A stretch of 64,000 nucleotides of DNA, from NCBI GenBank assembly GCA_026391125.1, contig JAPLEO010000145.1, positions 1-64,000 of the forward strand, in the 5' to 3' direction. Both the position numbers and the translations under genes were made by a program. Source of the stretch: Bacteroidota bacterium (lineage in GTDB: Bacteria; Bacteroidota; Bacteroidia; Chitinophagales; Chitinophagaceae). Every line of letters starts with the position of its first letter. Position 1 is the first letter of the stretch. The notes under the pieces are model-generated. The model saw only the letters and a list, made by a program, of their open reading frames with translations, searched no databases and was not told the DNA's origin. Below are positions 1 through 64,000 of this stretch, piece by piece.

Positions 1-831
1 CATGATACTGAAAACAGTACCTAAGCTCTGTGCCCAATCAGGAAGTGCAGTATATAATAAGTGGTGTGGTCCAGCCCAGATATATAAGAAGATCAAAGCC
101 CAGAAGTGTATGATCGATAAACGATAACTATACACTGGTCTATTAGCAGCCTTAGGTAAGAAATAATACATAATACCTAAGTAAGGAGTAGTAAGGAAGA
201 ATGCCACCGCATTATGTCCATACCACCATTGTACCAACGCATCTTGTACCCCTGCATAAAAACTGTAACTCTTCAATAAGCTAAAAGGCAATTCAAAAGA
301 GTTTACAACGTGTAGCATGGTAACTGTGATCCAGGTTGCGATGTAAAACCAGATCGCAACATACAAATGACTTTCTCTGCGTTTAATGATGGTACCAAAC
401 ATATTAATACCAAAAACGATCCAAATCAATGCAATTAGAATATCGATTGGCCATTCTAATTCTGCGTATTCTTTTCCTGATGTGTAGCCTGACAATAAAG
501 TAACTGCGGCTAAAACGATGATTAATTGCCAGCCCCAGAAATGGATCTTACTGAGCGTGTCGTTAAACATACGCGCCTTACATAAACGCTGTAATGAATA
601 ATAAACACCCATGAACATTCCATTTCCAACAAAGGCAAAAATTACCGCATTGGTGTGAACAGGTCTTACCCTACCGAATGTGGTAAAGGATAGTCCGAAA
701 TTGGCAGCCGGCAGATAGATTTGCACAGCTATCAACAGACCGGCGAGCATGCCTACAACGCCCCATAACATGGTGGCAAAGGCAAATTGCTTTACAATCC
801 GGTTGTCATAATAGAACTTTTCTACTTGCAT
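1..831 (-). CDS. ccoN: cbb3-type cytochrome c oxidase subunit I (5' part, truncated by window edge)
   Basis: Minus-strand translation from ATG at 831 reads [31 protein letters not shown]...[30 protein letters not shown]..., typical of CcoN; not in ORF track because it runs off the edge. Confidence 0.9.
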
Positions 832-878
832 GTGGATAGTTTGGTTTTGGTTTTGGTATTAGCGATGATTAAAAAGAT

Positions 879-1061
879 TTAAAGGGATTCGACTTTTACT
901 TGTTCTTTACTCTCCTTGGCAGGAACTGAATCAAGTAACATCCGCATAGGCGGACTCATTTCGTCGTCATACTGACCAGTTTTAACGCTCCATAGAAACG
1001 CTCCTAAAAAAAGCGCGGCTACAGATATACTAGCCAGCAAAAGGATAATAATAACACTCAT
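879..1061 (-). CDS. ccoS: cbb3-type cytochrome oxidase assembly protein CcoS
   Basis: Short single-TM protein MSVIIILLLASISVAALFLGAFLWSVKTGQYDDEMSPPMRML; start moved to internal Met from the ORF-track start at 1121. Confidence 0.85.
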   Translation of the reverse strand: MSVIIILLLASISVAALFLGAFLWSVKTGQYDDEMSPPMRMLLDSVPAKESKEQVKVESL

Positions 1062-1114
1062 AGTGGGTGGTGTTGTAATATTGGTAAAAGTAACTGGGTA
1101 ATCATGACCATTCC

Positions 1115-1150
1115 ATGACAATACTCAACCAGTTTAATGATATTTGTCAT
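1115..1150 (-). promoter_or_regulatory. tandem FNR-like boxes upstream of ccoS/ccoN
   Basis: Minus strand ATGAC-AAAT-ATCAT, 8 nt, TTGAG-TATT-GTCAT; same arrangement at 4242..4277. Confidence 0.6.
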
Positions 1151-1191
1151 ATATTAAATATAATCAAACGGCGTTTGAACTTTTAAATTAA

Positions 1192-3606
1192 TTATTTAAG
1201 GTTCATTTTCCAGCTTAATAAATTACTTGCTCCAAAGCTAATCAGCAAAATTGTTAGGCTACTTGCAGGCATCAAAATGGCGGCTACCATCGGCGATAAA
1301 TTACCGCTTACTGCAAAAGATTCCCCAACAATATTGTACAAAATAGAAACAATAAAAGCGGTCCACACCAACACTTTATTGGCTTTACACATGAACAGGA
1401 ATTGATGAAATCTTGGTAGCATCGAAGCTTCAAGAATCACATCACTGGCTGGGGTGAATGTGGCTGTATTTTCGGTGATTGCAATTCCAACATCAGCTTG
1501 TTTTAATGCACCCGCATCATTTAGTCCATCTCCAACCATCATCACTCTTTTACCTGTAGCTTGGATTTTTTTAATGGCTTCTAATTTATCCTCTGGTTTT
1601 TGATGAAATAAAATAGGCGTGCCTTTTCCCAGCATTTCTTCTAAATATTCTTTCTCTCCTGCATTATCACCACTCAATATGGATATAGGATAGCCTAATT
1701 TTCTTAATTTTTTCATCAAAGCAGGGACCTGTTCTCTATAATGATTTCTGAAACCAAATCTTCCCAAGACAGTTCCATTCACAGAAACAAAAACGACCGA
1801 ATCCAAACTACTTCCTTGCTCCGTTTTTTGAACAAAAAAGGCTGATCCCAATTTCAATCGATCGCCTTTAACGGTTCCTTCAATTCCTTTACCGGGTAGC
1901 TCTTTAAAATCAGCCACACTAATATTTTGAATGCTGGTTTGTTTAGTCCATTCAGCAATAGCTTTACTCATTGGATGTGTGGAATGTGAAGCCAGTACAG
2001 CTATTTTTTCTTTGATCGATTCACTGATATCTGCACCATCATAATTTATGTCCTGATAACGTCCTGTTGTTAAAGTACCTGTTTTATCAAACACGATATA
2101 ATTGATATTGGCGATGTCTTCAATCGTTTGTGCGTTGCGCAAATAAAATTGATTCCTACCAAGCCTACGAAGGATATTCCCATTAGTAAAAGTGTTGCTC
2201 AATAATAAGGAACAAGGGCAGGCTACTATTAATACGGCTGTCACTACTTGACCAATTCTTGACGGATCATGTAACCACCAGTAAATTGCTGCAGCTGCTG
2301 CAATTGTAAATAAGATCCAAGTAAAATAGCGACTGAGTAAGTGCACAAAAGAACGTTCCTCATCGTTTCGGTCTCGTTGTAATTCAGATCTATTCCAGAG
2401 TTTGGTAAGATAACTTTGTGACACTTCTTTGATCACCAATAATTCTATATTACTACCAATTTGTTTGCCCCCCGCATATACAATTTCACCCATTTCTTTT
2501 TCAACTGGCACTGATTCTCCTGTTACAAAACTATAATCGATCATGGCCTTTCCTCTGGTTAAAATTCCATCTGCAGGAATCAACTCTTGGTGGTGTATTA
2601 AAAGGGTATCATCTAAAACAATATCAGGCAATGCAACTGCTTCGGTTTGTTCCTCTTTTATTCTAGTAACAGCAATAGGAAAATAGGCTGTATAGTCACG
2701 TTCAAAACTCAGTTGCTGATACGTCTTATCCTGTAATACCCTTCCTATAAGCATGAAAAATACGATACCAGCCATTGAATCAAAATAACCCGCACCTGTT
2801 CCACTCAACACTTCATACAAACTTCTTGTAAATGCTACTGCAACTGCTAAAACAATGGGTGCATCTATATTCAAAAATCCGTGCTTCAAACTTTTCCAAG
2901 CACTGATATAAAATTCAGAACTACTATAAAAGAAAACAGGTAAGCTCAGAATAATGTTCATGTATCTGAAAGTGCCCTGCAAAAACAATTCCTGAGAATC
3001 GATCCCTAAGTATTCAGGAAAACTAAACAACATGATATTGGCGAAACAAAAACCAGCCACTCCTAATTTGTAGATCTTCGACATGTTTAAACTAGGGCGC
3101 TGTTGCTTGAGGTCCTTAAAACTAATATAAGGTTCATACCCAATTGACGCCAACAATTCAGCTACTTGGCGCATCGATACTTTGCGATGATCAAATACGA
3201 TATCGGCTTCTTTTCTTTCAAAGTTCACCTTCGATCCAATCACGTTTTCATTTAATCGATGTAAATTCTCTAAAAGCCACAAACAGCTACTGCAGTGCAT
3301 TTGAGGCAAATAGAAATTCACATGCGTTTCGGTTTCGTTGGCAAAAATCAGTAATGCAGATTGAATTTTTTGATCGTCGAGAAAAGCAAATTTGTCTTCT
3401 CTTATTTTTATACGCTGATTAGTTCCAGGATTATCACTAATTGTGTAATAATCGCACATGCCGGTTTTATTTAAGATCTCAAAAACCATTTTACAACCAT
3501 CGCAACAAAAGTTTTTCTCGTGTGCAATAATAGTTTTCTCATCGCAGTCTTCGCCACAATGATAACATTGCACTTTCGATTTTTGCGATACAGCTATTTC
3601 TGGCAT
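1192..3606 (-). CDS. ccoI: heavy-metal translocating P1B-type ATPase, cbb3 oxidase assembly (CcoI-like)
   Basis: N-terminal CYHCGEDC...CCDGC metal-binding region, HMA motif MHCSSC, CPC motif (VACPCSLLL), DKTGTLT, GDGLNDAGAL; next to ccoS/ccoN. Confidence 0.9.
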   Translation of the reverse strand: MPEIAVSQKSKVQCYHCGEDCDEKTIIAHEKNFCCDGCKMVFEILNKTGMCDYYTISDNPGTNQRIKIREDKFAFLDDQKIQSALLIFANETETHVNFYLPQMHCSSCLWLLENLHRLNENVIGSKVNFERKEADIVFDHRKVSMRQVAELLASIGYEPYISFKDLKQQRPSLNMSKIYKLGVAGFCFANIMLFSFPEYLGIDSQELFLQGTFRYMNIILSLPVFFYSSSEFYISAWKSLKHGFLNIDAPIVLAVAVAFTRSLYEVLSGTGAGYFDSMAGIVFFMLIGRVLQDKTYQQLSFERDYTAYFPIAVTRIKEEQTEAVALPDIVLDDTLLIHHQELIPADGILTRGKAMIDYSFVTGESVPVEKEMGEIVYAGGKQIGSNIELLVIKEVSQSYLTKLWNRSELQRDRNDEERSFVHLLSRYFTWILFTIAAAAAIYWWLHDPSRIGQVVTAVLIVACPCSLLLSNTFTNGNILRRLGRNQFYLRNAQTIEDIANINYIVFDKTGTLTTGRYQDINYDGADISESIKEKIAVLASHSTHPMSKAIAEWTKQTSIQNISVADFKELPGKGIEGTVKGDRLKLGSAFFVQKTEQGSSLDSVVFVSVNGTVLGRFGFRNHYREQVPALMKKLRKLGYPISILSGDNAGEKEYLEEMLGKGTPILFHQKPEDKLEAIKKIQATGKRVMMVGDGLNDAGALKQADVGIAITENTATFTPASDVILEASMLPRFHQFLFMCKANKVLVWTAFIVSILYNIVGESFAVSGNLSPMVAAILMPASSLTILLISFGASNLLSWKMNLK

Positions 3607-3667
3607 AGATTGAATTTACAATAAATTGCTTAATGCTACTAAATTGCGAGATTAATTTACTAGAAAA

Positions 3668-4195
3668 TTAGTGGTGTGCTTTCACCGTCAGTTTCGGATA
3701 CAATAAACTACCCTCAACATGTATCCATTGATACACTTTACTTTCTAACTGAAACATTTCATTGACACATTCTTTCCAGTCTTTATGCCAGGTAGGTTGG
3801 ATATTATAATCCTGCAATAAATGTCTTAATTTCTGTAATAGATTGGTAATGACCTGCTGGCGTTGATGTATCGATTCGATTGCTGTAGGTTGCAAAAAAT
3901 GACTAGTTTCTTTTCCAGTTTTGATCTTAGAATTTTTCTTGATGGCTGGAAAAATGATGCCCGATTCTTTGAGAAAAAAATGCTTGATCTCATCATTCAA
4001 TTTCATAAAAATCAAATGAATTAATTCAGACAAGGGGATGGATATATCTTTTCCGTATTGGTTAGATAATAAGAAGCTTTCGATTTTACGGCAAGAATCT
4101 CCAATAGAAGGATGGTACTCCTTCAGTATTAGTGAACATAACCCTTCTGGGGTTAATAATTCTTGTGAAACCGTTTCGTTGTGATTAGTGAGCAT
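3668..4195 (-). CDS. hemerythrin-like domain protein (possible RIC/ScdA-type repair protein)
   Basis: Helical protein with spaced H/E residues (YHPSI, HLIFMKLNDEIKHFFLKESGIIFPAI, HVEGSLLYPKL) next to FNR-type regulator. Confidence 0.65.
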   Translation of the reverse strand: MLTNHNETVSQELLTPEGLCSLILKEYHPSIGDSCRKIESFLLSNQYGKDISIPLSELIHLIFMKLNDEIKHFFLKESGIIFPAIKKNSKIKTGKETSHFLQPTAIESIHQRQQVITNLLQKLRHLLQDYNIQPTWHKDWKECVNEMFQLESKVYQWIHVEGSLLYPKLTVKAHH

Positions 4196-4241
4196 CTACT
4201 TCTATTTACGTGCAAGATATTCACGTAGAGAAGTTTAGCAA

Positions 4242-4277
4242 ATGACAGTACTCAATAACATGCATGATTTTTGTCAT
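4242..4277 (-). promoter_or_regulatory. tandem FNR-like boxes upstream of hemerythrin-like gene
   Basis: Minus strand ATGAC-AAAA-ATCAT, 8 nt, TTGAG-TACT-GTCAT; 27/36 identical to 1115..1150. Confidence 0.6.
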
Positions 4278-4300
4278 GTTTTTAAGTGTCAATTAGCCCT

Positions 4301-5011
4301 TTAATCCTGTAGGTTAGCTGTTTTGATGAGTTCTTTCTGGCGTAGGATTTTGATCTTCTTACCATCTAATTCTACCATACCATCTTTCTTAAATTCAGAC
4401 AATAAACGAATGGTAGATTCAGTAGCAGTTCCAACTAAATTGGCAATTTCTTCGCGCGATAAACGAACACTTAATGTAATTCCATCAGCCTCATATCCAT
4501 AAGTTTCTTTAATGAATAATAAGGTTTCCGCAAGTCTTTCACGGATTGGTTTTTGTGCCAAGTGTGTTAATTTAACTTCCGCCTTATGTAATTCATCACT
4601 CAATAACTTCATCATTTCAAATGCAAGTCCAGTATCGTTTTTAAGCACACTGATAAAAAGTTCCTTAGGTATAAAACAAACCTGTGTATCCTCTAATGCA
4701 ATTGCACTTGCACTATATCTTTCACCACTTAATAATGCACGATAACCCATCACATCACCTCCACGCAATAATCGAATGATCTGCTCTTTTCCGTCATCTC
4801 CTAAATGTGATAATTTAACCTTCCCCTCATTAATACAATAAACACCAAACGGATAAGAACCTTCATTAAAAAGGGTCTGCCCTTTTTTATAAATGTTACA
4901 AATCTTTTGGTCGTTGATCTCCGAAATGAATTCTTGCTTGGCCTTACAAAATACCGATGCAAAGCGCTGAGCACAAGACTGACAAGTAGTAGGATCATGA
5001 AAGTGGGTCAT
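4301..5011 (-). CDS. Crp/Fnr family transcriptional regulator, probable FNR-type [4Fe-4S] sensor
   Basis: cNMP-binding fold plus HTH (SREEIANLVGTATESTIRLLSEF); N-terminal CQSCAQRFASVFC and internal Cys in DTQVCFIP. Confidence 0.88.
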   Translation of the reverse strand: MTHFHDPTTCQSCAQRFASVFCKAKQEFISEINDQKICNIYKKGQTLFNEGSYPFGVYCINEGKVKLSHLGDDGKEQIIRLLRGGDVMGYRALLSGERYSASAIALEDTQVCFIPKELFISVLKNDTGLAFEMMKLLSDELHKAEVKLTHLAQKPIRERLAETLLFIKETYGYEADGITLSVRLSREEIANLVGTATESTIRLLSEFKKDGMVELDGKKIKILRQKELIKTANLQD

Positions 5012-5048
5012 GAATGTTTTATATTTAAGTTAAACCAAACACCCAAAA

Positions 5049-5066
5049 TTGAACATAATGTTTCAA
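5049..5066. promoter_or_regulatory. near-palindromic candidate operator upstream of fnr-like gene
   Basis: TTGAACATAATGTTTCAA: near-perfect inverted repeat about an A, 38 nt upstream of the fnr-like start. Confidence 0.35.
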
Positions 5067-5280
5067 CAAAGGTGCACTGTTTATAAAATTCATCAATTTT
5101 CCTAAACAGATGCTAAGAGGGTGCAAGTTAACAATTAAATGATTATTTGGACCAAAGTCCTTAAAAGAAACTCCCCTCTTCTGTATACAATTTCACCAAA
5201 AATGACGAGATTACCAAATAGTATATATGATTTTAATAATACATTTTACTTGATCAGTCTACCTTATTTTTACAACCAAT

Positions 5281-6312
5281 ATGGCTTATTTTAACTGGAA
5301 CGATAGCATCAATTTATTCACAAAAATTAGCTTTAGGCGGATCTGGAATGCATCTAAAGTGTTCATTAGCTATCAGTTAACAAAACTTAGCGGGAAACCG
5401 ATTCAATGGGGCTACCCTATTTCCATTTCTTTTGAGCCTACTACCTCTTGTAACCTACGTTGCCCCGAATGCCCTAGTGGTATGCGTGCTTTTACCAGGC
5501 CTACGGGGATGCTTGAACAAAGTTTTTTCAAAAAAACGATCGACGAAATACATCAGGAATTGATGTACCTCATATTCTATTTCCAAGGAGAGCCCTTCCT
5601 TAACCCAGATTTTCTGGAAATGGTGAAATACGCCCATGATAAAAAGATCTATACAGCAACCTCTACCAATGCCCACTATTTAACCGACGCTAAGGCAAAA
5701 GCTACCGTTGAAAGTGGTTTAGACCGATTAATCATCTCCATTGATGGTACCACGCAAGATGTTTATGAACAGTACCGGATAGGAGGAAATATTGAAAAAG
5801 TAATAGAAGGGGCAAAAAATATCGTGAAATGGAAAAAAGCATTGAACAGCAAAACCCCATTCGTGTTTTTCCAATTTTTAGTGGTAAAACCAAATGAACA
5901 TCAAATAGAAGCTATCAAACAATTGGGTGCAGAAATTGGGGTTGATCAAGTGAGATTTAAAACAGCCCAGGTCTATGATTTTGAAAATGACCCCAACCAA
6001 CTGGTTCCCACGATTGATAAATATAGTCGGTACAAAATGGGAAAAGATGGAAAAAGGATCGTAAAAAGCGGACTTAGTAACCATTGTTGGCGGCTTTGGC
6101 ATGCCAATGTGATTAGCTGGGATGGCTTAGTAGTTCCTTGTTGTTTTGATAAAGATGCCCTGCACCAGCTTGGAAACCTTAATAATCAAAGCTTTAAGCA
6201 AATTTGGAACAACGATAATTACCGTCAATTTCGAAAGGAACTAAGTAAAAGCCGAAAAAATATCGACATCTGTTCCAACTGTAGTGAGGGTTTGAAGGTT
6301 TGGGAAGATTAA
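5281..6312 (+). CDS. radical SAM/SPASM domain protein
   Basis: CNLRCPEC radical SAM motif; C-terminal VVPCCFDKDALHQLGNLNNQSFKQIWN...CSNC SPASM-like cysteines. Confidence 0.9.
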   Translation: MAYFNWNDSINLFTKISFRRIWNASKVFISYQLTKLSGKPIQWGYPISISFEPTTSCNLRCPECPSGMRAFTRPTGMLEQSFFKKTIDEIHQELMYLIFYFQGEPFLNPDFLEMVKYAHDKKIYTATSTNAHYLTDAKAKATVESGLDRLIISIDGTTQDVYEQYRIGGNIEKVIEGAKNIVKWKKALNSKTPFVFFQFLVVKPNEHQIEAIKQLGAEIGVDQVRFKTAQVYDFENDPNQLVPTIDKYSRYKMGKDGKRIVKSGLSNHCWRLWHANVISWDGLVVPCCFDKDALHQLGNLNNQSFKQIWNNDNYRQFRKELSKSRKNIDICSNCSEGLKVWED

Positions 6313-6432
6313 TTGTTAAAATGACGCTTTTAATAAAAAAATAATATACTTTTTAAGGTTTTTTTAATGTTTACTCTTTAGTTTTGCATTTTAATCTTAC
6401 ACCATAAGATAAAAGACCGGAAATATCTCAGC

Positions 6433-6888
6433 ATGGGCATAGAAAAAGACATCCAACAGTACCAGTTCAGAAACGATTTTCAAAGAGCTGAAGTTAACCT
6501 CATCTTCACTTGTAATTGGCTAAACGAAAGGATTAAACTAATCATTGACGAAGCTGATATTACAACACAACAGTATAATATTCTCAGGATCCTGAGGGGT
6601 AGTAAAAAACCTCTGAGCACCTTACAGATCCGCGACAGGATGCTCGATAAGATGAGTGATACAAGTAGGATCGTAGACCGATTAATTAAAAAACAATTGG
6701 TTGATAAAACTATTTGTGCAACTGACAAACGACTAGTTGACATCTCCATTTCTGAAAAAGGGCTTCATTTATTGGAGCAATTAGACATTCGCAATAGCGA
6801 TATTGACAACCTTTTGCATAACCTCAACAATGAGGAGGCCTTGCAATTGAGTCATTTGCTTGATAAGATCAGAGAAAGGCCGGAATAA
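6433..6888 (+). CDS. MarR family transcriptional regulator
   Basis: wHTH: TQQYNILRILRGSKKPLSTLQIRDRMLDKMSDTSRIVDRLIKKQLVDK...DKRLVDISISEKG. Confidence 0.88.
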   Translation: MGIEKDIQQYQFRNDFQRAEVNLIFTCNWLNERIKLIIDEADITTQQYNILRILRGSKKPLSTLQIRDRMLDKMSDTSRIVDRLIKKQLVDKTICATDKRLVDISISEKGLHLLEQLDIRNSDIDNLLHNLNNEEALQLSHLLDKIRERPE

Positions 6889-6964
6889 ATGTGCATTACA
6901 GCTAATTGATTCAAATTCCTTCCACATTTTGTGTTGCGAAAGAACATAAGTTTAAATTCGTGGG

Positions 6965-8446
6965 ATGAAGCTATTTAAATCGATCAGCATACTTCTATTA
7001 TGCTACCTTTTTTCCGTTTCAGGAAATTCCCAAAGTCCTATCAATTATGAGTTCAGAGCAGTCTGGGTTGCCTCTGTAGATAATATCGACTGGCCAAGTT
7101 CAAAGAACATTTCTGTTGCTGAGCAAAAAGCTGAATACATCAAATTGCTGGATATGCACCAGCAGAATGGAATGAATGCAGTAGTTGTTCAAATTCGACC
7201 TGCCGGAGACGCACTATACCCTTCTCAATACGAACCCTGGAGTGAATTTCTTACTGGTAAACAGGGCTTGCCTCCAACCCCTTATTACGATCCCCTAGAA
7301 TTCATGATCAAAGAAACGCATAATCGTGGGATGGAATTTCATGCTTGGATGAACCCATACCGTGCGGTCTTTAATATGCAGAAGTCTTCCATCGCACCAA
7401 CACATCTTACCAAATTACATCCAGAATGGTTTTTGGTTTATGGCGATAAAAAATATTTTAATCCTGCGCTACCCGAAGTGCGTCAGCATACAGTTCGAGT
7501 TGTCAAAGATATCGTGAGCAGATACGATATTGATGCCATACACATGGATGACTATTTCTATCCCTATCGCATCGCAGGAAAAGAATTTCCCGACCAAGCT
7601 TCTTACCTGAAATATGGCAATGGCATGGATAAAGAAAATTGGAGAAGAAGCAATTGCGATAGTATCATCAAACAAATATTCGAAACCATCCGCATTACAA
7701 ACCCTAGAGTGAAGTTTGGTATTAGTCCGTTCGGCATCTGGCGCAATAAAAGTCAAGACCCAATGGGCAGTGATACGAAAGGCGGACAAACAAATTATGA
7801 TGACTTATACGCCGATATTTTATTGTGGCTTGATAAAGGTTGGATCGATTATGTAGTGCCGCAATTGTATTGGGAGAGAGGACATAAATTAGCAGACTAT
7901 GACGTACTGCTCGACTGGTGGAACCAACATACTTATGGCCGTCAAATGTTTATAGGACATGGGTTCTATCGTGCTGGCACAAATCCTGCATGGAGAAATC
8001 CAAATGAAATCCCAAAACAAATAGCAGCACTAAGAAATTACAAAAACACACAAGGAAGTGTTTACTTTAATAGCAAAGTATTTGAAAAAAATCCATTGGG
8101 ATGGAACGATAGTTTGAAAAATAATTACTACTACTATCCTGCATTAGTTCCTCCAATGCCTTGGATCGATGATGCAATACCTGATCAACCAACAGTTACA
8201 AAATTGTCGGATGGGTTTTATGAAATCACTAAAGTTGGAACGAAAAAGATTAAAGCATTCGGTGTATTTATTCTAGATCAAAACCTGCCAGTTAAACTAG
8301 CAAATGCCCAATTAGTTCAAGTGATCGTTACAGAAAAAACCGCAAAACTAGAACTCTCAAAAGTTCCTGATACCAATGGCAAACGAATTTGTGTGGCATC
8401 GGTTGATAGAAACAATAATGTGAGTCAGTTACTGGAATTGAAATAA
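6965..8446 (+). CDS. family 10-like glycosyl hydrolase (GHL10/DUF187, YngK-like), secreted
   Basis: Signal peptide then EFRAVWVASVDNIDWPS...VVVQIRPAGDALYPSQYEPWSEFLTG...YDIDAIHMDDYFYPY. Confidence 0.88.
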   Translation: MKLFKSISILLLCYLFSVSGNSQSPINYEFRAVWVASVDNIDWPSSKNISVAEQKAEYIKLLDMHQQNGMNAVVVQIRPAGDALYPSQYEPWSEFLTGKQGLPPTPYYDPLEFMIKETHNRGMEFHAWMNPYRAVFNMQKSSIAPTHLTKLHPEWFLVYGDKKYFNPALPEVRQHTVRVVKDIVSRYDIDAIHMDDYFYPYRIAGKEFPDQASYLKYGNGMDKENWRRSNCDSIIKQIFETIRITNPRVKFGISPFGIWRNKSQDPMGSDTKGGQTNYDDLYADILLWLDKGWIDYVVPQLYWERGHKLADYDVLLDWWNQHTYGRQMFIGHGFYRAGTNPAWRNPNEIPKQIAALRNYKNTQGSVYFNSKVFEKNPLGWNDSLKNNYYYYPALVPPMPWIDDAIPDQPTVTKLSDGFYEITKVGTKKIKAFGVFILDQNLPVKLANAQLVQVIVTEKTAKLELSKVPDTNGKRICVASVDRNNNVSQLLELK

Positions 8447-10426
8447 CTAAACATTTTTATTTACCAAAGTGAATTTTGCTTTTGAACTAATGATCAAAGG
8501 AACTTTCTCTATGACGGTAACAGCAGTATCTAAACCAAATGCTTTTTGATCAGACTGTGAAAGGTTTTTGATGGTAAAATAAGTATCCATAATAAAGCCT
8601 TCTCTTAATTTAAAATCATTCTCAACAGAAAGAAATGGTTCGATAATCACATACGTAATGTCTGCATGAAATGAATTTGGATCAAGGCTCTCATACTTGT
8701 TCTCTACATATATTGCTTTGGAAGTGTACATTTCTTGCATTACTTTTTTGAAAAGTAAATTAACCCTTGGCTGAACCCTAAATCCTAAATTAAAATCAAT
8801 CCTAATAACTTTCCCCTTTACGATTTCTTTGGTTCTATACTCCATCGTGTAAGGGTTATCAGAACGATTGATGTGTAAAAACCAATACACTTCTGCACGT
8901 TTGGGTTTTCTATGCAAAATCGAGTGCATGATTCTTCTTTCAATTTCTCCATCAAAATCTGCTTTTGTTAGATACACCAAATGAGAGGCGAATTTTGGAA
9001 AGTCCTTGTCTGAACTTAATGCCACAAGCCTTGGAACATAATCAGAAAGTTTTACAAATTGCAAATACTGGTTAGTGATTTTTCTTGCTCTGTACCATAT
9101 CACCATTACAAAAACAAGTACCATATCAAATATTAAAAACAACCAACGGTCTTTGATCTTTGCTATGTTGGCTATAAAAAAAGAAACCTCCACCGTTACA
9201 AAAACAAGCATCACTAAGATTACCATAATCCTGGCCCATTTCTTAACCCGACGTAAGTAAACAAACATCAACGAGGTTGTCATCATCATGGTGATTGTAA
9301 TGAAAAATCCATATGCGGCTTCCATGTGTTCACTCTTTCTGAAATAATACATCATACTCACACAACCAATCCATAAGAACCAATTTAAACTTGGAATATA
9401 AATTTGTCCTTTCACATCAGAAGGAAACTTTATCGCAACCCTTGGCCAACAATTCATGCTAATGGCCTCACTGATCAATGTAAATGACCCACTGATCAAC
9501 GCCTGACTAGCAATGATAGTTGCCAGCGTTGCAATAATAACACCAATCAATAAAAACCAATGCGGCATTAATTCATAGAAGGGATTTAGTCCATTTAACT
9601 TTTCGCTATGTTGTGCCAATAGCCAAGCACCCTGTCCCATATAGTTTATGATCAGAGCTGTTTTTACAAAAATCCAACTCACTTGAATATTCTTCCTACC
9701 ACAATGTCCCAAATCGCTATATAATGCTTCCGCACCAGTGGTACAAAGAAACACTGCACCCAACAACCAAAAACCTTGCGGATAATTTACTAAGAGCTCA
9801 TAAGCATAATAAGGATTCAACGCCTTGATTATTTCTGGTGTATGTTGAATCTGAATGGCTCCTAAAATCAAAATCATACTAAACCAAACCATCATAATTG
9901 GTCCGAATGCAAAGCCCATTACTTTGGTTCCAAATCTTTGAAAAAAGAATAAAAGGGAGATTATTCCAATTACAATTCCAACGGTAAGATTATTACCAGG
10001 AACAATGGTATTTTCTAAGCCCTTGATACCACCCAACCCTTCAATAGCAGAAGAAACTGAAATTGGAGGAGTGATTATGCCATCTGCTAAAAGTGTTGCA
10101 GCGCCAATAATGGCAGGTATATATAACCACTTGGCATATCTACGAACCAATGCATATAATGAAAATATTCCTCCCTCTCCCCTGTTGTCTGCTTTTAAAG
10201 TGAGAAATACATATTTGAATGTGGTTTGAAGTGTTAGCGTCCATATCACACAGGAAATTCCTCCATATACCAACTGTTCTGTAATTACCCGATCACCAAT
10301 AATTGATCTAAATACATAAAGTGGGGAAGTACCAATATCACCATAAATAATTCCTAAAGTAACAAGTAGACCCGCAACACTAATCTTACTAATTTGACTT
10401 TGACCAGCCTGATGATGAGAAGACAT
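8447..10426 (-). CDS. kup: KUP/HAK/KT family potassium transporter
   Basis: LGIIYGDIGTSPLYVFRSI; multiple TMs; C-terminal cytosolic domain. Confidence 0.93.
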   Translation of the reverse strand: MSSHHQAGQSQISKISVAGLLVTLGIIYGDIGTSPLYVFRSIIGDRVITEQLVYGGISCVIWTLTLQTTFKYVFLTLKADNRGEGGIFSLYALVRRYAKWLYIPAIIGAATLLADGIITPPISVSSAIEGLGGIKGLENTIVPGNNLTVGIVIGIISLLFFFQRFGTKVMGFAFGPIMMVWFSMILILGAIQIQHTPEIIKALNPYYAYELLVNYPQGFWLLGAVFLCTTGAEALYSDLGHCGRKNIQVSWIFVKTALIINYMGQGAWLLAQHSEKLNGLNPFYELMPHWFLLIGVIIATLATIIASQALISGSFTLISEAISMNCWPRVAIKFPSDVKGQIYIPSLNWFLWIGCVSMMYYFRKSEHMEAAYGFFITITMMMTTSLMFVYLRRVKKWARIMVILVMLVFVTVEVSFFIANIAKIKDRWLFLIFDMVLVFVMVIWYRARKITNQYLQFVKLSDYVPRLVALSSDKDFPKFASHLVYLTKADFDGEIERRIMHSILHRKPKRAEVYWFLHINRSDNPYTMEYRTKEIVKGKVIRIDFNLGFRVQPRVNLLFKKVMQEMYTSKAIYVENKYESLDPNSFHADITYVIIEPFLSVENDFKLREGFIMDTYFTIKNLSQSDQKAFGLDTAVTVIEKVPLIISSKAKFTLVNKNV

Positions 10427-10631
10427 TAACGACTATTTTAATTCAATGAATAATACAGCAGTAACTTTGAATGATAGGAATGAGCAACGCAAAGCGTCAG
10501 GGGATTGAAATCATCTGTTACAAATCGTTAGAGAGGATAAATTTAGTTGATTTAATTTTTACTTAACTAATCTTAAGCTGAATTTAATACATACGGTTGT
10601 TTGTATACTTCAGAACCTTAGTTAAAAAGTC

Positions 10632-11627
10632 TTACAGTGAACCACCTTCTACTAAGATTGACTCTAATATAACTTCTTCTGTTTCTTTATTTCCTTTTAA
10701 GGCAGCATACATTTGCTTGAATGCCAATTTTCCTAATTTGAAGCCACTCGTTTCAACATAGGTAATTTTAGGATCGTATAAGGTAGGAATCAAACCATTA
10801 CTAATTCCGATGATTGATATTTCTTCTGGCACTTTTAATTTTGTTTCGTGCACTGCATGCATCACACCCATTAAGATCATATCGCCCATACAAAAAACAG
10901 CATCAGGAATTTCTTTCTTGAACACATCCAAACAAACCTGCCTTGACCCTTCTATATGCTCTGGAAAAAAGTAAGTGACTTTTGTGTCCTTTGCATGTAT
11001 TTCAAAATATTTTTTAAAAGAAGCATACCTCAATTTGGTGATACTCAAATGGGGGTGTCCAAAAAGTGCCAGTACATTTTTTTTACCCTTTTCAATGATC
11101 GACTTCGCAGCAATTTGTGCGGCAATTTCATCGGCCAAACAAACCTTACTAAATCCACTCACTTCAGCCACACGATCAAAAAAAACAACGGGAACACCAG
11201 AATCATGCAACTTTCTAAATGGGGTCATGTCTTCTGTTTCAATTGAAATAGACACAAACAAACCCATGATTTTATTTCTCCTTAAAACATTAATGTTGGA
11301 GATCTCTAAAGAAAGCTTATCAAGCGATTGCATGATCATGATCGAGTAACCTTGCTTCACCGCTTCTTCCTCAACTGCAGAAATGAAAAAGTCGTAAAAA
11401 TAATTTCGAATTGTTGGCACCAAAATGCCAAGCACATTACTTTGCTGTGTTCTTAACTGAACTGCAAAATTATTGGGTTCATAGTCAAGCGCTGCAGCCA
11501 ATTCTTTTACCCTTGCTTTTGTTTTTGTGGAAATATCTGGATGATCTTTAAGCGCTCGAGATACTGTAGAAATGCTGATTCCCAAAATTTCTGACAATTT
11601 CTTCAAAGTATTTGGCTGAAATCCCAT
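10632..11627 (-). CDS. LacI family transcriptional regulator
   Basis: LKKLSEILGISISTVSRALKDHPDISTKTKARVKELAAALDYEPN HTH plus periplasmic-binding-like domain. Confidence 0.93.
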   Translation of the reverse strand: MGFQPNTLKKLSEILGISISTVSRALKDHPDISTKTKARVKELAAALDYEPNNFAVQLRTQQSNVLGILVPTIRNYFYDFFISAVEEEAVKQGYSIMIMQSLDKLSLEISNINVLRRNKIMGLFVSISIETEDMTPFRKLHDSGVPVVFFDRVAEVSGFSKVCLADEIAAQIAAKSIIEKGKKNVLALFGHPHLSITKLRYASFKKYFEIHAKDTKVTYFFPEHIEGSRQVCLDVFKKEIPDAVFCMGDMILMGVMHAVHETKLKVPEEISIIGISNGLIPTLYDPKITYVETSGFKLGKLAFKQMYAALKGNKETEEVILESILVEGGSL

Positions 11628-11741
11628 GAACTGAAAACTAATTTTTAAAAGAAACTTATAACCAAAGTTAATTTTTAAAAAAGGATTCCCGGTTTTTAAT
11701 ATTTGAAGAAGGGCCTACCCAAATTATTTAACCTTTTCAGC

Positions 11742-12215
11742 TTACTCTGGCCAAATACCTAACCGTTTTTCAGTAGCTATAAATCTGAATTCAAAGATTT
11801 TCTGGACTTGTTTTTTTACAAATAGCCAATGAGCCAAATCACCCAACATCCAAAAAGGTAATTTGTAATGAACAATATCAGTCATTTCAACACCTCCCTC
11901 AATTGATTTGAAATGGTGCTGGTGATGCCATAAACTGTATGGCCCAAATCTTTGCTCATCTATGAAATATTGCTTGTCTACAATCTGTGTGATTTCTGTC
12001 ATCCAATAAAGCGGAATACCTAAAATGGGTTTTACGATATATTCAATAATCTGGCCAGCGTACATTTTTTCGCCATGGTGCTTTGAAATGATTTTAAACC
12101 CTAGTTTGGATGGGGTGATCTCTTTCAAATTGCTAGGATTACTGAAAAATTCCCAGGCCTGCTCTAAGCTGATAGGCATTTTTTGAACTGTCTTCACAGA
12201 ATATACTTTCGACAT
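11742..12215 (-). CDS. SRPBCC family (START-like) protein
   Basis: PISLEQAWEFFSNPSNLKEITPSKLGFKI...MTEITQIVDKQYFIDEQRFGPYSLWHHQHHF. Confidence 0.75.
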   Translation of the reverse strand: MSKVYSVKTVQKMPISLEQAWEFFSNPSNLKEITPSKLGFKIISKHHGEKMYAGQIIEYIVKPILGIPLYWMTEITQIVDKQYFIDEQRFGPYSLWHHQHHFKSIEGGVEMTDIVHYKLPFWMLGDLAHWLFVKKQVQKIFEFRFIATEKRLGIWPE

Positions 12216-12316
12216 CGCTTTACTTTGAATGATAACATCCTAAAGATCGTATTGTTTAACTAATTTGTTCTTTAGGGAAATAAAAACAGCTGATTGCTTT
12301 CATTTATCTTTATCAT

Positions 12317-15300
12317 ATGGCAACCTTAGAGCAACAAAAAGCACAATTCATTAAAATATATTCTGCACTCAATGCCCAGCAAAAAGTAGCAGTTGATACT
12401 ATTGAAGGTCCGGTTATGGTCATTGCCGGTCCAGGTACCGGTAAAACCCAAATTCTAAGTGCCCGAATTGGCAAGATCTTATTAGAAACCGATACTTCAC
12501 CAGAGAATATTCTTTGCCTTACTTATACTGATGCAGGTGCGGTTGCTATGCGCAAAAGGTTGCTAGGGTTTATTGGGCCTGACGCATATAAAGTAAACAT
12601 TTACACATTTCACGCTTTCTGTAACGACATCATTCAAGAAAATCTTTCGCTGTTTGAAAAAAATTCCCTCGACCCAATCTCTGATTTAGAAAAGATCGAC
12701 CTCTTCAAACAATTAATAGATGGATTTGAAAAAAACAATCCTCTCAAAAGGTACCGCGGAGATGTTTATTTCGAAATAAACAACCTTCAACAGCTCTTTA
12801 GCAGTATGAAGAAAGAGGGCTGGACGCCAGAATTTATTAGCGATAAAATAAATGCTTACTTGAACGACTTACCCAATAGAGAAGAATTCGTTTACAAAAG
12901 AGCTTACAAACAATTTAAGGCAGGCGACTTAAAAGAAAATAAAATTGTTGAAGAACAAGAAAAGATGGCAAAACTCCTCGCTGCAGTGAACGAGTTTCCT
13001 AATTTTCAGCAACTCATGCGTAGAAGGAATCGATATGATTTTGATGATATGATCAATTGGGTTATCAAAGCATTTGAAGAAAATCCAACACTTTTATCAC
13101 GTTACCAAGAACAGTTTTTATACATTCTAGTTGATGAATATCAAGATACCAGTGGCACACAAAATCGTTTAGTAGAACTACTGATCAACTATTGGGAACA
13201 ACCCAACATTTTTGTGGTGGGAGATGACGATCAAAGTATCTATCGCTTCCAAGGTGCGAACGTTGAAAATATGCTTGGATTTGCCAATCGATATCAGGAT
13301 GATCTGGTTAAGATTGTACTTACCAATAACTATCGTTCAACCCAACCAATATTAGATATATCAAAAACACTGATCGACAGAAACGAAGAACGATTGATCA
13401 AACAAATAGAAGGACTTAGTAAAACACTCAAGGCTTCTAATAACGACTTACAAAGTATTACTGAATTTCCAGTCATCAACGAATACGAATCAGTTCGTCA
13501 GGAAATGATTGCCATTTGCTTACAGGTGCAATCACTACTCGATGCCGGAGTGTTGCCTGGCAGGATTGGAATCATTTATAAGGAAAACAAATACGGAGAA
13601 GCGCTTACGCAGTTTTTAAAACAAAGGAAGATTGCAGTCTATAGTAAACGCAATCTTAACATTTTAGAGATTCCACTTGCTAAAAAAATTATTCTATTTC
13701 TAAAATATCTTGCAGCAGAATTAGACATAGCTTTTGGTGGAGAAGAAATGTTATTTGAGATTCTCCACTTTGATTGGTTTAATATTCCACCGATCCAAAT
13801 TGCTACTCTAAGTTCATTAGTTGCTGATAGAAAATTTGGTGAAAATAAAACTAGTTTAAGAAAACAAATTTTTGAGAAAGCCAATGGCCCTGCTTCAGAT
13901 CTGTTTAGCACTGCACAACCTGCAGGGCTGATCATCGCTAGCAAAGCAGTAGAAAAATTGATTGCTGATGTAAGTAATTGCACCCTCATCAATTTATTTG
14001 AAAACCTCATTCGAGATACTCAATTACTAAGTTGGATTATGTTGAGTGAAGAGAAACACTGGCACTTGCAAGTACTTTCTGGACTCTTCGAATTTATTAA
14101 AGAAGAAGCAGGACGTAACCCAACTTTATCCCTAGATCAACTAGTGAATATTTTCTCACTCATGGAGAAAGAAGACCTTGCACTGCCATTGGTTCAGGTA
14201 AGTGGTAGTGATAAAGGCGTAAACCTTTTAACAGCTCATGGTTCGAAAGGACTAGAATTTGAACATGTTTTTTTTGCGGGTTGTAACGCATCGAATTGGG
14301 AGAAAAAAAGAAAACCAGGCGGTGGGTATAGTTTCCCTGATACCTTATTTCAATCACAACCCAAACAATCTGAGGAAGAAGAGTTACGTAGATTGTTCTA
14401 TGTGGTACTTACAAGGGCAGAATTAAAACTTTCGATCTCCTATAGTAAATACCGCAACGACGGAAAAGCTTTAGAGCCATCTATGTTTATTGCAGAGATC
14501 CAAGATATTCATGCATTACCTATACATCACATTGCGTTGGATACAACTGTATTAAGCGAATTCGCACTTGTTCAGTTCGAAGAAGAACAAGCCCCTGAAA
14601 TAGAAAAAGTAGAAGCAGAATTTATTGATCGAATCCTCGAAAAATTCGTCATGAATGTAACAGCTCTTAATAATTATTTGAAATGTCCGCTACAATTTTA
14701 TTTTCAAAATTTGGTTCGAGTCCCTTCTGGAAAATCCGAGGCTACTGAATTTGGTTCTGCGGTGCACTTTGCTTTAGAAAAACTGTTTTCTAAAATGCAG
14801 ACCAACGACAGGTTCCCAGAACTTGCAGAATTCATTAACGACTTTGAATGGTATATGCATCGCCATCGAGAAAGCTTTACAAGAGAAGAATTTAATCGCC
14901 GTAAAGAATATGGCCAGGAAGTACTTACTAACTATTACAACAAATACTTAGCTAGTTGGAACAAAATAGTTGCAGTAGAAAGAACCATTAGAAATGTGGT
15001 TGTTGCAGGCGTTCCTTTAAAAGGTAAACTCGATAAACTCGAATTTGATGGCAAGTCTGTGAATGTGGTGGATTATAAAACGGGTGATATAGAAAAGGCA
15101 AAAAAGAAATTGAATCCGCCACATGAAGAGGATCCAAATGGAGGTGACTACTGGCGGCAGGCTGTGTTTTATAAAATTCTGGTCGACAACTATGAGCAGA
15201 AGAATTGGCAAGTAATGAGTACTGAATTCGACTTTATAGAACCTGATAAGAAAAAACAGTTTCGTAAAGAAAAAATTGTCATTCAAGAAGCTGATATCAC

Positions 15301-15466
15301 TACTGTGAAGCAGCAAATTCAAACGGTTTGGAAAAAAATTCAGGATAGAGAATTGTATACTGGCTGCGGAAAGAAAGAATGCCATTGGTGCAATTTTGTC
15401 AAAGACAATAACATGGCTATTGCACTGCACGACCTGAACGAATCAGACGGGGGAAACGAAGAATAA
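12317..15466 (+). CDS. UvrD/PcrA-like superfamily 1 helicase fused to C-terminal PD-(D/E)XK (RecB/AddB-type) nuclease
   Basis: Walker A AGPGTGKTQ, DEYQDTSG, GDDDQSIYRFQGA, TAHGSKGLEF, RRLFYVVLTRA; C-terminal VNVVDYKTG nuclease motif and Cys set LKCPLQFY...CGKKECHWC. Confidence 0.9.
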   Translation: MATLEQQKAQFIKIYSALNAQQKVAVDTIEGPVMVIAGPGTGKTQILSARIGKILLETDTSPENILCLTYTDAGAVAMRKRLLGFIGPDAYKVNIYTFHAFCNDIIQENLSLFEKNSLDPISDLEKIDLFKQLIDGFEKNNPLKRYRGDVYFEINNLQQLFSSMKKEGWTPEFISDKINAYLNDLPNREEFVYKRAYKQFKAGDLKENKIVEEQEKMAKLLAAVNEFPNFQQLMRRRNRYDFDDMINWVIKAFEENPTLLSRYQEQFLYILVDEYQDTSGTQNRLVELLINYWEQPNIFVVGDDDQSIYRFQGANVENMLGFANRYQDDLVKIVLTNNYRSTQPILDISKTLIDRNEERLIKQIEGLSKTLKASNNDLQSITEFPVINEYESVRQEMIAICLQVQSLLDAGVLPGRIGIIYKENKYGEALTQFLKQRKIAVYSKRNLNILEIPLAKKIILFLKYLAAELDIAFGGEEMLFEILHFDWFNIPPIQIATLSSLVADRKFGENKTSLRKQIFEKANGPASDLFSTAQPAGLIIASKAVEKLIADVSNCTLINLFENLIRDTQLLSWIMLSEEKHWHLQVLSGLFEFIKEEAGRNPTLSLDQLVNIFSLMEKEDLALPLVQVSGSDKGVNLLTAHGSKGLEFEHVFFAGCNASNWEKKRKPGGGYSFPDTLFQSQPKQSEEEELRRLFYVVLTRAELKLSISYSKYRNDGKALEPSMFIAEIQDIHALPIHHIALDTTVLSEFALVQFEEEQAPEIEKVEAEFIDRILEKFVMNVTALNNYLKCPLQFYFQNLVRVPSGKSEATEFGSAVHFALEKLFSKMQTNDRFPELAEFINDFEWYMHRHRESFTREEFNRRKEYGQEVLTNYYNKYLASWNKIVAVERTIRNVVVAGVPLKGKLDKLEFDGKSVNVVDYKTGDIEKAKKKLNPPHEEDPNGGDYWRQAVFYKILVDNYEQKNWQVMSTEFDFIEPDKKKQFRKEKIVIQEADITTVKQQIQTVWKKIQDRELYTGCGKKECHWCNFVKDNNMAIALHDLNESDGGNEE

Positions 15467-15548
15467 ATCATTTTTTAACGACTCTAACTGCTTTTTCATG
15501 CCCTTAGGGGTTCTATATTTGCTGCGGAAACTAAATCGAATAGGGTGT

Positions 15549-16958
15549 ATGAAAACTAAAAGCTCAAATTTATTATTGGTCTTTGTTTGTCTGATGAGTA
15601 CCATTGGCTTTTACTCATGCGCCAATATCATACCTCCTGGGGGTGGACCAAGAGATAGTATTCCACCTCGGTTGATTGGTGCTTTCCCAAAAGATTCTGC
15701 TGTGAATGTGGCTAGCCAAAATATTATCTTGAGCTTCGACGAATACGTAACACTCCAGAATACCAATGAAAACCTGATCATTTCACCCAACCCAAAAAAC
15801 ATTCCCTTGGTTGATTACAAGTTGCATAATGTGACGGTGAAATTGCGGGATAGTTTGGAAAAAAACACGACCTATTCATTTGATTTTGGAAATGCAATCA
15901 AAGACGTGAATGAGGGGAATGAAGCTAAGAATTTTACTTACGTTTTCTCAACTGGCAACAAACTTGATAGTAATAGTTATAGTGGCTATGTGTTCTTAGC
16001 TGAAACCGGTAAAACCGACACCACGCTAATAGCTGTATTACACAACAATACTGCTGATAGTTCCATCTATAAAAACAAACCTCGCTATTATACAAGGATC
16101 AATAGGAAGGGCTATTTTAATTTTAAATACCTACCTCAAGGAAGGTTTTCAGTTTATGTAGTTCCAAATGATTTTACAAAAAAATATGATGATAGTACAA
16201 AAACTTTTGCGTTTTTAAAAGAACCGATACTGATCAATGGCAGTCAACGAACAGACACTTTATATGCCTATCAGGAATATAAAAAATCGGAACCTAAAGC
16301 TGTGGTCTCAACTACCACTACTCCAAAATCAAAATCTTCTGCTGATGATAAAAGGTTAAAATATAGCTCCAATCTTGAATCTGGAGGACAACAAGATCTA
16401 CTTCAAAATCTGGAACTCAATTTTGGCCGACCTCTTAGATCTTGGGATAGCTCTAAGATTGTTTTATATGACACATCTTTTAAGCCCATCACAGGCTACA
16501 AACTTTCTATCGATACCAGCAAAACCAAGATCAGTCTTGAATATCCATGGAAAGAAAAACAATTTTTCAGATTGATCGTTTCGAAAGACGCGTTTGTAGA
16601 CACTTTGGGAAATGGTCTTGCAAAATCTGATACGGCTAAGATCTTCACTAAAAGAGACGCTGAATATGGCAGTTGTAGAATCCGATTTGTAAACTTAGAC
16701 TTAACGGCACATCCTGTGATGCAGTTGGTATTAGATGGCAAGGTCTCTGGATCCTACGCAATTACAGGAAAAGAGTTCATACGTAAACGCTTCAAACCAG
16801 GTGAATACGAATTCAGGATTTTATATGATAGCAATCAAAATGGAAAATGGGATCCAGGATCATTCAAAGAGAAAAAACAACCTGAGTTGGTAAAGAGCTT
16901 TACCAAAAAAATAATGATCAGAGCTGATAGAGACACTGATCAATCTTATATTTTTTAA
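15549..16958 (+). CDS. Ig-like (SbsA-type) domain lipoprotein
   Basis: Lipobox-like GFYSCANIIPPGGGPRDSIPPRLIGAFPKDSAVNVASQNIILSFDEYV; start moved from 15498 to internal ATG. Confidence 0.8.
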   Translation: MKTKSSNLLLVFVCLMSTIGFYSCANIIPPGGGPRDSIPPRLIGAFPKDSAVNVASQNIILSFDEYVTLQNTNENLIISPNPKNIPLVDYKLHNVTVKLRDSLEKNTTYSFDFGNAIKDVNEGNEAKNFTYVFSTGNKLDSNSYSGYVFLAETGKTDTTLIAVLHNNTADSSIYKNKPRYYTRINRKGYFNFKYLPQGRFSVYVVPNDFTKKYDDSTKTFAFLKEPILINGSQRTDTLYAYQEYKKSEPKAVVSTTTTPKSKSSADDKRLKYSSNLESGGQQDLLQNLELNFGRPLRSWDSSKIVLYDTSFKPITGYKLSIDTSKTKISLEYPWKEKQFFRLIVSKDAFVDTLGNGLAKSDTAKIFTKRDAEYGSCRIRFVNLDLTAHPVMQLVLDGKVSGSYAITGKEFIRKRFKPGEYEFRILYDSNQNGKWDPGSFKEKKQPELVKSFTKKIMIRADRDTDQSYIF

Positions 16959-17074
16959 TAAAGGACTAATGTATCTATAAATAAAATGACTATACTGTTT
17001 AATTTTTGTTCCTTTTTAAATAAATTAATTAAACAATTAAAATAAAATAGTCGCTTTATTAAATAATTTATTCA

Positions 17075-17104
17075 TTATACAATTTCTTTTTTTAAATTGT
17101 ATAA
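17075..17104. repeat. AT-rich perfect inverted repeat (11-bp arms)
   Basis: TTATACAATTT-cttttttt-AAATTGTATAA, about 57 nt upstream of PAS gene. Confidence 0.6.
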
Positions 17105-17160
17105 GCATATAGTGCGTATCTGTCTATCGTTTAAAGCTCCCCCCCTTTAAAATTCTTGCA

Positions 17161-17856
17161 ATGAATGATTACTATCATATAACGGAGCAGAATAGTATAA
17201 ACCTAAAAGCCTTACTTAATGCTTATCAGAATGCAACTGATGAAAATATCATTTGTTCCATAACTGATGTACAGGGCAATATCATTTACGCCAATAAAAA
17301 GTTTTGCGAGATTTCTCAATATAGAGTTGAAGAATTAATAGGCAAAAACCATAATATCGTTAACGCAAGTTTTCATTCTGTCGAATTTTTTAACCATATG
17401 TGGGATACGATTAAATCTGGCAGTGTTTGGCGCGGCGAGGTAAAAAATCGTGCTAAAGATGGCTCATTTTATTGGCTTGAATCTGTCATCATTCCTATTA
17501 AAGATGCAGACGATGTAGTTCAACAATATTTATCACTCAGGATTCTAATCAACGACAAAAAGAAGGCTGAAGAAGATGCTGCCCGACACATCAAGGAACT
17601 AGAAGAATTATTATTTATTCTCTCACATGAGGTTCGCCAGCCAGTTGCAAATATCCAAGGGATTGCTAATTTGTTTGAAAGGCATATTGATCATCCTGAG
17701 GAATTAAGAAAACTGGTACACCTAATACAGCAATCTGCCCGTATACTTGATGATTTCACAAAAAAGTTGACCCTTTTTGTACACGAATTGGAAGTAAATG
17801 AAAGAACCCAATTCAATTTGCATACAAAACACAAGAATCGTGTCTTAAATAAATAG
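17161..17856 (+). CDS. PAS domain protein with HisKA-like dimerisation/H-box region but no ATPase domain
   Basis: PAS: ITDVQGNIIYANKKFCEISQYRVEELIGKNHNIVNASFH...; then ELLFILSHEVRQPVANIQGIANLFE; protein ends 60 aa later. Confidence 0.8.
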   Translation: MNDYYHITEQNSINLKALLNAYQNATDENIICSITDVQGNIIYANKKFCEISQYRVEELIGKNHNIVNASFHSVEFFNHMWDTIKSGSVWRGEVKNRAKDGSFYWLESVIIPIKDADDVVQQYLSLRILINDKKKAEEDAARHIKELEELLFILSHEVRQPVANIQGIANLFERHIDHPEELRKLVHLIQQSARILDDFTKKLTLFVHELEVNERTQFNLHTKHKNRVLNK

Positions 17857-17875
17857 GTCTACTTATCTTTGGGCT

Positions 17876-18490
17876 ATGCAACTTCCTTCTTCTCTCCTTG
17901 AAAACGCTGTTTTACAATTTTCAAAACTACCCGGGATTGGAAAAAAGACCGCTTTACGCTTGGTACTTCATTTATTGAAGCAAGACGTACAGGAAGTGCA
18001 ATTTTTTGGCGAAACGATCGCTAAAATGCGCAGAGATATCAAATTCTGTCAACGATGTTTTAATGTGAGTGACGGTCATATCTGTTCTATTTGTTCCAAT
18101 ACCATGCGCAATCAGAAAATGATCTGTGTTGTTGAAAATATTCGCGACGTGATCGCCATTGAAAGTACCCAACAGTTTAATGGCACCTATCATGTATTAG
18201 ATGGGATCATTTCTCCCTTGGACGGTGTTGGTCCAGATCAACTGAATATTGAGCCCTTAGTGCAGCGCATTCAAAATGAACATATTGAAGAACTGGTTTT
18301 TGCTTTGAGTCCGAATATACAGGGTGATACTACCATCTATTATATCCAGAAAAAGATCGCCCATTTACCTTGCAATATCACCACCATTGCCCGTGGAATC
18401 GCATTTGGCGGAGAGCTAGAATATGCCGATGAAATGACGTTGGCAAGAAGTATTGCCAATCGCCTGCCTGTTCAGCAATACGTAAAATAA
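17876..18490 (+). CDS. recR: recombination mediator protein RecR
   Basis: LPGIGKKTALRLVLHLL, CQRCFNVSDGHICSICSN zinc finger, Toprim region. Confidence 0.95.
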   Translation: MQLPSSLLENAVLQFSKLPGIGKKTALRLVLHLLKQDVQEVQFFGETIAKMRRDIKFCQRCFNVSDGHICSICSNTMRNQKMICVVENIRDVIAIESTQQFNGTYHVLDGIISPLDGVGPDQLNIEPLVQRIQNEHIEELVFALSPNIQGDTTIYYIQKKIAHLPCNITTIARGIAFGGELEYADEMTLARSIANRLPVQQYVK

Positions 18491-18707
18491 ACCCACCCAT
18501 CAAAGTACAATTTCCATCTGTTTCACAGTGGAGGCAACTTTTTTTTGCCATCCATCGTATAGAGCAACAATAGGTGCAAGTCTTTGATTGATTCATTAGA
18601 ACATACCGGCTCTGAAAACAGGGCTGGTTTTCTAGGTATAGATTCAATAAATTTAGGGAGTGGATCAAAAAATCAAAACTCTTTTACAAACACCTAAAAT
18701 CAGTTGT

Positions 18708-19250
18708 ATGAAACAATTTCTTTCATTTCTATTAATCCTAGCATTTTTCATGAATGCCAATGCGCAGAAAATGTATGCTACAAAATCTGGGCAAATCAAA
18801 TTTAATGCTAGCTCACCTCTAGAAACTATCAAGGCAGTAAACAATCAAGCGGATAGTCGCTGGTTAGAAAGCAACGGACAAATAGTATTTAGCGTACTGA
18901 TCAAAGGATTCAAATTCGAGAACCAATTAATGGAAGATCATTTTAATGAAAACTATATGGAAAGCGGAAAGTTTCCAAAAGCAGAATTTAAAGGATTCAT
19001 TAATGATATACAGCATATTGACTTGGTCAATCCAGGTGGAAATGAAATAACTGCCGATGGCACATTAACCATACATGGTATTGCTCAAAAAGTGGTAGTA
19101 ACAGGAAGTTTAACTGTTTTAAGCTCAGGCAAGATCATGCTTAAAAGTGATATCAAAATAAAGCTGAAGGACTATAATATATCCGGAAATCTAATCGGAT
19201 CAAAGATAGCTCCAGACGCTACAATCAGCGTTTATTGCATCTATGAATAA
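18708..19250 (+). CDS. YceI family protein, secreted
   Basis: Signal peptide MKQFLSFLLILAFFMNANAQ; NEITADGTLTIHGIAQKVVVTGSLTV typical of YceI. Confidence 0.85.
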   Translation: MKQFLSFLLILAFFMNANAQKMYATKSGQIKFNASSPLETIKAVNNQADSRWLESNGQIVFSVLIKGFKFENQLMEDHFNENYMESGKFPKAEFKGFINDIQHIDLVNPGGNEITADGTLTIHGIAQKVVVTGSLTVLSSGKIMLKSDIKIKLKDYNISGNLIGSKIAPDATISVYCIYE

Positions 19251-19257
19251 ATAAAAT

Positions 19258-20178
19258 ATGACCCACACAAAACCACACAAACAACTGATTTTATCTTTAC
19301 TTTTTATTTTAATCACTGCTTCAAAATTATTTGCTCAGCAGCCTGATTTATTTAAAGAAACAGTAGACTCTTCCAGAAAGTTGCAAACCGAAATCTCAAG
19401 GTCAACTTTTAAAACAACCAGATTGATCAATGGCCATTCGATCGAAAATGTTGGAAGAGGCATACTAGACTTTCGCATTTCCCACCGTTTTGGCGCCCTT
19501 AATCAGGGAGGCAAAAACTTCTTCGGGCTCGATAATGCATTTACTAGACTTGATCTGGATTATGGAATCACAGACAGGTTGATGGTAGGTATTAGTAGAG
19601 GGACTTATGAAAAAGAGTTCACTGGATTTATCAAATACAAAGTACTAAGACAATCAACTGGTGCATCAAGCATGCCGATTTCATTGAGCTATGTAGCAAC
19701 AGCCTTCTTAAGAACAAGGGATGTATTTGATCCTAATGCTAGCAATTTTGTAAAACAGAAATTTTTCTACGCCCAACAATTATTGATTGCAAGAAAATTT
19801 AGCGACTACTTTTCTTTACAATTGATGCCCACGATGGTTCACTATCAATCTACGCCAACAGCTGCTGATCAGAATTACCAATTCTCAATGGGCGTTGGTA
19901 TGAGACAAAGAATATCAAAGAGAGTAAATATCACTGGTGAATATTATTATCAACTGAATGGATTCGATGGTTACTCTAATTCACTTGCTTTTGGTTTCGA
20001 CATTGAAACCGGCGGGCACGTTTTCCAATTACACCTTACCAATAGTTATGGCACTACCGAAAGAACATTTATCCATGAAACAACTGGCAAATGGGGCGAC
20101 GGTGATATCCATTTTGGATTCAACATTTCTAGGGTTTTCGTAATCAAAAAACCAAAAGGCTTTCAAAAAAACTGGTAA
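19258..20178 (+). CDS. DUF5777-like outer-membrane beta-barrel protein
   Basis: Signal peptide; SIENVGRGILDFRISHRFGALNQGGKNFFGLDNAFTRLDLDYGITDRLMVGISR. Confidence 0.75.
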   Translation: MTHTKPHKQLILSLLFILITASKLFAQQPDLFKETVDSSRKLQTEISRSTFKTTRLINGHSIENVGRGILDFRISHRFGALNQGGKNFFGLDNAFTRLDLDYGITDRLMVGISRGTYEKEFTGFIKYKVLRQSTGASSMPISLSYVATAFLRTRDVFDPNASNFVKQKFFYAQQLLIARKFSDYFSLQLMPTMVHYQSTPTAADQNYQFSMGVGMRQRISKRVNITGEYYYQLNGFDGYSNSLAFGFDIETGGHVFQLHLTNSYGTTERTFIHETTGKWGDGDIHFGFNISRVFVIKKPKGFQKNW

Positions 20179-20212
20179 GGTTTTATTCATTATTTTAATA
20201 AATTTTTATCAC

Positions 20213-20626
20213 ATGAATAAAAAAGTAATCCTATCATCAATAATCATTTGTGTCCTTGGTATTTTGGGTGTCTGGTATTATGCCTTTTATATGCCAACAC
20301 ATTTTAAAAGGGATGTGATTGATGAACAAGGTGTTGGCATTAGCGCAATAGATATCGTGAAGGCCTATCAAACAAATGAACAAGTGGCTAACGTTGCTTA
20401 CCTCGATAAAACATTGGAAGTTTCTGGTGAAATCACAGAAGTAAAAAAAGATCAAACAGGTAAAACTACGGTTGAGCTTAAAAGCAATGATTCCTTCGCA
20501 GGAGTTTTTTGTACCCTCAAAACCAACAACAATCAGCTCAAAGTTGGACAGACTATTACTATCAAAGGCATCTGTACAGGCTTCTTAACTGACGTTGTTT
20601 TGATAGAAGCTGTTATTATAAAATAA
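20213..20626 (+). CDS. tRNA_anti-like OB-fold protein, membrane-anchored
   Basis: N-terminal TM; ANVAYLDKTLEVSGEITEVKKDQTGKTTVELKSNDSFAGVFCTL...VGQTITIKGICTGFLTDVVLIEAVI. Confidence 0.7.
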   Translation: MNKKVILSSIIICVLGILGVWYYAFYMPTHFKRDVIDEQGVGISAIDIVKAYQTNEQVANVAYLDKTLEVSGEITEVKKDQTGKTTVELKSNDSFAGVFCTLKTNNNQLKVGQTITIKGICTGFLTDVVLIEAVIIK

Positions 20627-20683
20627 GACCTGCTTACGGATCCCTCTTATCTACTTATTACGATATTCTTGGAAAATCAAGCT

Positions 20684-20714
20684 CCGCCTGCTATTTTTGC
20701 ACGATAGCAGGCGG
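20684..20714 (+). terminator. rho-independent-like hairpin
   Basis: CCGCCTGCTAT-N9-ATAGCAGGCGG perfect 11-bp stem followed by T-rich atttgttt. Confidence 0.7.
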
Positions 20715-20756
20715 ATTTGTTTATTGTTCGGCCTGTATATCCCTAACAAGGGTGTA

Positions 20757-20817
20757 ATCGAACTAATAAACGTCATGTTGAGCCTTCTCTTCGCTCCCAG
20801 CGTTATTTAGTTCTGAT
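20757..20817 (+). ncRNA. candidate structured 5' leader of metH
   Basis: Long imperfect stem ATCGAACTAATAAACG / CGTTATTTAGTTCTGAT enclosing GAGC-cttctctt-cGCTC hairpin. Confidence 0.35.
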
Positions 20818-20854
20818 CAATTAACCTTTTTTGGCCCTCGTAGCCGAGAAACAA

Positions 20855-21874
20855 ATGAATTGTATGACTATTAGAGAAACATTGGCAAAAAGAATATTGG
20901 TGATCGATGGAGCCATGGGTACCATGATTCAACGCCATAAATTAACCGAGGCCGATTATAGGGGCACCCGATTTAAAGACTGGCATACTGATGTAAAAGG
21001 TAATAATGACTTATTGTGCATCACCCAACCCGAGATCATCATAGGTATCCATAAACTCTACCTTGAGGCAGGCGCAGATATTATTGAAACAAATACTTTT
21101 AGTAGTACTGTTATTGCAATGGCCGATTATGATATGCAATCACTGGCATATGAACTCAACACTGCTGCAGCAAAATGTGCTCGTATAGCAGCTGATTCCT
21201 ATACTGCCCAGAATCCTGACAAGCCTCGGTATGTTGCTGGTGCAATCGGACCACTCAACAAAACACTTAGCTTATCACCCGATGTAAACAACCCGGGATA
21301 TAGAGCTGTTAGCTTTGATGAAGTGGTGGAAGCTTATTACGAACAAATAGGCGGACTCGTAGACGGTGGTGTTGATATACTTTTAGTAGAAACCATCTTC
21401 GACACTTTGAATGCTAAAGCTGCGATCTATGCTATTAAGAAATACTTTAGAGATAAGGGTATTCCTGAGTTGCCCGTCATGATCAGTGGAACTATTACCG
21501 ATGCTTCTGGCAGAACACTTAGCGGACAAACATTAGAAGCCTTTTATACTTCTGTGATGCACGCCAATCCACTCAGTATTGGCTTGAACTGCGCCCTTGG
21601 AGCTGCCGAAATGAGAAGTCATATTGAGGAATTGAGTCAAATTGCTTCTTGCTTTACTTCTGCTTACCCGAATGCAGGTTTACCCAATGCGATGGGAGAA
21701 TATGATGAACAACCGCACGAAACAGCGCATTTTATTGAAGACTGGGCTAAAGAAGGTTTTGTAAATATTGTAGGTGGTTGTTGCGGAACAACTCCAGACC
21801 ATATCAAACACATCGCTCAAAACGTTCAGAACATACAACCACGTGCTTTACCGGTTTTAGAAACCGCATTATAA
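20855..21874 (+). CDS. metH: methionine synthase, homocysteine S-methyltransferase module (split MetH part 1)
   Basis: [14 protein letters not shown]...ETNTFSST...LNCALGA...[12 protein letters not shown]; 340 aa, ends after the Hcy domain. Confidence 0.92.
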
Positions 21875-21882
21875 TTATTATT

Positions 21883-24591
21883 ATGACCAGTATCAAACCA
21901 TACTTACGTTTATCGGGATTAGAGCCGTTGGTAATTAGGCCGGAAACGAATTTTGTGAACGTGGGCGAAAGAACCAACGTAACGGGTTCGAAAAAATTTG
22001 CACGCCTTATTAAAGAAAACAAATACGAGGAAGCACTATCAGTAGCCCGCCAACAGGTTGAAAGTGGTGCGCAGGTATTGGATGTGAATATGGATGATGC
22101 ACTCTTAGAAGGTGTTCAAGCAATGACCACCTTTTTAAATCTAGTGCAGTCTGAACCCGATATCGCTAGAATTCCGATCATGATCGATAGTTCAAAATTT
22201 GATATTATCGTAGCGGGATTAAAATGCGTTCAAGGAAAATGTATTGTGAATTCTATTTCAATGAAAGAAGGCGAAGCCAAATTCATTGAACAAGCTTTTA
22301 TCTGTAAAGCCTTTGGCGCTGCAGTGATCGTCATGGCTTTCGATGAAATTGGACAGGCCGATACCAAGGAAAGAAAAGTTAGCATCTGTGCTAGGGCTTA
22401 TAAAATATTGACAGAACAAGTTGGATATGATCCACAGGATATCATTTTTGATCCCAACATTTTTGCGATCGCTACTGGAATTGAAGAGCATAATAATTAT
22501 GCTGTCGACTTCATAGAAGCCACCAGAGAAATCAAACAATTGATGCCACTTACCAAAGTAAGCGGTGGTGTTTCAAACGTATCATTCTCTTTTCGTGGAA
22601 ACGACCATGTACGAGAAGCAATACATAGTGTATTCCTTTTACACGCTATTAATGCGGGTATGGATATGGGAATTGTGAATGCTGGTCAGTTAGTAGTGTT
22701 TGATGAAATTGAACCAACATTACGTCAGCTTTGTGAAGACGTGATCTTGAATAAGAATAACGACAATAATGAGGCCACTGAGAAATTGATTGCCCACGCC
22801 GAAACAGTAAAGGCAAAGGGTAAAGTGGAAGTGAAAGATGAGAAATGGCGCAATAACTCAGTGGAAGAAAGATTGAAACATTCATTAGTGAATGGCATTA
22901 CCGATTATATCGATGCAGATACTGAAGAAGCGAGATTGAAATATCCAAGGCCATTAGATGTAATTGAAGGACCATTAATGGCAGGTATGGATGTTGTGGG
23001 TGACCTATTTGGTGCAGGTAAAATGTTCTTACCACAGGTAGTGAAAAGTGCCCGTGTGATGAAAAAAAGCGTCGCTGTTTTAACGCCTTTTATTGAAGCA
23101 GAAAAAGAAGAAAGAAAACAAGCACACTTAGCAGCTGGCACAACCAATGAAGAAACAGCAGGGGCTGCTAAGATATTATTGGCTACAGTTAAAGGAGACG
23201 TACACGATATTGGAAAAAATATTGTGGGTGTGGTATTGGGTTGTAATGGTTATGACATCATTGACCTGGGCGTGATGGTTCCGGCCGACAAAATTTTAGA
23301 AGCAGCTATTCGTGAAAAGGTTGATATCATTGGCTTGAGTGGACTTATTACACCTTCTCTAGATGAGATGGTACATATTGCCAAAGAAATGAAACGTAGG
23401 GGAATGAAACACCCGTTAATGATTGGCGGAGCTACTACATCAAGAATGCATACGGCTGTAAAAATTGCTCCAGAATTTGGAGATGGAGTGGTACACGTTT
23501 TAGATGCTTCAAGAAGCGTAACAGTTGCAGGTTCTCTTTTAAACAAAGATTTGAAAGCAGATTTTCTACAGCAGCTGAATGCAGAATACAAACAATTAAA
23601 AGAAAGCTTTGACGCTAAGAAATCGATCAAAAACTATCTCCCTTATTCCGAAGCGAAGAAGAAAAAAACAAATATCAACTGGCAGAATTTTGAACCAATC
23701 ACGCCAGGATTTATTGGCACAAAGGTTTTAGAAGATATCAGCATTGAAACTTTAAGGCCTTTTATCGATTGGAAACCATTCTTCATTGCTTGGGAATTGC
23801 ACGGCAATTTTCCTGAAATATTAACCGACAGTGTTGTTGGAGTTGAAGCAAGTAAATTATATAAAGACGCAAACAATTTGCTTGATCAGATCATCGCAGA
23901 AAAATGGCTACAGCCAAAAGCAACATTAGGCTTCTGGGAAGCAGCATCTAATGAAGATGATGTATTTGTAAAAGCGAATAATAGTACTGTACAATTATCG
24001 TTCTTACGCCAACAAATTCAAAAAGCAGCCGATCAACCCAATTTATCTTTAGCAGATTTTGTGGCGCCTGAATCTGTGGCTAAAAAAGATCATATAGGTG
24101 CATTTGCAGTTACCATTCATGGCATAGAAAAACATATCAAGGCATTCGAAGCTGCATTAGATGATTATAATAAAATAACGCTTCAAGCATTAGCAGATCG
24201 ATTAGCAGAAGCATTAGCAGAATATCTCCACTTAAAAGTTAGAACCGAATATTGGGGCTATGTTTCAGATGAACAGCTCAGCAATGAGGAACTGATCAAA
24301 GAAAAATACCAAGGTATTCGTCCAGCCCCAGGTTATCCTGCATGCCCAGATCATACCGAGAAATATAAATTGTTTGATCTTTTAAAAGCTTCTGAAACCA
24401 TTGGCATTACACTCACCGAGTCGCTTGCAATGTATCCAGCATCTTCAGTTTGTGGCTGGTATTTTGCCAATCCGCAAAGTCAGTATTTTGGAATAGGAAA
24501 GATTCAGAGAGATCAATTATTGGATTACGCCACAAGAAAAAACATGCCGCTAGAAGAAGCAGAAAGATGGTTAAGTCCGGTTCTTGACTAG
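21883..24591 (+). CDS. metH: methionine synthase, pterin-binding + cobalamin-binding + activation modules (split MetH part 2)
   Basis: [19 protein letters not shown]12 motif [20 protein letters not shown]-terminal LRTEYWGY...[15 protein letters not shown]; start moved to [12 protein letters not shown]. Confidence 0.93.
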
Positions 24592-24630
24592 AGTTTTGTA
24601 ATTTCGCATCGGACAATTAAGTTATTATTT

Positions 24631-25449
24631 ATGAAAACCATGATTAGATTGGGAATGGCCATTATTATAGCCTTACCATTATTTACAATTGCACAGACCA
24701 AGACAAAAAAAGAAAGAAAGGGAGAGTTTTATTTTTCTTGGGGATATAATAAGGAATGGTATACCAATTCCAATGTGAAAGTGAATCAGCCCGAGTTGAA
24801 TAATAATTATACATTCCAAAAGATACATTCAAATGATCATCCTGGTTGGGATGAAGGTTTATTGAGCATCCCATTAAGTATTCCGCAATACAATTATAGA
24901 ATTGGCTATTTTTTCAATAAGAAGAAAGGTTGGGCATGGGAAATTAATTTCGATCATACCAAACACCTGATCTCTGATGGTCAGCAAGCACATATTGTTG
25001 GCACCCTAGGTGGTAGACAAGTTGATACCACTGTGAATTTTGCTGCATCAAATGGTTTTATCTATTACCTAAACAATGGTGCAAATTTTTTACTTTTTAA
25101 CATCGTAAAACGTTGGAATTGGCAAGAAAGCAAAACGGGAAATTTCAAACTCGACTTCTTAGCAAAAGCTGGTGTTGGTCCAGTAATACCACACGTTGAA
25201 AATACTTTTTTCGGTCATTCAAACGATGATGGATTTCAATTCGGAGGATGGAATATGGGTGTAGAAGCAGGTGTACGTTCTACATTTCATAAACATTTTT
25301 ACTTAGAGTTTACCAATAAGATCGACTATGCTCGATACTCGAATTTAAAAGTATATAAAGGCACTGCTAAACAAGCTTTCGGAACTTATGAAATGATCTT
25401 AAGTTTTGGATATACTTTTCCTATGGGAAAAAAATTAGATAATAGATAA
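24631..25449 (+). CDS. secreted/outer-membrane beta-barrel-like protein
   Basis: Signal peptide; alternating beta pattern ending FGTYEMILSFGYTFPMGKKLDNR. Confidence 0.6.
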   Translation: MKTMIRLGMAIIIALPLFTIAQTKTKKERKGEFYFSWGYNKEWYTNSNVKVNQPELNNNYTFQKIHSNDHPGWDEGLLSIPLSIPQYNYRIGYFFNKKKGWAWEINFDHTKHLISDGQQAHIVGTLGGRQVDTTVNFAASNGFIYYLNNGANFLLFNIVKRWNWQESKTGNFKLDFLAKAGVGPVIPHVENTFFGHSNDDGFQFGGWNMGVEAGVRSTFHKHFYLEFTNKIDYARYSNLKVYKGTAKQAFGTYEMILSFGYTFPMGKKLDNR

Positions 25450-25560
25450 GAGATAAAAGTGAAGAGAGGTTTGTAAGATTAAAAGATAATAGTGATTTTA
25501 AAACTCTTAGCTTTCTAACACACCCGCCACTCTTCACTTTTATCTCTTCACTCTTCACTT
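25448..25560. repeat. intergenic inverted-repeat element, copy A (between convergent genes)
   Basis: Perfect 19-bp arms AAGAGATAAAAGTGAAGAG (25448..25466) / CTCTTCACTTTTATCTCTT (25530..25548); left part shared with 54857..54886. Confidence 0.8.
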
Positions 25561-28500
25561 AATTTTCCGTGTCCTCAGTTTCTTTGAGTGTAGCACTGTC
25601 TCCTCTGCCCATTTTGATGATCGGCTTATCTTGCGTACCTGTAATATTCATAGGAATGCCAAATATTCCAAGTGGTGGCAATCCGATTCTGAATTTGAGA
25701 TTCATATTACCATCAAAATTTGCTTGACCTGAGAATTTAAGTCTGAATGGAAAAACCTTGATCTTAGTTTGCTCAATATTGATGACATTGTTTTTGATCG
25801 TAGTTTTAATATCCACTTTACTAATATCTGCATTACCTGTTAAACTATCTTTCCCGGCAGCTTTTCCTGCAGCTCTAAATAATTTAAAGCCTTTCATTTT
25901 TACTGCTTTAACAGAAAGCACACCACCGCCTTCCAAAGAAGGATAAACAGGATACATCGTTCCATTCAGTTTTCCTTTTAATTGATAATCGAGCGAAACA
26001 ATACCTTCTGCACTTGCAGCTGCAGATGCCATATCATGAAACAATTTTATTTCATTGTACGCTCTTTTAATATCGAAGTCTTTTGCGTTGATATGATAAT
26101 TAAACTCCGCCCGTTTAGGACTTAAGGATTTATAAGTCGCTTCCATTATCACGGGCGCTCCGATCAAATTAAATCCCGTATTCGATAAAGTCATCACTGA
26201 TTGCTTTAACTGCATATCGCCTTTTGCATTGGTAATATCCATGCCTTTATACTTGACCTTTTTAACAGTCGCTTTAAAATTCAAATCAAGGTTTTCTGGA
26301 ACAATAAAAACGCCTGTTTCAGTTGCTTGTGTTGTGTCACCAGAAAAAGCCATGAAATCATCAGCATTCAACAAATTACTTTTTAAATCAAACTGACCAT
26401 GCAGTGGTTGATTTTTAAGGGCATAATTAAAAGTATTATTTAAGTAACCACTTAATTCATAATCAGATTCTAAATAAGTTCCTTTAAAAGATTCAAACCA
26501 GATCTTATCGTCTTTAAAACGAAAAACACCTGTTTTAATGAAGAAAGGATGAGGATAGTAATCGGTCTTTACTGAAATATCTTTTACAGAAAGTGTACCC
26601 GCATTGTAAAGTTTTTGATAGAGCCCAGCTAATGCATCACTCTGTAATCCTCTCAGCTCAAGATCTGTTTTAACAAATCCTGAAACTTCTATTCCTTTTC
26701 TGGAAAAAACTTGATAGATCTTGCCAATATCCATTGTGCCTTTTGAAACTATATTGTATTTGACATTTTGAAGGTTCTTCATATCTGCTTTTACAGTAAA
26801 CGGCTGTCCTTCAAAAACAAAACTTATGGGTTGTATCTCTACACTGGCATCTTTTGTAGAAGCACTACTGCATTTGATTGTAGCATCAACTGCAATTTTT
26901 TCTATTGGATGCGGATAATATTTTGTTTGAATAAAACCATCCACCATTTTGAAATTTGCATTGGTTGTTGGAAATAATTTTTTTGCTGCATTATATTTTC
27001 CTTTTGCTTGAATATTTACAGCAACTTTTCCTCTGATATCGAGACTATCAATTGGATAAAACTGTTTAATATCTGATAAATTCAAAACACCGTTCAAATC
27101 AATATCCATCGGAAAATCATCTGCTCCACTTACTTTAATAAATCCTTTCAAATAATTATTGGCAAGTACTGCATTCAGATTCGTAACAACCAAATTCGAG
27201 TTTTTATAATTCGAATTAGGGCAACTGGCAGCGAGATCAAAAGCAACTTTTTCAACAGATTTAGGAAGTAAAGGATATTTGAAATAGCCATTTCTAAATG
27301 CAGCATTTAATTGAAAAACTGGCACTGATGTAATGATCGTATCTGACCGAAAGTTTTTTGGGTTTTGGCCCTTACTATATATCCCATCCGCTTTACCATG
27401 AAAAGTTAATTGTCCCTTAGCTTCTAATCCGGGAATCCCAATGGCCTGTTGCCATTTTTCTAAATTGATTTCTCCATTCAACTTAGCGTGTACTTCTGGT
27501 TTGTTGAGACCTCTAACCTGGCATATAGCACTAAGATAATCGCCACCTACATTTGCATAAATCGAATCTACATTCACATAAAGGCTATCCATATTAAAAC
27601 CGGGAATCTTAGTCTCTAAATTGAGGAAGAGGTTTTTTAAAGGTGTAGGTGTTTTATTATTTGAAATATAACCATTTCGGATAGCCATATTCAACCTAAA
27701 ACTAGGCATCGCTTTGGTCTCTGCAATATAGTTTCCGCTTAAAGAAGCTTTGAAATCAATCGAGCCTTTGATATCCGTTTTCTCCATCCAAGTCAGGAAA
27801 GGCGGAGGGAATGCAGAAATGAAGTTTTTCAAGTCTGTTTCTTTGGATAACAAATTAAAATCAATCGCATAGCCATTTTTCAAAAATGCAAACCTCCCCT
27901 TAAATCCAATAGGTAATTGATTAATGAATAAGTCGTTTTTCTCAAATAAAAATTCTAGCGAATTCGTATTGATCTTTGTTACCAAATTTGCCGACAACGT
28001 TTTAGAAATAAAATATCCTTGCTTATCGTACAAGAAATCGATTGCTCGAACTTTTACTTTTGAGGTTAGGTCGAAAATAGACTTACTAAAATCGCCTTTG
28101 CCTTCATAATCAAATCCACCTGCATCAATATGCATTGGGATTGTTTGATCATCGTATACTAAATGAGATTTTTCAATAACAATCCTTTCGATTTTCAATG
28201 ATGCTGAACTGCTATCTGCAGGGTTCTTAGGTGCTTCAGGTGTTGATATATAAACATTATAGTTAGCTTCTCCTTTTGGATTAACCTCGATATTGATAAA
28301 ACTATTCGTTAGAAATATTTGATTAATTCTAACAGTAGAAGAAAACAATGTTCCCAAACTAACACCAAATGAAACTTGTTTAGCAGAGATCAATGTGTCT
28401 TTTTGAAAAGGGGCAGATCCTTTTAAAACAAAATCATTTAGGTTCAAAGTAAGTGTTGGAAAATGACTAAAGAAAGAAAAACGCGCACTCGAAAAATTCA

Positions 28501-28666
28501 TTTCTCCTTTTAATCTCGACTTTACTGCATCCTTGATCTTATTAGAAATAGCATCCGGGAAAAGATAGGGTAAGATAAATAAGATTGCCACCAAACTTAT
28601 TAAAGTAATTCCCGTTATTTTAATTGTTTTTTTGATGCCCTCAGGAACTGAAAATTTCATATTCAA
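25559..28666 (-). CDS. AsmA-like/TamB-type family protein (1035 aa)
   Basis: N-terminal TM, SARFSFFSHFPTLTLNLNDFVLKGSAPF, long beta-rich repetitive body, C-terminal GIFGIPMNITGTQDKPIIKMGRGD. Confidence 0.85.
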   Translation of the reverse strand: MNMKFSVPEGIKKTIKITGITLISLVAILFILPYLFPDAISNKIKDAVKSRLKGEMNFSSARFSFFSHFPTLTLNLNDFVLKGSAPFQKDTLISAKQVSFGVSLGTLFSSTVRINQIFLTNSFINIEVNPKGEANYNVYISTPEAPKNPADSSSASLKIERIVIEKSHLVYDDQTIPMHIDAGGFDYEGKGDFSKSIFDLTSKVKVRAIDFLYDKQGYFISKTLSANLVTKINTNSLEFLFEKNDLFINQLPIGFKGRFAFLKNGYAIDFNLLSKETDLKNFISAFPPPFLTWMEKTDIKGSIDFKASLSGNYIAETKAMPSFRLNMAIRNGYISNNKTPTPLKNLFLNLETKIPGFNMDSLYVNVDSIYANVGGDYLSAICQVRGLNKPEVHAKLNGEINLEKWQQAIGIPGLEAKGQLTFHGKADGIYSKGQNPKNFRSDTIITSVPVFQLNAAFRNGYFKYPLLPKSVEKVAFDLAASCPNSNYKNSNLVVTNLNAVLANNYLKGFIKVSGADDFPMDIDLNGVLNLSDIKQFYPIDSLDIRGKVAVNIQAKGKYNAAKKLFPTTNANFKMVDGFIQTKYYPHPIEKIAVDATIKCSSASTKDASVEIQPISFVFEGQPFTVKADMKNLQNVKYNIVSKGTMDIGKIYQVFSRKGIEVSGFVKTDLELRGLQSDALAGLYQKLYNAGTLSVKDISVKTDYYPHPFFIKTGVFRFKDDKIWFESFKGTYLESDYELSGYLNNTFNYALKNQPLHGQFDLKSNLLNADDFMAFSGDTTQATETGVFIVPENLDLNFKATVKKVKYKGMDITNAKGDMQLKQSVMTLSNTGFNLIGAPVIMEATYKSLSPKRAEFNYHINAKDFDIKRAYNEIKLFHDMASAAASAEGIVSLDYQLKGKLNGTMYPVYPSLEGGGVLSVKAVKMKGFKLFRAAGKAAGKDSLTGNADISKVDIKTTIKNNVINIEQTKIKVFPFRLKFSGQANFDGNMNLKFRIGLPPLGIFGIPMNITGTQDKPIIKMGRGDSATLKETEDTEN

Positions 28667-28751
28667 AAATGCTTTAAAAAAACCAAAAGATTCTATTGTT
28701 TAAAGGTAATTAAACATACCTGCTCAAAAAGCTTTCACCATGAACTATGTT

Positions 28752-29492
28752 TTATACTTTTTCGAATAACCACCAGATTCTTTTCCTTTTTTTGATGGTA
28801 TAATTATTGAGTACATAGCCTTTGATATGATTTATTGCCTCGTCCATATCATCGGTCACTAAAACCAACTTTAGATCTTCAGGTGAAATAGTCCCTTCCT
28901 TAGCCATAAAAGCGATATAGTCCATCAAAGGCTCAAAATATTCCTTCCCATAAAGTACGATTGGAAATTCGCCAATGGTCTTAGTTTGAACAAGTGTGAG
29001 GGTCTCAAAAAACTCATCCATAGTGCCAAATCCCCCAGGCATAATGATAAAAGCATAAGAGTATTTAACCAATACTACTTTTCGAATAAAAAAGTAGTTT
29101 AAAGTGATCGATGTATGAATATAGGGGTTGGGCTTCTGCTCAAATGGCAGCTTAATATTGCAACCTATAGATTCACCTCCATTTTCAAATGCACCCCTAT
29201 TAGCTGCTTCCATTATCCCTGGGCCGCCCCCTGTTAAAGTAGAAAACCCCATTTCTGCAATTCTTTTCCCAAATTCACGGGCAGCCACATAATATTTATG
29301 CGTTTCTTCAAATCGAGCAGAACCAAAAACGGTAATACAAGGGCCCGCGAAATGCATGGTTCTAAAGCCTTTGATAAATTGAACGAAAATCTCACATGCA
29401 AAAGCTAATTCGCTAATTCTTGGTTTAGGACCGTCTAAATATACCGGGTCTTTTGCTGGAATTATTCTCTGTTGTTTGTAATTGCCAATCAT
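28752..29492 (-). CDS. TIGR00730/LOG family Rossmann-fold protein
   Basis: TLTGGGPGIMEAANRGAFENGG and IIMPGGFGTMDEFFETLTLVQTKT. Confidence 0.92.
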   Translation of the reverse strand: MIGNYKQQRIIPAKDPVYLDGPKPRISELAFACEIFVQFIKGFRTMHFAGPCITVFGSARFEETHKYYVAAREFGKRIAEMGFSTLTGGGPGIMEAANRGAFENGGESIGCNIKLPFEQKPNPYIHTSITLNYFFIRKVVLVKYSYAFIIMPGGFGTMDEFFETLTLVQTKTIGEFPIVLYGKEYFEPLMDYIAFMAKEGTISPEDLKLVLVTDDMDEAINHIKGYVLNNYTIKKRKRIWWLFEKV

Positions 29493-29555
29493 ATTCTTTA
29501 TATCTTCAGATTAGTATAAATTACCTGAGCTTATCAAGTTATTAAATTGTGTTGA

Positions 29556-30956
29556 ATGCAGAAAGGCTTTCTTATTATATTGTTTCTTCTGACAATAAAA
29601 TTACTCGGTTTCGGGCAAGAAAAAATAGAACTTTCTGCAGCTGCCTATCATTTAATAAACAATGCTCGAACACTAGAATTTTTAAACTATCCTGAGGTAC
29701 AAAAGGATTTTTTAAAAACGCTTGATTCGGTTACTCAAGATTTATATAAAAGGCATTTGAGCTACCCGGAAAATTTCATGTTCAAAACTGAGCGTGAAGA
29801 TACCTATGTGTTAAATCCGGAATTACCGAGTATCCGCAAAAAAGACCTGAATCTGCAGGATAAATCAACCCTATATCTATCTTTTGATATTAGCGAACGA
29901 CCACTTGCAACGGATATGCTCCTTAAAGACTTGGATTCTAGTTTCTTGAATGAATTAGCGAAGAAAAAAAACGTTTGCATCTATCAACTTAGGGCTCAAC
30001 TGATCCGTTCAGACGAATCTGTTGTTATGAACAAACAGTTATTCGTTTTATTAGCGCGACCCGATAATTCTTATTTTATTGGATTTGAACATCCATTTTA
30101 TACAATCGGACCAGTTTTTTTAAACAAGGTCCTGAAGATCTGTTTGCCCATTTTAATGGATAGGGAAAATGGAACAGAGCTGATGCAATTAACTGCTTTG
30201 CCAGCTTTTTCACCCGATAATTTTATCCAACCTAAACTAAGTAATGCAATTAAATCCGTAACATCTATTAAGAAGAATTTTGTTCAATTCAATACAAAGA
30301 GTGGACTACAATCCTTACGATTTCAAGAGCCTTCTTATGAAATAATTTCTTTGAAAGGTAAAAACATCACGCCTTTACCTGTTGAAATTCAAACGGCGAT
30401 CCGTTATCAGAAAAGGGAGTATATTTTCTTAAGAGAAGAAGGGCGAGATGTATTTGCAAATAAGAATTATAAATTACAAACCATCGCAACTGTTATTAAT
30501 GATGCGTATGATATAGACCGTCTTCCATGGGTGAATATAAAAACAGGTCTTCCACTACAATTCCTTCCTGGAAATTATCAGTATTTGCTAAGAGATAACG
30601 ACACCATTGCTCGCTTTAACATTGAAGCCAGAGTAAGTGACACAACAAAAAAAGTGTATTATGATCAAATATTGAATACAACAGGTTCTATCATCAATTT
30701 AACAGCAAAAAATTATCAGCCAATTAGCCATGTTTATCACTATGTTTTAAAGGGGCTTTTATCAAATAAACCATTTAAAATATTGATCAGTGGCATCAAT
30801 GGAACTTCTTCTATCAAAGAAATATATTTCAACAAACAACTTGTGTGTATCACACAGGGCGTGCATTACCCAGAGATCATTTCTTTACTAGATTCTGATC
30901 TTGAACCTGAAATAATGAACCAATTATTTTTGATGGCCTATAGCAGTATATTTTAA
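29556..30956 (+). CDS. secreted hypothetical protein
   Basis: Signal peptide MQKGFLIILFLLTIKLLGFGQ; 466 aa; no family recognised. Confidence 0.6.
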   Translation: MQKGFLIILFLLTIKLLGFGQEKIELSAAAYHLINNARTLEFLNYPEVQKDFLKTLDSVTQDLYKRHLSYPENFMFKTEREDTYVLNPELPSIRKKDLNLQDKSTLYLSFDISERPLATDMLLKDLDSSFLNELAKKKNVCIYQLRAQLIRSDESVVMNKQLFVLLARPDNSYFIGFEHPFYTIGPVFLNKVLKICLPILMDRENGTELMQLTALPAFSPDNFIQPKLSNAIKSVTSIKKNFVQFNTKSGLQSLRFQEPSYEIISLKGKNITPLPVEIQTAIRYQKREYIFLREEGRDVFANKNYKLQTIATVINDAYDIDRLPWVNIKTGLPLQFLPGNYQYLLRDNDTIARFNIEARVSDTTKKVYYDQILNTTGSIINLTAKNYQPISHVYHYVLKGLLSNKPFKILISGINGTSSIKEIYFNKQLVCITQGVHYPEIISLLDSDLEPEIMNQLFLMAYSSIF

Positions 30957-30962
30957 GTGCAA

Positions 30963-30996
30963 ATAAATTCCGGATTCAAAATGATCCGGAATTTAT
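30963..30996. terminator. symmetrical hairpin between convergent genes (probable bidirectional terminator)
   Basis: ATAAATTCCGGAT-tcaaaatg-ATCCGGAATTTAT, perfect 13-bp stem. Confidence 0.6.
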
Positions 30997-31018
30997 ATAT
31001 AACATCAACAATTAATTT

Positions 31019-31378
31019 CTATTCTTCTACCACTGCAACCGTTTTATTGGTGCCTAACATTAATAGGTCGCTAGCTACTACTTCTGTGATATAATGTTTT
31101 ACCCCTTGCTTGTCGACATAATTCCGGTTCACCAACTTCCCTTCAATGGCTACTTCCTTTCCTTTGTCTAAGTATTTCTCAACAATTTCTGCCAGCTTAC
31201 CCCAGGCAACCACATGGTGCCATTGTGTTTCAGTTACTTTTTCTCCTTGTGCATTGTGGTAGCTTTCGTTGGTGGCTACCGAAAATTGGGCCAGTTTCTT
31301 ACCGGTCTCTGTTGTTTTTACGTCTGGTGCTTGCCCTAGATTACCTATGAGCTGCACTTTGTTTTTCATTGCGTACAT
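31019..31378 (-). CDS. ssb: single-stranded DNA-binding protein (short form)
   Basis: NKVQLIGNLGQAPDVKTTETGKKLAQFSVATNESY...WHHVVAWGKLAEIVEKYLDKGKEVAIEGKL. Confidence 0.92.
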   Translation of the reverse strand: MYAMKNKVQLIGNLGQAPDVKTTETGKKLAQFSVATNESYHNAQGEKVTETQWHHVVAWGKLAEIVEKYLDKGKEVAIEGKLVNRNYVDKQGVKHYITEVVASDLLMLGTNKTVAVVEE

Positions 31379-31488
31379 GATCGCTCGTTTTATTTGTATA
31401 ATAATGACTGGTCAACCCAGTATTTACAGAACAAATATGTTTTGCTCCATCTGTATTTATCGGTTAATAAATATTTACATCCGAGTAT

Positions 31489-31506
31489 AAACGTTTACAA
31501 ACGTTT
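31489..31506. promoter_or_regulatory. candidate tandem operator
   Basis: AAACGTTT-AC-AAACGTTT: two palindromic octamers with 10-bp spacing in divergent ssb/M20 intergenic region. Confidence 0.35.
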
Positions 31507-31597
31507 AAAGCAAAAATTAAAATGACCTAAACCGGTCAATTTTCTAGTATTGAATCTGTATATTTAACCATACCATTTTATATCATAAATAATTAGC

Positions 31598-33031
31598 ATG
31601 AGAAAAATTCTGTTCTTAGGTAGCATCCTTTTTGCAATCTGTAGTTTGGCACAAAACACTTCAGTTTCTCCCAATAAATCGAGTGTTTTAAAATCGGTAG
31701 AAAAGCACCAAGATGAGCTCACAAAAATTAGTGATCAGATCTGGGGCTTTGCAGAAATTGCGATGCGTGAACATAAGTCTGCAAAATTATTAGCAGATTA
31801 TGCAGAAGCACAAGGATTTAAAGTTACTCGTGGCGTAGCCGGAATTCCAACAGCATTCATAGCAGAGTTTGGTTCTGGAAAACCCATCATAGGAATTCTT
31901 GGTGAATTTGATGCACTTCCTGGATTATCTCAAAAAGCACAACCCAATAAAGAGGCTTTACTTGCTGGAGCACCCGGACATGGATGCGGACATAATATGT
32001 TTGGCACGGCAAGCTTAGGTGCTGCTGTTTCTATTAAAGAATTAATTGCTGCTGGAAAATTGAAAGGCACGATTCGATTTTATGGAACACCTGCAGAAGA
32101 AGACCTTGCCGGAAAAGTATGGATGGCTAAAGAAGGATTATTTAATGATCTTGATGTTTGTCTCGACTGGCATCCCGACTATGAGAATAAAGCCAATATG
32201 CAAAGCTCTCAAGCAATTACTGACTTTACCATTTCTTTCAAAGGAAAATCTGCACACGCAGCTGCAGACCCTTGGAATGGAAGAAGTGCTTTAGACGCAG
32301 CTGAATTATTTGCTCAGGGAATCAATTATATGCGTGAGCACGTAAAACCAAGTGTTCGGATGCACTACGTATTTACAAAAGCTGGGAAAGTTCCAAATGT
32401 AATTCCAGATGAAGCCGCTGTTTGGTTGTGGATCAGAGATAGCAAACGTAGTGGCGTGGTAGAAGTTGCTGAAAGGATGAAAGACATCGCAAAAGGTGCC
32501 GCACTGATGGCCGGTGTTACATCGGAAGTGCGATTGAACAATGGCTTATATGAACTATTGGTCAATGAAACCGGAGCTAAAACACTTCAGAACAATATGA
32601 ATTTGGTTGGACCAGTTACCTACACCAAAGATGAATTGGATTTTGCCGATAAGATCATGAAAGAATATGGCTTAGAATCGAAGGGGATCAATGGTGTTAT
32701 TAAGCCGCTTGAAAAAACAAACGAAACTGCACCAGGTGGTTCAACCGATGTAGGTGATGTGAGTTATATAGTTCCTGAAATTACTTTATTAGCTACTACT
32801 GCTCCCTTTGAAGCTCCTTGGCATTCATGGGTAGTTGTGGCTTGTGGAGGAATGAGTATTGGTCATAAAGGGCTATTATTCGCTTCAAAATCTTTGGGCA
32901 CCACCATGGTTGACCTTTTTGAAAATGAGCAACTGAGAAAAGATATCAAAGCAGAATTCTTACAACGAAAAGGAAAAGAGGTTTGGAAAGCGATGTTACC
33001 AGACGGACCACCTCCTGTTCCAAAGGATTAA
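31598..33031 (+). CDS. M20 family amidohydrolase/peptidase, secreted
   Basis: Signal peptide; GILGEFDALPGLSQ, GHGCGHNMFGTASLGAA, CLDWHPD, FKGKSAHAAADPWNGRSALDA. Confidence 0.9.
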   Translation: MRKILFLGSILFAICSLAQNTSVSPNKSSVLKSVEKHQDELTKISDQIWGFAEIAMREHKSAKLLADYAEAQGFKVTRGVAGIPTAFIAEFGSGKPIIGILGEFDALPGLSQKAQPNKEALLAGAPGHGCGHNMFGTASLGAAVSIKELIAAGKLKGTIRFYGTPAEEDLAGKVWMAKEGLFNDLDVCLDWHPDYENKANMQSSQAITDFTISFKGKSAHAAADPWNGRSALDAAELFAQGINYMREHVKPSVRMHYVFTKAGKVPNVIPDEAAVWLWIRDSKRSGVVEVAERMKDIAKGAALMAGVTSEVRLNNGLYELLVNETGAKTLQNNMNLVGPVTYTKDELDFADKIMKEYGLESKGINGVIKPLEKTNETAPGGSTDVGDVSYIVPEITLLATTAPFEAPWHSWVVVACGGMSIGHKGLLFASKSLGTTMVDLFENEQLRKDIKAEFLQRKGKEVWKAMLPDGPPPVPKD

Positions 33032-33071
33032 TCAATACTATTTTTTCAGAGTTCATTTTAAATAGAAAGAT

Positions 33072-34100
33072 TTGCAACAGTTAAAAGCACCAAATTGGAA
33101 AATCGCACTAGGCTTACCTGCTTTGGTGGTCTTATGCTGCATTGCAATTTCTTTATCACCCATTTATCAATTACAAAAAGATCGATTATCGATCGCCATA
33201 CTTTTAGATTTAATCATCTCCGCTCCGCTACTCTATTATATCAGTATTTACAAAACAACCGTCTCAAGAAAAACCGTGATCAGAGTTTTTATGATTGGTC
33301 TATTTATTGGTGGACTGATCATCGGAAAAGATAGTTCATCACTGCTTTCAACCATCAAACACTGGATTGCTCCTATAGTAGAGTTATGGGTTATTTATAG
33401 CATTATCATCGCTTATAATAAAGCAAAAAATAAGGCGCTGCTTACGGTTAATACAAATATTGACTTCCTTCCTTTTTGCAGAGAAATTTTATACAATATC
33501 ACTGGAAATAAAAAAGTTGGAAACTTAATTGCTTCTGAAGTTGCTGTACTATTCTATGCTTTTTCATTTAAGAAAGTACAAGCTGTTGATAACAAGACGC
33601 GATTTAGTTATCACAAAAACAATGGAATCCTTTTAATTCTAGGAACGGTCCTGTCTCTTTTTCTTATTGAAACTTCAGGCATGCATTTCGTTTTTTTAAT
33701 ATGGAGTAAAACTGCTGCCTGGATTCTTACACTATTAAGTGCCTATACCTGTCTGCAACTCTTCGCCCATATGCGTTCTGTAAAAGCTAGACCCATACAT
33801 TTAGGTGAGCATAATTTAGAATTACACAACGGACTTGTTGGAGACGCCATTATTCCATATGGCCTGATTGAGGGAATTGAATTAACTAAAAAAGAACCGC
33901 AAGAAGGTAATATTCAAAAACTAGTTTTATTGAAAGGGATTGAAGGATTTAATTGTGTAATTCGTTTGTCGGAAACTATTACTATCACACGCATGTTTGG
34001 GATCGAAAAAACATGTGATACAATTCTTTTTAATTGCGATCAACCCAAATTATTTGAAGAAGCTATAAAAAAAATGCGGACCAGTAATAGTCCGCATTAA
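33072..34100 (+). CDS. polytopic membrane protein of unknown function (start uncertain, TTG)
   Basis: Multiple hydrophobic segments; soluble C-terminal region; long ORF. Confidence 0.6.
   Translation: MQQLKAPNWKIALGLPALVVLCCIAISLSPIYQLQKDRLSIAILLDLIISAPLLYYISIYKTTVSRKTVIRVFMIGLFIGGLIIGKDSSSLLSTIKHWIAPIVELWVIYSIIIAYNKAKNKALLTVNTNIDFLPFCREILYNITGNKKVGNLIASEVAVLFYAFSFKKVQAVDNKTRFSYHKNNGILLILGTVLSLFLIETSGMHFVFLIWSKTAAWILTLLSAYTCLQLFAHMRSVKARPIHLGEHNLELHNGLVGDAIIPYGLIEGIELTKKEPQEGNIQKLVLLKGIEGFNCVIRLSETITITRMFGIEKTCDTILFNCDQPKLFEEAIKKMRTSNSPH
34074..34097. terminator. short symmetrical hairpin at convergent junction
   Basis: A-run, ATGCGGAC-cagtaata-GTCCGCAT; overlaps the 3' end of the upstream CDS. 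Confidence 0.5.
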
Positions 34101-34117
34101 TTCCATTTTCCTTCCAT

Positions 34118-36043
34118 TTACAATCCAATACTCACACCAGCCATCATATTGAATCGTTTACTGGTATAACCTACGATGTCAAAATATTGTTGGTTTGTAA
34201 TATTTCTAAGATCAAGAAATGCTTTGCAGTGTTTTGAAAATTGGTAGCCTGTATAAAAATCAATTGTATAATATGCTGGCATTTTAGCTGGACCCGCATC
34301 ATAAGTTCCTTTTATCCTAGTACCAACTACCCTTACAGAAGGCATCAATTCTAATCCTTTGATTGGAGCGAAATTTAAAACTGAATTGAAAGTAAAGTTG
34401 GGTCTTCTATAAAGGTTCTTTGTTTTTACGCCTGCATTTTCTCCCTCACCATTTACATAGGTAGCATTATTGATCCAATATGCGTTCTTGGCAAGTTGAA
34501 GTGTGGTTTCTAACTCAAACCCATAATCGTGTTGCAAATCGCGATTGATATATTTACTTTCATAAGTATTGGGATCTGTATAAAAAACAATCAGATCTCT
34601 AATATCTCTTTTGAATCCTGCAAGTCTAATATTTGATCCTCTGTCTTTTGAAAACACTTGTACACCCAATTCATAGTTCACACTTTTTTCTGGAGTCAGA
34701 TTTTTATTCCCGTACTCACTGTATAATTGATACAAGGAAGGAATCTTAAATGCAGAAGATATATTCACAAAAACTTTAGCACTTTCATTGACATGGAAAG
34801 AAGGATTAAAGGTATAAGTAGCATTGCTTCCATAGATACTATGATTATTGTACCTAAAGCCAGCTTCAACATCAAATCCATTGATACCAGTAAGCAATAG
34901 AGAATGATACATAGCGAAGTTCGTAACTTTTGCACTATCACCTAAAGCGGTTTTATACGGACCGTAGCTACTAATACTCAGATAATTTTGATCTGTTTGT
35001 TGAAACATTCTTTGGATGCCAGAAATCAATACCAGCTTTTTAGCTAATTTAAAATTTCCAAACAATTCAGTCACTGCTGTATTGCCATGATATACTCCCT
35101 TTGAGTATTTTGAAAATCCACCAACTGAAGCGCTATCGTCTGTATAAATTCTAGACGCAGTGAAAAAACTTTGTGATAGATGAAGCTGCATCAATTTATC
35201 TGAATAAGCTACTTCCATATTATTCACATCGTTCTTGTTCTCGAAAGTATTGTCTTTGTCGTCTTGAAACGCGCCAGCATCTGTACCACCGGTATATTTC
35301 GAGAAACTGTTCAAGGTTTTGATCGACCAATGATCATCAAACTGATATCTCAGATTTGCCTGAAAATTATTTTGCTTAAAATTATCATTGTCGAAATTCT
35401 TGTTCCCTGTGCTATCGTATGCAGTTGAAAACCCTTTGCTATTGGTAAAATCATAGTCAAGGTTATAACTGAATTTATTGAGGCGTCCATTCAATCCCAC
35501 ATTCCCTCTGACTGTTTGATAAGAACCATAACTCAACAATGCAGTACTATTGATACCAGATTTATTTTCTTTTTTGGTAATGATATTGATAACACCTGCA
35601 ACAGCGTCGCTTCCCCACAAGGTACTTTGTGCGCCTTTTAAAATTTCTACTCGTTCAACTTGTCCGAGTGCAATCATATTCAGATCAAAAGTGTTACTAA
35701 TATTCGAGGGGTCGCCAACGGGAATACCATCAATCAAGATCAATGTATTACCCGCACTAGCGCCTCTAAAATAAATGTCGGGATTGGTACCAAGATTATT
35801 GGTGGCGCCATTGATGAAAATTCCTGACTGATAATTGATGATCTCAGAAAGCGTCTTACCTGCATTGCGTTGTAAAGTTTCCTGATTAATTACTGTAACC
35901 ATTTTACCAGTACTACTCTGCTTTTGAGGCATCCTGTTTGCGGTTACAATTACTTCGTCCAACTGTTTTACTTTGGAACTGTCTTGTGCATAAAGCTGGC
36001 TGCTGATGATGATAGCAGCCATAACTAAAACTTTTCTTTTCAT
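34118..36043 (-). CDS. TonB-dependent receptor, BtuB-like (probable cobalamin uptake)
   Basis: Plug: VKQLDEVIVTANRMPQKQSSTGKMVTVINQETLQ...DPDIYFRGASAGNTLILIDGIPVGDPSN; preceded by cobalamin riboswitch. Confidence 0.88.
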   Translation of the reverse strand: MKRKVLVMAAIIISSQLYAQDSSKVKQLDEVIVTANRMPQKQSSTGKMVTVINQETLQRNAGKTLSEIINYQSGIFINGATNNLGTNPDIYFRGASAGNTLILIDGIPVGDPSNISNTFDLNMIALGQVERVEILKGAQSTLWGSDAVAGVINIITKKENKSGINSTALLSYGSYQTVRGNVGLNGRLNKFSYNLDYDFTNSKGFSTAYDSTGNKNFDNDNFKQNNFQANLRYQFDDHWSIKTLNSFSKYTGGTDAGAFQDDKDNTFENKNDVNNMEVAYSDKLMQLHLSQSFFTASRIYTDDSASVGGFSKYSKGVYHGNTAVTELFGNFKLAKKLVLISGIQRMFQQTDQNYLSISSYGPYKTALGDSAKVTNFAMYHSLLLTGINGFDVEAGFRYNNHSIYGSNATYTFNPSFHVNESAKVFVNISSAFKIPSLYQLYSEYGNKNLTPEKSVNYELGVQVFSKDRGSNIRLAGFKRDIRDLIVFYTDPNTYESKYINRDLQHDYGFELETTLQLAKNAYWINNATYVNGEGENAGVKTKNLYRRPNFTFNSVLNFAPIKGLELMPSVRVVGTRIKGTYDAGPAKMPAYYTIDFYTGYQFSKHCKAFLDLRNITNQQYFDIVGYTSKRFNMMAGVSIGL

Positions 36044-36154
36044 TTTTAAGAAAATTTTGTTGTGACTACTTTCAGGAAATAAAAAAAGATAGAAATATAA
36101 TTGCCTTACGACGCTTACACCTCATGCCTTTCACCCGAAAGCTGAAAAATTGTG

Positions 36155-36340
36155 ATGGCGGCGGCAGGTCTTCTGACTTACTCCATTATTCAAGGCCTTC
36201 CCGCCCCGATTCATCGGAGCAGTGGCACGAAGATTGAATAATATAAAGGAGCTTACAGCTACGGGGATAGTACCGGAATTACACCGGTTTCCCTATTAAT
36301 CTTTTTACTTTTTTAAAAGTATCAGAACCGAAACCGGGGC
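36155..36340 (-). ncRNA. cobalamin riboswitch
   Basis: Minus strand GGGAAACCGGTGTAATTCCGGTACTATCCCCGTAGCTGTAAGC...GTGCCACTGCTCC...GGGCGGGAAGGCC...AGTAAGTCAGAAGACCTGCC: B12 box and conserved core recognised. Confidence 0.93.
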
Positions 36341-36465
36341 AAATGTAATGTTATTAGATATAGTTTTCAAAATGATTTTTTAATCAATTGCACTTATCTT
36401 AGTTTTAAGGAACCAGTTATTTTTTTTCAAAATAAAAATCAGTTACACCTGAATAATCATATTAC

Positions 36466-37233
36466 ATGCGTATCATTTCCTATAACGTGAATGGCATACG
36501 TGCCGCAATTAAAAAGGGTTTTACTGATTGGCTAAAAACTGATCCCGCAGATATTATTTGTTTGCAAGAAACCAAAGCTCATAAAGACAATGTAGATTTT
36601 AAATCTATTGAAGACTTAGGGTATCAGACCTATTGGTTCTCAGCACAAAAAAAAGGATACAGTGGTGTAGCCATTTTTACCAAAATAAAACCTGATCAAG
36701 TATTTTACGGAAATCAAATTGATCATAGCGATTTTGAAGGAAGGGTGATACGAGCAGATTTTGGAAAGATCACATTGATCAATGCTTATTTCCCTTCAGG
36801 TACTAGTGGTGATGTACGGCAGACTTATAAATATAAATGGCTCGATGAATTTTATGTTTATTTAGAGGATCTGCGCAAAACAAGATCTGAAATAATCATT
36901 CTCGGAGATTATAATATTGCACACACTGCAATTGATATCCATGATCCTAAGGGAAATAAAAACTCATCGGGTTTCTTACCAGAAGAACGTGCTTGGATGG
37001 ATCATTTTTTACAAAACGGCTGGGTAGATAGTTATCGAACAATGCATCCAGAAAAAACCGGAGGTTATACCTGGTGGAGCCAACGCTTTCCAAGTGTGCG
37101 TTTGGAGAATAAAGGATGGAGAATTGATTATATCTGCATTACAGACAAATTGGCGCCAAAATTAAAATCGGCCACCATTTTTCCAGATATCAAGCATAGT
37201 GATCATTGTCCGATCTATATGGAGCTTAAATAA
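36466..37233 (+). CDS. xth: exodeoxyribonuclease III
   Basis: MRIISYNVNGIRAAIKKGFTDWL...IICLQETKA...GDYNIAHTAIDIHDPK...DHCPIYMEL. Confidence 0.93.
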   Translation: MRIISYNVNGIRAAIKKGFTDWLKTDPADIICLQETKAHKDNVDFKSIEDLGYQTYWFSAQKKGYSGVAIFTKIKPDQVFYGNQIDHSDFEGRVIRADFGKITLINAYFPSGTSGDVRQTYKYKWLDEFYVYLEDLRKTRSEIIILGDYNIAHTAIDIHDPKGNKNSSGFLPEERAWMDHFLQNGWVDSYRTMHPEKTGGYTWWSQRFPSVRLENKGWRIDYICITDKLAPKLKSATIFPDIKHSDHCPIYMELK

Positions 37234-37257
37234 TCTGTATCATTTCAATAAAATCAA

Positions 37258-37563
37258 ATGTATATATACAATGTAACTACCAAAGTTGATCCCTCTATTC
37301 ATGAAATATGGGTAGACTGGATGAAAACGACGCATATCCCAGCAATAATGAGCACAGGATGCTTCTCTGAATTTCAATTTGCAAGGTTACTAGAACTCGA
37401 TGACAGTGATGGACCAACTTATACCACACAATATAAAGCAGACTCGAAAGCTGATTATAACAGGTATCTCGAAATTCATGCTAATAAATTGCGAAACGAT
37501 GTTCTTGCAACCTGGGGTAATAAAGTGATCGGATTTCGTTCTTTAATGCAAGTTGTGCATTGA
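37258..37563 (+). CDS. DUF4286 family protein
   Basis: MYIYNVTTKVDPSIHEIWVDWMKTTHIPAIMSTGCF...YNRYLEIHANKLR. Confidence 0.8.
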   Translation: MYIYNVTTKVDPSIHEIWVDWMKTTHIPAIMSTGCFSEFQFARLLELDDSDGPTYTTQYKADSKADYNRYLEIHANKLRNDVLATWGNKVIGFRSLMQVVH

Positions 37564-37617
37564 GTGTGGAAACTTTTGTTTTTCCATTTTGGTAATCACA
37601 AAACTTTACTATATTCC

Positions 37618-37762
37618 CCTGAAACACGCATTGGCAAAGCGTTTCAGGAGAATTTTAATGAAACCCTTTACAGCAAAGGGTTTCAGAAGGTTTAGTAGTA
37701 CTAATTAATGTTCGCACACCCTTCTTTTTTTCTTCTGAAACCCTTTATTGGTGGGGTTTTAG
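37618..37762. repeat. three clustered hairpins sharing a TGAAAC(CC) stem motif
   Basis: Hairpins at 37618..37648, 37659..37685, 37735..37762; plus long-range 15-bp perfect pairing 37675..37689 with 37732..37746. Confidence 0.7.
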
Positions 37763-37787
37763 GGCTAAAATGGTGCATAAAATAAAT

Positions 37788-37817
37788 TTTGTTAGTAATG
37801 AAAAGAAAATAAATTTG
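37788..37817 (+). promoter_or_regulatory. Bacteroidota-type promoter for HU gene
   Basis: TTTG -N18- TAAATTTG, matching the -33 TTTG / -7 TAnnTTTG consensus, 32 nt before the HU start. Confidence 0.55.
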
Positions 37818-37849
37818 TCTAGTTTAAAAATCAAATTAAAATAACATCT

Positions 37850-38119
37850 ATGAACAAAGCTGAATTGATTGCTCAGATTGCTGAAGACGCTAGCATTACA
37901 AAAACACAAGCTAACGCTGCTTTAGATTCTTTTGTTGACACTGTAACTAAAACTTTAAAGAAAGGAGATAAAGTTACTTTGGTAGGTTTTGGTACTTTCT
38001 CTGTTTCTAAACGTGCAGCTCGTACTGGCCGCAACCCTCAAACAGGTGCTACCATCAAAATCAAAGCTAAAAAAGTTGCTCGCTTCAAAGCTGGTAAAGA
38101 ATTGGCTTCAAAAGTTTAA
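37850..38119 (+). CDS. HU family DNA-binding protein
   Basis: [71 protein letters not shown]. Confidence 0.96.
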
Positions 38120-38137
38120 TTACTTAAGGCTAAATAG

Positions 38138-38165
38138 AAAAACCCTCGCATATGCGGGGGTTTTT
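38138..38165 (+). terminator. rho-independent terminator after HU
   Basis: AAAAACCCTCGCATATGCGGGGGTTTTT. Confidence 0.85.
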
Positions 38166-38209
38166 CTATTTTTGCAGCTCATCAATTATTTCACTCAAAA
38201 AAAATTATC

Positions 38210-38326
38210 ATGGGAAGAGGCGATAAAAAAACCGCAAAAGGCAAAAGATTCAAAGGTTCTTTTGGTAAAGTTAGACCAGCAAATGGCGTAAAATCTAAGA
38301 AGCTCACTGTTAAGCAGTCATCATAA
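38210..38326 (+). CDS. 30S ribosomal protein bTHX (THX family), 38 aa
   Basis: ATG..TAA translates to MGRGDKKTAKGKRFKGSFGKVRPANGVKSKKLTVKQSS; resembles Bacteroidota THX (M-G-x-G-D-K-K-T); absent from ORF track because of length. Confidence 0.85.
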   Translation: MGRGDKKTAKGKRFKGSFGKVRPANGVKSKKLTVKQSS

Positions 38327-38343
38327 ACTTATTGATTTCTTAT

Positions 38344-38383
38344 AAAAAAAGGCCGCCCCAAGTATAAGGGATGGCCTTTTTTT
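38344..38383. terminator. bidirectional terminator hairpin
   Basis: AAAAAAAGGCC ... GGCCTTTTTTT, 11-bp stem between convergent bTHX and aminotransferase genes. Confidence 0.8.
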
Positions 38384-39677
38384 ATTTCTGCTTATCCGCT
38401 ATTTCCTTAATCGCAAATACGAGTTTATCTAAATCTTGAATGCGGGTATACACATGTGGCGTAATGCGCACACAACTGATATTTTCCCAAACTATTCCTA
38501 CCGTATGGATTTTATAATTATTCAATAAGGCATTGTCTAATTCGCCCGGCGTCATCCCATCAATACTCACCCCACAAATGGCACAGGCATATTCTGGTTT
38601 AAAAGAAGTATGAATTTTTACCTTTGGATGATTAACAACTTTTTTAGCCCAATAATCTTTTAAATATCGAATCCTGTCTTCTTTTCTTTTTGATCCAATC
38701 GCCATTTGAAAATTAACCGCTTCGCCAATACCTTGTTCAATCGGAAAGCTACGCGTACCAATGGTTTCAAACTTTCTGATATCCGTTCCATGGGGATTGT
38801 CGTTGCATACCAACGGCCATACTTTCGATATTTTTTCTTTGCTGATCCACAACATACCACTTCCAATAGGTGCACTCAAAAATTTATGCAAACTGGTACC
38901 GAAATAATCGCAATTCAAATCAGGAATTTTATAGTCCAACAAACCAAAGCTGTGCGCACCATCTACAATTACTTCACAGCCCTTCGATTTGGCCATCTTA
39001 GCAATTTTAGCTACAGGCAAGATCTGACCGATCCAGTTAATGATATGCGTTATGTGAACGACTTTAGTTTTTGAGGTGATTGCTTTTTCATATGTAGAAA
39101 CAATCTCTTCATCATTCTCGATTGGGAATTTGAAGTTTAGCTGGGTATAAATAATTCCCTCGCGCATAGCACGCTGTTTCCAGGCATTGATCATATTGGG
39201 ATAGTCTTGCTTGGTACCGATCACTTCATCGCCCGCTTTTAGGTCTAAGCCAAAGATCACGGTATTCAAAGCCTCAGTAGCATTCCGATTAATGGCGATT
39301 TCTTCAGGTGAGCATCCTGCCAATACACCCAATTTATACCGAAGCGGCTCTCTCCCCTGGTCCAAAATGCGCCACATATAATAAGAAGGAGCTTGATTTG
39401 ACAAGTCGTTATAACGCGCAACCGCTTCCTGAACCACCCTTGGAGAAGGACTTACACCCCCATTATTGAGGTTGATCAAATTGCTATTTACGGTATAACT
39501 CTGTTGGATAACCGACCAGTAGTCTTCATCCATAGCCACTTCTTCAGGGCTTAACAATTGTACTTTTTTCTGAGCCGCATCAAAATTTGAAGCGTGCAAT
39601 TCGTTAAAAAGACTATTTGCAGAGAAAGCTCCAGCGAGCAGTCCCATTTTCTGTAAAAAAGCTCTTCTTTGATTCAC
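38382..39677 (-). CDS. aminotransferase class V-fold PLP-dependent enzyme (isopenicillin N epimerase-like)
   Basis: N-terminal RR signal-like segment; NRNATEALNTVIFGLDLKAGDEVIG, VIVDGAHSFGLLDYKIPDLNCDYFGTSLHKFLSAPIGSGML. Confidence 0.88.
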   Translation of the reverse strand: MNQRRAFLQKMGLLAGAFSANSLFNELHASNFDAAQKKVQLLSPEEVAMDEDYWSVIQQSYTVNSNLINLNNGGVSPSPRVVQEAVARYNDLSNQAPSYYMWRILDQGREPLRYKLGVLAGCSPEEIAINRNATEALNTVIFGLDLKAGDEVIGTKQDYPNMINAWKQRAMREGIIYTQLNFKFPIENDEEIVSTYEKAITSKTKVVHITHIINWIGQILPVAKIAKMAKSKGCEVIVDGAHSFGLLDYKIPDLNCDYFGTSLHKFLSAPIGSGMLWISKEKISKVWPLVCNDNPHGTDIRKFETIGTRSFPIEQGIGEAVNFQMAIGSKRKEDRIRYLKDYWAKKVVNHPKVKIHTSFKPEYACAICGVSIDGMTPGELDNALLNNYKIHTVGIVWENISCVRITPHVYTRIQDLDKLVFAIKEIADKQK

Positions 39678-39750
39678 GTTAGATAGGTTGAACTAGAAAG
39701 TTAAGGAAAGTTGAGAAGTTTTACGCGCTATCTTTGAGCCGAATTCGTAG

Positions 39751-39984
39751 GTGATGAAAAAAAAAATGGTACTCTTTCTTGGTTTATTGCTGGTGCTGAT
39801 TTGTAGCTCCCAGTCGGCTTTGGCACAATGTTCTATCTGCACCAAAACCGCTTCACAATTGGGAGAAGGTCCAGGTAAAGCCCTAAATTCAGCTATTATT
39901 TATTTAGCTTTTACTCCATTAGCCATCATGGGCTATATAGGTTGGCGTTGGTGGAAAAACGAAAAAGAACAATATAACGACTAA
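39751..39984 (+). CDS. small secreted/membrane protein
   Basis: Signal peptide then CSICTKTASQLGEGPGKALNSAIIYLAFTPLAIMGYIGWRWW. Confidence 0.6.
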   Translation: MMKKKMVLFLGLLLVLICSSQSALAQCSICTKTASQLGEGPGKALNSAIIYLAFTPLAIMGYIGWRWWKNEKEQYND

Positions 39985-39999
39985 AGCTGGCCGTCTAAA

Positions 40000-40890
40000 A
40001 TGAATACAATCATAGAAAAATTCAGTCGCAAATCGGATTCGGCCGCTCTGTTTTCGATCATGATACCTAGCTGGAATAATTTGGCTTATTTACAACTCTG
40101 CATCAACAGCATTCGCAAACATTCTTACTTTCCACACGAGATCATTGTTCACATCAATGAGGGTAAAGACGGTAGCTTAGAATGGATTCAAACACAGGAC
40201 GATATCAGTTACTCATACAGTAAAGAGAATATTGGTGTCTGCTATGCACTAAATAGTTGCAGAAATTTAGCAACTACCGAATACCTGCTATACATTAATG
40301 ATGATATGTACGTTTGTCCGAATTGGGATAAACCGCTAAAAGAAGCTATCGATTCAATAGGTCATAAATATTTCTTCTTTTCTGCTACAGCTATCGAGAT
40401 CAATGCACAAAGTAGTTGCTCGATCGAAAAAAGTTATGGCAATTCCATAGAAAGTTTCAACGAAACTGCATTACTCGAAGAATACAATGGTTTGCCCATG
40501 CAAGATTGGCAAGGCGCCACCTGGCCACCCAATATTATTCACAAAGATATCTGGGACCTAGCGGGGGGATATAGTATTGAGTTTAGTCCGGGTATGTATT
40601 CCGATCCCGACTTCTCCATGAAACTTTGGAAAATAGGTGTAAGAACCTTTAAAGGAATAGCCAGTAGTAGGGTGTATCATTTTGGATCTGTTTCTGTAAA
40701 AAGAGTGAAACACAATGCAGGCTATTCGAAATTTATTTCAAAATGGGGAATGACTTCTGGAACTTTTTCTAAATATTTTCTTAGAAGGGGTGATGTTTTT
40801 GACGGACCATTGAAACAACAAATAATTCCTTGGAGTATCAACGTTAAAAATTATTTTAAGCGCGTATACACAGCACTCACGAAAGATTAA
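40000..40890 (+). CDS. glycosyltransferase family 2
   Basis: FSIMIPSWNNLAYLQLCINSIRKHSYFPHEIIVHINEG...YLLYINDDMYV. Confidence 0.88.
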   Translation: MNTIIEKFSRKSDSAALFSIMIPSWNNLAYLQLCINSIRKHSYFPHEIIVHINEGKDGSLEWIQTQDDISYSYSKENIGVCYALNSCRNLATTEYLLYINDDMYVCPNWDKPLKEAIDSIGHKYFFFSATAIEINAQSSCSIEKSYGNSIESFNETALLEEYNGLPMQDWQGATWPPNIIHKDIWDLAGGYSIEFSPGMYSDPDFSMKLWKIGVRTFKGIASSRVYHFGSVSVKRVKHNAGYSKFISKWGMTSGTFSKYFLRRGDVFDGPLKQQIIPWSINVKNYFKRVYTALTKD

Positions 40891-40896
40891 GCATTG

Positions 40897-41835
40897 CTAA
40901 TAATCTATTTTAAAGAACATCTTGATACAGAATAATATTTTCATCATCTCCGATTTCTTTTTATAAGCGAGGATCAAATGTCGATACTTTAAAAAGATAA
41001 ACATTCTAGTGAAATTGTTTTTCAACGAATTGCTTTGATAGCTTTCAGAAATGGTTTTCAAAACTTGTTTTTGTTCTACCAAATCGGATGGACATGTTTC
41101 AAAAAGCAAGCGCATTCTATTCCGACTTAATTCCTGTAAGGTTTCCTTGCTTGGCTTTGTTTGATTTTCTTTTTTTGCGTGTGTATCTGCACCTATGGCA
41201 TTGAAATTATGTTGTCGGTATTGTACCAGGGGTTCAGGTAGATACTGAATAGTGCTATAACAAGTAGCCACAAATCCAATCCAAAAATCGTGTGTAACTA
41301 TTGTTGGGAAAGGGATACAGCGTTCAAGCAATTCTTTTTTAAACAAAAAAGCATGGCCAGGAGCCCATGCTCCAATTGTATACATCAAGCAATTATCATA
41401 AGCGATTTGATTTTTGATATCCGACATTTTTTTATGCAATGGGTTATCACTTTCGTCAATCAATTCAGAGTCGCTATAGATCAATAAATGCGCGCCAAGT
41501 CCTTGATACAATTTTTCTAATTTGTTGGGAAGCCAAATATCATCCTGATCACTCAATGCAATAAAATCTCCTTTCGTTAATCGCATCCCCTTTTCAAAAT
41601 TGCCGATATAGCCTAGATTTTTTTCATTTGATATCAATCGAATAGTAGGATATTGATTGCAGTATTCCTGAACAATCGCTACGGTGCTGTCAATTGAGCA
41701 ATCATCAACAATAATAATTTCTTTCGGGGAAATTGTTTGACTCAAAATACTATCTAACTGCTTCCGCAAAAAATGTTCGCCATTATAGGTTGCCATCACA
41801 ACCGATATATTGACATTACTCAGATCAGATTGCAT
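40897..41835 (-). CDS. glycosyltransferase family 2
   Basis: ISVVMATYNGEHFLRKQLDSILSQTISPKEIIIVDDCSIDSTVAIV...LSDQDDIW; start chosen at MQSDLSNVN. Confidence 0.88.
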   Translation of the reverse strand: MQSDLSNVNISVVMATYNGEHFLRKQLDSILSQTISPKEIIIVDDCSIDSTVAIVQEYCNQYPTIRLISNEKNLGYIGNFEKGMRLTKGDFIALSDQDDIWLPNKLEKLYQGLGAHLLIYSDSELIDESDNPLHKKMSDIKNQIAYDNCLMYTIGAWAPGHAFLFKKELLERCIPFPTIVTHDFWIGFVATCYSTIQYLPEPLVQYRQHNFNAIGADTHAKKENQTKPSKETLQELSRNRMRLLFETCPSDLVEQKQVLKTISESYQSNSLKNNFTRMFIFLKYRHLILAYKKKSEMMKILFCIKMFFKIDY

Positions 41836-42730
41836 CGTTATATTTTTTTGCGAAATCAAATAGATTAAAATTGGGGTCTTGAAATTTTGCTGCAATGGCA
41901 TTTTTGATCATCGCTTTTTCAATACCCTTCATTTTCTTTTTTTGTATCAGTTGATACACTCGTTCGGTTAGCAACCAAATTTTCTTATCCGATACTTTTA
42001 CATGTTGTTGATGTAATTCAATAGCAGCCGCAAGTTCATTGATGCCTTCACGAGTGGAAGCTACCGTTTTTAATACGGCAATCTCATGCTCTTGGTGAGC
42101 ACCCTGCGATAACATAGACCTAAGATTACGAACGAAAATATCAGAATCTGGTCGATCACTTTTATTCACCACAAACAAATCTGCGATCTCCATCAAACCA
42201 GCTTTCATCGTCTGCACTTCATCTCCAGCTTCAGGAACAACAACTACTACAGTGCTGTCTGCTAACCCTGCGATTTCAATCTCACTTTGTCCAACTCCCA
42301 CCGTTTCTACAATGATATAATCAAAAACAGCTGCTTGCAATAAAGCGGTGATTTCTATGATGTGTGGATGTAATCCGCCTAAAGATCCTCTAGTGGCCAG
42401 AGAGCGAATAAAGACATTAGGGTTGTTGTACCATTCGTTCATCCTAATTCGATCTCCCAATAAGGCTCCAAGATTAAATGGGGATGATGGGTCAACACAA
42501 AGAATGGCCAGCTTTTTCCCTTTACCAACCCAATGTGCAATCAGTGCATCTACTAATGTGCTTTTGCCTGCACCGGGTGGACCCGTAACGCCAATTACAG
42601 CAGTACCATGATTGGGCAATTCAGAAAGAAATTGCTCATAGCCCGCTACTTCATTTTCAACCAAGGAAATAGCCCTAGCCAAGGCTTTGAAATTTCCTTC
42701 CTTAATATTTTCAGTTATTGTTTGCCACAT
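41825..42730 (-). CDS. meaB: methylmalonyl-CoA mutase-associated GTPase MeaB
   Basis: GVTGPPGAGKSTLVDALI, CVDPSSPFNLGALLGDRIRM, RSLATRGSLGGLH, ETVGVGQSE. Confidence 0.93.
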   Translation of the reverse strand: MWQTITENIKEGNFKALARAISLVENEVAGYEQFLSELPNHGTAVIGVTGPPGAGKSTLVDALIAHWVGKGKKLAILCVDPSSPFNLGALLGDRIRMNEWYNNPNVFIRSLATRGSLGGLHPHIIEITALLQAAVFDYIIVETVGVGQSEIEIAGLADSTVVVVVPEAGDEVQTMKAGLMEIADLFVVNKSDRPDSDIFVRNLRSMLSQGAHQEHEIAVLKTVASTREGINELAAAIELHQQHVKVSDKKIWLLTERVYQLIQKKKMKGIEKAMIKNAIAAKFQDPNFNLFDFAKKYNDAI

Positions 42731-42801
42731 AAGTTAGACGGGTATAAATTTAATGGAAAGCAAGGGATCTTTGTTTTTTATCTCCCGAATATTCAGTAGC
42801 A

Positions 42802-44016
42802 TTGAAAAGATTTGAAACCATGCTTAAAAAAAATCTTTCTATTTATCTGCTGATCCTCCTCTTGGCTGGGCTATTTTGGAGCAGAGCATTGCTTTCAATG
42901 ACTGTTTTAGTGGGGGCATTAATCGCAATAATTCAATTCGTCAAAACGGATCGATCGATTTTCAGAACTACGATTTTTATTTGGAGCTTAGTCCCACTGA
43001 TTCTTTGGCTATTGGGAGCTTGGCAGGATCCAAGGGGGCAATATAATTTTGATTATCTACTCACACTAAGCGCCTATCCAGCAATTGTTTTAATAGTTCA
43101 AGCAAGTCAGCGTACGCAAGTTGAAAATGCATGGATCAAAGTTTGGTTATTAGCTACGGCACTTGCCTTAACCTATCCACTTTTTTGGTATCTAAAAGAT
43201 TTCACAGCAGCGAACCAAGCATATGGAACCGGCAGATCATTACCCACTTTCATGGATACGGATCATGTTAGATTTTCAATTTTTCTTTGCAGCAGTTTAC
43301 TATTTATTTTATTCACTCCCATTTTTCAAAAAAAGGTCAAAACTATTTTGAGTACCATTTTATTGATACTCATTTTATTTTTATCAGTAAGAACGGGATG
43401 GGTATTAGCAATTTGTATTGTTTGCATGTATGCCTTACATCTTTATCTGCAATCGAAGCAGAAAAAAATAAAGGCATTAATTATTGGGGCAGCTGCACTT
43501 TGTCTAGTTTTTGTAGTTTCTTATTATAGTTTTCCCACCATGCAACAAAAAATTGCTTACAGTATTTGGGAGTGGAAACAATATCAACCCGGCGTTTACG
43601 ACGTAAATTTTTCGGATGGCTCTAGGAGAAATATCAATTACGCGGCTTGGGAATATATCAAATCAACAACAGCGGTAAACACTGGATGGCAGGGCATTCC
43701 AGCGGCATTGCACGATTCTTTTGCCAAGTATTTCATTGGACAGCCTATTGAGTTTGGATGGCCTTTTAATCAATGGTTATTCTGGTGGATGGGCAGTGGT
43801 TGGTGGGGTATGTTGTTATTTACACTCTGGCTTATTTATCCTGCAATAAAAGGATTCAAACAAAATAATTTAGCGATAGTAAGTTGGACAATTGCCATTA
43901 TTTTGAGTTGTTTAGTTGAAACAACTTTGAATTATCAGTATGGCGTTTTATTACATATTATTCCTATCGCGATGCTCTGGAAAAATTCAACTATTTCAAG
44001 ATCCTATAATTCTTAA
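42802..44016 (+). CDS. O-antigen ligase/polymerase-like membrane protein
   Basis: Multiple TMs, tandem hydrophobic segments with large loop; flanked by glycosyltransferases. Confidence 0.65.
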   Translation: MKRFETMLKKNLSIYLLILLLAGLFWSRALLSMTVLVGALIAIIQFVKTDRSIFRTTIFIWSLVPLILWLLGAWQDPRGQYNFDYLLTLSAYPAIVLIVQASQRTQVENAWIKVWLLATALALTYPLFWYLKDFTAANQAYGTGRSLPTFMDTDHVRFSIFLCSSLLFILFTPIFQKKVKTILSTILLILILFLSVRTGWVLAICIVCMYALHLYLQSKQKKIKALIIGAAALCLVFVVSYYSFPTMQQKIAYSIWEWKQYQPGVYDVNFSDGSRRNINYAAWEYIKSTTAVNTGWQGIPAALHDSFAKYFIGQPIEFGWPFNQWLFWWMGSGWWGMLLFTLWLIYPAIKGFKQNNLAIVSWTIAIILSCLVETTLNYQYGVLLHIIPIAMLWKNSTISRSYNS

Positions 44017-44854
44017 AGTCGAATAACCGAATTCCTGTCATTTTTTCAAAACGGTATAAGAGCTTATCCTTAAAAGAGAATTTCTTTTTTTGGATATCTA
44101 ATTCTACGTGAAAGTTTTTGTTATGGATTCTTTCTAGCATCACTTCAGGATGTGTGCCTGTAAATTTTTCAAGCGAATCAAATTGATTGAAATCGAAAAA
44201 GTCGGGTTCCTTTTCAATGCCAGAATCGGGTTGCCAAAATCCTGCTACATTTTTTCTTTTCTGTTGCATTGATTCCGGACTCTTCACCCATCCATAGTGA
44301 TACACATAGGCATCAACAGGTTTGACATGCAGTTTTTCATTTCCTTTTCTAAAACCCTGCGCATCACGATACGCTTGAATATTTTTATCGTTTCTAATAA
44401 TTCTTACCTCGTGTGCATACCAGGTTCTGCTATCGCCCACATAATCATAAGTGCCATAAAAATGTAAGTATTTAAACAGGAGTCCTTCTACACGTTGATC
44501 ATCTTTAAATTCTTTGCAAGCCTTTAAAATGGAATCATGGTATTTTTCATGAATCACTTCGTCGCCTTGAATATAAAAAAGCCAATCACTTTTTGGGTTG
44601 ACGTATTGTAGGGCCTTATTGGTTTCAACAGCCAAAATGCTACCCCCTTTGCTATTGGCAGTATCCCAAATACTGTGGTGAATTTTGATTTTTTCTGAAG
44701 GTATAGATTCGATCAAGGCAAGGGTTGCATCAGAAGAATCGCCCACCAAAACCACCATTTCATCAACCATTGGTAAAATAGAACAGATTGCCTCGAGAAT
44801 GGGGTAATCGTTCGAAACTGCATTTCTAATGATCGTAAAACCTGAAATAAACAT
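43991..44854 (-). CDS. glycosyltransferase family 2
   Basis: MFISGFTIIRNAVSNDYPILEAICSILPMVDEMVVLVGDSSDAT...IQGDEVIHEKYH; start moved inward to avoid antisense overlap with coaX. Confidence 0.82.
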   Translation of the reverse strand: MFISGFTIIRNAVSNDYPILEAICSILPMVDEMVVLVGDSSDATLALIESIPSEKIKIHHSIWDTANSKGGSILAVETNKALQYVNPKSDWLFYIQGDEVIHEKYHDSILKACKEFKDDQRVEGLLFKYLHFYGTYDYVGDSRTWYAHEVRIIRNDKNIQAYRDAQGFRKGNEKLHVKPVDAYVYHYGWVKSPESMQQKRKNVAGFWQPDSGIEKEPDFFDFNQFDSLEKFTGTHPEVMLERIHNKNFHVELDIQKKKFSFKDKLLYRFEKMTGIRLFDFKNYRILK

Positions 44855-44930
44855 AATAATAGTTCCCTTAGATTTCCAAAGAACCGAAAACTTTCGCATC
44901 TTGCCGACAATAAAGGAAATAAAACAAAAT

Positions 44931-45659
44931 ATGCAAAGGACCTGCTGCTTCGATTTTGGCAACACCCGCTTAAAATGTGCCTTATTTAATGGGCGAGAAT
45001 TGCAGGAACTGTTGGTTCTAGAGAACGACAATCCTGAAACCGTTGAAAAAATCATCCACGACTTTAAGCCAACTAAGTCAATACTAGCTTCCGTTATCAA
45101 TCATAATCCAGCTATTGAAGATGTTCTAAAAGCCCAAACTCTTTATCACAAATTGGGTCATACCAGCAAAATCCCATTCTCAACGCCAGTCGGAAAGCCT
45201 GAAACTATTGGAGCCGACCGATTAGCTGCAGTGGCTGCAGCTGTGGACTTGTTTCCCCATCAACATAATCTTGTAATTGGGTTAGGCACTTGTATTACCT
45301 ACAATTTTGTGAATATTAGTCATGAGTTTTTGGGCGGAAGTATTTCACCAGGCATGCAAATGCGTTTTCGTTCGATGCACGAATACACGGCTTTATTGCC
45401 CCTAGTGGAGGCTGAAAATCAGTTCCCTTTGATCGGGTACGACACCAAAACCAACCTTTTGAGTGGTGTTATTCTTGGAATGAGTAAGGAAATTGACGGA
45501 ATTATTGACGCTTATGCCTTGAAATACAACAACTTTAACGTGCTATTAACCGGGGGGGATATGCCTTTTTTTGTACCGCACTTAAAAAACAAGATATTTG
45601 CCGACCCTTACCTAATTTATAAAGGCCTGTATGCGATCAGTGAGTTTAACAATGTTTAG
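44931..45659 (+). CDS. coaX: type III pantothenate kinase
   Basis: CFDFGNTRLKCALFNG...ETIGADRLAAVAAA...VIGLGTCITYNFV...GGSISPGMQMRFRSMHEYTALLPLV. Confidence 0.9.
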   Translation: MQRTCCFDFGNTRLKCALFNGRELQELLVLENDNPETVEKIIHDFKPTKSILASVINHNPAIEDVLKAQTLYHKLGHTSKIPFSTPVGKPETIGADRLAAVAAAVDLFPHQHNLVIGLGTCITYNFVNISHEFLGGSISPGMQMRFRSMHEYTALLPLVEAENQFPLIGYDTKTNLLSGVILGMSKEIDGIIDAYALKYNNFNVLLTGGDMPFFVPHLKNKIFADPYLIYKGLYAISEFNNV

Positions 45660-46951
45660 GTTTTTTACGGTATTAGTTTTCGGTTTTCCACTACTAACTG
45701 CCCACGCCCAAGAGAATTCGTCGGGCTTTAGGCGGACTAGGAGCCGCATATGCTGATGGGAATGCTAATAATAATGGACAAACCATCAATTTTATGAACC
45801 CGGCAGCTTATTCAAATCTGTTCATGGTTTCTTATGATATTGGTTTAACCTATGATAATCGAACTTTAAGAAGCAATGTTCCTGATGGAAAATTTGTTTC
45901 CAATAACTTGACACCTTCTTATTTTTCTCTGGGAGTTCCTATTAGTAAAACTAGAAATATCGGGATGGCTTTTGGTTTAAGACCATTGAGTAGGGTTAAT
46001 TATTCCGTTACCCAGTCTGGCCGAGCTGCTGGGGATAGCGTTTCAAACTTATACCAAGGAAGTGGCGGATTAAACCAAGTTTTTCTTGGTTTGGGTAAAA
46101 AATGGAAGGGCTTTAGTATTGGTTTTAATACAGGCGTAAACTTTGGCCGTAAAGAGGTTACTACTTATGTAGGCTTTATCAATGATACGGTTACCTATAA
46201 TAAATCTAAAACAACAGCCTTAACCAATTTCAGTTCCCTATTTCTTTCAGGTGGTGCACAATATGAGTTTACACTGAAAACAAAAAGCTACCCTACATTT
46301 AAAACCGTCAATAAATATATGGTTCGTTTGGGTGTTTCAGGTAATCTAGGTTCTAATATGAATGCCACTCAGGATGTTGATAATACTACTTACAATTATA
46401 ACGCATTGGGGGTTGTATCTACTATTGATACCGTTTCTTCAAAATCCAATGTTAAAGGTACGATTACCATGCCTGCTTCTTATGCAGCTGGGATAACTTT
46501 TAGAAAAACAACTCAGGCGCCAAGAGGACTCTTTGAACTTTGGAGTATCGGCGCAGAATATACCGCTACCAAATGGAGTGATTTTCGTTTCATGGGAATC
46601 AAAGATCAGGTAACTGATAACTGGATGTTTAAAGTGGGGGTTTCATTTTCACCTGACCCAGCTAGTGGCAGAAGTGCCCTAGGTGCAGTTAGTTATCGTT
46701 TGGGATTCTTTACAGGTAAAGATTATATCAATGCTGATGGTAATGGATTAAAAATGTATGGTGCTTCTTTAGGTACTGGTGTTCCAATTCGTAAATGGAA
46801 TACCTATAACAACCAATTTGCCATTGTAAATACATCTTTACAAATTGGGAAACGCGGAGGCGCAGTTAATAATGTGACTGAAAGTTTTATTCGAGTTTCT
46901 TTTGGTTTAAGTTTGAGCGATATTTGGTTTATCAAACGTAGATATGATTAA
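45652..46951 (+). pseudogene. outer-membrane protein gene with disrupted 5' end (main ORF 45794..46951)
   Basis: ATG 45652 overlaps the coaX stop and encodes MFRFFTVLVFGFPLLTAHAQENS then runs to TGA at 45754; family-like sequence RALGGLGAAYADGNANNNGQTINFMNPAAYSNL continues in another frame. Confidence 0.6.
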
Positions 46952-47534
46952 TCGCAACTACCATATTCATACAATTATAGCAGCCCTTCTAATCGGCTGC
47001 TTTTTTGTGCTGACTGGATGCGAAAACGACATTAATGCTGTTAAGAATCTTGGCAAAAAAGTGATCGGGGTTGATGAAGCAAAGAATGTAGAAAGCTACA
47101 TGAGTCAGAGTGGAAAAACAAAAGCTAAGCTTATTGCTCCTTCTATGTTATTATCGCAGGATGAGTACGGTAAGAAAGTAGAATATCCGAAATCTTTAAA
47201 GGTTGATTTTTATGATGACTCCTTACATATTCAGAGTAAATTATTTGCACGGTATGGCAGTTATTCAGAAAGGGATAGCAAGGTTTTATTAAAAGACAGT
47301 GTCATTGTTTTTAATGTAAAAGGAGATACACTCATCACTAAGGAATTGCTCTGGGATCAGAATACACAACGATTCTCTACAGACAAGCCTGTGTATATTA
47401 GCCAGTCGCAACCAGCCCGTCAAAGATTGATTGGCATTGGCTTTACCTCTGATCAGAATTTAACTGATGTACATATTGGGCACGTTCAGCCTGGTAGCTT
47501 TTTCATTGTGCCAGATAGTAGTACTGTAAAATAA
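46944..47534 (+). CDS. lptC: LPS export ABC transporter periplasmic protein LptC
   Basis: Lipobox LTGCEND; SYMSQSGKTKAKLIAPSMLLSQD...KVDFYDDSLHIQSKLFARYGSYSERDSKVLLKDSVIVFNVKGDTLITKELLWDQ. Confidence 0.85.
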   Translation: MINRNYHIHTIIAALLIGCFFVLTGCENDINAVKNLGKKVIGVDEAKNVESYMSQSGKTKAKLIAPSMLLSQDEYGKKVEYPKSLKVDFYDDSLHIQSKLFARYGSYSERDSKVLLKDSVIVFNVKGDTLITKELLWDQNTQRFSTDKPVYISQSQPARQRLIGIGFTSDQNLTDVHIGHVQPGSFFIVPDSSTVK

Positions 47535-47554
47535 ATCACTAAAAATAAACGATC

Positions 47555-48544
47555 ATGGAATATAGAAAAATGGGCCGAACAGGCTTGCAATTAAGCATTC
47601 TCAGCTTCGGAAGTTGGGTTACTTTTCACAAACAGATTGAAGATGGAACGGCAGATGAGTTGATGGGAATTGCTTATGATAATGGCATTAATTTTTTCGA
47701 TAATGCTGAAGTGTATGCATTGGGTGAAAGCGAAAAAATGATGGGACGCGTATTACAACAAAAGAATTGGGATAGAACGTCTTATGTCCTTTCCTCAAAA
47801 GCATTTTTTGGATGGAGGGGAAAAGCAAATAAACCCAATCAAACCGGACTAAGCAGAAAACATTTAACCGAAGCTTGTCATGAAGCTTTACAAAGATTGC
47901 AAACAGATTATTTAGATCTATACTTCTGCCATCGCCCTGATAAAAATACAGCAATTGAAGAAGTGGTATTAACAATGAATACGCTCATTCAACAAGGAAA
48001 GATTTTATACTGGGGCACCAGCGAATGGAGTGGCGTTGAAATAATGGAAGCCCACCGCGTAGCAAAAGACTATCGCATCATTGGCCCCTCTATGGAACAA
48101 CCCCAATACAATTTGTTTGAAAGAAATAAAATAGAGAACGAATACTTGGAAGTCTATAAAAATGTTGGCTTGGGAACTACCATTTGGAGTCCATTAGCTG
48201 CTGGCCTACTTACAGGAAAGTATAATGATGGAATTCCCGAAGGGTCTAGGTTTGCGATCGAAGGATTTGATTGGTTAAAGGATCGATGGATGGCGGAAGA
48301 TCGTATCAACCGCGTGAAAAAATTGGGGGAACTTGCCAAAGATTTAGATGTTAGCCTAGCTTCATTAAGTATCGCCTGGTGTGTTAAAAATGAACACGTA
48401 ACAACTGCGATCCTCGGCGCAACTAAAAAAGCACAATTGCTTGATAATTTAGATGCTTTAAAAGCCCTTCCTTTATTAACTGCAGAAATCATGCAGCAAA
48501 TAGATACGATTGTTGGGACTAAACCGAAACTTCCAGAATTTTAA
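47555..48544 (+). CDS. aldo/keto reductase (Kv-beta-like)
   Basis: MEYRKMGRTGLQLSILSFGSWVTF...NFFDNAEVYALGESEKMMGRVL...YLDLYFCHRPD. Confidence 0.93.
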   Translation: MEYRKMGRTGLQLSILSFGSWVTFHKQIEDGTADELMGIAYDNGINFFDNAEVYALGESEKMMGRVLQQKNWDRTSYVLSSKAFFGWRGKANKPNQTGLSRKHLTEACHEALQRLQTDYLDLYFCHRPDKNTAIEEVVLTMNTLIQQGKILYWGTSEWSGVEIMEAHRVAKDYRIIGPSMEQPQYNLFERNKIENEYLEVYKNVGLGTTIWSPLAAGLLTGKYNDGIPEGSRFAIEGFDWLKDRWMAEDRINRVKKLGELAKDLDVSLASLSIAWCVKNEHVTTAILGATKKAQLLDNLDALKALPLLTAEIMQQIDTIVGTKPKLPEF

Positions 48545-48562
48545 CCATATTGATCTTTTATT

Positions 48563-48593
48563 AAAAGTTAGCAGCCTACCACTGCTAACTTTT
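48563..48593 (+). terminator. rho-independent terminator
   Basis: AAAAGTTAGCAG-cctacca-CTGCTAACTTTTTTT. Confidence 0.85.
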
Positions 48594-48697
48594 TTGTTTT
48601 AGGGAACAACTAAAATCCTTTAATTGCATCTGTAGAAAATTTATTCTTCCGTTTTCCAACCTTTTATTCAACGTACACTCTTATTACTGAAGAAGAT

Positions 48698-49249
48698 TTG
48701 GAACCAGCTAACAACATACTTACGCTATTGGTGCGAAAAGCAGTAAAGGCCGACGCATCGGCACAGGCGCAGCTATACCATCAGTTCAGTAAAGCCATGT
48801 TCCATATCTGCCTTAGAATGACAGGAAATAGTAGCTCGGCCGAAGACGTGTTGCAAGATGCTTTTATCCTTGCATTTAAAAATTTACAGCAATTGAAAGA
48901 GCCTAGTCAGTTTGGAGGCTGGTTAAAAAGAATCGTGGTAAATGAATGCATCAAACAAAGCAAACAAAACTGGCAGTGGCAGGATTGGGAGGATCGGCAC
49001 GATCAAATTCCTGATGATCAGGAAGAAGAATGGTGGAAGTTGGTAAATATTGAAATGGTGTATCAGCAAATCAAAGCATTGCCCGATGGATGTAGGCAGA
49101 TCTTTAATCTCTATGTTTTTGAAGATTATGCGCACAAGGAAATTGCAACACTATTGGCCATCAGCGAATCAACCAGCAAGAGTCAATACCATCGAGCCAA
49201 ACAACTATTAAAAGAAAAGATCACTAAACAAATTGCACTGAATGGATGA
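48698..49249 (+). CDS. RNA polymerase ECF-type sigma factor
   Basis: MFHICLRMTGNSSSAEDVLQDAFILAFKNLQQ...LPDGCRQIFNLYVFEDYAHKEIATLLAISESTSKSQYHRAKQLLKE. Confidence 0.93.
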   Translation: MEPANNILTLLVRKAVKADASAQAQLYHQFSKAMFHICLRMTGNSSSAEDVLQDAFILAFKNLQQLKEPSQFGGWLKRIVVNECIKQSKQNWQWQDWEDRHDQIPDDQEEEWWKLVNIEMVYQQIKALPDGCRQIFNLYVFEDYAHKEIATLLAISESTSKSQYHRAKQLLKEKITKQIALNG

Positions 49250-49970
49250 GTTAAAAAAATATTTACTAGCACAAAAAGAAGCGATAGAATCAGATGCGCC
49301 TAGTGAGCATGTCTGGACGGGCATTCGTGAATCTATCGACACTCCTATTAAATCAATGCCTATTCGCAATTGGGCTATTGCTGCATCAGTGATTGTGCTG
49401 GTTGGACTGGGAATATTAATTGTAAACAAATCTGATAACTCTGAAAAAACAGTTGTCAAAACAAATAATTCATCACTCACCCCCCCCGTTATTGAAGAAA
49501 AAGATTCCATTATAAAAAAAGTGGAAACTACCCTTGCGGTATCTGACAAAAAGAGCTTGAATCAGCACCAAAATTTTCCAGCTGCAGCTCCTATTACAAC
49601 CATTCATTCAGTAAATGAATTAAATACTGCAGGTCAGTCAAAAATGAAATTGATGGAAGCGAGTTTTACCCAAGTCATCAATTTGCAAAAAGCTAGAATA
49701 AGCACTACGCCTATTTATGCTGAGTCGCCCAATTACTTTAAAGATTTCCATTCGCAACTACAACAAATGGAAAAAGACGAAATCCAAATCAAAAACTACA
49801 TACAAAAAAACGGCATGAGCGATGAATTGCTGGATCAACTGATCAATGTATACCAGCAAAAATTAAACATGTTGAAATTGTTACAAACAGAAATGCAAAA
49901 ACTCAATAGCCGCTATAAACAAAACAGGCCTGCTGTTGATACCATGAAAACTTATTTTTTAAATCTTTAA
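49242..49970 (+). CDS. putative anti-sigma factor (single TM)
   Basis: Overlaps the sigma gene by 8 nt; N-terminal cytosolic segment then NWAIAASVIVLVGLGILIV TM. Confidence 0.65.
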   Translation: MDELKKYLLAQKEAIESDAPSEHVWTGIRESIDTPIKSMPIRNWAIAASVIVLVGLGILIVNKSDNSEKTVVKTNNSSLTPPVIEEKDSIIKKVETTLAVSDKKSLNQHQNFPAAAPITTIHSVNELNTAGQSKMKLMEASFTQVINLQKARISTTPIYAESPNYFKDFHSQLQQMEKDEIQIKNYIQKNGMSDELLDQLINVYQQKLNMLKLLQTEMQKLNSRYKQNRPAVDTMKTYFLNL

Positions 49971-49980
49971 AATTAAATCG

Positions 49981-51348
49981 ATGAATAAAACGCTATTGGG
50001 CAAATTAACCCTCGCAACAATTGGCTTAAGCCTATCATTATACAGCTTTGCGCAAGAAGCTCCAAAGGCTGCGGATATTAAAGTGGAAGGTTATCAATTA
50101 CAAGCAGAGGGCAATAAATTGCAAGCCCAAGCCAACAAATTGCAAGCTGGAGGTTATAGACTACAAGCCGAGGATGCCAAACTACAAAGTTTGACTGTTG
50201 CTGGATATAAGAAAGTTGACCCAAAGGATTTAAAATCAAAAGAAATTAGCATGGAGTTACCCGCTGCTAAAACTGCTGAGATCTTTATAGAGAATAGTAG
50301 TAGAAATCTAGACATCAAAGTTTGGGATCAACCCAAAGTAAAGGTCGTAACAACTATTTTGTATGAGGGCGATGCCAGCAAGGTTACAGATGCTGAGTGG
50401 TTCGAAAAAATAAACCTGACGTTTAGAAGTTCTGCTAATACGATTCGAATCAAAACGGCAGCGAGTGGAAATAATTTTTATAAAATAAATGGCAATATTG
50501 TTTCATGGGGTGGCGCCAATTTCGAATTAGCAAGTAATGAATCATATGCTGGACAAGGGAAAGCTAAAAAAACTGTTACCATTTATATTCCAAAAGAAAA
50601 TAATCTCGACCTCGAATCAAAATATGCAGAAGTAGTGATTGATGGTAATTTAAATAAACTAACTGCCGATATTACCAATGGTGGCTTAGAATTGGGTGAT
50701 GTAAGCAAACTATTTCTTAGATCAAAATATTCTAATGTAACTGTTGGGAATATAAAAACTGCTGAAGTAGAATTGATCAATGGTCGCTTCATTGCAAAAG
50801 ATGCCGACGATTTAGATCTTGATACCAAGTATGCAACCATCGAAGCAGGATCAGTGAAAAAATTAATGGTGCGCAGTACCAACGACGAATACGAGATCGA
50901 AGAAGTAGGTGTTCTTACTTGTCGTAAAAACTATGGCAACCTTCGCATCACAAAACTGAATACTTCGATTGAATTAGACGGTACCAACGCAGATATTAAA
51001 GTGCGTAACATTGGATCAGGATTAGAGTTGATCAAAATCAACGATAAATATGCTGATATCAGATTGCCGATGCGTAATGTGAAAAATTACAATGTTGCTT
51101 ATCAAGGTGCCTATAGTACTGTTTATGCTGGGTTCGAAAAGAAACCAGTGGTTAATAAAGAAGAAACTAAAACTGCTCCAAAAGGAGAAGCTGCTAGTGC
51201 CAGTGTTGCTGGAACAAGTCGCAATGTGTATATCAGAGAACATATTGTGGAAAATGATTCAGATAGTCATTTTACCGCCACAGTAGGTGATGGCAAGGGA
51301 GCAAAGCTGGATTTGAAGTGTCAAAACTGTACGGTCGACTTTAAATAA
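49981..51348 (+). CDS. secreted adhesin-like (DUF4097-type) protein with N-terminal heptad repeat
   Basis: Signal peptide; YQLQAEGNKLQAQANKLQAGGYRLQAEDAKLQS; beta-helix-like repeats. Confidence 0.65.
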   Translation: MNKTLLGKLTLATIGLSLSLYSFAQEAPKAADIKVEGYQLQAEGNKLQAQANKLQAGGYRLQAEDAKLQSLTVAGYKKVDPKDLKSKEISMELPAAKTAEIFIENSSRNLDIKVWDQPKVKVVTTILYEGDASKVTDAEWFEKINLTFRSSANTIRIKTAASGNNFYKINGNIVSWGGANFELASNESYAGQGKAKKTVTIYIPKENNLDLESKYAEVVIDGNLNKLTADITNGGLELGDVSKLFLRSKYSNVTVGNIKTAEVELINGRFIAKDADDLDLDTKYATIEAGSVKKLMVRSTNDEYEIEEVGVLTCRKNYGNLRITKLNTSIELDGTNADIKVRNIGSGLELIKINDKYADIRLPMRNVKNYNVAYQGAYSTVYAGFEKKPVVNKEETKTAPKGEAASASVAGTSRNVYIREHIVENDSDSHFTATVGDGKGAKLDLKCQNCTVDFK

Positions 51349-51407
51349 AACTTAAATATTATATATATCACCAAATTTTTGTCAATTCTCATGTTGCCTG
51401 CCAACAT

Positions 51408-51440
51408 AGCTACCCTCGATTCTTCGGGGGTAGCTTTTTT
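51408..51440 (+). terminator. rho-independent terminator
   Basis: AGCTACCC-N12-GGGTAGCTTTTTT. Confidence 0.85.
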
Positions 51441-51493
51441 TAGGGGCATTACCCTAGCTTTGCAGTACAAATTATTTATCCTATTTTTCCGCT

Positions 51494-52753
51494 ATGTCTG
51501 AACTGTATATCCTCCTTTCTATCATTGGCACGTTGGTGATGATTGGTTTTTTTGCAGGCTATGAGATCGCTTTTGTAAGTGCGAATCGCTTGAGTATTGA
51601 ACTCAAAAAAAAACAGGGCAAAAAAAGTGGATTGATCCTCGCCAACTTCATGGAACATCCGGCAAAATTTATTGGATCTTGCCTGATTGGTTTGAACATT
51701 TTTCTAGTTATTTATGGTTTGCTATTTGATGAGCTAATTCAATCCATAGCATGGCGCCCCATCAATTTTAAAAATAATATCGTTCAACTTGTCGTTGATA
51801 CCCTAATTTCTACGATTGTTGTTTTAATATTGGGCGAGTTCATACCCAAAGCCGTTTTCAAAGCAAAGGGAGAAAGATTGCTCAGTCTTTTTGCACCCAT
51901 CGCTCAGTTTTTTTATACCTTATTTGAGCCAGTTGCTAATTTGTTTGTAAACATGTCTCAATGGATCTTGAAATATGTTTTCAATCTTCATTTAAATAAT
52001 CGTAACGATGCATTTAATAAGGTTGATCTGGAACATTTTTTTCAGCAAACGAAAGATCAGGACGAAGACAATGCCGAATTAAATACAGAATTATTTGAGA
52101 ATGCATTGAGTTTGCCAATGGTGAAGATCCGCCAGTGTTTGGTTCCAAGAACTGAAATTGAAGGGGTTGATATCAATTGCACTATCGAAGATTTAAGAAC
52201 TCATTTCATCAGTACCCAATTGAGTAAATTGGTGGTGTATGATGAAAATATTGATAATATTTTGGGATATGTACATCAATTAGACCTATTTCAAAAACCT
52301 AGTTCTGTTCGTTCCATCATGCACCCGATGATGGCTGTTCCTGAAAGTATGAGTGCTACCGACCTGATTAACAAATTCACTAAAGAACGTAGAAGCATTG
52401 CTTGGGTTGTAGATGAATTTGGTGGTACCTCTGGAATTGTTACGATGGAAGATGTTTTAGAAGAGATCTTCGGAGAGATCCATGATGAGTATGACGTGGC
52501 TGAGTTTGAAGAAAAGCAGCTCACGGAAGACGAATTCATGTTTAGTGGACGCCTTGAGCTAGACTATCTCAACGAAAAATACAAAATGGATTTCGCAGTA
52601 ACCGATTCTGAGACATTAAGTGGCTTCATCATCAATGAACACGAAACCATTCCTAAATTGAAAGAAACCATCATTATTGGTCATTATAAATTCGATATTG
52701 TTGCAGTAAGCGATACACGCATTGAAATGGTGAAAATGAAGATTTTGAAATAA
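51494..52753 (+). CDS. CNNM/CBS-domain hemolysin (HlyC/CorC) family protein
   Basis: DUF21-type TM region, LGEFIPKAVFKAKGERLL, CBS pair with VPRTEIEGVD and WVVDEFGGTSGIVTMEDVLEEIFGEIHDEYD. Confidence 0.92.
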   Translation: MSELYILLSIIGTLVMIGFFAGYEIAFVSANRLSIELKKKQGKKSGLILANFMEHPAKFIGSCLIGLNIFLVIYGLLFDELIQSIAWRPINFKNNIVQLVVDTLISTIVVLILGEFIPKAVFKAKGERLLSLFAPIAQFFYTLFEPVANLFVNMSQWILKYVFNLHLNNRNDAFNKVDLEHFFQQTKDQDEDNAELNTELFENALSLPMVKIRQCLVPRTEIEGVDINCTIEDLRTHFISTQLSKLVVYDENIDNILGYVHQLDLFQKPSSVRSIMHPMMAVPESMSATDLINKFTKERRSIAWVVDEFGGTSGIVTMEDVLEEIFGEIHDEYDVAEFEEKQLTEDEFMFSGRLELDYLNEKYKMDFAVTDSETLSGFIINEHETIPKLKETIIIGHYKFDIVAVSDTRIEMVKMKILK

Positions 52754-52822
52754 TAACCATTCAACCTTTTTTTAAAAAGCAATCGTTACAAACTTTTAAC
52801 TTCATAACTTAAAATCAGATCG

Positions 52823-53278
52823 ATGTCATTTGTATTCGACAGCACTAAACCTATTGCTATTGGTAGCGACCATGCAGGAGTTGACTATAAGGCAGAGCTC
52901 GTAAAATGGTTAACAGCACAAGGATTAACCGTAAAAGATTTGGGAACCTATACTGCCGACTCAGTGGATTATCCCGATTATGCTCATGCTGTTTCTACAG
53001 CAGTTGAAAATGGGGAAGCTTCTTTTGGTATTTTACTTTGTGGATCAGCCAATGGAGTTGCAATTACTGCTAATAAACACGCTGCTATTCGCGCGGGACT
53101 TTGCTGGCAAAACGATGTTGCCCTCTTAGTTCGCCAACACAATAATGCCAATATCATTTGTATCCCCGCTCGCTTTGTTTCATACTTCGTTGCACAACAA
53201 ATGGTTGAAACCTTTATGAGCACTGCTTTTGAAGGTGGTCGGCATGCAACAAGGGTTAATAAAATGACTTGCTCTTAA
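52823..53278 (+). CDS. rpiB: ribose 5-phosphate isomerase B
   Basis: IAIGSDHAGVDYKAELVKWL, VDYPDYAHAV, GILLCGSANGVAITANKHAAIRAGLC. Confidence 0.95.
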   Translation: MSFVFDSTKPIAIGSDHAGVDYKAELVKWLTAQGLTVKDLGTYTADSVDYPDYAHAVSTAVENGEASFGILLCGSANGVAITANKHAAIRAGLCWQNDVALLVRQHNNANIICIPARFVSYFVAQQMVETFMSTAFEGGRHATRVNKMTCS

Positions 53279-53296
53279 AAAAACTAAAACAGCTTT

Positions 53297-54844
53297 ATGA
53301 AAAAATTGTTACTGATCTGCCTGCCATTACTTGGCACGATGGCATTTGCACAAACACCTTCAGATGTTGCAAAATTTGGAAGCATCATCAATCAACAAAA
53401 CTTAAAACAAAAACTATCGATCATTGCATCGGCTGAAATGGAAGGAAGAGAAACTGCTTCTCCCGGACAAAAAAGAGCTGCGGCCTATATCGAATCTGAA
53501 TTTAAAAGAATGGGCCTAAAGCCAGGTAATGGCGATAGCTACCAACAAGTATATCCAGTATTTCAAGACGCATTAGTGGGTTCAAAACTTTCTGTGAACG
53601 GTCGCAATTTTACTTGGGATCAAGATTTTAGTTTTAACCTACAAAGCATTTCAACAGGTTCTTGGAATTTTGAGAAAGCTGTTTTTGCAGGATATGGTAT
53701 TGTTGACTCTGCAAAGCAGATCAACGACTATGCCAATCTTGATGTGAAAGGTAAATTGGTTTTTGTTTTGGAAGGTAGTGCTACAGGAACATCAGCACCA
53801 ACTCAAGGAGGCATGCGCGCCATGATGGCGAACCCTGCTTCTTCCAATATGAAAATGAGAGCTGCAATTGCAAAAGGCGCTGCAGGACTATTCATTATCT
53901 CTGCAGATTTTCCGAAAAAAGTTGCTTCCATGACCAAGGGCAATATGTATCTGAAAGCAAATACAAGCAATGGTTTTTTAATGGCAACTGTTTCAGCTGA
54001 TGTGGCTACTGCACTAACTGGTCGCTCTGAAAAATTGAGTACCGAACAAATCAAATCATTAAAGCAGAAAGATTATATCTCTGAAATTAAAGTTGCTGCA
54101 GATAAAACAACAGTGAACTTAGAAAGCAGTAATGTGGTTGCAATTCTACCAGGTACTGATAAAAAAGATGAGTACTTAATGTTAACTGGTCACTACGACC
54201 ATTTAGGCAAAAGAGGTGATGTTATTTACTATGGTGCAGACGATGATGGTTCTGGCACAGTGGGTGTGATGCAAATGGCAGAAGCCTTTACTGCAGCGGC
54301 TAAGAAAGGAAAAGGACCACGCAGAAACATCGTATTCATGACGGTGAGTGGTGAAGAAAAAGGATTATGGGGATCTGACTATTATTCAGAACATCCGATC
54401 TATCCAATGGAAAAAACAACAGCAGATCTGAATACAGATATGGTGGGTAGAATTGATACAGAACGTAAAACTGCAGATTCTGCAAATACAGTTTATGTAA
54501 TCGGACATGATAAATTAAGTTCTGAATTACAGTCGATCAATGAAGCTGCAAACAAATTATCAAGCAACTTGGTTTTGGATTATAAATACGATGACCCAGC
54601 AGATAAGAACAATATCTATTACAGAAGCGATCACTACAACTTCGCTAAAAAAGGTGTTCCAATTTTATTCTTCTATGATGGTATGTTACAAGCAGACTAC
54701 CACAAACCAACAGACACCATCGAAAAAATTAATTTCGACCTCATGCAAAAGCGTGTGTTGATGATCTTCTACACAGCATGGGACATAGCTAACCGTGATA
54801 ACATGTTGAAGCGTGATATGAAGTTGAATATGCCATCAAGGTAG
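53297..54844 (+). CDS. M28 family metallopeptidase, secreted
   Basis: EMEGRETASPGQKRAAAYIESEF; LTGHYDHLG...GADDDGSGTVGVMQMAEAF...VSGEEKGLWGSDYY. Confidence 0.92.
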   Translation: MKKLLLICLPLLGTMAFAQTPSDVAKFGSIINQQNLKQKLSIIASAEMEGRETASPGQKRAAAYIESEFKRMGLKPGNGDSYQQVYPVFQDALVGSKLSVNGRNFTWDQDFSFNLQSISTGSWNFEKAVFAGYGIVDSAKQINDYANLDVKGKLVFVLEGSATGTSAPTQGGMRAMMANPASSNMKMRAAIAKGAAGLFIISADFPKKVASMTKGNMYLKANTSNGFLMATVSADVATALTGRSEKLSTEQIKSLKQKDYISEIKVAADKTTVNLESSNVVAILPGTDKKDEYLMLTGHYDHLGKRGDVIYYGADDDGSGTVGVMQMAEAFTAAAKKGKGPRRNIVFMTVSGEEKGLWGSDYYSEHPIYPMEKTTADLNTDMVGRIDTERKTADSANTVYVIGHDKLSSELQSINEAANKLSSNLVLDYKYDDPADKNNIYYRSDHYNFAKKGVPILFFYDGMLQADYHKPTDTIEKINFDLMQKRVLMIFYTAWDIANRDNMLKRDMKLNMPSR

Positions 54845-54853
54845 TGAAGAGAT

Positions 54854-55020
54854 AAAAGATAAAAGTGAAGAGAGGTTAGTAAGATTTTAAGTGAAAAGTT
54901 TCTATGAAAAAAGCCCGGTAGTTATACTGGGCTTTTTGTTTTCTTTCAACTCTTCACTCTTCACTTTTATCTCTTCACTTCCTTCCTCCTCTCTTCACTT
55001 TTATCTCTTATCTTTTATCT
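54854..55020. repeat. intergenic inverted-repeat element, copy B (between convergent genes)
   Basis: AGATAAAAGTGAAGAGAGGTTAGTAAGATT (54857..54886) is 29/30 identical to 25451..25480; CTCTTCACTTTTATCTCTT occurs at 54957..54975 and 54991..55009. Confidence 0.8.
54907..54936. terminator. terminator hairpin inside repeat copy B
   Basis: AAAAGCCCGGTA-gtta-TACTGGGCTTTT. Confidence 0.85.
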
Positions 55021-55026
55021 AATATC

Positions 55027-56001
55027 TTACCAGCCAAGCAAGTAAGCGAAGATTAAAGGCACTACAATAGTGGCATCGCTTTCTACAATGTATTTTGGTG
55101 TATGTATATCTAGTTTACCCCATGTGATCTTTTCGTTGGGAACCGCACCAGAGTATGATCCGTACGATGTTGTAGAATCACTCACCTGACAGAAATAGCT
55201 CCAGAAAGGAACATCATGCCATTCAAGATCTTGGTACATCATTGGAACCACACAAATTGGAAAATCGCCTGCGATACCGCCACCTACTTGGAAGAAACCA
55301 ACTCCTTTACCACCACTATTAGCACGGTACCATTCGGTTAACCATACCATGTATTCAATACCACTTTTCACAGTGCTTGCTTTCAATTCATTTTTGATCA
55401 CATAGCTCGCGAAAATATTTCCGGTAGTACTATCTTCCCAACCTGGAACTACGATCGGCAAGTTTTTCTCAGCTGCTGCGATGATCCAACTATTTTTTGG
55501 ATCGATCTCATAGTATTGCTCTAGTTCACCAGACAAAACTGTTTTATAAAGAAACTCATGTGGGAAATAACGTTCGCCAGCAGCTTCTGCATCTTTCCAC
55601 TGTTTTACTAAGTGCTTCTGCAACCTGCGGAAAGCTTCTTCTTCTGGGATACAGGTGTCTGTTACACGATTATAATGGTTCTCTAAAAGATCCCACTCGT
55701 CTTGTGGTGTTAAGTCGCGATAGTTCGGCACACGCTTATAATGACTATGAGCCACTAAGTTCATGACATCTTCTTCCAAGTTGGCACCAGTACAACTAAT
55801 GATCGCAATTTTATCTTGGCGGATCATTTCAGCTAAACTAATACCTAACTCAGCAGTACTCATGGCACCTGCTAAACTCACTAACATTTTTCCTCCATCC
55901 AATAAATGGGTTTCATATCCTTTAGCAGCATCTACCAATGCCGCAGCATTAAAATGGCGATAATGGTGCTGAATAAACTGCGAAACGGGTCCTTTACTCA
56001 T
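55027..56001 (-). CDS. deoxyhypusine synthase family protein
   Basis: LVSLAGAMSTAELGISLAEMIRQDKIAIISCTGANLEED; C-terminal EKITWGKL matches the catalytic-Lys WGK motif of DHS. Confidence 0.88.
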   Translation of the reverse strand: MSKGPVSQFIQHHYRHFNAAALVDAAKGYETHLLDGGKMLVSLAGAMSTAELGISLAEMIRQDKIAIISCTGANLEEDVMNLVAHSHYKRVPNYRDLTPQDEWDLLENHYNRVTDTCIPEEEAFRRLQKHLVKQWKDAEAAGERYFPHEFLYKTVLSGELEQYYEIDPKNSWIIAAAEKNLPIVVPGWEDSTTGNIFASYVIKNELKASTVKSGIEYMVWLTEWYRANSGGKGVGFFQVGGGIAGDFPICVVPMMYQDLEWHDVPFWSYFCQVSDSTTSYGSYSGAVPNEKITWGKLDIHTPKYIVESDATIVVPLIFAYLLGW

Positions 56002-56141
56002 ATCCTCTTTTTTAAATGATGAAATCAATCGAGCGCAAAAGTAATTTTTTTGTCCGGTTTTCCGGAATCTTCCATTTTAATGAATATTAATTTTCTAATT
56101 CAATTCCTCGCCTATTTTTGTAGTTGGCAAAAGCCAAAACA

Positions 56142-57314
56142 ATGCAATTTTTATTAAAAGATATTAAACTAGGGAAATATACCATCCCACTGCCCGCCTT
56201 CCTGTGGTTTGCATTGGCGGTGATTGCTGCATCCCTTGAAATGAGCCGTGGACTAGACGATATCAATAATTTTTTAATATATAAGAACGTCTTTTGGCAT
56301 AGCATCAATCAGCAAAATCTGTACTTACCTTATCCTGAGGACCATGCAGATATGAACCATTATGGTCCTTTTTTTGGTTTGATCATCGCTCCATTTGCCT
56401 TATTGCCCACACTTATTGGCTGTTTTCTATGGTGCTTGGTAAATGCTTGGGTACTATTTTATGCCATCGGACACTTGCCTGTGAGTGAACGTAATAAGAA
56501 TGTGATCTTATTAATTGGCATGATCGAAATGATGACTGCCACACATAGTGTACAGTTCAATACTATGTTAACTGGTTGGATTTTGCTCAGTTTTGTTTTT
56601 ACCGAAAAGAAGCAAGTCGTACTTGCTACTTTATTTATTGTGGCAGGCCTATACGTAAAGATTTATGGGATTGTGGGTGTTGCTTTCTTCTTTTTCTCAG
56701 ATAATAAGTTACGATTCTTCTTAAGTTTTATAGGATGGTGTATCGTTTTCTTCTGTTTACCCATGATCATTTCTTCACCAGCATTTGTGATCCAATCCTA
56801 TCAAGATTGGGCGCATTCATTAGTAGAAAAAAATGCTACGAATATTGTGATTGAAACAGTAGGGATGCAAGACATTTCTTTAATGGGAATGGTACGACGC
56901 ATTTTTCAAATCGGCAATTTGCGAAACTATTGGTTTACAATACCAGCTGCAATTCTATATGTATTACCATTCCTTCGAACCAAACAATACCAGTGGGTTA
57001 ATTTTAGACTCTCTTACCTAGCATTGGCATTGATTGGTGTGGTTATTTTTAGTTCATCTGCTGAGTCGCCCACTTATGTAATTGCAGTGACAGGCTTAGC
57101 AATTTGGTATGTGATACAGAAACACCCAAGAACATTTTTTCCCATCGCACTCCTGATCCTAACTTTTATACTAACCATCTTATCCCCTACTGATATAGTA
57201 CCGCGATTCATTCGAGTAGAAATCGTTCGATACTCTCTGAAAGCGTTACCTTGCTGTATCGTTTGGCTTGTAATAATTTACCAATTGTTAAAGAAGGATT
57301 TTAGCATCAGTTAA
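56142..57314 (+). CDS. GT87-like (DUF2029) membrane glycosyltransferase
   Basis: Polytopic; LPYPEDHADMNHYGPFFGLIIAPFALLPTLIGCFLWCLVNAWVLFYAI. Confidence 0.7.
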   Translation: MQFLLKDIKLGKYTIPLPAFLWFALAVIAASLEMSRGLDDINNFLIYKNVFWHSINQQNLYLPYPEDHADMNHYGPFFGLIIAPFALLPTLIGCFLWCLVNAWVLFYAIGHLPVSERNKNVILLIGMIEMMTATHSVQFNTMLTGWILLSFVFTEKKQVVLATLFIVAGLYVKIYGIVGVAFFFFSDNKLRFFLSFIGWCIVFFCLPMIISSPAFVIQSYQDWAHSLVEKNATNIVIETVGMQDISLMGMVRRIFQIGNLRNYWFTIPAAILYVLPFLRTKQYQWVNFRLSYLALALIGVVIFSSSAESPTYVIAVTGLAIWYVIQKHPRTFFPIALLILTFILTILSPTDIVPRFIRVEIVRYSLKALPCCIVWLVIIYQLLKKDFSIS

Positions 57315-57399
57315 CATATGAAATGAGCTATCATAAATTTCAAACCCAACTCAATTCATATTTGCGAATTACATGTAACAAAAATCTATTAACAGACAC

Positions 57400-58401
57400 A
57401 TGAAAAGAAAAATATTAGTCACAGGAGCTGACGGCTTTATCGGATCTCATCTTACTGAGATGTTGGTAAAACAGGGTTACGACGTTCGTGCATTTGCATT
57501 GTATAATTCTTTTAATACTTGGGGATGGCTAGATTATTGCGATCCCGCAGTAAAGGGAAAATTTGAAGTTTTCATGGGTGATGTCAGAGATCCTTATGGC
57601 GTAAAAACCGCCATGAAAGATTGTGATACGGTTTTGCATTTAGCGGCACTAATAGCTATCCCTTATTCTTATCACTCTCCAGATACTTATGTAGATACCA
57701 ATATTAAAGGCACATTGAATATTGTGCAAGCGGCTAAAGAATTGGGTGTTCGAAAAGTAGTTCATACTTCCACCAGTGAAGTTTATGGTACCGCTCGCTT
57801 TGTGCCAATTACAGAAGATCATCCATTACAAGGTCAATCACCTTATTCAGCTAGTAAGATCGGTGCTGATCAGATTGCTTTATCTTTCTATACCTCATTT
57901 AATACACCAGTTGCAGTATTAAGACCATTCAATACTTATGGTCCACGTCAATCTGCAAGAGCTGTTATACCAACCATCATTTCACAAATCGCTACCGGAA
58001 AAGAAACCATCAAATTAGGCGCATTAACTCCTACTAGAGATTTTTCTTTTGTAGAAGATACTGCCAATGGTTTCATCAAAGCCATGGAATGTGATACCAT
58101 CAATGGAACTGTAACTAATGTAGGTAGTGGTTTTGAAATATCAGTTTTACACACTGCTGAATTGATCGCTGAATTAATGGGTAAGAAAATAAATTTCGAA
58201 TTGGATAGTGATCGTTTAAGACCAGAGAAAAGTGAAGTGGAAAGATTGTTCGCTAGCTATGATAAAGCAAAAAAATTAATGAACTGGGAGCCTGCATATG
58301 GCGGATTAGAAGGATTCAAAAAAGGTCTACAGAAAACCATTGATTGGTTTACGATACCTGAGAACTTGGCCCGCTATAAAACAGACACTTATAATATTTA
58401 A
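57400..58401 (+). CDS. NAD-dependent 4,6-dehydratase/epimerase (LegB-like SDR)
   Basis: ILVTGADGFIGSHLTEMLVKQGYDVRAFALYNSFNTWGWLD...TSTSEVYGTA...PYSASKIGADQIALSFY. Confidence 0.88.
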   Translation: MKRKILVTGADGFIGSHLTEMLVKQGYDVRAFALYNSFNTWGWLDYCDPAVKGKFEVFMGDVRDPYGVKTAMKDCDTVLHLAALIAIPYSYHSPDTYVDTNIKGTLNIVQAAKELGVRKVVHTSTSEVYGTARFVPITEDHPLQGQSPYSASKIGADQIALSFYTSFNTPVAVLRPFNTYGPRQSARAVIPTIISQIATGKETIKLGALTPTRDFSFVEDTANGFIKAMECDTINGTVTNVGSGFEISVLHTAELIAELMGKKINFELDSDRLRPEKSEVERLFASYDKAKKLMNWEPAYGGLEGFKKGLQKTIDWFTIPENLARYKTDTYNI

Positions 58402-58407
58402 TGCATC

Positions 58408-59118
58408 ATGAATAAACATGCCGTGATATTAGCTGGTGGTAAAGGAAGTAGACTTCGTCCTTATACCGTGGTATTACCTAAACCGTTAATGCCAATTGGC
58501 GAATATCCCATTTTAGAAGTGATCATCAGACAGTTGGTGACACAAGGTTTTACCCATATCACATTGGCGGTAAATCATCAAGCTGAATTGATTGCTGCTT
58601 TTTTTGGAGATGGTAGCAAATGGGGTATTTCTATCAATTATTCTTTGGAAGATCAACCCTTGGGCACCATGGGACCACTCAAATTGATCAAAGATCTTCC
58701 TGATAATTTCTTGGTGATGAATGGCGACATTTTAACCGATCTAGCTTACAAAGAATTCTTTGAGACACATGTAAATAATGATGTGCTGTTTACTATTTCT
58801 TCTCATTTGAGAGAAGAAAAAATCGACTATGGTGTTTTGCAAACTGAGAATCATATATTGACAGGCTTTAAAGAAAAGCCAACCAAGAGCTATGAAGTGA
58901 GCATGGGAATTTATATGCTCAATAAAAAAGTACTGGATTATATTCCTGAAAATAGTCCTTATGGTTTTGATCAGCTAATGCTTGATCTCATCGAGAAAAA
59001 GAAATCAGTTTTTGTAAATACCTATACCGGTCTTTGGTTAGATATTGGGAGACCAGATGATTATATGGAAGCCATTGAATGCTTTGATCAGTTGAAAGAT
59101 AAAATTCTTTATGTCTAA
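58408..59118 (+). CDS. sugar-phosphate nucleotidyltransferase
   Basis: AVILAGGKGSRLRPYTVVLPKPLMPIGEYPILEVIIRQL...FLVMNGDILTD. Confidence 0.93.
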   Translation: MNKHAVILAGGKGSRLRPYTVVLPKPLMPIGEYPILEVIIRQLVTQGFTHITLAVNHQAELIAAFFGDGSKWGISINYSLEDQPLGTMGPLKLIKDLPDNFLVMNGDILTDLAYKEFFETHVNNDVLFTISSHLREEKIDYGVLQTENHILTGFKEKPTKSYEVSMGIYMLNKKVLDYIPENSPYGFDQLMLDLIEKKKSVFVNTYTGLWLDIGRPDDYMEAIECFDQLKDKILYV

Positions 59119-59968
59119 AATTCTTGTAACAGGCGCCAATGGGTTTGTAGGGAGCTTTCTTTGCAAAGCCCTCAAAGAGTTGAATCACGAAGTGATTGAA
59201 CTGAAAAGTAGCGATGGCAATATCATTCTAGACGAAACATGGAATAAAATTCCTGCAACAGATATTGTAATTCACCTTGCAGCAAAAACATTTGTGCCTG
59301 ATAGTTGGAAAAATCCAGAGTTGTTCCTTCAAACAAATACTCTTGGAACCGTATTGGCATTAGAATATTGTAGAAAACATGGAGCCAGAATGGTATTCAT
59401 TAGTTCGTACTTATATGGAAATCCTGCAAGTCTTCCCATTAATGAACTTGCTCCTCTATCTATTCCGAATCCATATGCTCTCTCTAAAAAAGCTGCTGAA
59501 GATTATTGTCGATTTTATGCTGACTCATATAAGATAAACATGGTTATTATTCGCCCGTTTAATTTGTATGGATTTGGACAATCAAACAATTTCTTAATAC
59601 CAGAAATTATACTTCAGGTATTAAACAGCAAAGAAGTTCGTGTAAAAGATTTAGAACCAAAGAGAGATTATATCTATATCACTGATTTTATAGATGCCAT
59701 CATTAGATGCATAGATTCTCATAGATTCGAGATCTTTAATATTGGCTCAGGGGAAAGCTTCTCAGTAGGCGAACTCATACAAATGATTCAAAATATCTGC
59801 GGAACGCAACTTCCTGTAATCAGTAGTGCTGAAAAAAGGCCTGCAGAAATCATGGATACCATCGCCGATATCTCAAAAGCCAAAGAATTGTTAGATTGGT
59901 CACCCTCTACAAGTATGTACAATGGACTAAGCTCCATCATCCAGCAATACAGGCAGGCTAAGTCATAG
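59111..59968 (+). CDS. NAD(P)-dependent epimerase/dehydratase (SDR)
   Basis: ILVTGANGFVGSFLCKAL...VIHLAAKTF...ISSYLYGN...PYALSKKAAEDYCRFYA. Confidence 0.9.
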   Translation: MSKILVTGANGFVGSFLCKALKELNHEVIELKSSDGNIILDETWNKIPATDIVIHLAAKTFVPDSWKNPELFLQTNTLGTVLALEYCRKHGARMVFISSYLYGNPASLPINELAPLSIPNPYALSKKAAEDYCRFYADSYKINMVIIRPFNLYGFGQSNNFLIPEIILQVLNSKEVRVKDLEPKRDYIYITDFIDAIIRCIDSHRFEIFNIGSGESFSVGELIQMIQNICGTQLPVISSAEKRPAEIMDTIADISKAKELLDWSPSTSMYNGLSSIIQQYRQAKS

Positions 59969-60029
59969 TTTAGTAACTTCATAGCATTGGCGGGTTAGCA
60001 AATAAGTTTTAGCTTTACAAATAACCGTT

Positions 60030-60977
60030 TTGAGCATGCTGTTATCTGAAGTACGAAAAACAATTTCCATCGTTATCCCAGTTTGTAATGAACGTGGGAA
60101 TCTCCCTTTATTAATGGAGGAGATCAAATCGGTTTTCAGTGAACTGCCTTACGACTACTCCCTCATTTTTGTTGAAGATAGTAGCTCCGATGGTACGCTC
60201 GAATACATCAAAGACTGTGCAGAAAAAGCAAACAATATTTTCTATGTTGCTCTAACTAAAAGCTTTGGTCACCAGAATGCATTAAAAGCGGGTTTGGACA
60301 GATCAACAGCAGATGCAGCAATCATGATGGATGGCGATCTACAACATCCTCCTGCGCTAATTCCAAGTTTGATCAAAGAATGGGAAAACGGAAACGATAT
60401 TGTGTACACGATCCGAAATGATCATAAAGAGATCAGTAAGTTGAAAAAATTGACTTCCAATCTTTTTTATGAGGTCATCAATAATCTCTCTGAAATTGAA
60501 TTGGAACCTGGTACCGCAGATTTTAGATTGATGAGCAAAAAAGTGGTAGAAGTTTTTTCTCAATTTACCGAAGCCGACATTTTCATGCGTGGTATGATCA
60601 AGTGGATGGGATTTCAACAAATTGGAATTGAATACACTGCTGCAAATAGAGGTTCAGGAATCAGTAAGTATACGGTAAAGAAAATGATGCGTTTGGCTTT
60701 ACAAGGCATTACGTCTTTTAGTACAAAACCTTTGTATATCGCCGCTTATCTTGGTTTGTTCTTTTCTGTACTCTCCATTTTATACATTCCATATATCCTT
60801 ATAAGTTTAGTAACTGGTCACTATGTTTCTGGTTGGGCATCGATGATCGCAACCATTGCATTCTTCGGAGGTTTACAATTAATGATCCTTGGAATCATCG
60901 GAATCTATCTTGGCAAATTATTCATGCAAAGCAAACATAGGCCACACTATATCGTTAAAGAATCTAATTTACTATGA
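60030..60977 (+). CDS. GT2 glycosyltransferase, GtrB/ArnC-like with C-terminal TMs
   Basis: ISIVIPVCNERGNLPLLMEEIKSVFSELPYDYSLIFVEDSSSDGTLEYI...MMDGDLQHPP; two C-terminal TMs. Confidence 0.9.
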   Translation: MSMLLSEVRKTISIVIPVCNERGNLPLLMEEIKSVFSELPYDYSLIFVEDSSSDGTLEYIKDCAEKANNIFYVALTKSFGHQNALKAGLDRSTADAAIMMDGDLQHPPALIPSLIKEWENGNDIVYTIRNDHKEISKLKKLTSNLFYEVINNLSEIELEPGTADFRLMSKKVVEVFSQFTEADIFMRGMIKWMGFQQIGIEYTAANRGSGISKYTVKKMMRLALQGITSFSTKPLYIAAYLGLFFSVLSILYIPYILISLVTGHYVSGWASMIATIAFFGGLQLMILGIIGIYLGKLFMQSKHRPHYIVKESNLL

Positions 60978-61750
60978 GACCTCAAGTACTGATCAGTTTT
61001 GATGTGGAAGAGTTTGATATGCCACTCGACTATCAATACACTCTTCCAATTGATCAACAATTGAAGTTGGGAAAAGACGGACTTGATGCGGTTATGGAAA
61101 TGATCGATCAACAAGCTATTCCAACTACCCTTTTTACCACTGCAAATTTCGCCAATCATTTTCCAGATAGCATTCGTGCACACGCTGCAAAGCATGAAAT
61201 AGCTTCACATACTTTTTATCATTCTCATTTTAATAACGAACACTTATTAGAATCGAAACTGGCTTTGGAAAAAATCAGCGGACAAACCATCACTGGATTA
61301 CGTATGCCCCGTATGCGTGTTGTTGATATGCATGAAGTTATTAAAGCAGGCTATGAATACGATTCATCCATCAACCCTACTTGGTTGCCAGGTAAATACA
61401 ATAACCTTCATTTGCCTAGAACAATATATATGGATCAAGGGATGAAAAGAATACCTGCATCCGTTTCTCCAAACCTGAGAATACCCTTGTTCTGGTTGAG
61501 CTTCAAGAATTTTCCTTATAGCTTTTTCAAGCAACTAACCATACAAACACTTGAAAAAGATGGTTACGTTTGCCTCTATTTTCATCCTTGGGAATTTATC
61601 GATATCACAAATTTAAATTTACCTGCCTTCACAAGAAAATTGTGCGGACAGCCGCTGATAGATCGGTTACATCTACTAATTACAGACCTAAAAGCAAAGG
61701 GCTACGAGTTTTCCACTATCAAAGAATTTTTATCTAAAAATAAAGTGTGA
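60974..61750 (+). CDS. polysaccharide deacetylase (NodB-type)
   Basis: ISFDVEEFDMP...IPTTLFTTANFANHFPDSIRAHAAKHEIASHTFYHSHF...CLYFHPWEF. Confidence 0.85.
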   Translation: MRPQVLISFDVEEFDMPLDYQYTLPIDQQLKLGKDGLDAVMEMIDQQAIPTTLFTTANFANHFPDSIRAHAAKHEIASHTFYHSHFNNEHLLESKLALEKISGQTITGLRMPRMRVVDMHEVIKAGYEYDSSINPTWLPGKYNNLHLPRTIYMDQGMKRIPASVSPNLRIPLFWLSFKNFPYSFFKQLTIQTLEKDGYVCLYFHPWEFIDITNLNLPAFTRKLCGQPLIDRLHLLITDLKAKGYEFSTIKEFLSKNKV

Positions 61751-61751
61751 G

Positions 61752-62414
61752 ATGAAAAACAATAAATCAACCATGCTCTGGGTTGTTGGGATTATCTCTC
61801 TAATACCCATCGTTTATTTAGCATCAATTTATCCCACCCTACCAAAAATTGTACCTACCCATTTTGATATGGATGGCAAACCAAATGATTATAGCGATAA
61901 GTCTACGCTGATTTTCATCACGCTATTGTTTAGTGCATTATCTTTTGGTTGTTACTTGCTAATAACTAATCTACCCAAAATTGATCCCAAAAAAACTGCA
62001 GGTCAATCTCCCGAAATTTTTCAGCGCCTTGGTTTAACAATTGCCCTATTGATGTCTTTTATCAATTTTGTGATCACCTATGCTGCAACCAATAAAACAG
62101 ATAATATTACAAGAGTCATTTTTCCTGCACTAGGCATTTTCTTTGCTTTTATGGGAAAATATATGAAAGATATCAAGCCCAATTATTTCGCCGGCTTTAG
62201 AACACCATGGGCTTTAGAGAATGATGACAACTGGAGAGAGACTCATAAACTTGCAGGAAATATGTGGATGGCGGGTGGTAGTACTATCACTATTCTAACC
62301 GTATTTTTACCATCAAAATATGGGTTCATTGCATTTATGAGCATCACCGCGATTGTTACGATTGTCCCTTTTGCATTTTCCTATTTGTTCTTTAAAAAGC
62401 AACAACCAAAATAA
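61752..62414 (+). CDS. SdpI family (DUF1648) membrane protein
   Basis: LPKIVPTHFDMDGKPNDYSDKSTLIFI...FRTPWALENDDNWRETHKLAGNMWMAGG. Confidence 0.88.
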   Translation: MKNNKSTMLWVVGIISLIPIVYLASIYPTLPKIVPTHFDMDGKPNDYSDKSTLIFITLLFSALSFGCYLLITNLPKIDPKKTAGQSPEIFQRLGLTIALLMSFINFVITYAATNKTDNITRVIFPALGIFFAFMGKYMKDIKPNYFAGFRTPWALENDDNWRETHKLAGNMWMAGGSTITILTVFLPSKYGFIAFMSITAIVTIVPFAFSYLFFKKQQPK

Positions 62415-62418
62415 CCCA

Positions 62419-63855
62419 ATGAAAAAGCTCACCATATTTTTCGCCACTGTTTTGTTTTTTTCTAACATACAAGCACAAGAGATCTCTGGAGCATGGATGG
62501 GCACACTAAAAGCTGGTGCAGTAAAATTGCGTATTGTAATTCGCATTAGTAAAACAGAGAAAGGATATTCCGCATTATTCGATAGCCCAGATCAAAAAGC
62601 ATTTGGCTTAATGGTCAATAAAACTGAACTGGTAAAAGATAGTTTACTCTGCGATATACAACTCATTAAAGGTGGTTACAGAGCAAGCTGGGATGGTAAA
62701 GATGCGCTTACAGGAACCTTTACACAGGGACTTGGTTCTTTTCCATTAGACATGAAAAAATTGAAGGATGATGAGATCCCAAAAGCTGAAGTAAAAGTTC
62801 GCGCACAAACACCAAAGGAACCATTTGGATATTTAGCAGAGGAAGTGGAATATGATAACGCAGACAAAACAATTCACTATGGGGCTACACTAACCAAACC
62901 TAACAACCAAACAAGTTTCCCAACGGTAATCATCATTTCTGGTAGCGGTACACAGGATAGAGATGGTAGCATGTTTGGACATAAATCTTATGCAGTGCTG
63001 GCCGACTTGTTAACTAAACAAGGTGTTGCAGTGTTAAGAGTAGATGATCGTGGCGCAGGAAAAAGTACTTTGGGAAATGGTGATCCTACAAAATTGACTT
63101 CGGTTGACTTCGCATACGATGTAAACAATAGCATCAATTATTTATTGAGCAGAACTGATATCGATAAAAATAAAATTGGGTTAGTGGGTCATAGCGAAGG
63201 CGGCATGATCGCACCAATGGTGGCTGTAAAAAATAAATCAGTTACTTATTTAGTATTCCTAGCTGGACCCGGCATTTCCGGTCAGGATATTTGGAACTTT
63301 CAAATGGGAAGGAATGTTATCAAACCAAATCTATCAGAATCCGACAATGCACTAGCCACAGACGTTGTCAATAAATTGAATGAACCGTTTGCTCAATCAA
63401 CCGATTACAATACAATCACAGACAAAATGAAAGCCAATTATACGGATTGGAAAAAGAATGTGAGCGATAGTAAAGAGAAGGAACTGCTATATGCAAATCC
63501 AGAAGAAAGTTTTTTAAAAATCGCTAAGCAATTTCAAAATGGATTGTACTGGCTCAACTTTTTTTTAAAATATCAACCAGCAGAAAATCTTCAGAAAATT
63601 AACATACCAGTTTTAGCGCTAAATGGTTCTTTCGATATCCAAATTACCAGCACTGAAAATTTAGCTGGCATTGATGCAGCACTTAAGAAAGGGGGCAACA
63701 AGCATTATCAAACAAAAGAATTAGCTGGACTGAATCATTTGTTTCAAACATCAAAATTCAAAGCTCAGTCTTATGAAGCGATAGATGAAACCTTCAATCC
63801 AGAAGCCGCTACAATTGTTGCTAACTGGATTTTATCAGAGGGGATTAAAAAATAG
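62419..63855 (+). CDS. secreted alpha/beta hydrolase
   Basis: Signal peptide MKKLTIFFATVLFFSNIQAQ; ISGSGTQDRDG, LRVDDRGAGKS, GLVGHSEGGMIAPM. Confidence 0.9.
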   Translation: MKKLTIFFATVLFFSNIQAQEISGAWMGTLKAGAVKLRIVIRISKTEKGYSALFDSPDQKAFGLMVNKTELVKDSLLCDIQLIKGGYRASWDGKDALTGTFTQGLGSFPLDMKKLKDDEIPKAEVKVRAQTPKEPFGYLAEEVEYDNADKTIHYGATLTKPNNQTSFPTVIIISGSGTQDRDGSMFGHKSYAVLADLLTKQGVAVLRVDDRGAGKSTLGNGDPTKLTSVDFAYDVNNSINYLLSRTDIDKNKIGLVGHSEGGMIAPMVAVKNKSVTYLVFLAGPGISGQDIWNFQMGRNVIKPNLSESDNALATDVVNKLNEPFAQSTDYNTITDKMKANYTDWKKNVSDSKEKELLYANPEESFLKIAKQFQNGLYWLNFFLKYQPAENLQKINIPVLALNGSFDIQITSTENLAGIDAALKKGGNKHYQTKELAGLNHLFQTSKFKAQSYEAIDETFNPEAATIVANWILSEGIKK

Positions 63856-63880
63856 CTGTCATTTACACTATCATTGTGCT

Positions 63881-64000
63881 ATGAATTTATTAGCCCACGC
63901 ATACCTTTCATTTGAGCAACCCGAGATCCTGGTGGGTAATATGATCAGTGATTATGTGAAAGGCAAAAAACAGTACGACTATCCCATTGGCATACAACAT
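63881..64000 (+). CDS. acyl carrier protein phosphodiesterase-like (AcpH/DUF479), truncated by window edge
   Basis: MNLLAHAYLSFEQPEILVGNMISDYVKGKKQYDYPIGIQH. Confidence 0.8.
   Translation, partial: MNLLAHAYLSFEQPEILVGNMISDYVKGKKQYDYPIGIQH

Follow-up and report, generated by a model that had tools for sequence, protein, structure and literature searches.

The window analysed here is a stretch of 64,000 nucleotides on contig C9 of a Chitinophagaceae draft genome (3,789,176 bases in 152 contigs). It carries a group of genes that are read on the minus strand in the order Crp/Fnr regulator, RIC/YtfE-like gene, ccoI-type ATPase, ccoS, and ccoN. The Crp/Fnr-family regulator (4301..5011), which is the proposed binder of the sites discussed below, was recognized by its Pfam domains cNMP_binding and HTH_Crp_2 and by the conservation of its cysteines. 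It is followed by the gene of a RIC/YtfE-like (hemerythrin-like) protein (3668..4195), by a ccoI/copA-type copper P-type ATPase gene (1192..3606) assigned by family searches, and by ccoS (879..1061), whose product matches PF03597 (FixS) and TIGR00847 above cut-off. The 5' part of ccoN (1..831), encoding the catalytic subunit of the cbb3 oxidase, runs off the window; its assignment relies on gene order and sequence, and a counterpart 77–98% identical to this ORF adjoins ccoS in relatives. For the hemerythrin-like protein, the Pfam search gave no match, the score against TIGR03652 (the RIC/ScdA/YtfE di-iron repair family) is below threshold (46.6 bits vs a cut-off of 204.7), and the PDB match to YtfE has an E value of 0.0037. 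The metal-ligand positions of this protein are seemingly kept only in part: the histidine of the last YtfE helix aligns with a tryptophan, and the di-iron site may be altered.

Two 36-bp blocks are found within this gene group. Copy 1, located between ccoI and ccoS (minus strand, 1115..1150), reads ATGACAAATATCATTAAACTGGTTGAGTATTGTCAT, and copy 2, located between the regulator and the RIC-like gene (minus strand, 4242..4277), reads ATGACAAAAATCATGCATGTTATTGAGTACTGTCAT. Given these locations, each copy heads one transcription unit, with ccoS as first and ccoN as second gene under copy 1, and the hemerythrin-like gene as first gene under copy 2. A preliminary description of the locus had presented the blocks as a tandem FNR-like operator occurring twice, and this observation is confirmed: both copies fit the pattern ATGACN4ATCATN8TTGAGN4GTCAT with 0 mismatches, the box centres within a block are 22 bp apart, and copy 1 lies 53 nt before the start of ccoS and copy 2 lies 46 nt before that of the hemerythrin-like ORF, as had been claimed. 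The layout recurs as described, but 28 of the 36 bases are identical between the copies rather than 27. In the ccoS promoter, the upstream box ATGACAAATATCAT occupies 1137..1150 and the downstream box TTGAGTATTGTCAT occupies 1115..1128; in the promoter of the hemerythrin-like gene, the corresponding positions are 4264..4277 (ATGACAAAAATCAT) and 4242..4255 (TTGAGTACTGTCAT), all four on the minus strand. For a 0-mismatch match the chance expectation is 0, and even with up to 3 mismatches allowed, no match turned up when the window was dinucleotide-shuffled 100 times. Pattern searches, from which all genome-wide statistics given here are taken, showed that, apart from the two blocks, nothing in the 3.79-Mb genome matches with fewer than 3 mismatches. 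At exactly 3 mismatches there is one additional match, located between hypA and a hydrogenase-type gene.

A feature overlooked in the preliminary description is the fixed distance between each block and a putative promoter element of the type used by Bacteroidota. According to a study on Flavobacterium psychrophilum, the sigma-A -7 element of this species is TAnnTTTG or TAnnTTGY at -12 to -5 (PMC9723704). Such an element is found exactly 22 nt past both blocks: TACTTTTA at 1085..1092 on the minus strand in the ccoS promoter, where it belongs to a match of the class II search (C9:1085-1127), and TATCTTGC at 4212..4219 on the minus strand before the hemerythrin-like gene. Applying the F. psychrophilum rule places the transcription start sites (TSS) at about 1080 and about 4207, and hence the centres of the downstream boxes at -41.5 and those of the upstream boxes at -63.5. 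With the TSS placed in this way, the fixed 22-nt distance would correspond to a class II promoter geometry, with an activator site near -41.5 and a second site at -63.5. This holds for both copies in the window and for 72 of 79 orthologous promoters, in which TA..TT lies exactly 22 nt past a TGA-N6-TCA box. Matches to TAnnTTTG at 5 or more of 6 positions occur in 37 promoters when the gap is 22, but never in more than 1 promoter for any of the other gaps between 10 and 35, and nearly all orthologs of the hemerythrin-like gene have a TAnCTTGC-type element at the same 22-nt distance. In E. coli, 19 of 23 directly FNR-activated promoters with known TSS harbor a site within -41.5 ± 4 (PMC3688515). 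A scan with the sigma-70 consensus yielded 16 promoters vs 17.7 in shuffles, this lack of excess being expected for Bacteroidota.

Conservation was examined by scanning 84,980 species genomes with the regulator protein, which retrieved 49 loci, mostly from Chitinophagaceae-type metagenome genomes. Cultivated organisms among them are Sediminibacterium goheungense, whose ortholog of the regulator is 85% identical, Chitinophaga costaii, and a Ferruginibacter sp. The order FNR-hem-ccoI-ccoS-ccoN is retained in nearly all sufficiently long loci above about 70% identity, and most of these carry the block 5' of both genes. The 36-bp block is thus conserved upstream of both ccoS and hemerythrin-like orthologs, in about 35 Chitinophagaceae-type relatives. 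In the 31 orthologous ccoS blocks, the upstream box has the consensus ATGAYnnnnRTCAT. Near-invariant positions are ATGAY and RTCAT in the upstream box, and TGAG and RTCAT in the downstream box; the 8 nt separating the boxes vary freely in letters and are constant in length. The flanks of the upstream box tend to prolong the palindrome, with AAAC on the 5' side and G and T as the commonest bases at the first two 3' positions, which recalls the likewise extended palindromes of the 22-bp sites of Crp-type proteins. The half-sites had been likened to the FNR consensus TTGAT-N4-ATCAA. The 5-4-5 plan of that comparison stands, but its outer bases do not: judged by the ortholog consensus ATGAYnnnnRTCAT, the blocks contain no canonical FNR box.

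Both distances extend well beyond this locus. Among 41 relatives, 48 perfect ATGAYnnnnRTCAT boxes are followed by TAnnTTTG within 9–38 nt, and the gap is 22 nt in 17 of them (flat expectation 1.6). In the same 41 genomes, 22 of 31 box pairs lying 0–29 nt apart are separated by exactly 8 nt (flat expectation 1), which bears out the fixed tandem spacing noted earlier. A sample of 197 genomes across the class Bacteroidia shows the same preference, with gap 22 in 52 and gap 23 in 18 of the 150 matches listed. The P values of these peaks (1e-13, 5e-26, and 4e-38) are overstated, as they rest on independence and on a flat null; the shape of the peaks is unaffected. Since the peaks are genome-wide, the box-to-box and box-to-(-7) distances are general rules and not peculiarities of one locus.

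The two boxes of a tandem differ in quality. Of 65 tandem promoters, 59 have an upstream box with the full score of 10/10, and this box can be called strong. The box at -41.5 is weak, and TTGAG stands in its upstream half in 55 of the 65. Promoters with a single box display the opposite arrangement. When a -7 element is required, 7 such solo promoters are found, and their box at -41.5 is perfect in 6 and scores 9/10 in the seventh. A perfect ATGAY half at -41.5 is accordingly present in 0/65 tandem vs 6/7 solo promoters (Fisher P = 4e-8, with related genomes treated as independent). One switch between the two arrangements can be followed in close relatives: compared with the ccoS promoter of L021 (L021:13690-13850), that of L015 (L015:13690-13827) has cleanly lost 22 bp, which brings the strong box from -63.5 to -41.5, the flanks being intact and the distance and phase to the -7 element being kept. 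Such swaps between tandem and solo promoters are what would be expected if the -41.5 box activates and the upstream site offsets its weakness. In the genome under study, a YceI gene and a cytochrome-c-like gene are each preceded by three successive boxes spaced at 22-bp steps (C123:9477-9534 and C107:18959-19016).

The regulator encoded at 4301..5011 combines a cNMP-binding fold and a Crp-type HTH (PF00027, PF13545, and PF00325, all above cut-off). The gene had been described as FNR-type, and the product indeed retains an FNR-type set of cysteines, C10-x2-C13-x8-C22 plus C112, that is, three N-terminal ligands and one in the effector domain, with a third spacing of x8 vs x5 in E. coli FNR. All 50 sequences compared have C10, C13, and C112, which align with C20, C23, and C122 of E. 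coli FNR, and 46 of the 50 have C22. On these grounds the protein is probably an O2-sensing [4Fe-4S] FNR. Its score against PRK11161, the NCBIfam model of the proteobacterial Fnr subfamily, is 91.1 bits, far below the cut-off of 228, so it is better called FNR-like, by its cysteine set and context, than a member of that subfamily. The FNR ortholog of locus L042 (10001-10687) has a serine in place of C22, yet the operators are kept; its sensing chemistry may differ. Only two HTH_Crp_2 genes were found in the genome, the second one being C78:3496-4032 (locus L084). It encodes a Crp-like protein without the N-terminal cysteines, and an ORF for a multi-pass membrane protein lies on the same strand at the same locus.

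The expectation that the pattern would recur near respiratory genes was borne out by many matches of the right geometry 5' of such genes. A relaxed tandem search returned 28 matches (many places being counted on both strands) vs 1 for a reversed-pattern control, and a class II single-box search returned 16 vs 3. The better sites precede a hydrogenase-type small subunit gene and the divergent hypA, genes for two EB_dh-type haem proteins, two YceI proteins, and a cytochrome-c-like protein, as well as genes for a CcmE-domain protein, pta, a flavoprotein with Fer4_20, a fasciclin lipoprotein, and several unknowns. Tandem boxes without a -7 element at gap 22 are found before ccoG/fixG. The predicted regulon is low-oxygen and respiratory in content, in a list in which some matches are surely due to chance and some tandems lack the -7 element at gap 22. 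The box-bearing EB_dh-type haem, YceI, and cytochrome-c-like genes are located at about 7.8, 15.2, and 19.0 kb on C107 and at 13.9 kb on C71; the three within about 12 kb on C107 make a probable respiratory cluster.

As far as sequence comparison can tell, the earlier interpretation as a tandem FNR-like operator is supported, and neither the conservation of the block nor the distribution of genome matches contradicted it. We consider it likely that the block is the operator of class II Crp/Fnr-activated promoters, offering two dimer sites to the regulator encoded at 4301..5011, and that low oxygen switches on both units. The downstream site at -41.5 would take the place of a -33 element, with its dimer touching the sigma and alpha subunits of RNA polymerase. 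This site would be weak, owing to TTGAG as upstream half instead of ATGAY; TTGAG is a putative binding half. From its position 22 bp away, on the same face of the DNA, the upstream site, which is near-perfect, could assist binding of the downstream dimer and provide a further contact to alpha. Upon a drop in oxygen, the [4Fe-4S] FNR would dimerise and fill both sites, so that the ccoS-ccoN unit for the cbb3 oxidase and the hemerythrin-like gene/ccoI unit would be turned on together.

Several other explanations have to be weighed against this one. The same class II operator might be bound mainly, or also, by the other Crp-type protein of the genome (C78:3496-4032), in which case the signal would not be oxygen acting on an Fe-S cluster. 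The recognition helices are similar (VETVIRAI vs TESTIRLL), and fusions of a receiver to a Crp-type protein co-occur with the same operator in relatives. However, the two proteins are only 24% identical, the FNR gene adjoins the operators in nearly all operator-bearing loci, and in the 98% complete genome G019, in which the ccoS promoter has its box at gap 22, no Crp-type match other than an 80%-identical FNR is present; we regard this explanation as unlikely. A similarly low probability is given to the upstream palindrome being the sole site of the regulator, with TTGAG...RTCAT serving as a core promoter element or as the site of another factor. The constancy of TTGAG (see above) is unusual for a degenerate half-site, but the RTCAT half of the downstream box is nearly invariant, solo promoters have a perfect box at exactly the place of the downstream box, and relatives often have better boxes paired at gap 8. 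The TTG of TTGAG was also rejected as a -33 element, since, given the -7 element, it sits at about -48 to -46.

That the regulator represses these promoters, or activates them in one state and represses them in another, seems less likely still. FNR-type proteins can repress, and the upstream FNR site of E. coli yfiD (-93.5) down-regulates, according to work cited in PMC3688515. Against repression, -41.5 is the standard activating position (PMC3688515), and the cbb3 oxidase of F. psychrophilum is induced by oxygen limitation (PMC9723704). A chance similarity or a non-regulatory repeat or hairpin is scarcely credible: the whole 36-mer is loosely palindromic, but the shuffles yielded nothing comparable and the exact spacing is conserved across genomes. 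A hairpin or terminator was rejected because transcription, with the TSS as inferred, would begin only downstream of the block, so that RNA is not expected to contain it; the single terminator-like match is elsewhere.

A different regulator accompanies the operator in part of the order. Several relatives lack a Cys-FNR, and what comes closest to it among their proteins is a fusion of about 355 aa with the architecture receiver-cNMP-HTH_Crp. The HTH of this fusion is nearly the same as that of the FNR (GTATESLIRTL vs GTATESTIRLL). The cco cluster of G006 has the fusion gene at its far end, and the ccoS promoter of this genome reads ATGACTAAAGTCAT-N8-TTGATGAGAGTCAT-22 nt-TAGATTTG. Tandems are also found before ccoI and ccoS in G009, before ccoS/ccoN in G033, and before a hydrogenase gene in G024. 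The fusion genes examined adjoin a PAS histidine kinase wherever the contig allows this to be seen. Loci L088, L102, and L103-L110 encode such fusions of about 355 aa beside PAS kinases, often ending the cco cluster, in genomes that have no Cys-FNR and keep the tandem operator; the kinase PAS of L102 is FixL-like. The PAS domain of the G034 kinase is FixL-like (E = 2e-31 to FixL structures), with a histidine in the region of the haem-ligand histidine and the IIGIGR motif kept. A FixL-type PAS as the general partner of receiver-Crp proteins was rejected, only 2 of 41 genomes having one at E <= 1e-20; the other partner kinases carry a PAS of a different type.

Gap-8 tandems or gap-22 promoters were found in 18 of 29 genomes with FNR or receiver-Crp vs 0 of 12 without (Fisher P = 3e-4; related genomes are treated as independent, and genomes without either regulator are often smaller or incomplete). 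This co-occurrence of regulator and architecture, together with the presence of the operator in FNR-less relatives, suggests that the sensing input has been exchanged over a conserved operator. We lean slightly towards the view that the tandem class II operator stayed at the cbb3 genes while the sensor was swapped, an Fe-S FNR in the lineage of the window vs a PAS kinase with a receiver-Crp fusion in related ones. In this view, the kinase would bear a FixL-type haem PAS in a few genomes, and the fusion would be a FixJ-like receiver merged with a FixK-like activator, encoded at the cco cluster in some genomes. Given that the same operator is found where Cys-FNR is missing, the operator alone cannot name its regulator.

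Dual control as such is not new in kind: comparable genes of rhizobia are served by FnrN and by FixK, which is under FixL (PMC7888657). The rhizobial fixNOQP genes (FixL-(FxkR)-FixK and FnrN; PMC7888657) are likewise cbb3 genes under Crp/Fnr activators with Fe-S and FixL-type sensors. Rhizobia keep receiver and Crp protein apart, whereas the two are fused in the relatives described here, and FNR and kinase/receiver-Crp seem to replace each other in some species; the fusion and this replacement pattern are the unusual parts. The class II FNR promoters of E. coli (dmsA, narG, and nirB; PMC3688515) share with those predicted here a 5-4-5 box at -41.5, an Fe-S regulator, and respiratory targets. 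They differ in that the E. coli box is TTGAT-N4-ATCAA combined with a sigma-70 -10 element, with one site in 89% of peaks (PMC3688515), whereas the promoters here combine ATGAY half-sites with the Bacteroidota element TAnnTTTG and have a second site exactly 22 bp upstream. E. coli yfiD likewise has two sites for one FNR, at -40.5 and -93.5, with one at the class II position; its upstream site, about 53 bp further up, down-regulates, whereas the 22-bp spacing here would put adjacent dimers in an arrangement that is constant across genes and species. The sigma-A promoters of F. psychrophilum have the same -7 element, and a Crp/Fnr box at a fixed 22 nt is not described in the passages of that study consulted here (PMC9723704). 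No tandem FNR sites or FNR operator were found for Bacteroidota in the open-licence literature, which is weak evidence of absence. Tandem-site class II FNR promoters are known as a kind, and the anatomy proposed here consists of a strong box at -63.5, a weak box at -41.5, and the -7 element.

Bacteroidota are prominent among the aerobes and microaerobes of soil and fresh water, and their oxygen control is hardly described. The present analysis supplies a first predicted regulon together with the sequence of the operator and the geometry of the promoter, all of them open to testing in cultivated relatives, for instance Sediminibacterium. Naturally occurring swaps between a weak plus a strong box and a single strong box, including the 22-bp deletion, are ready comparisons for the effect of tandem sites on promoter output. 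Finally, a Crp/Fnr box 22 nt before TAnnTTTG recurs across the 197 sampled Bacteroidia genomes, and this rule could serve to predict regulons throughout the class.
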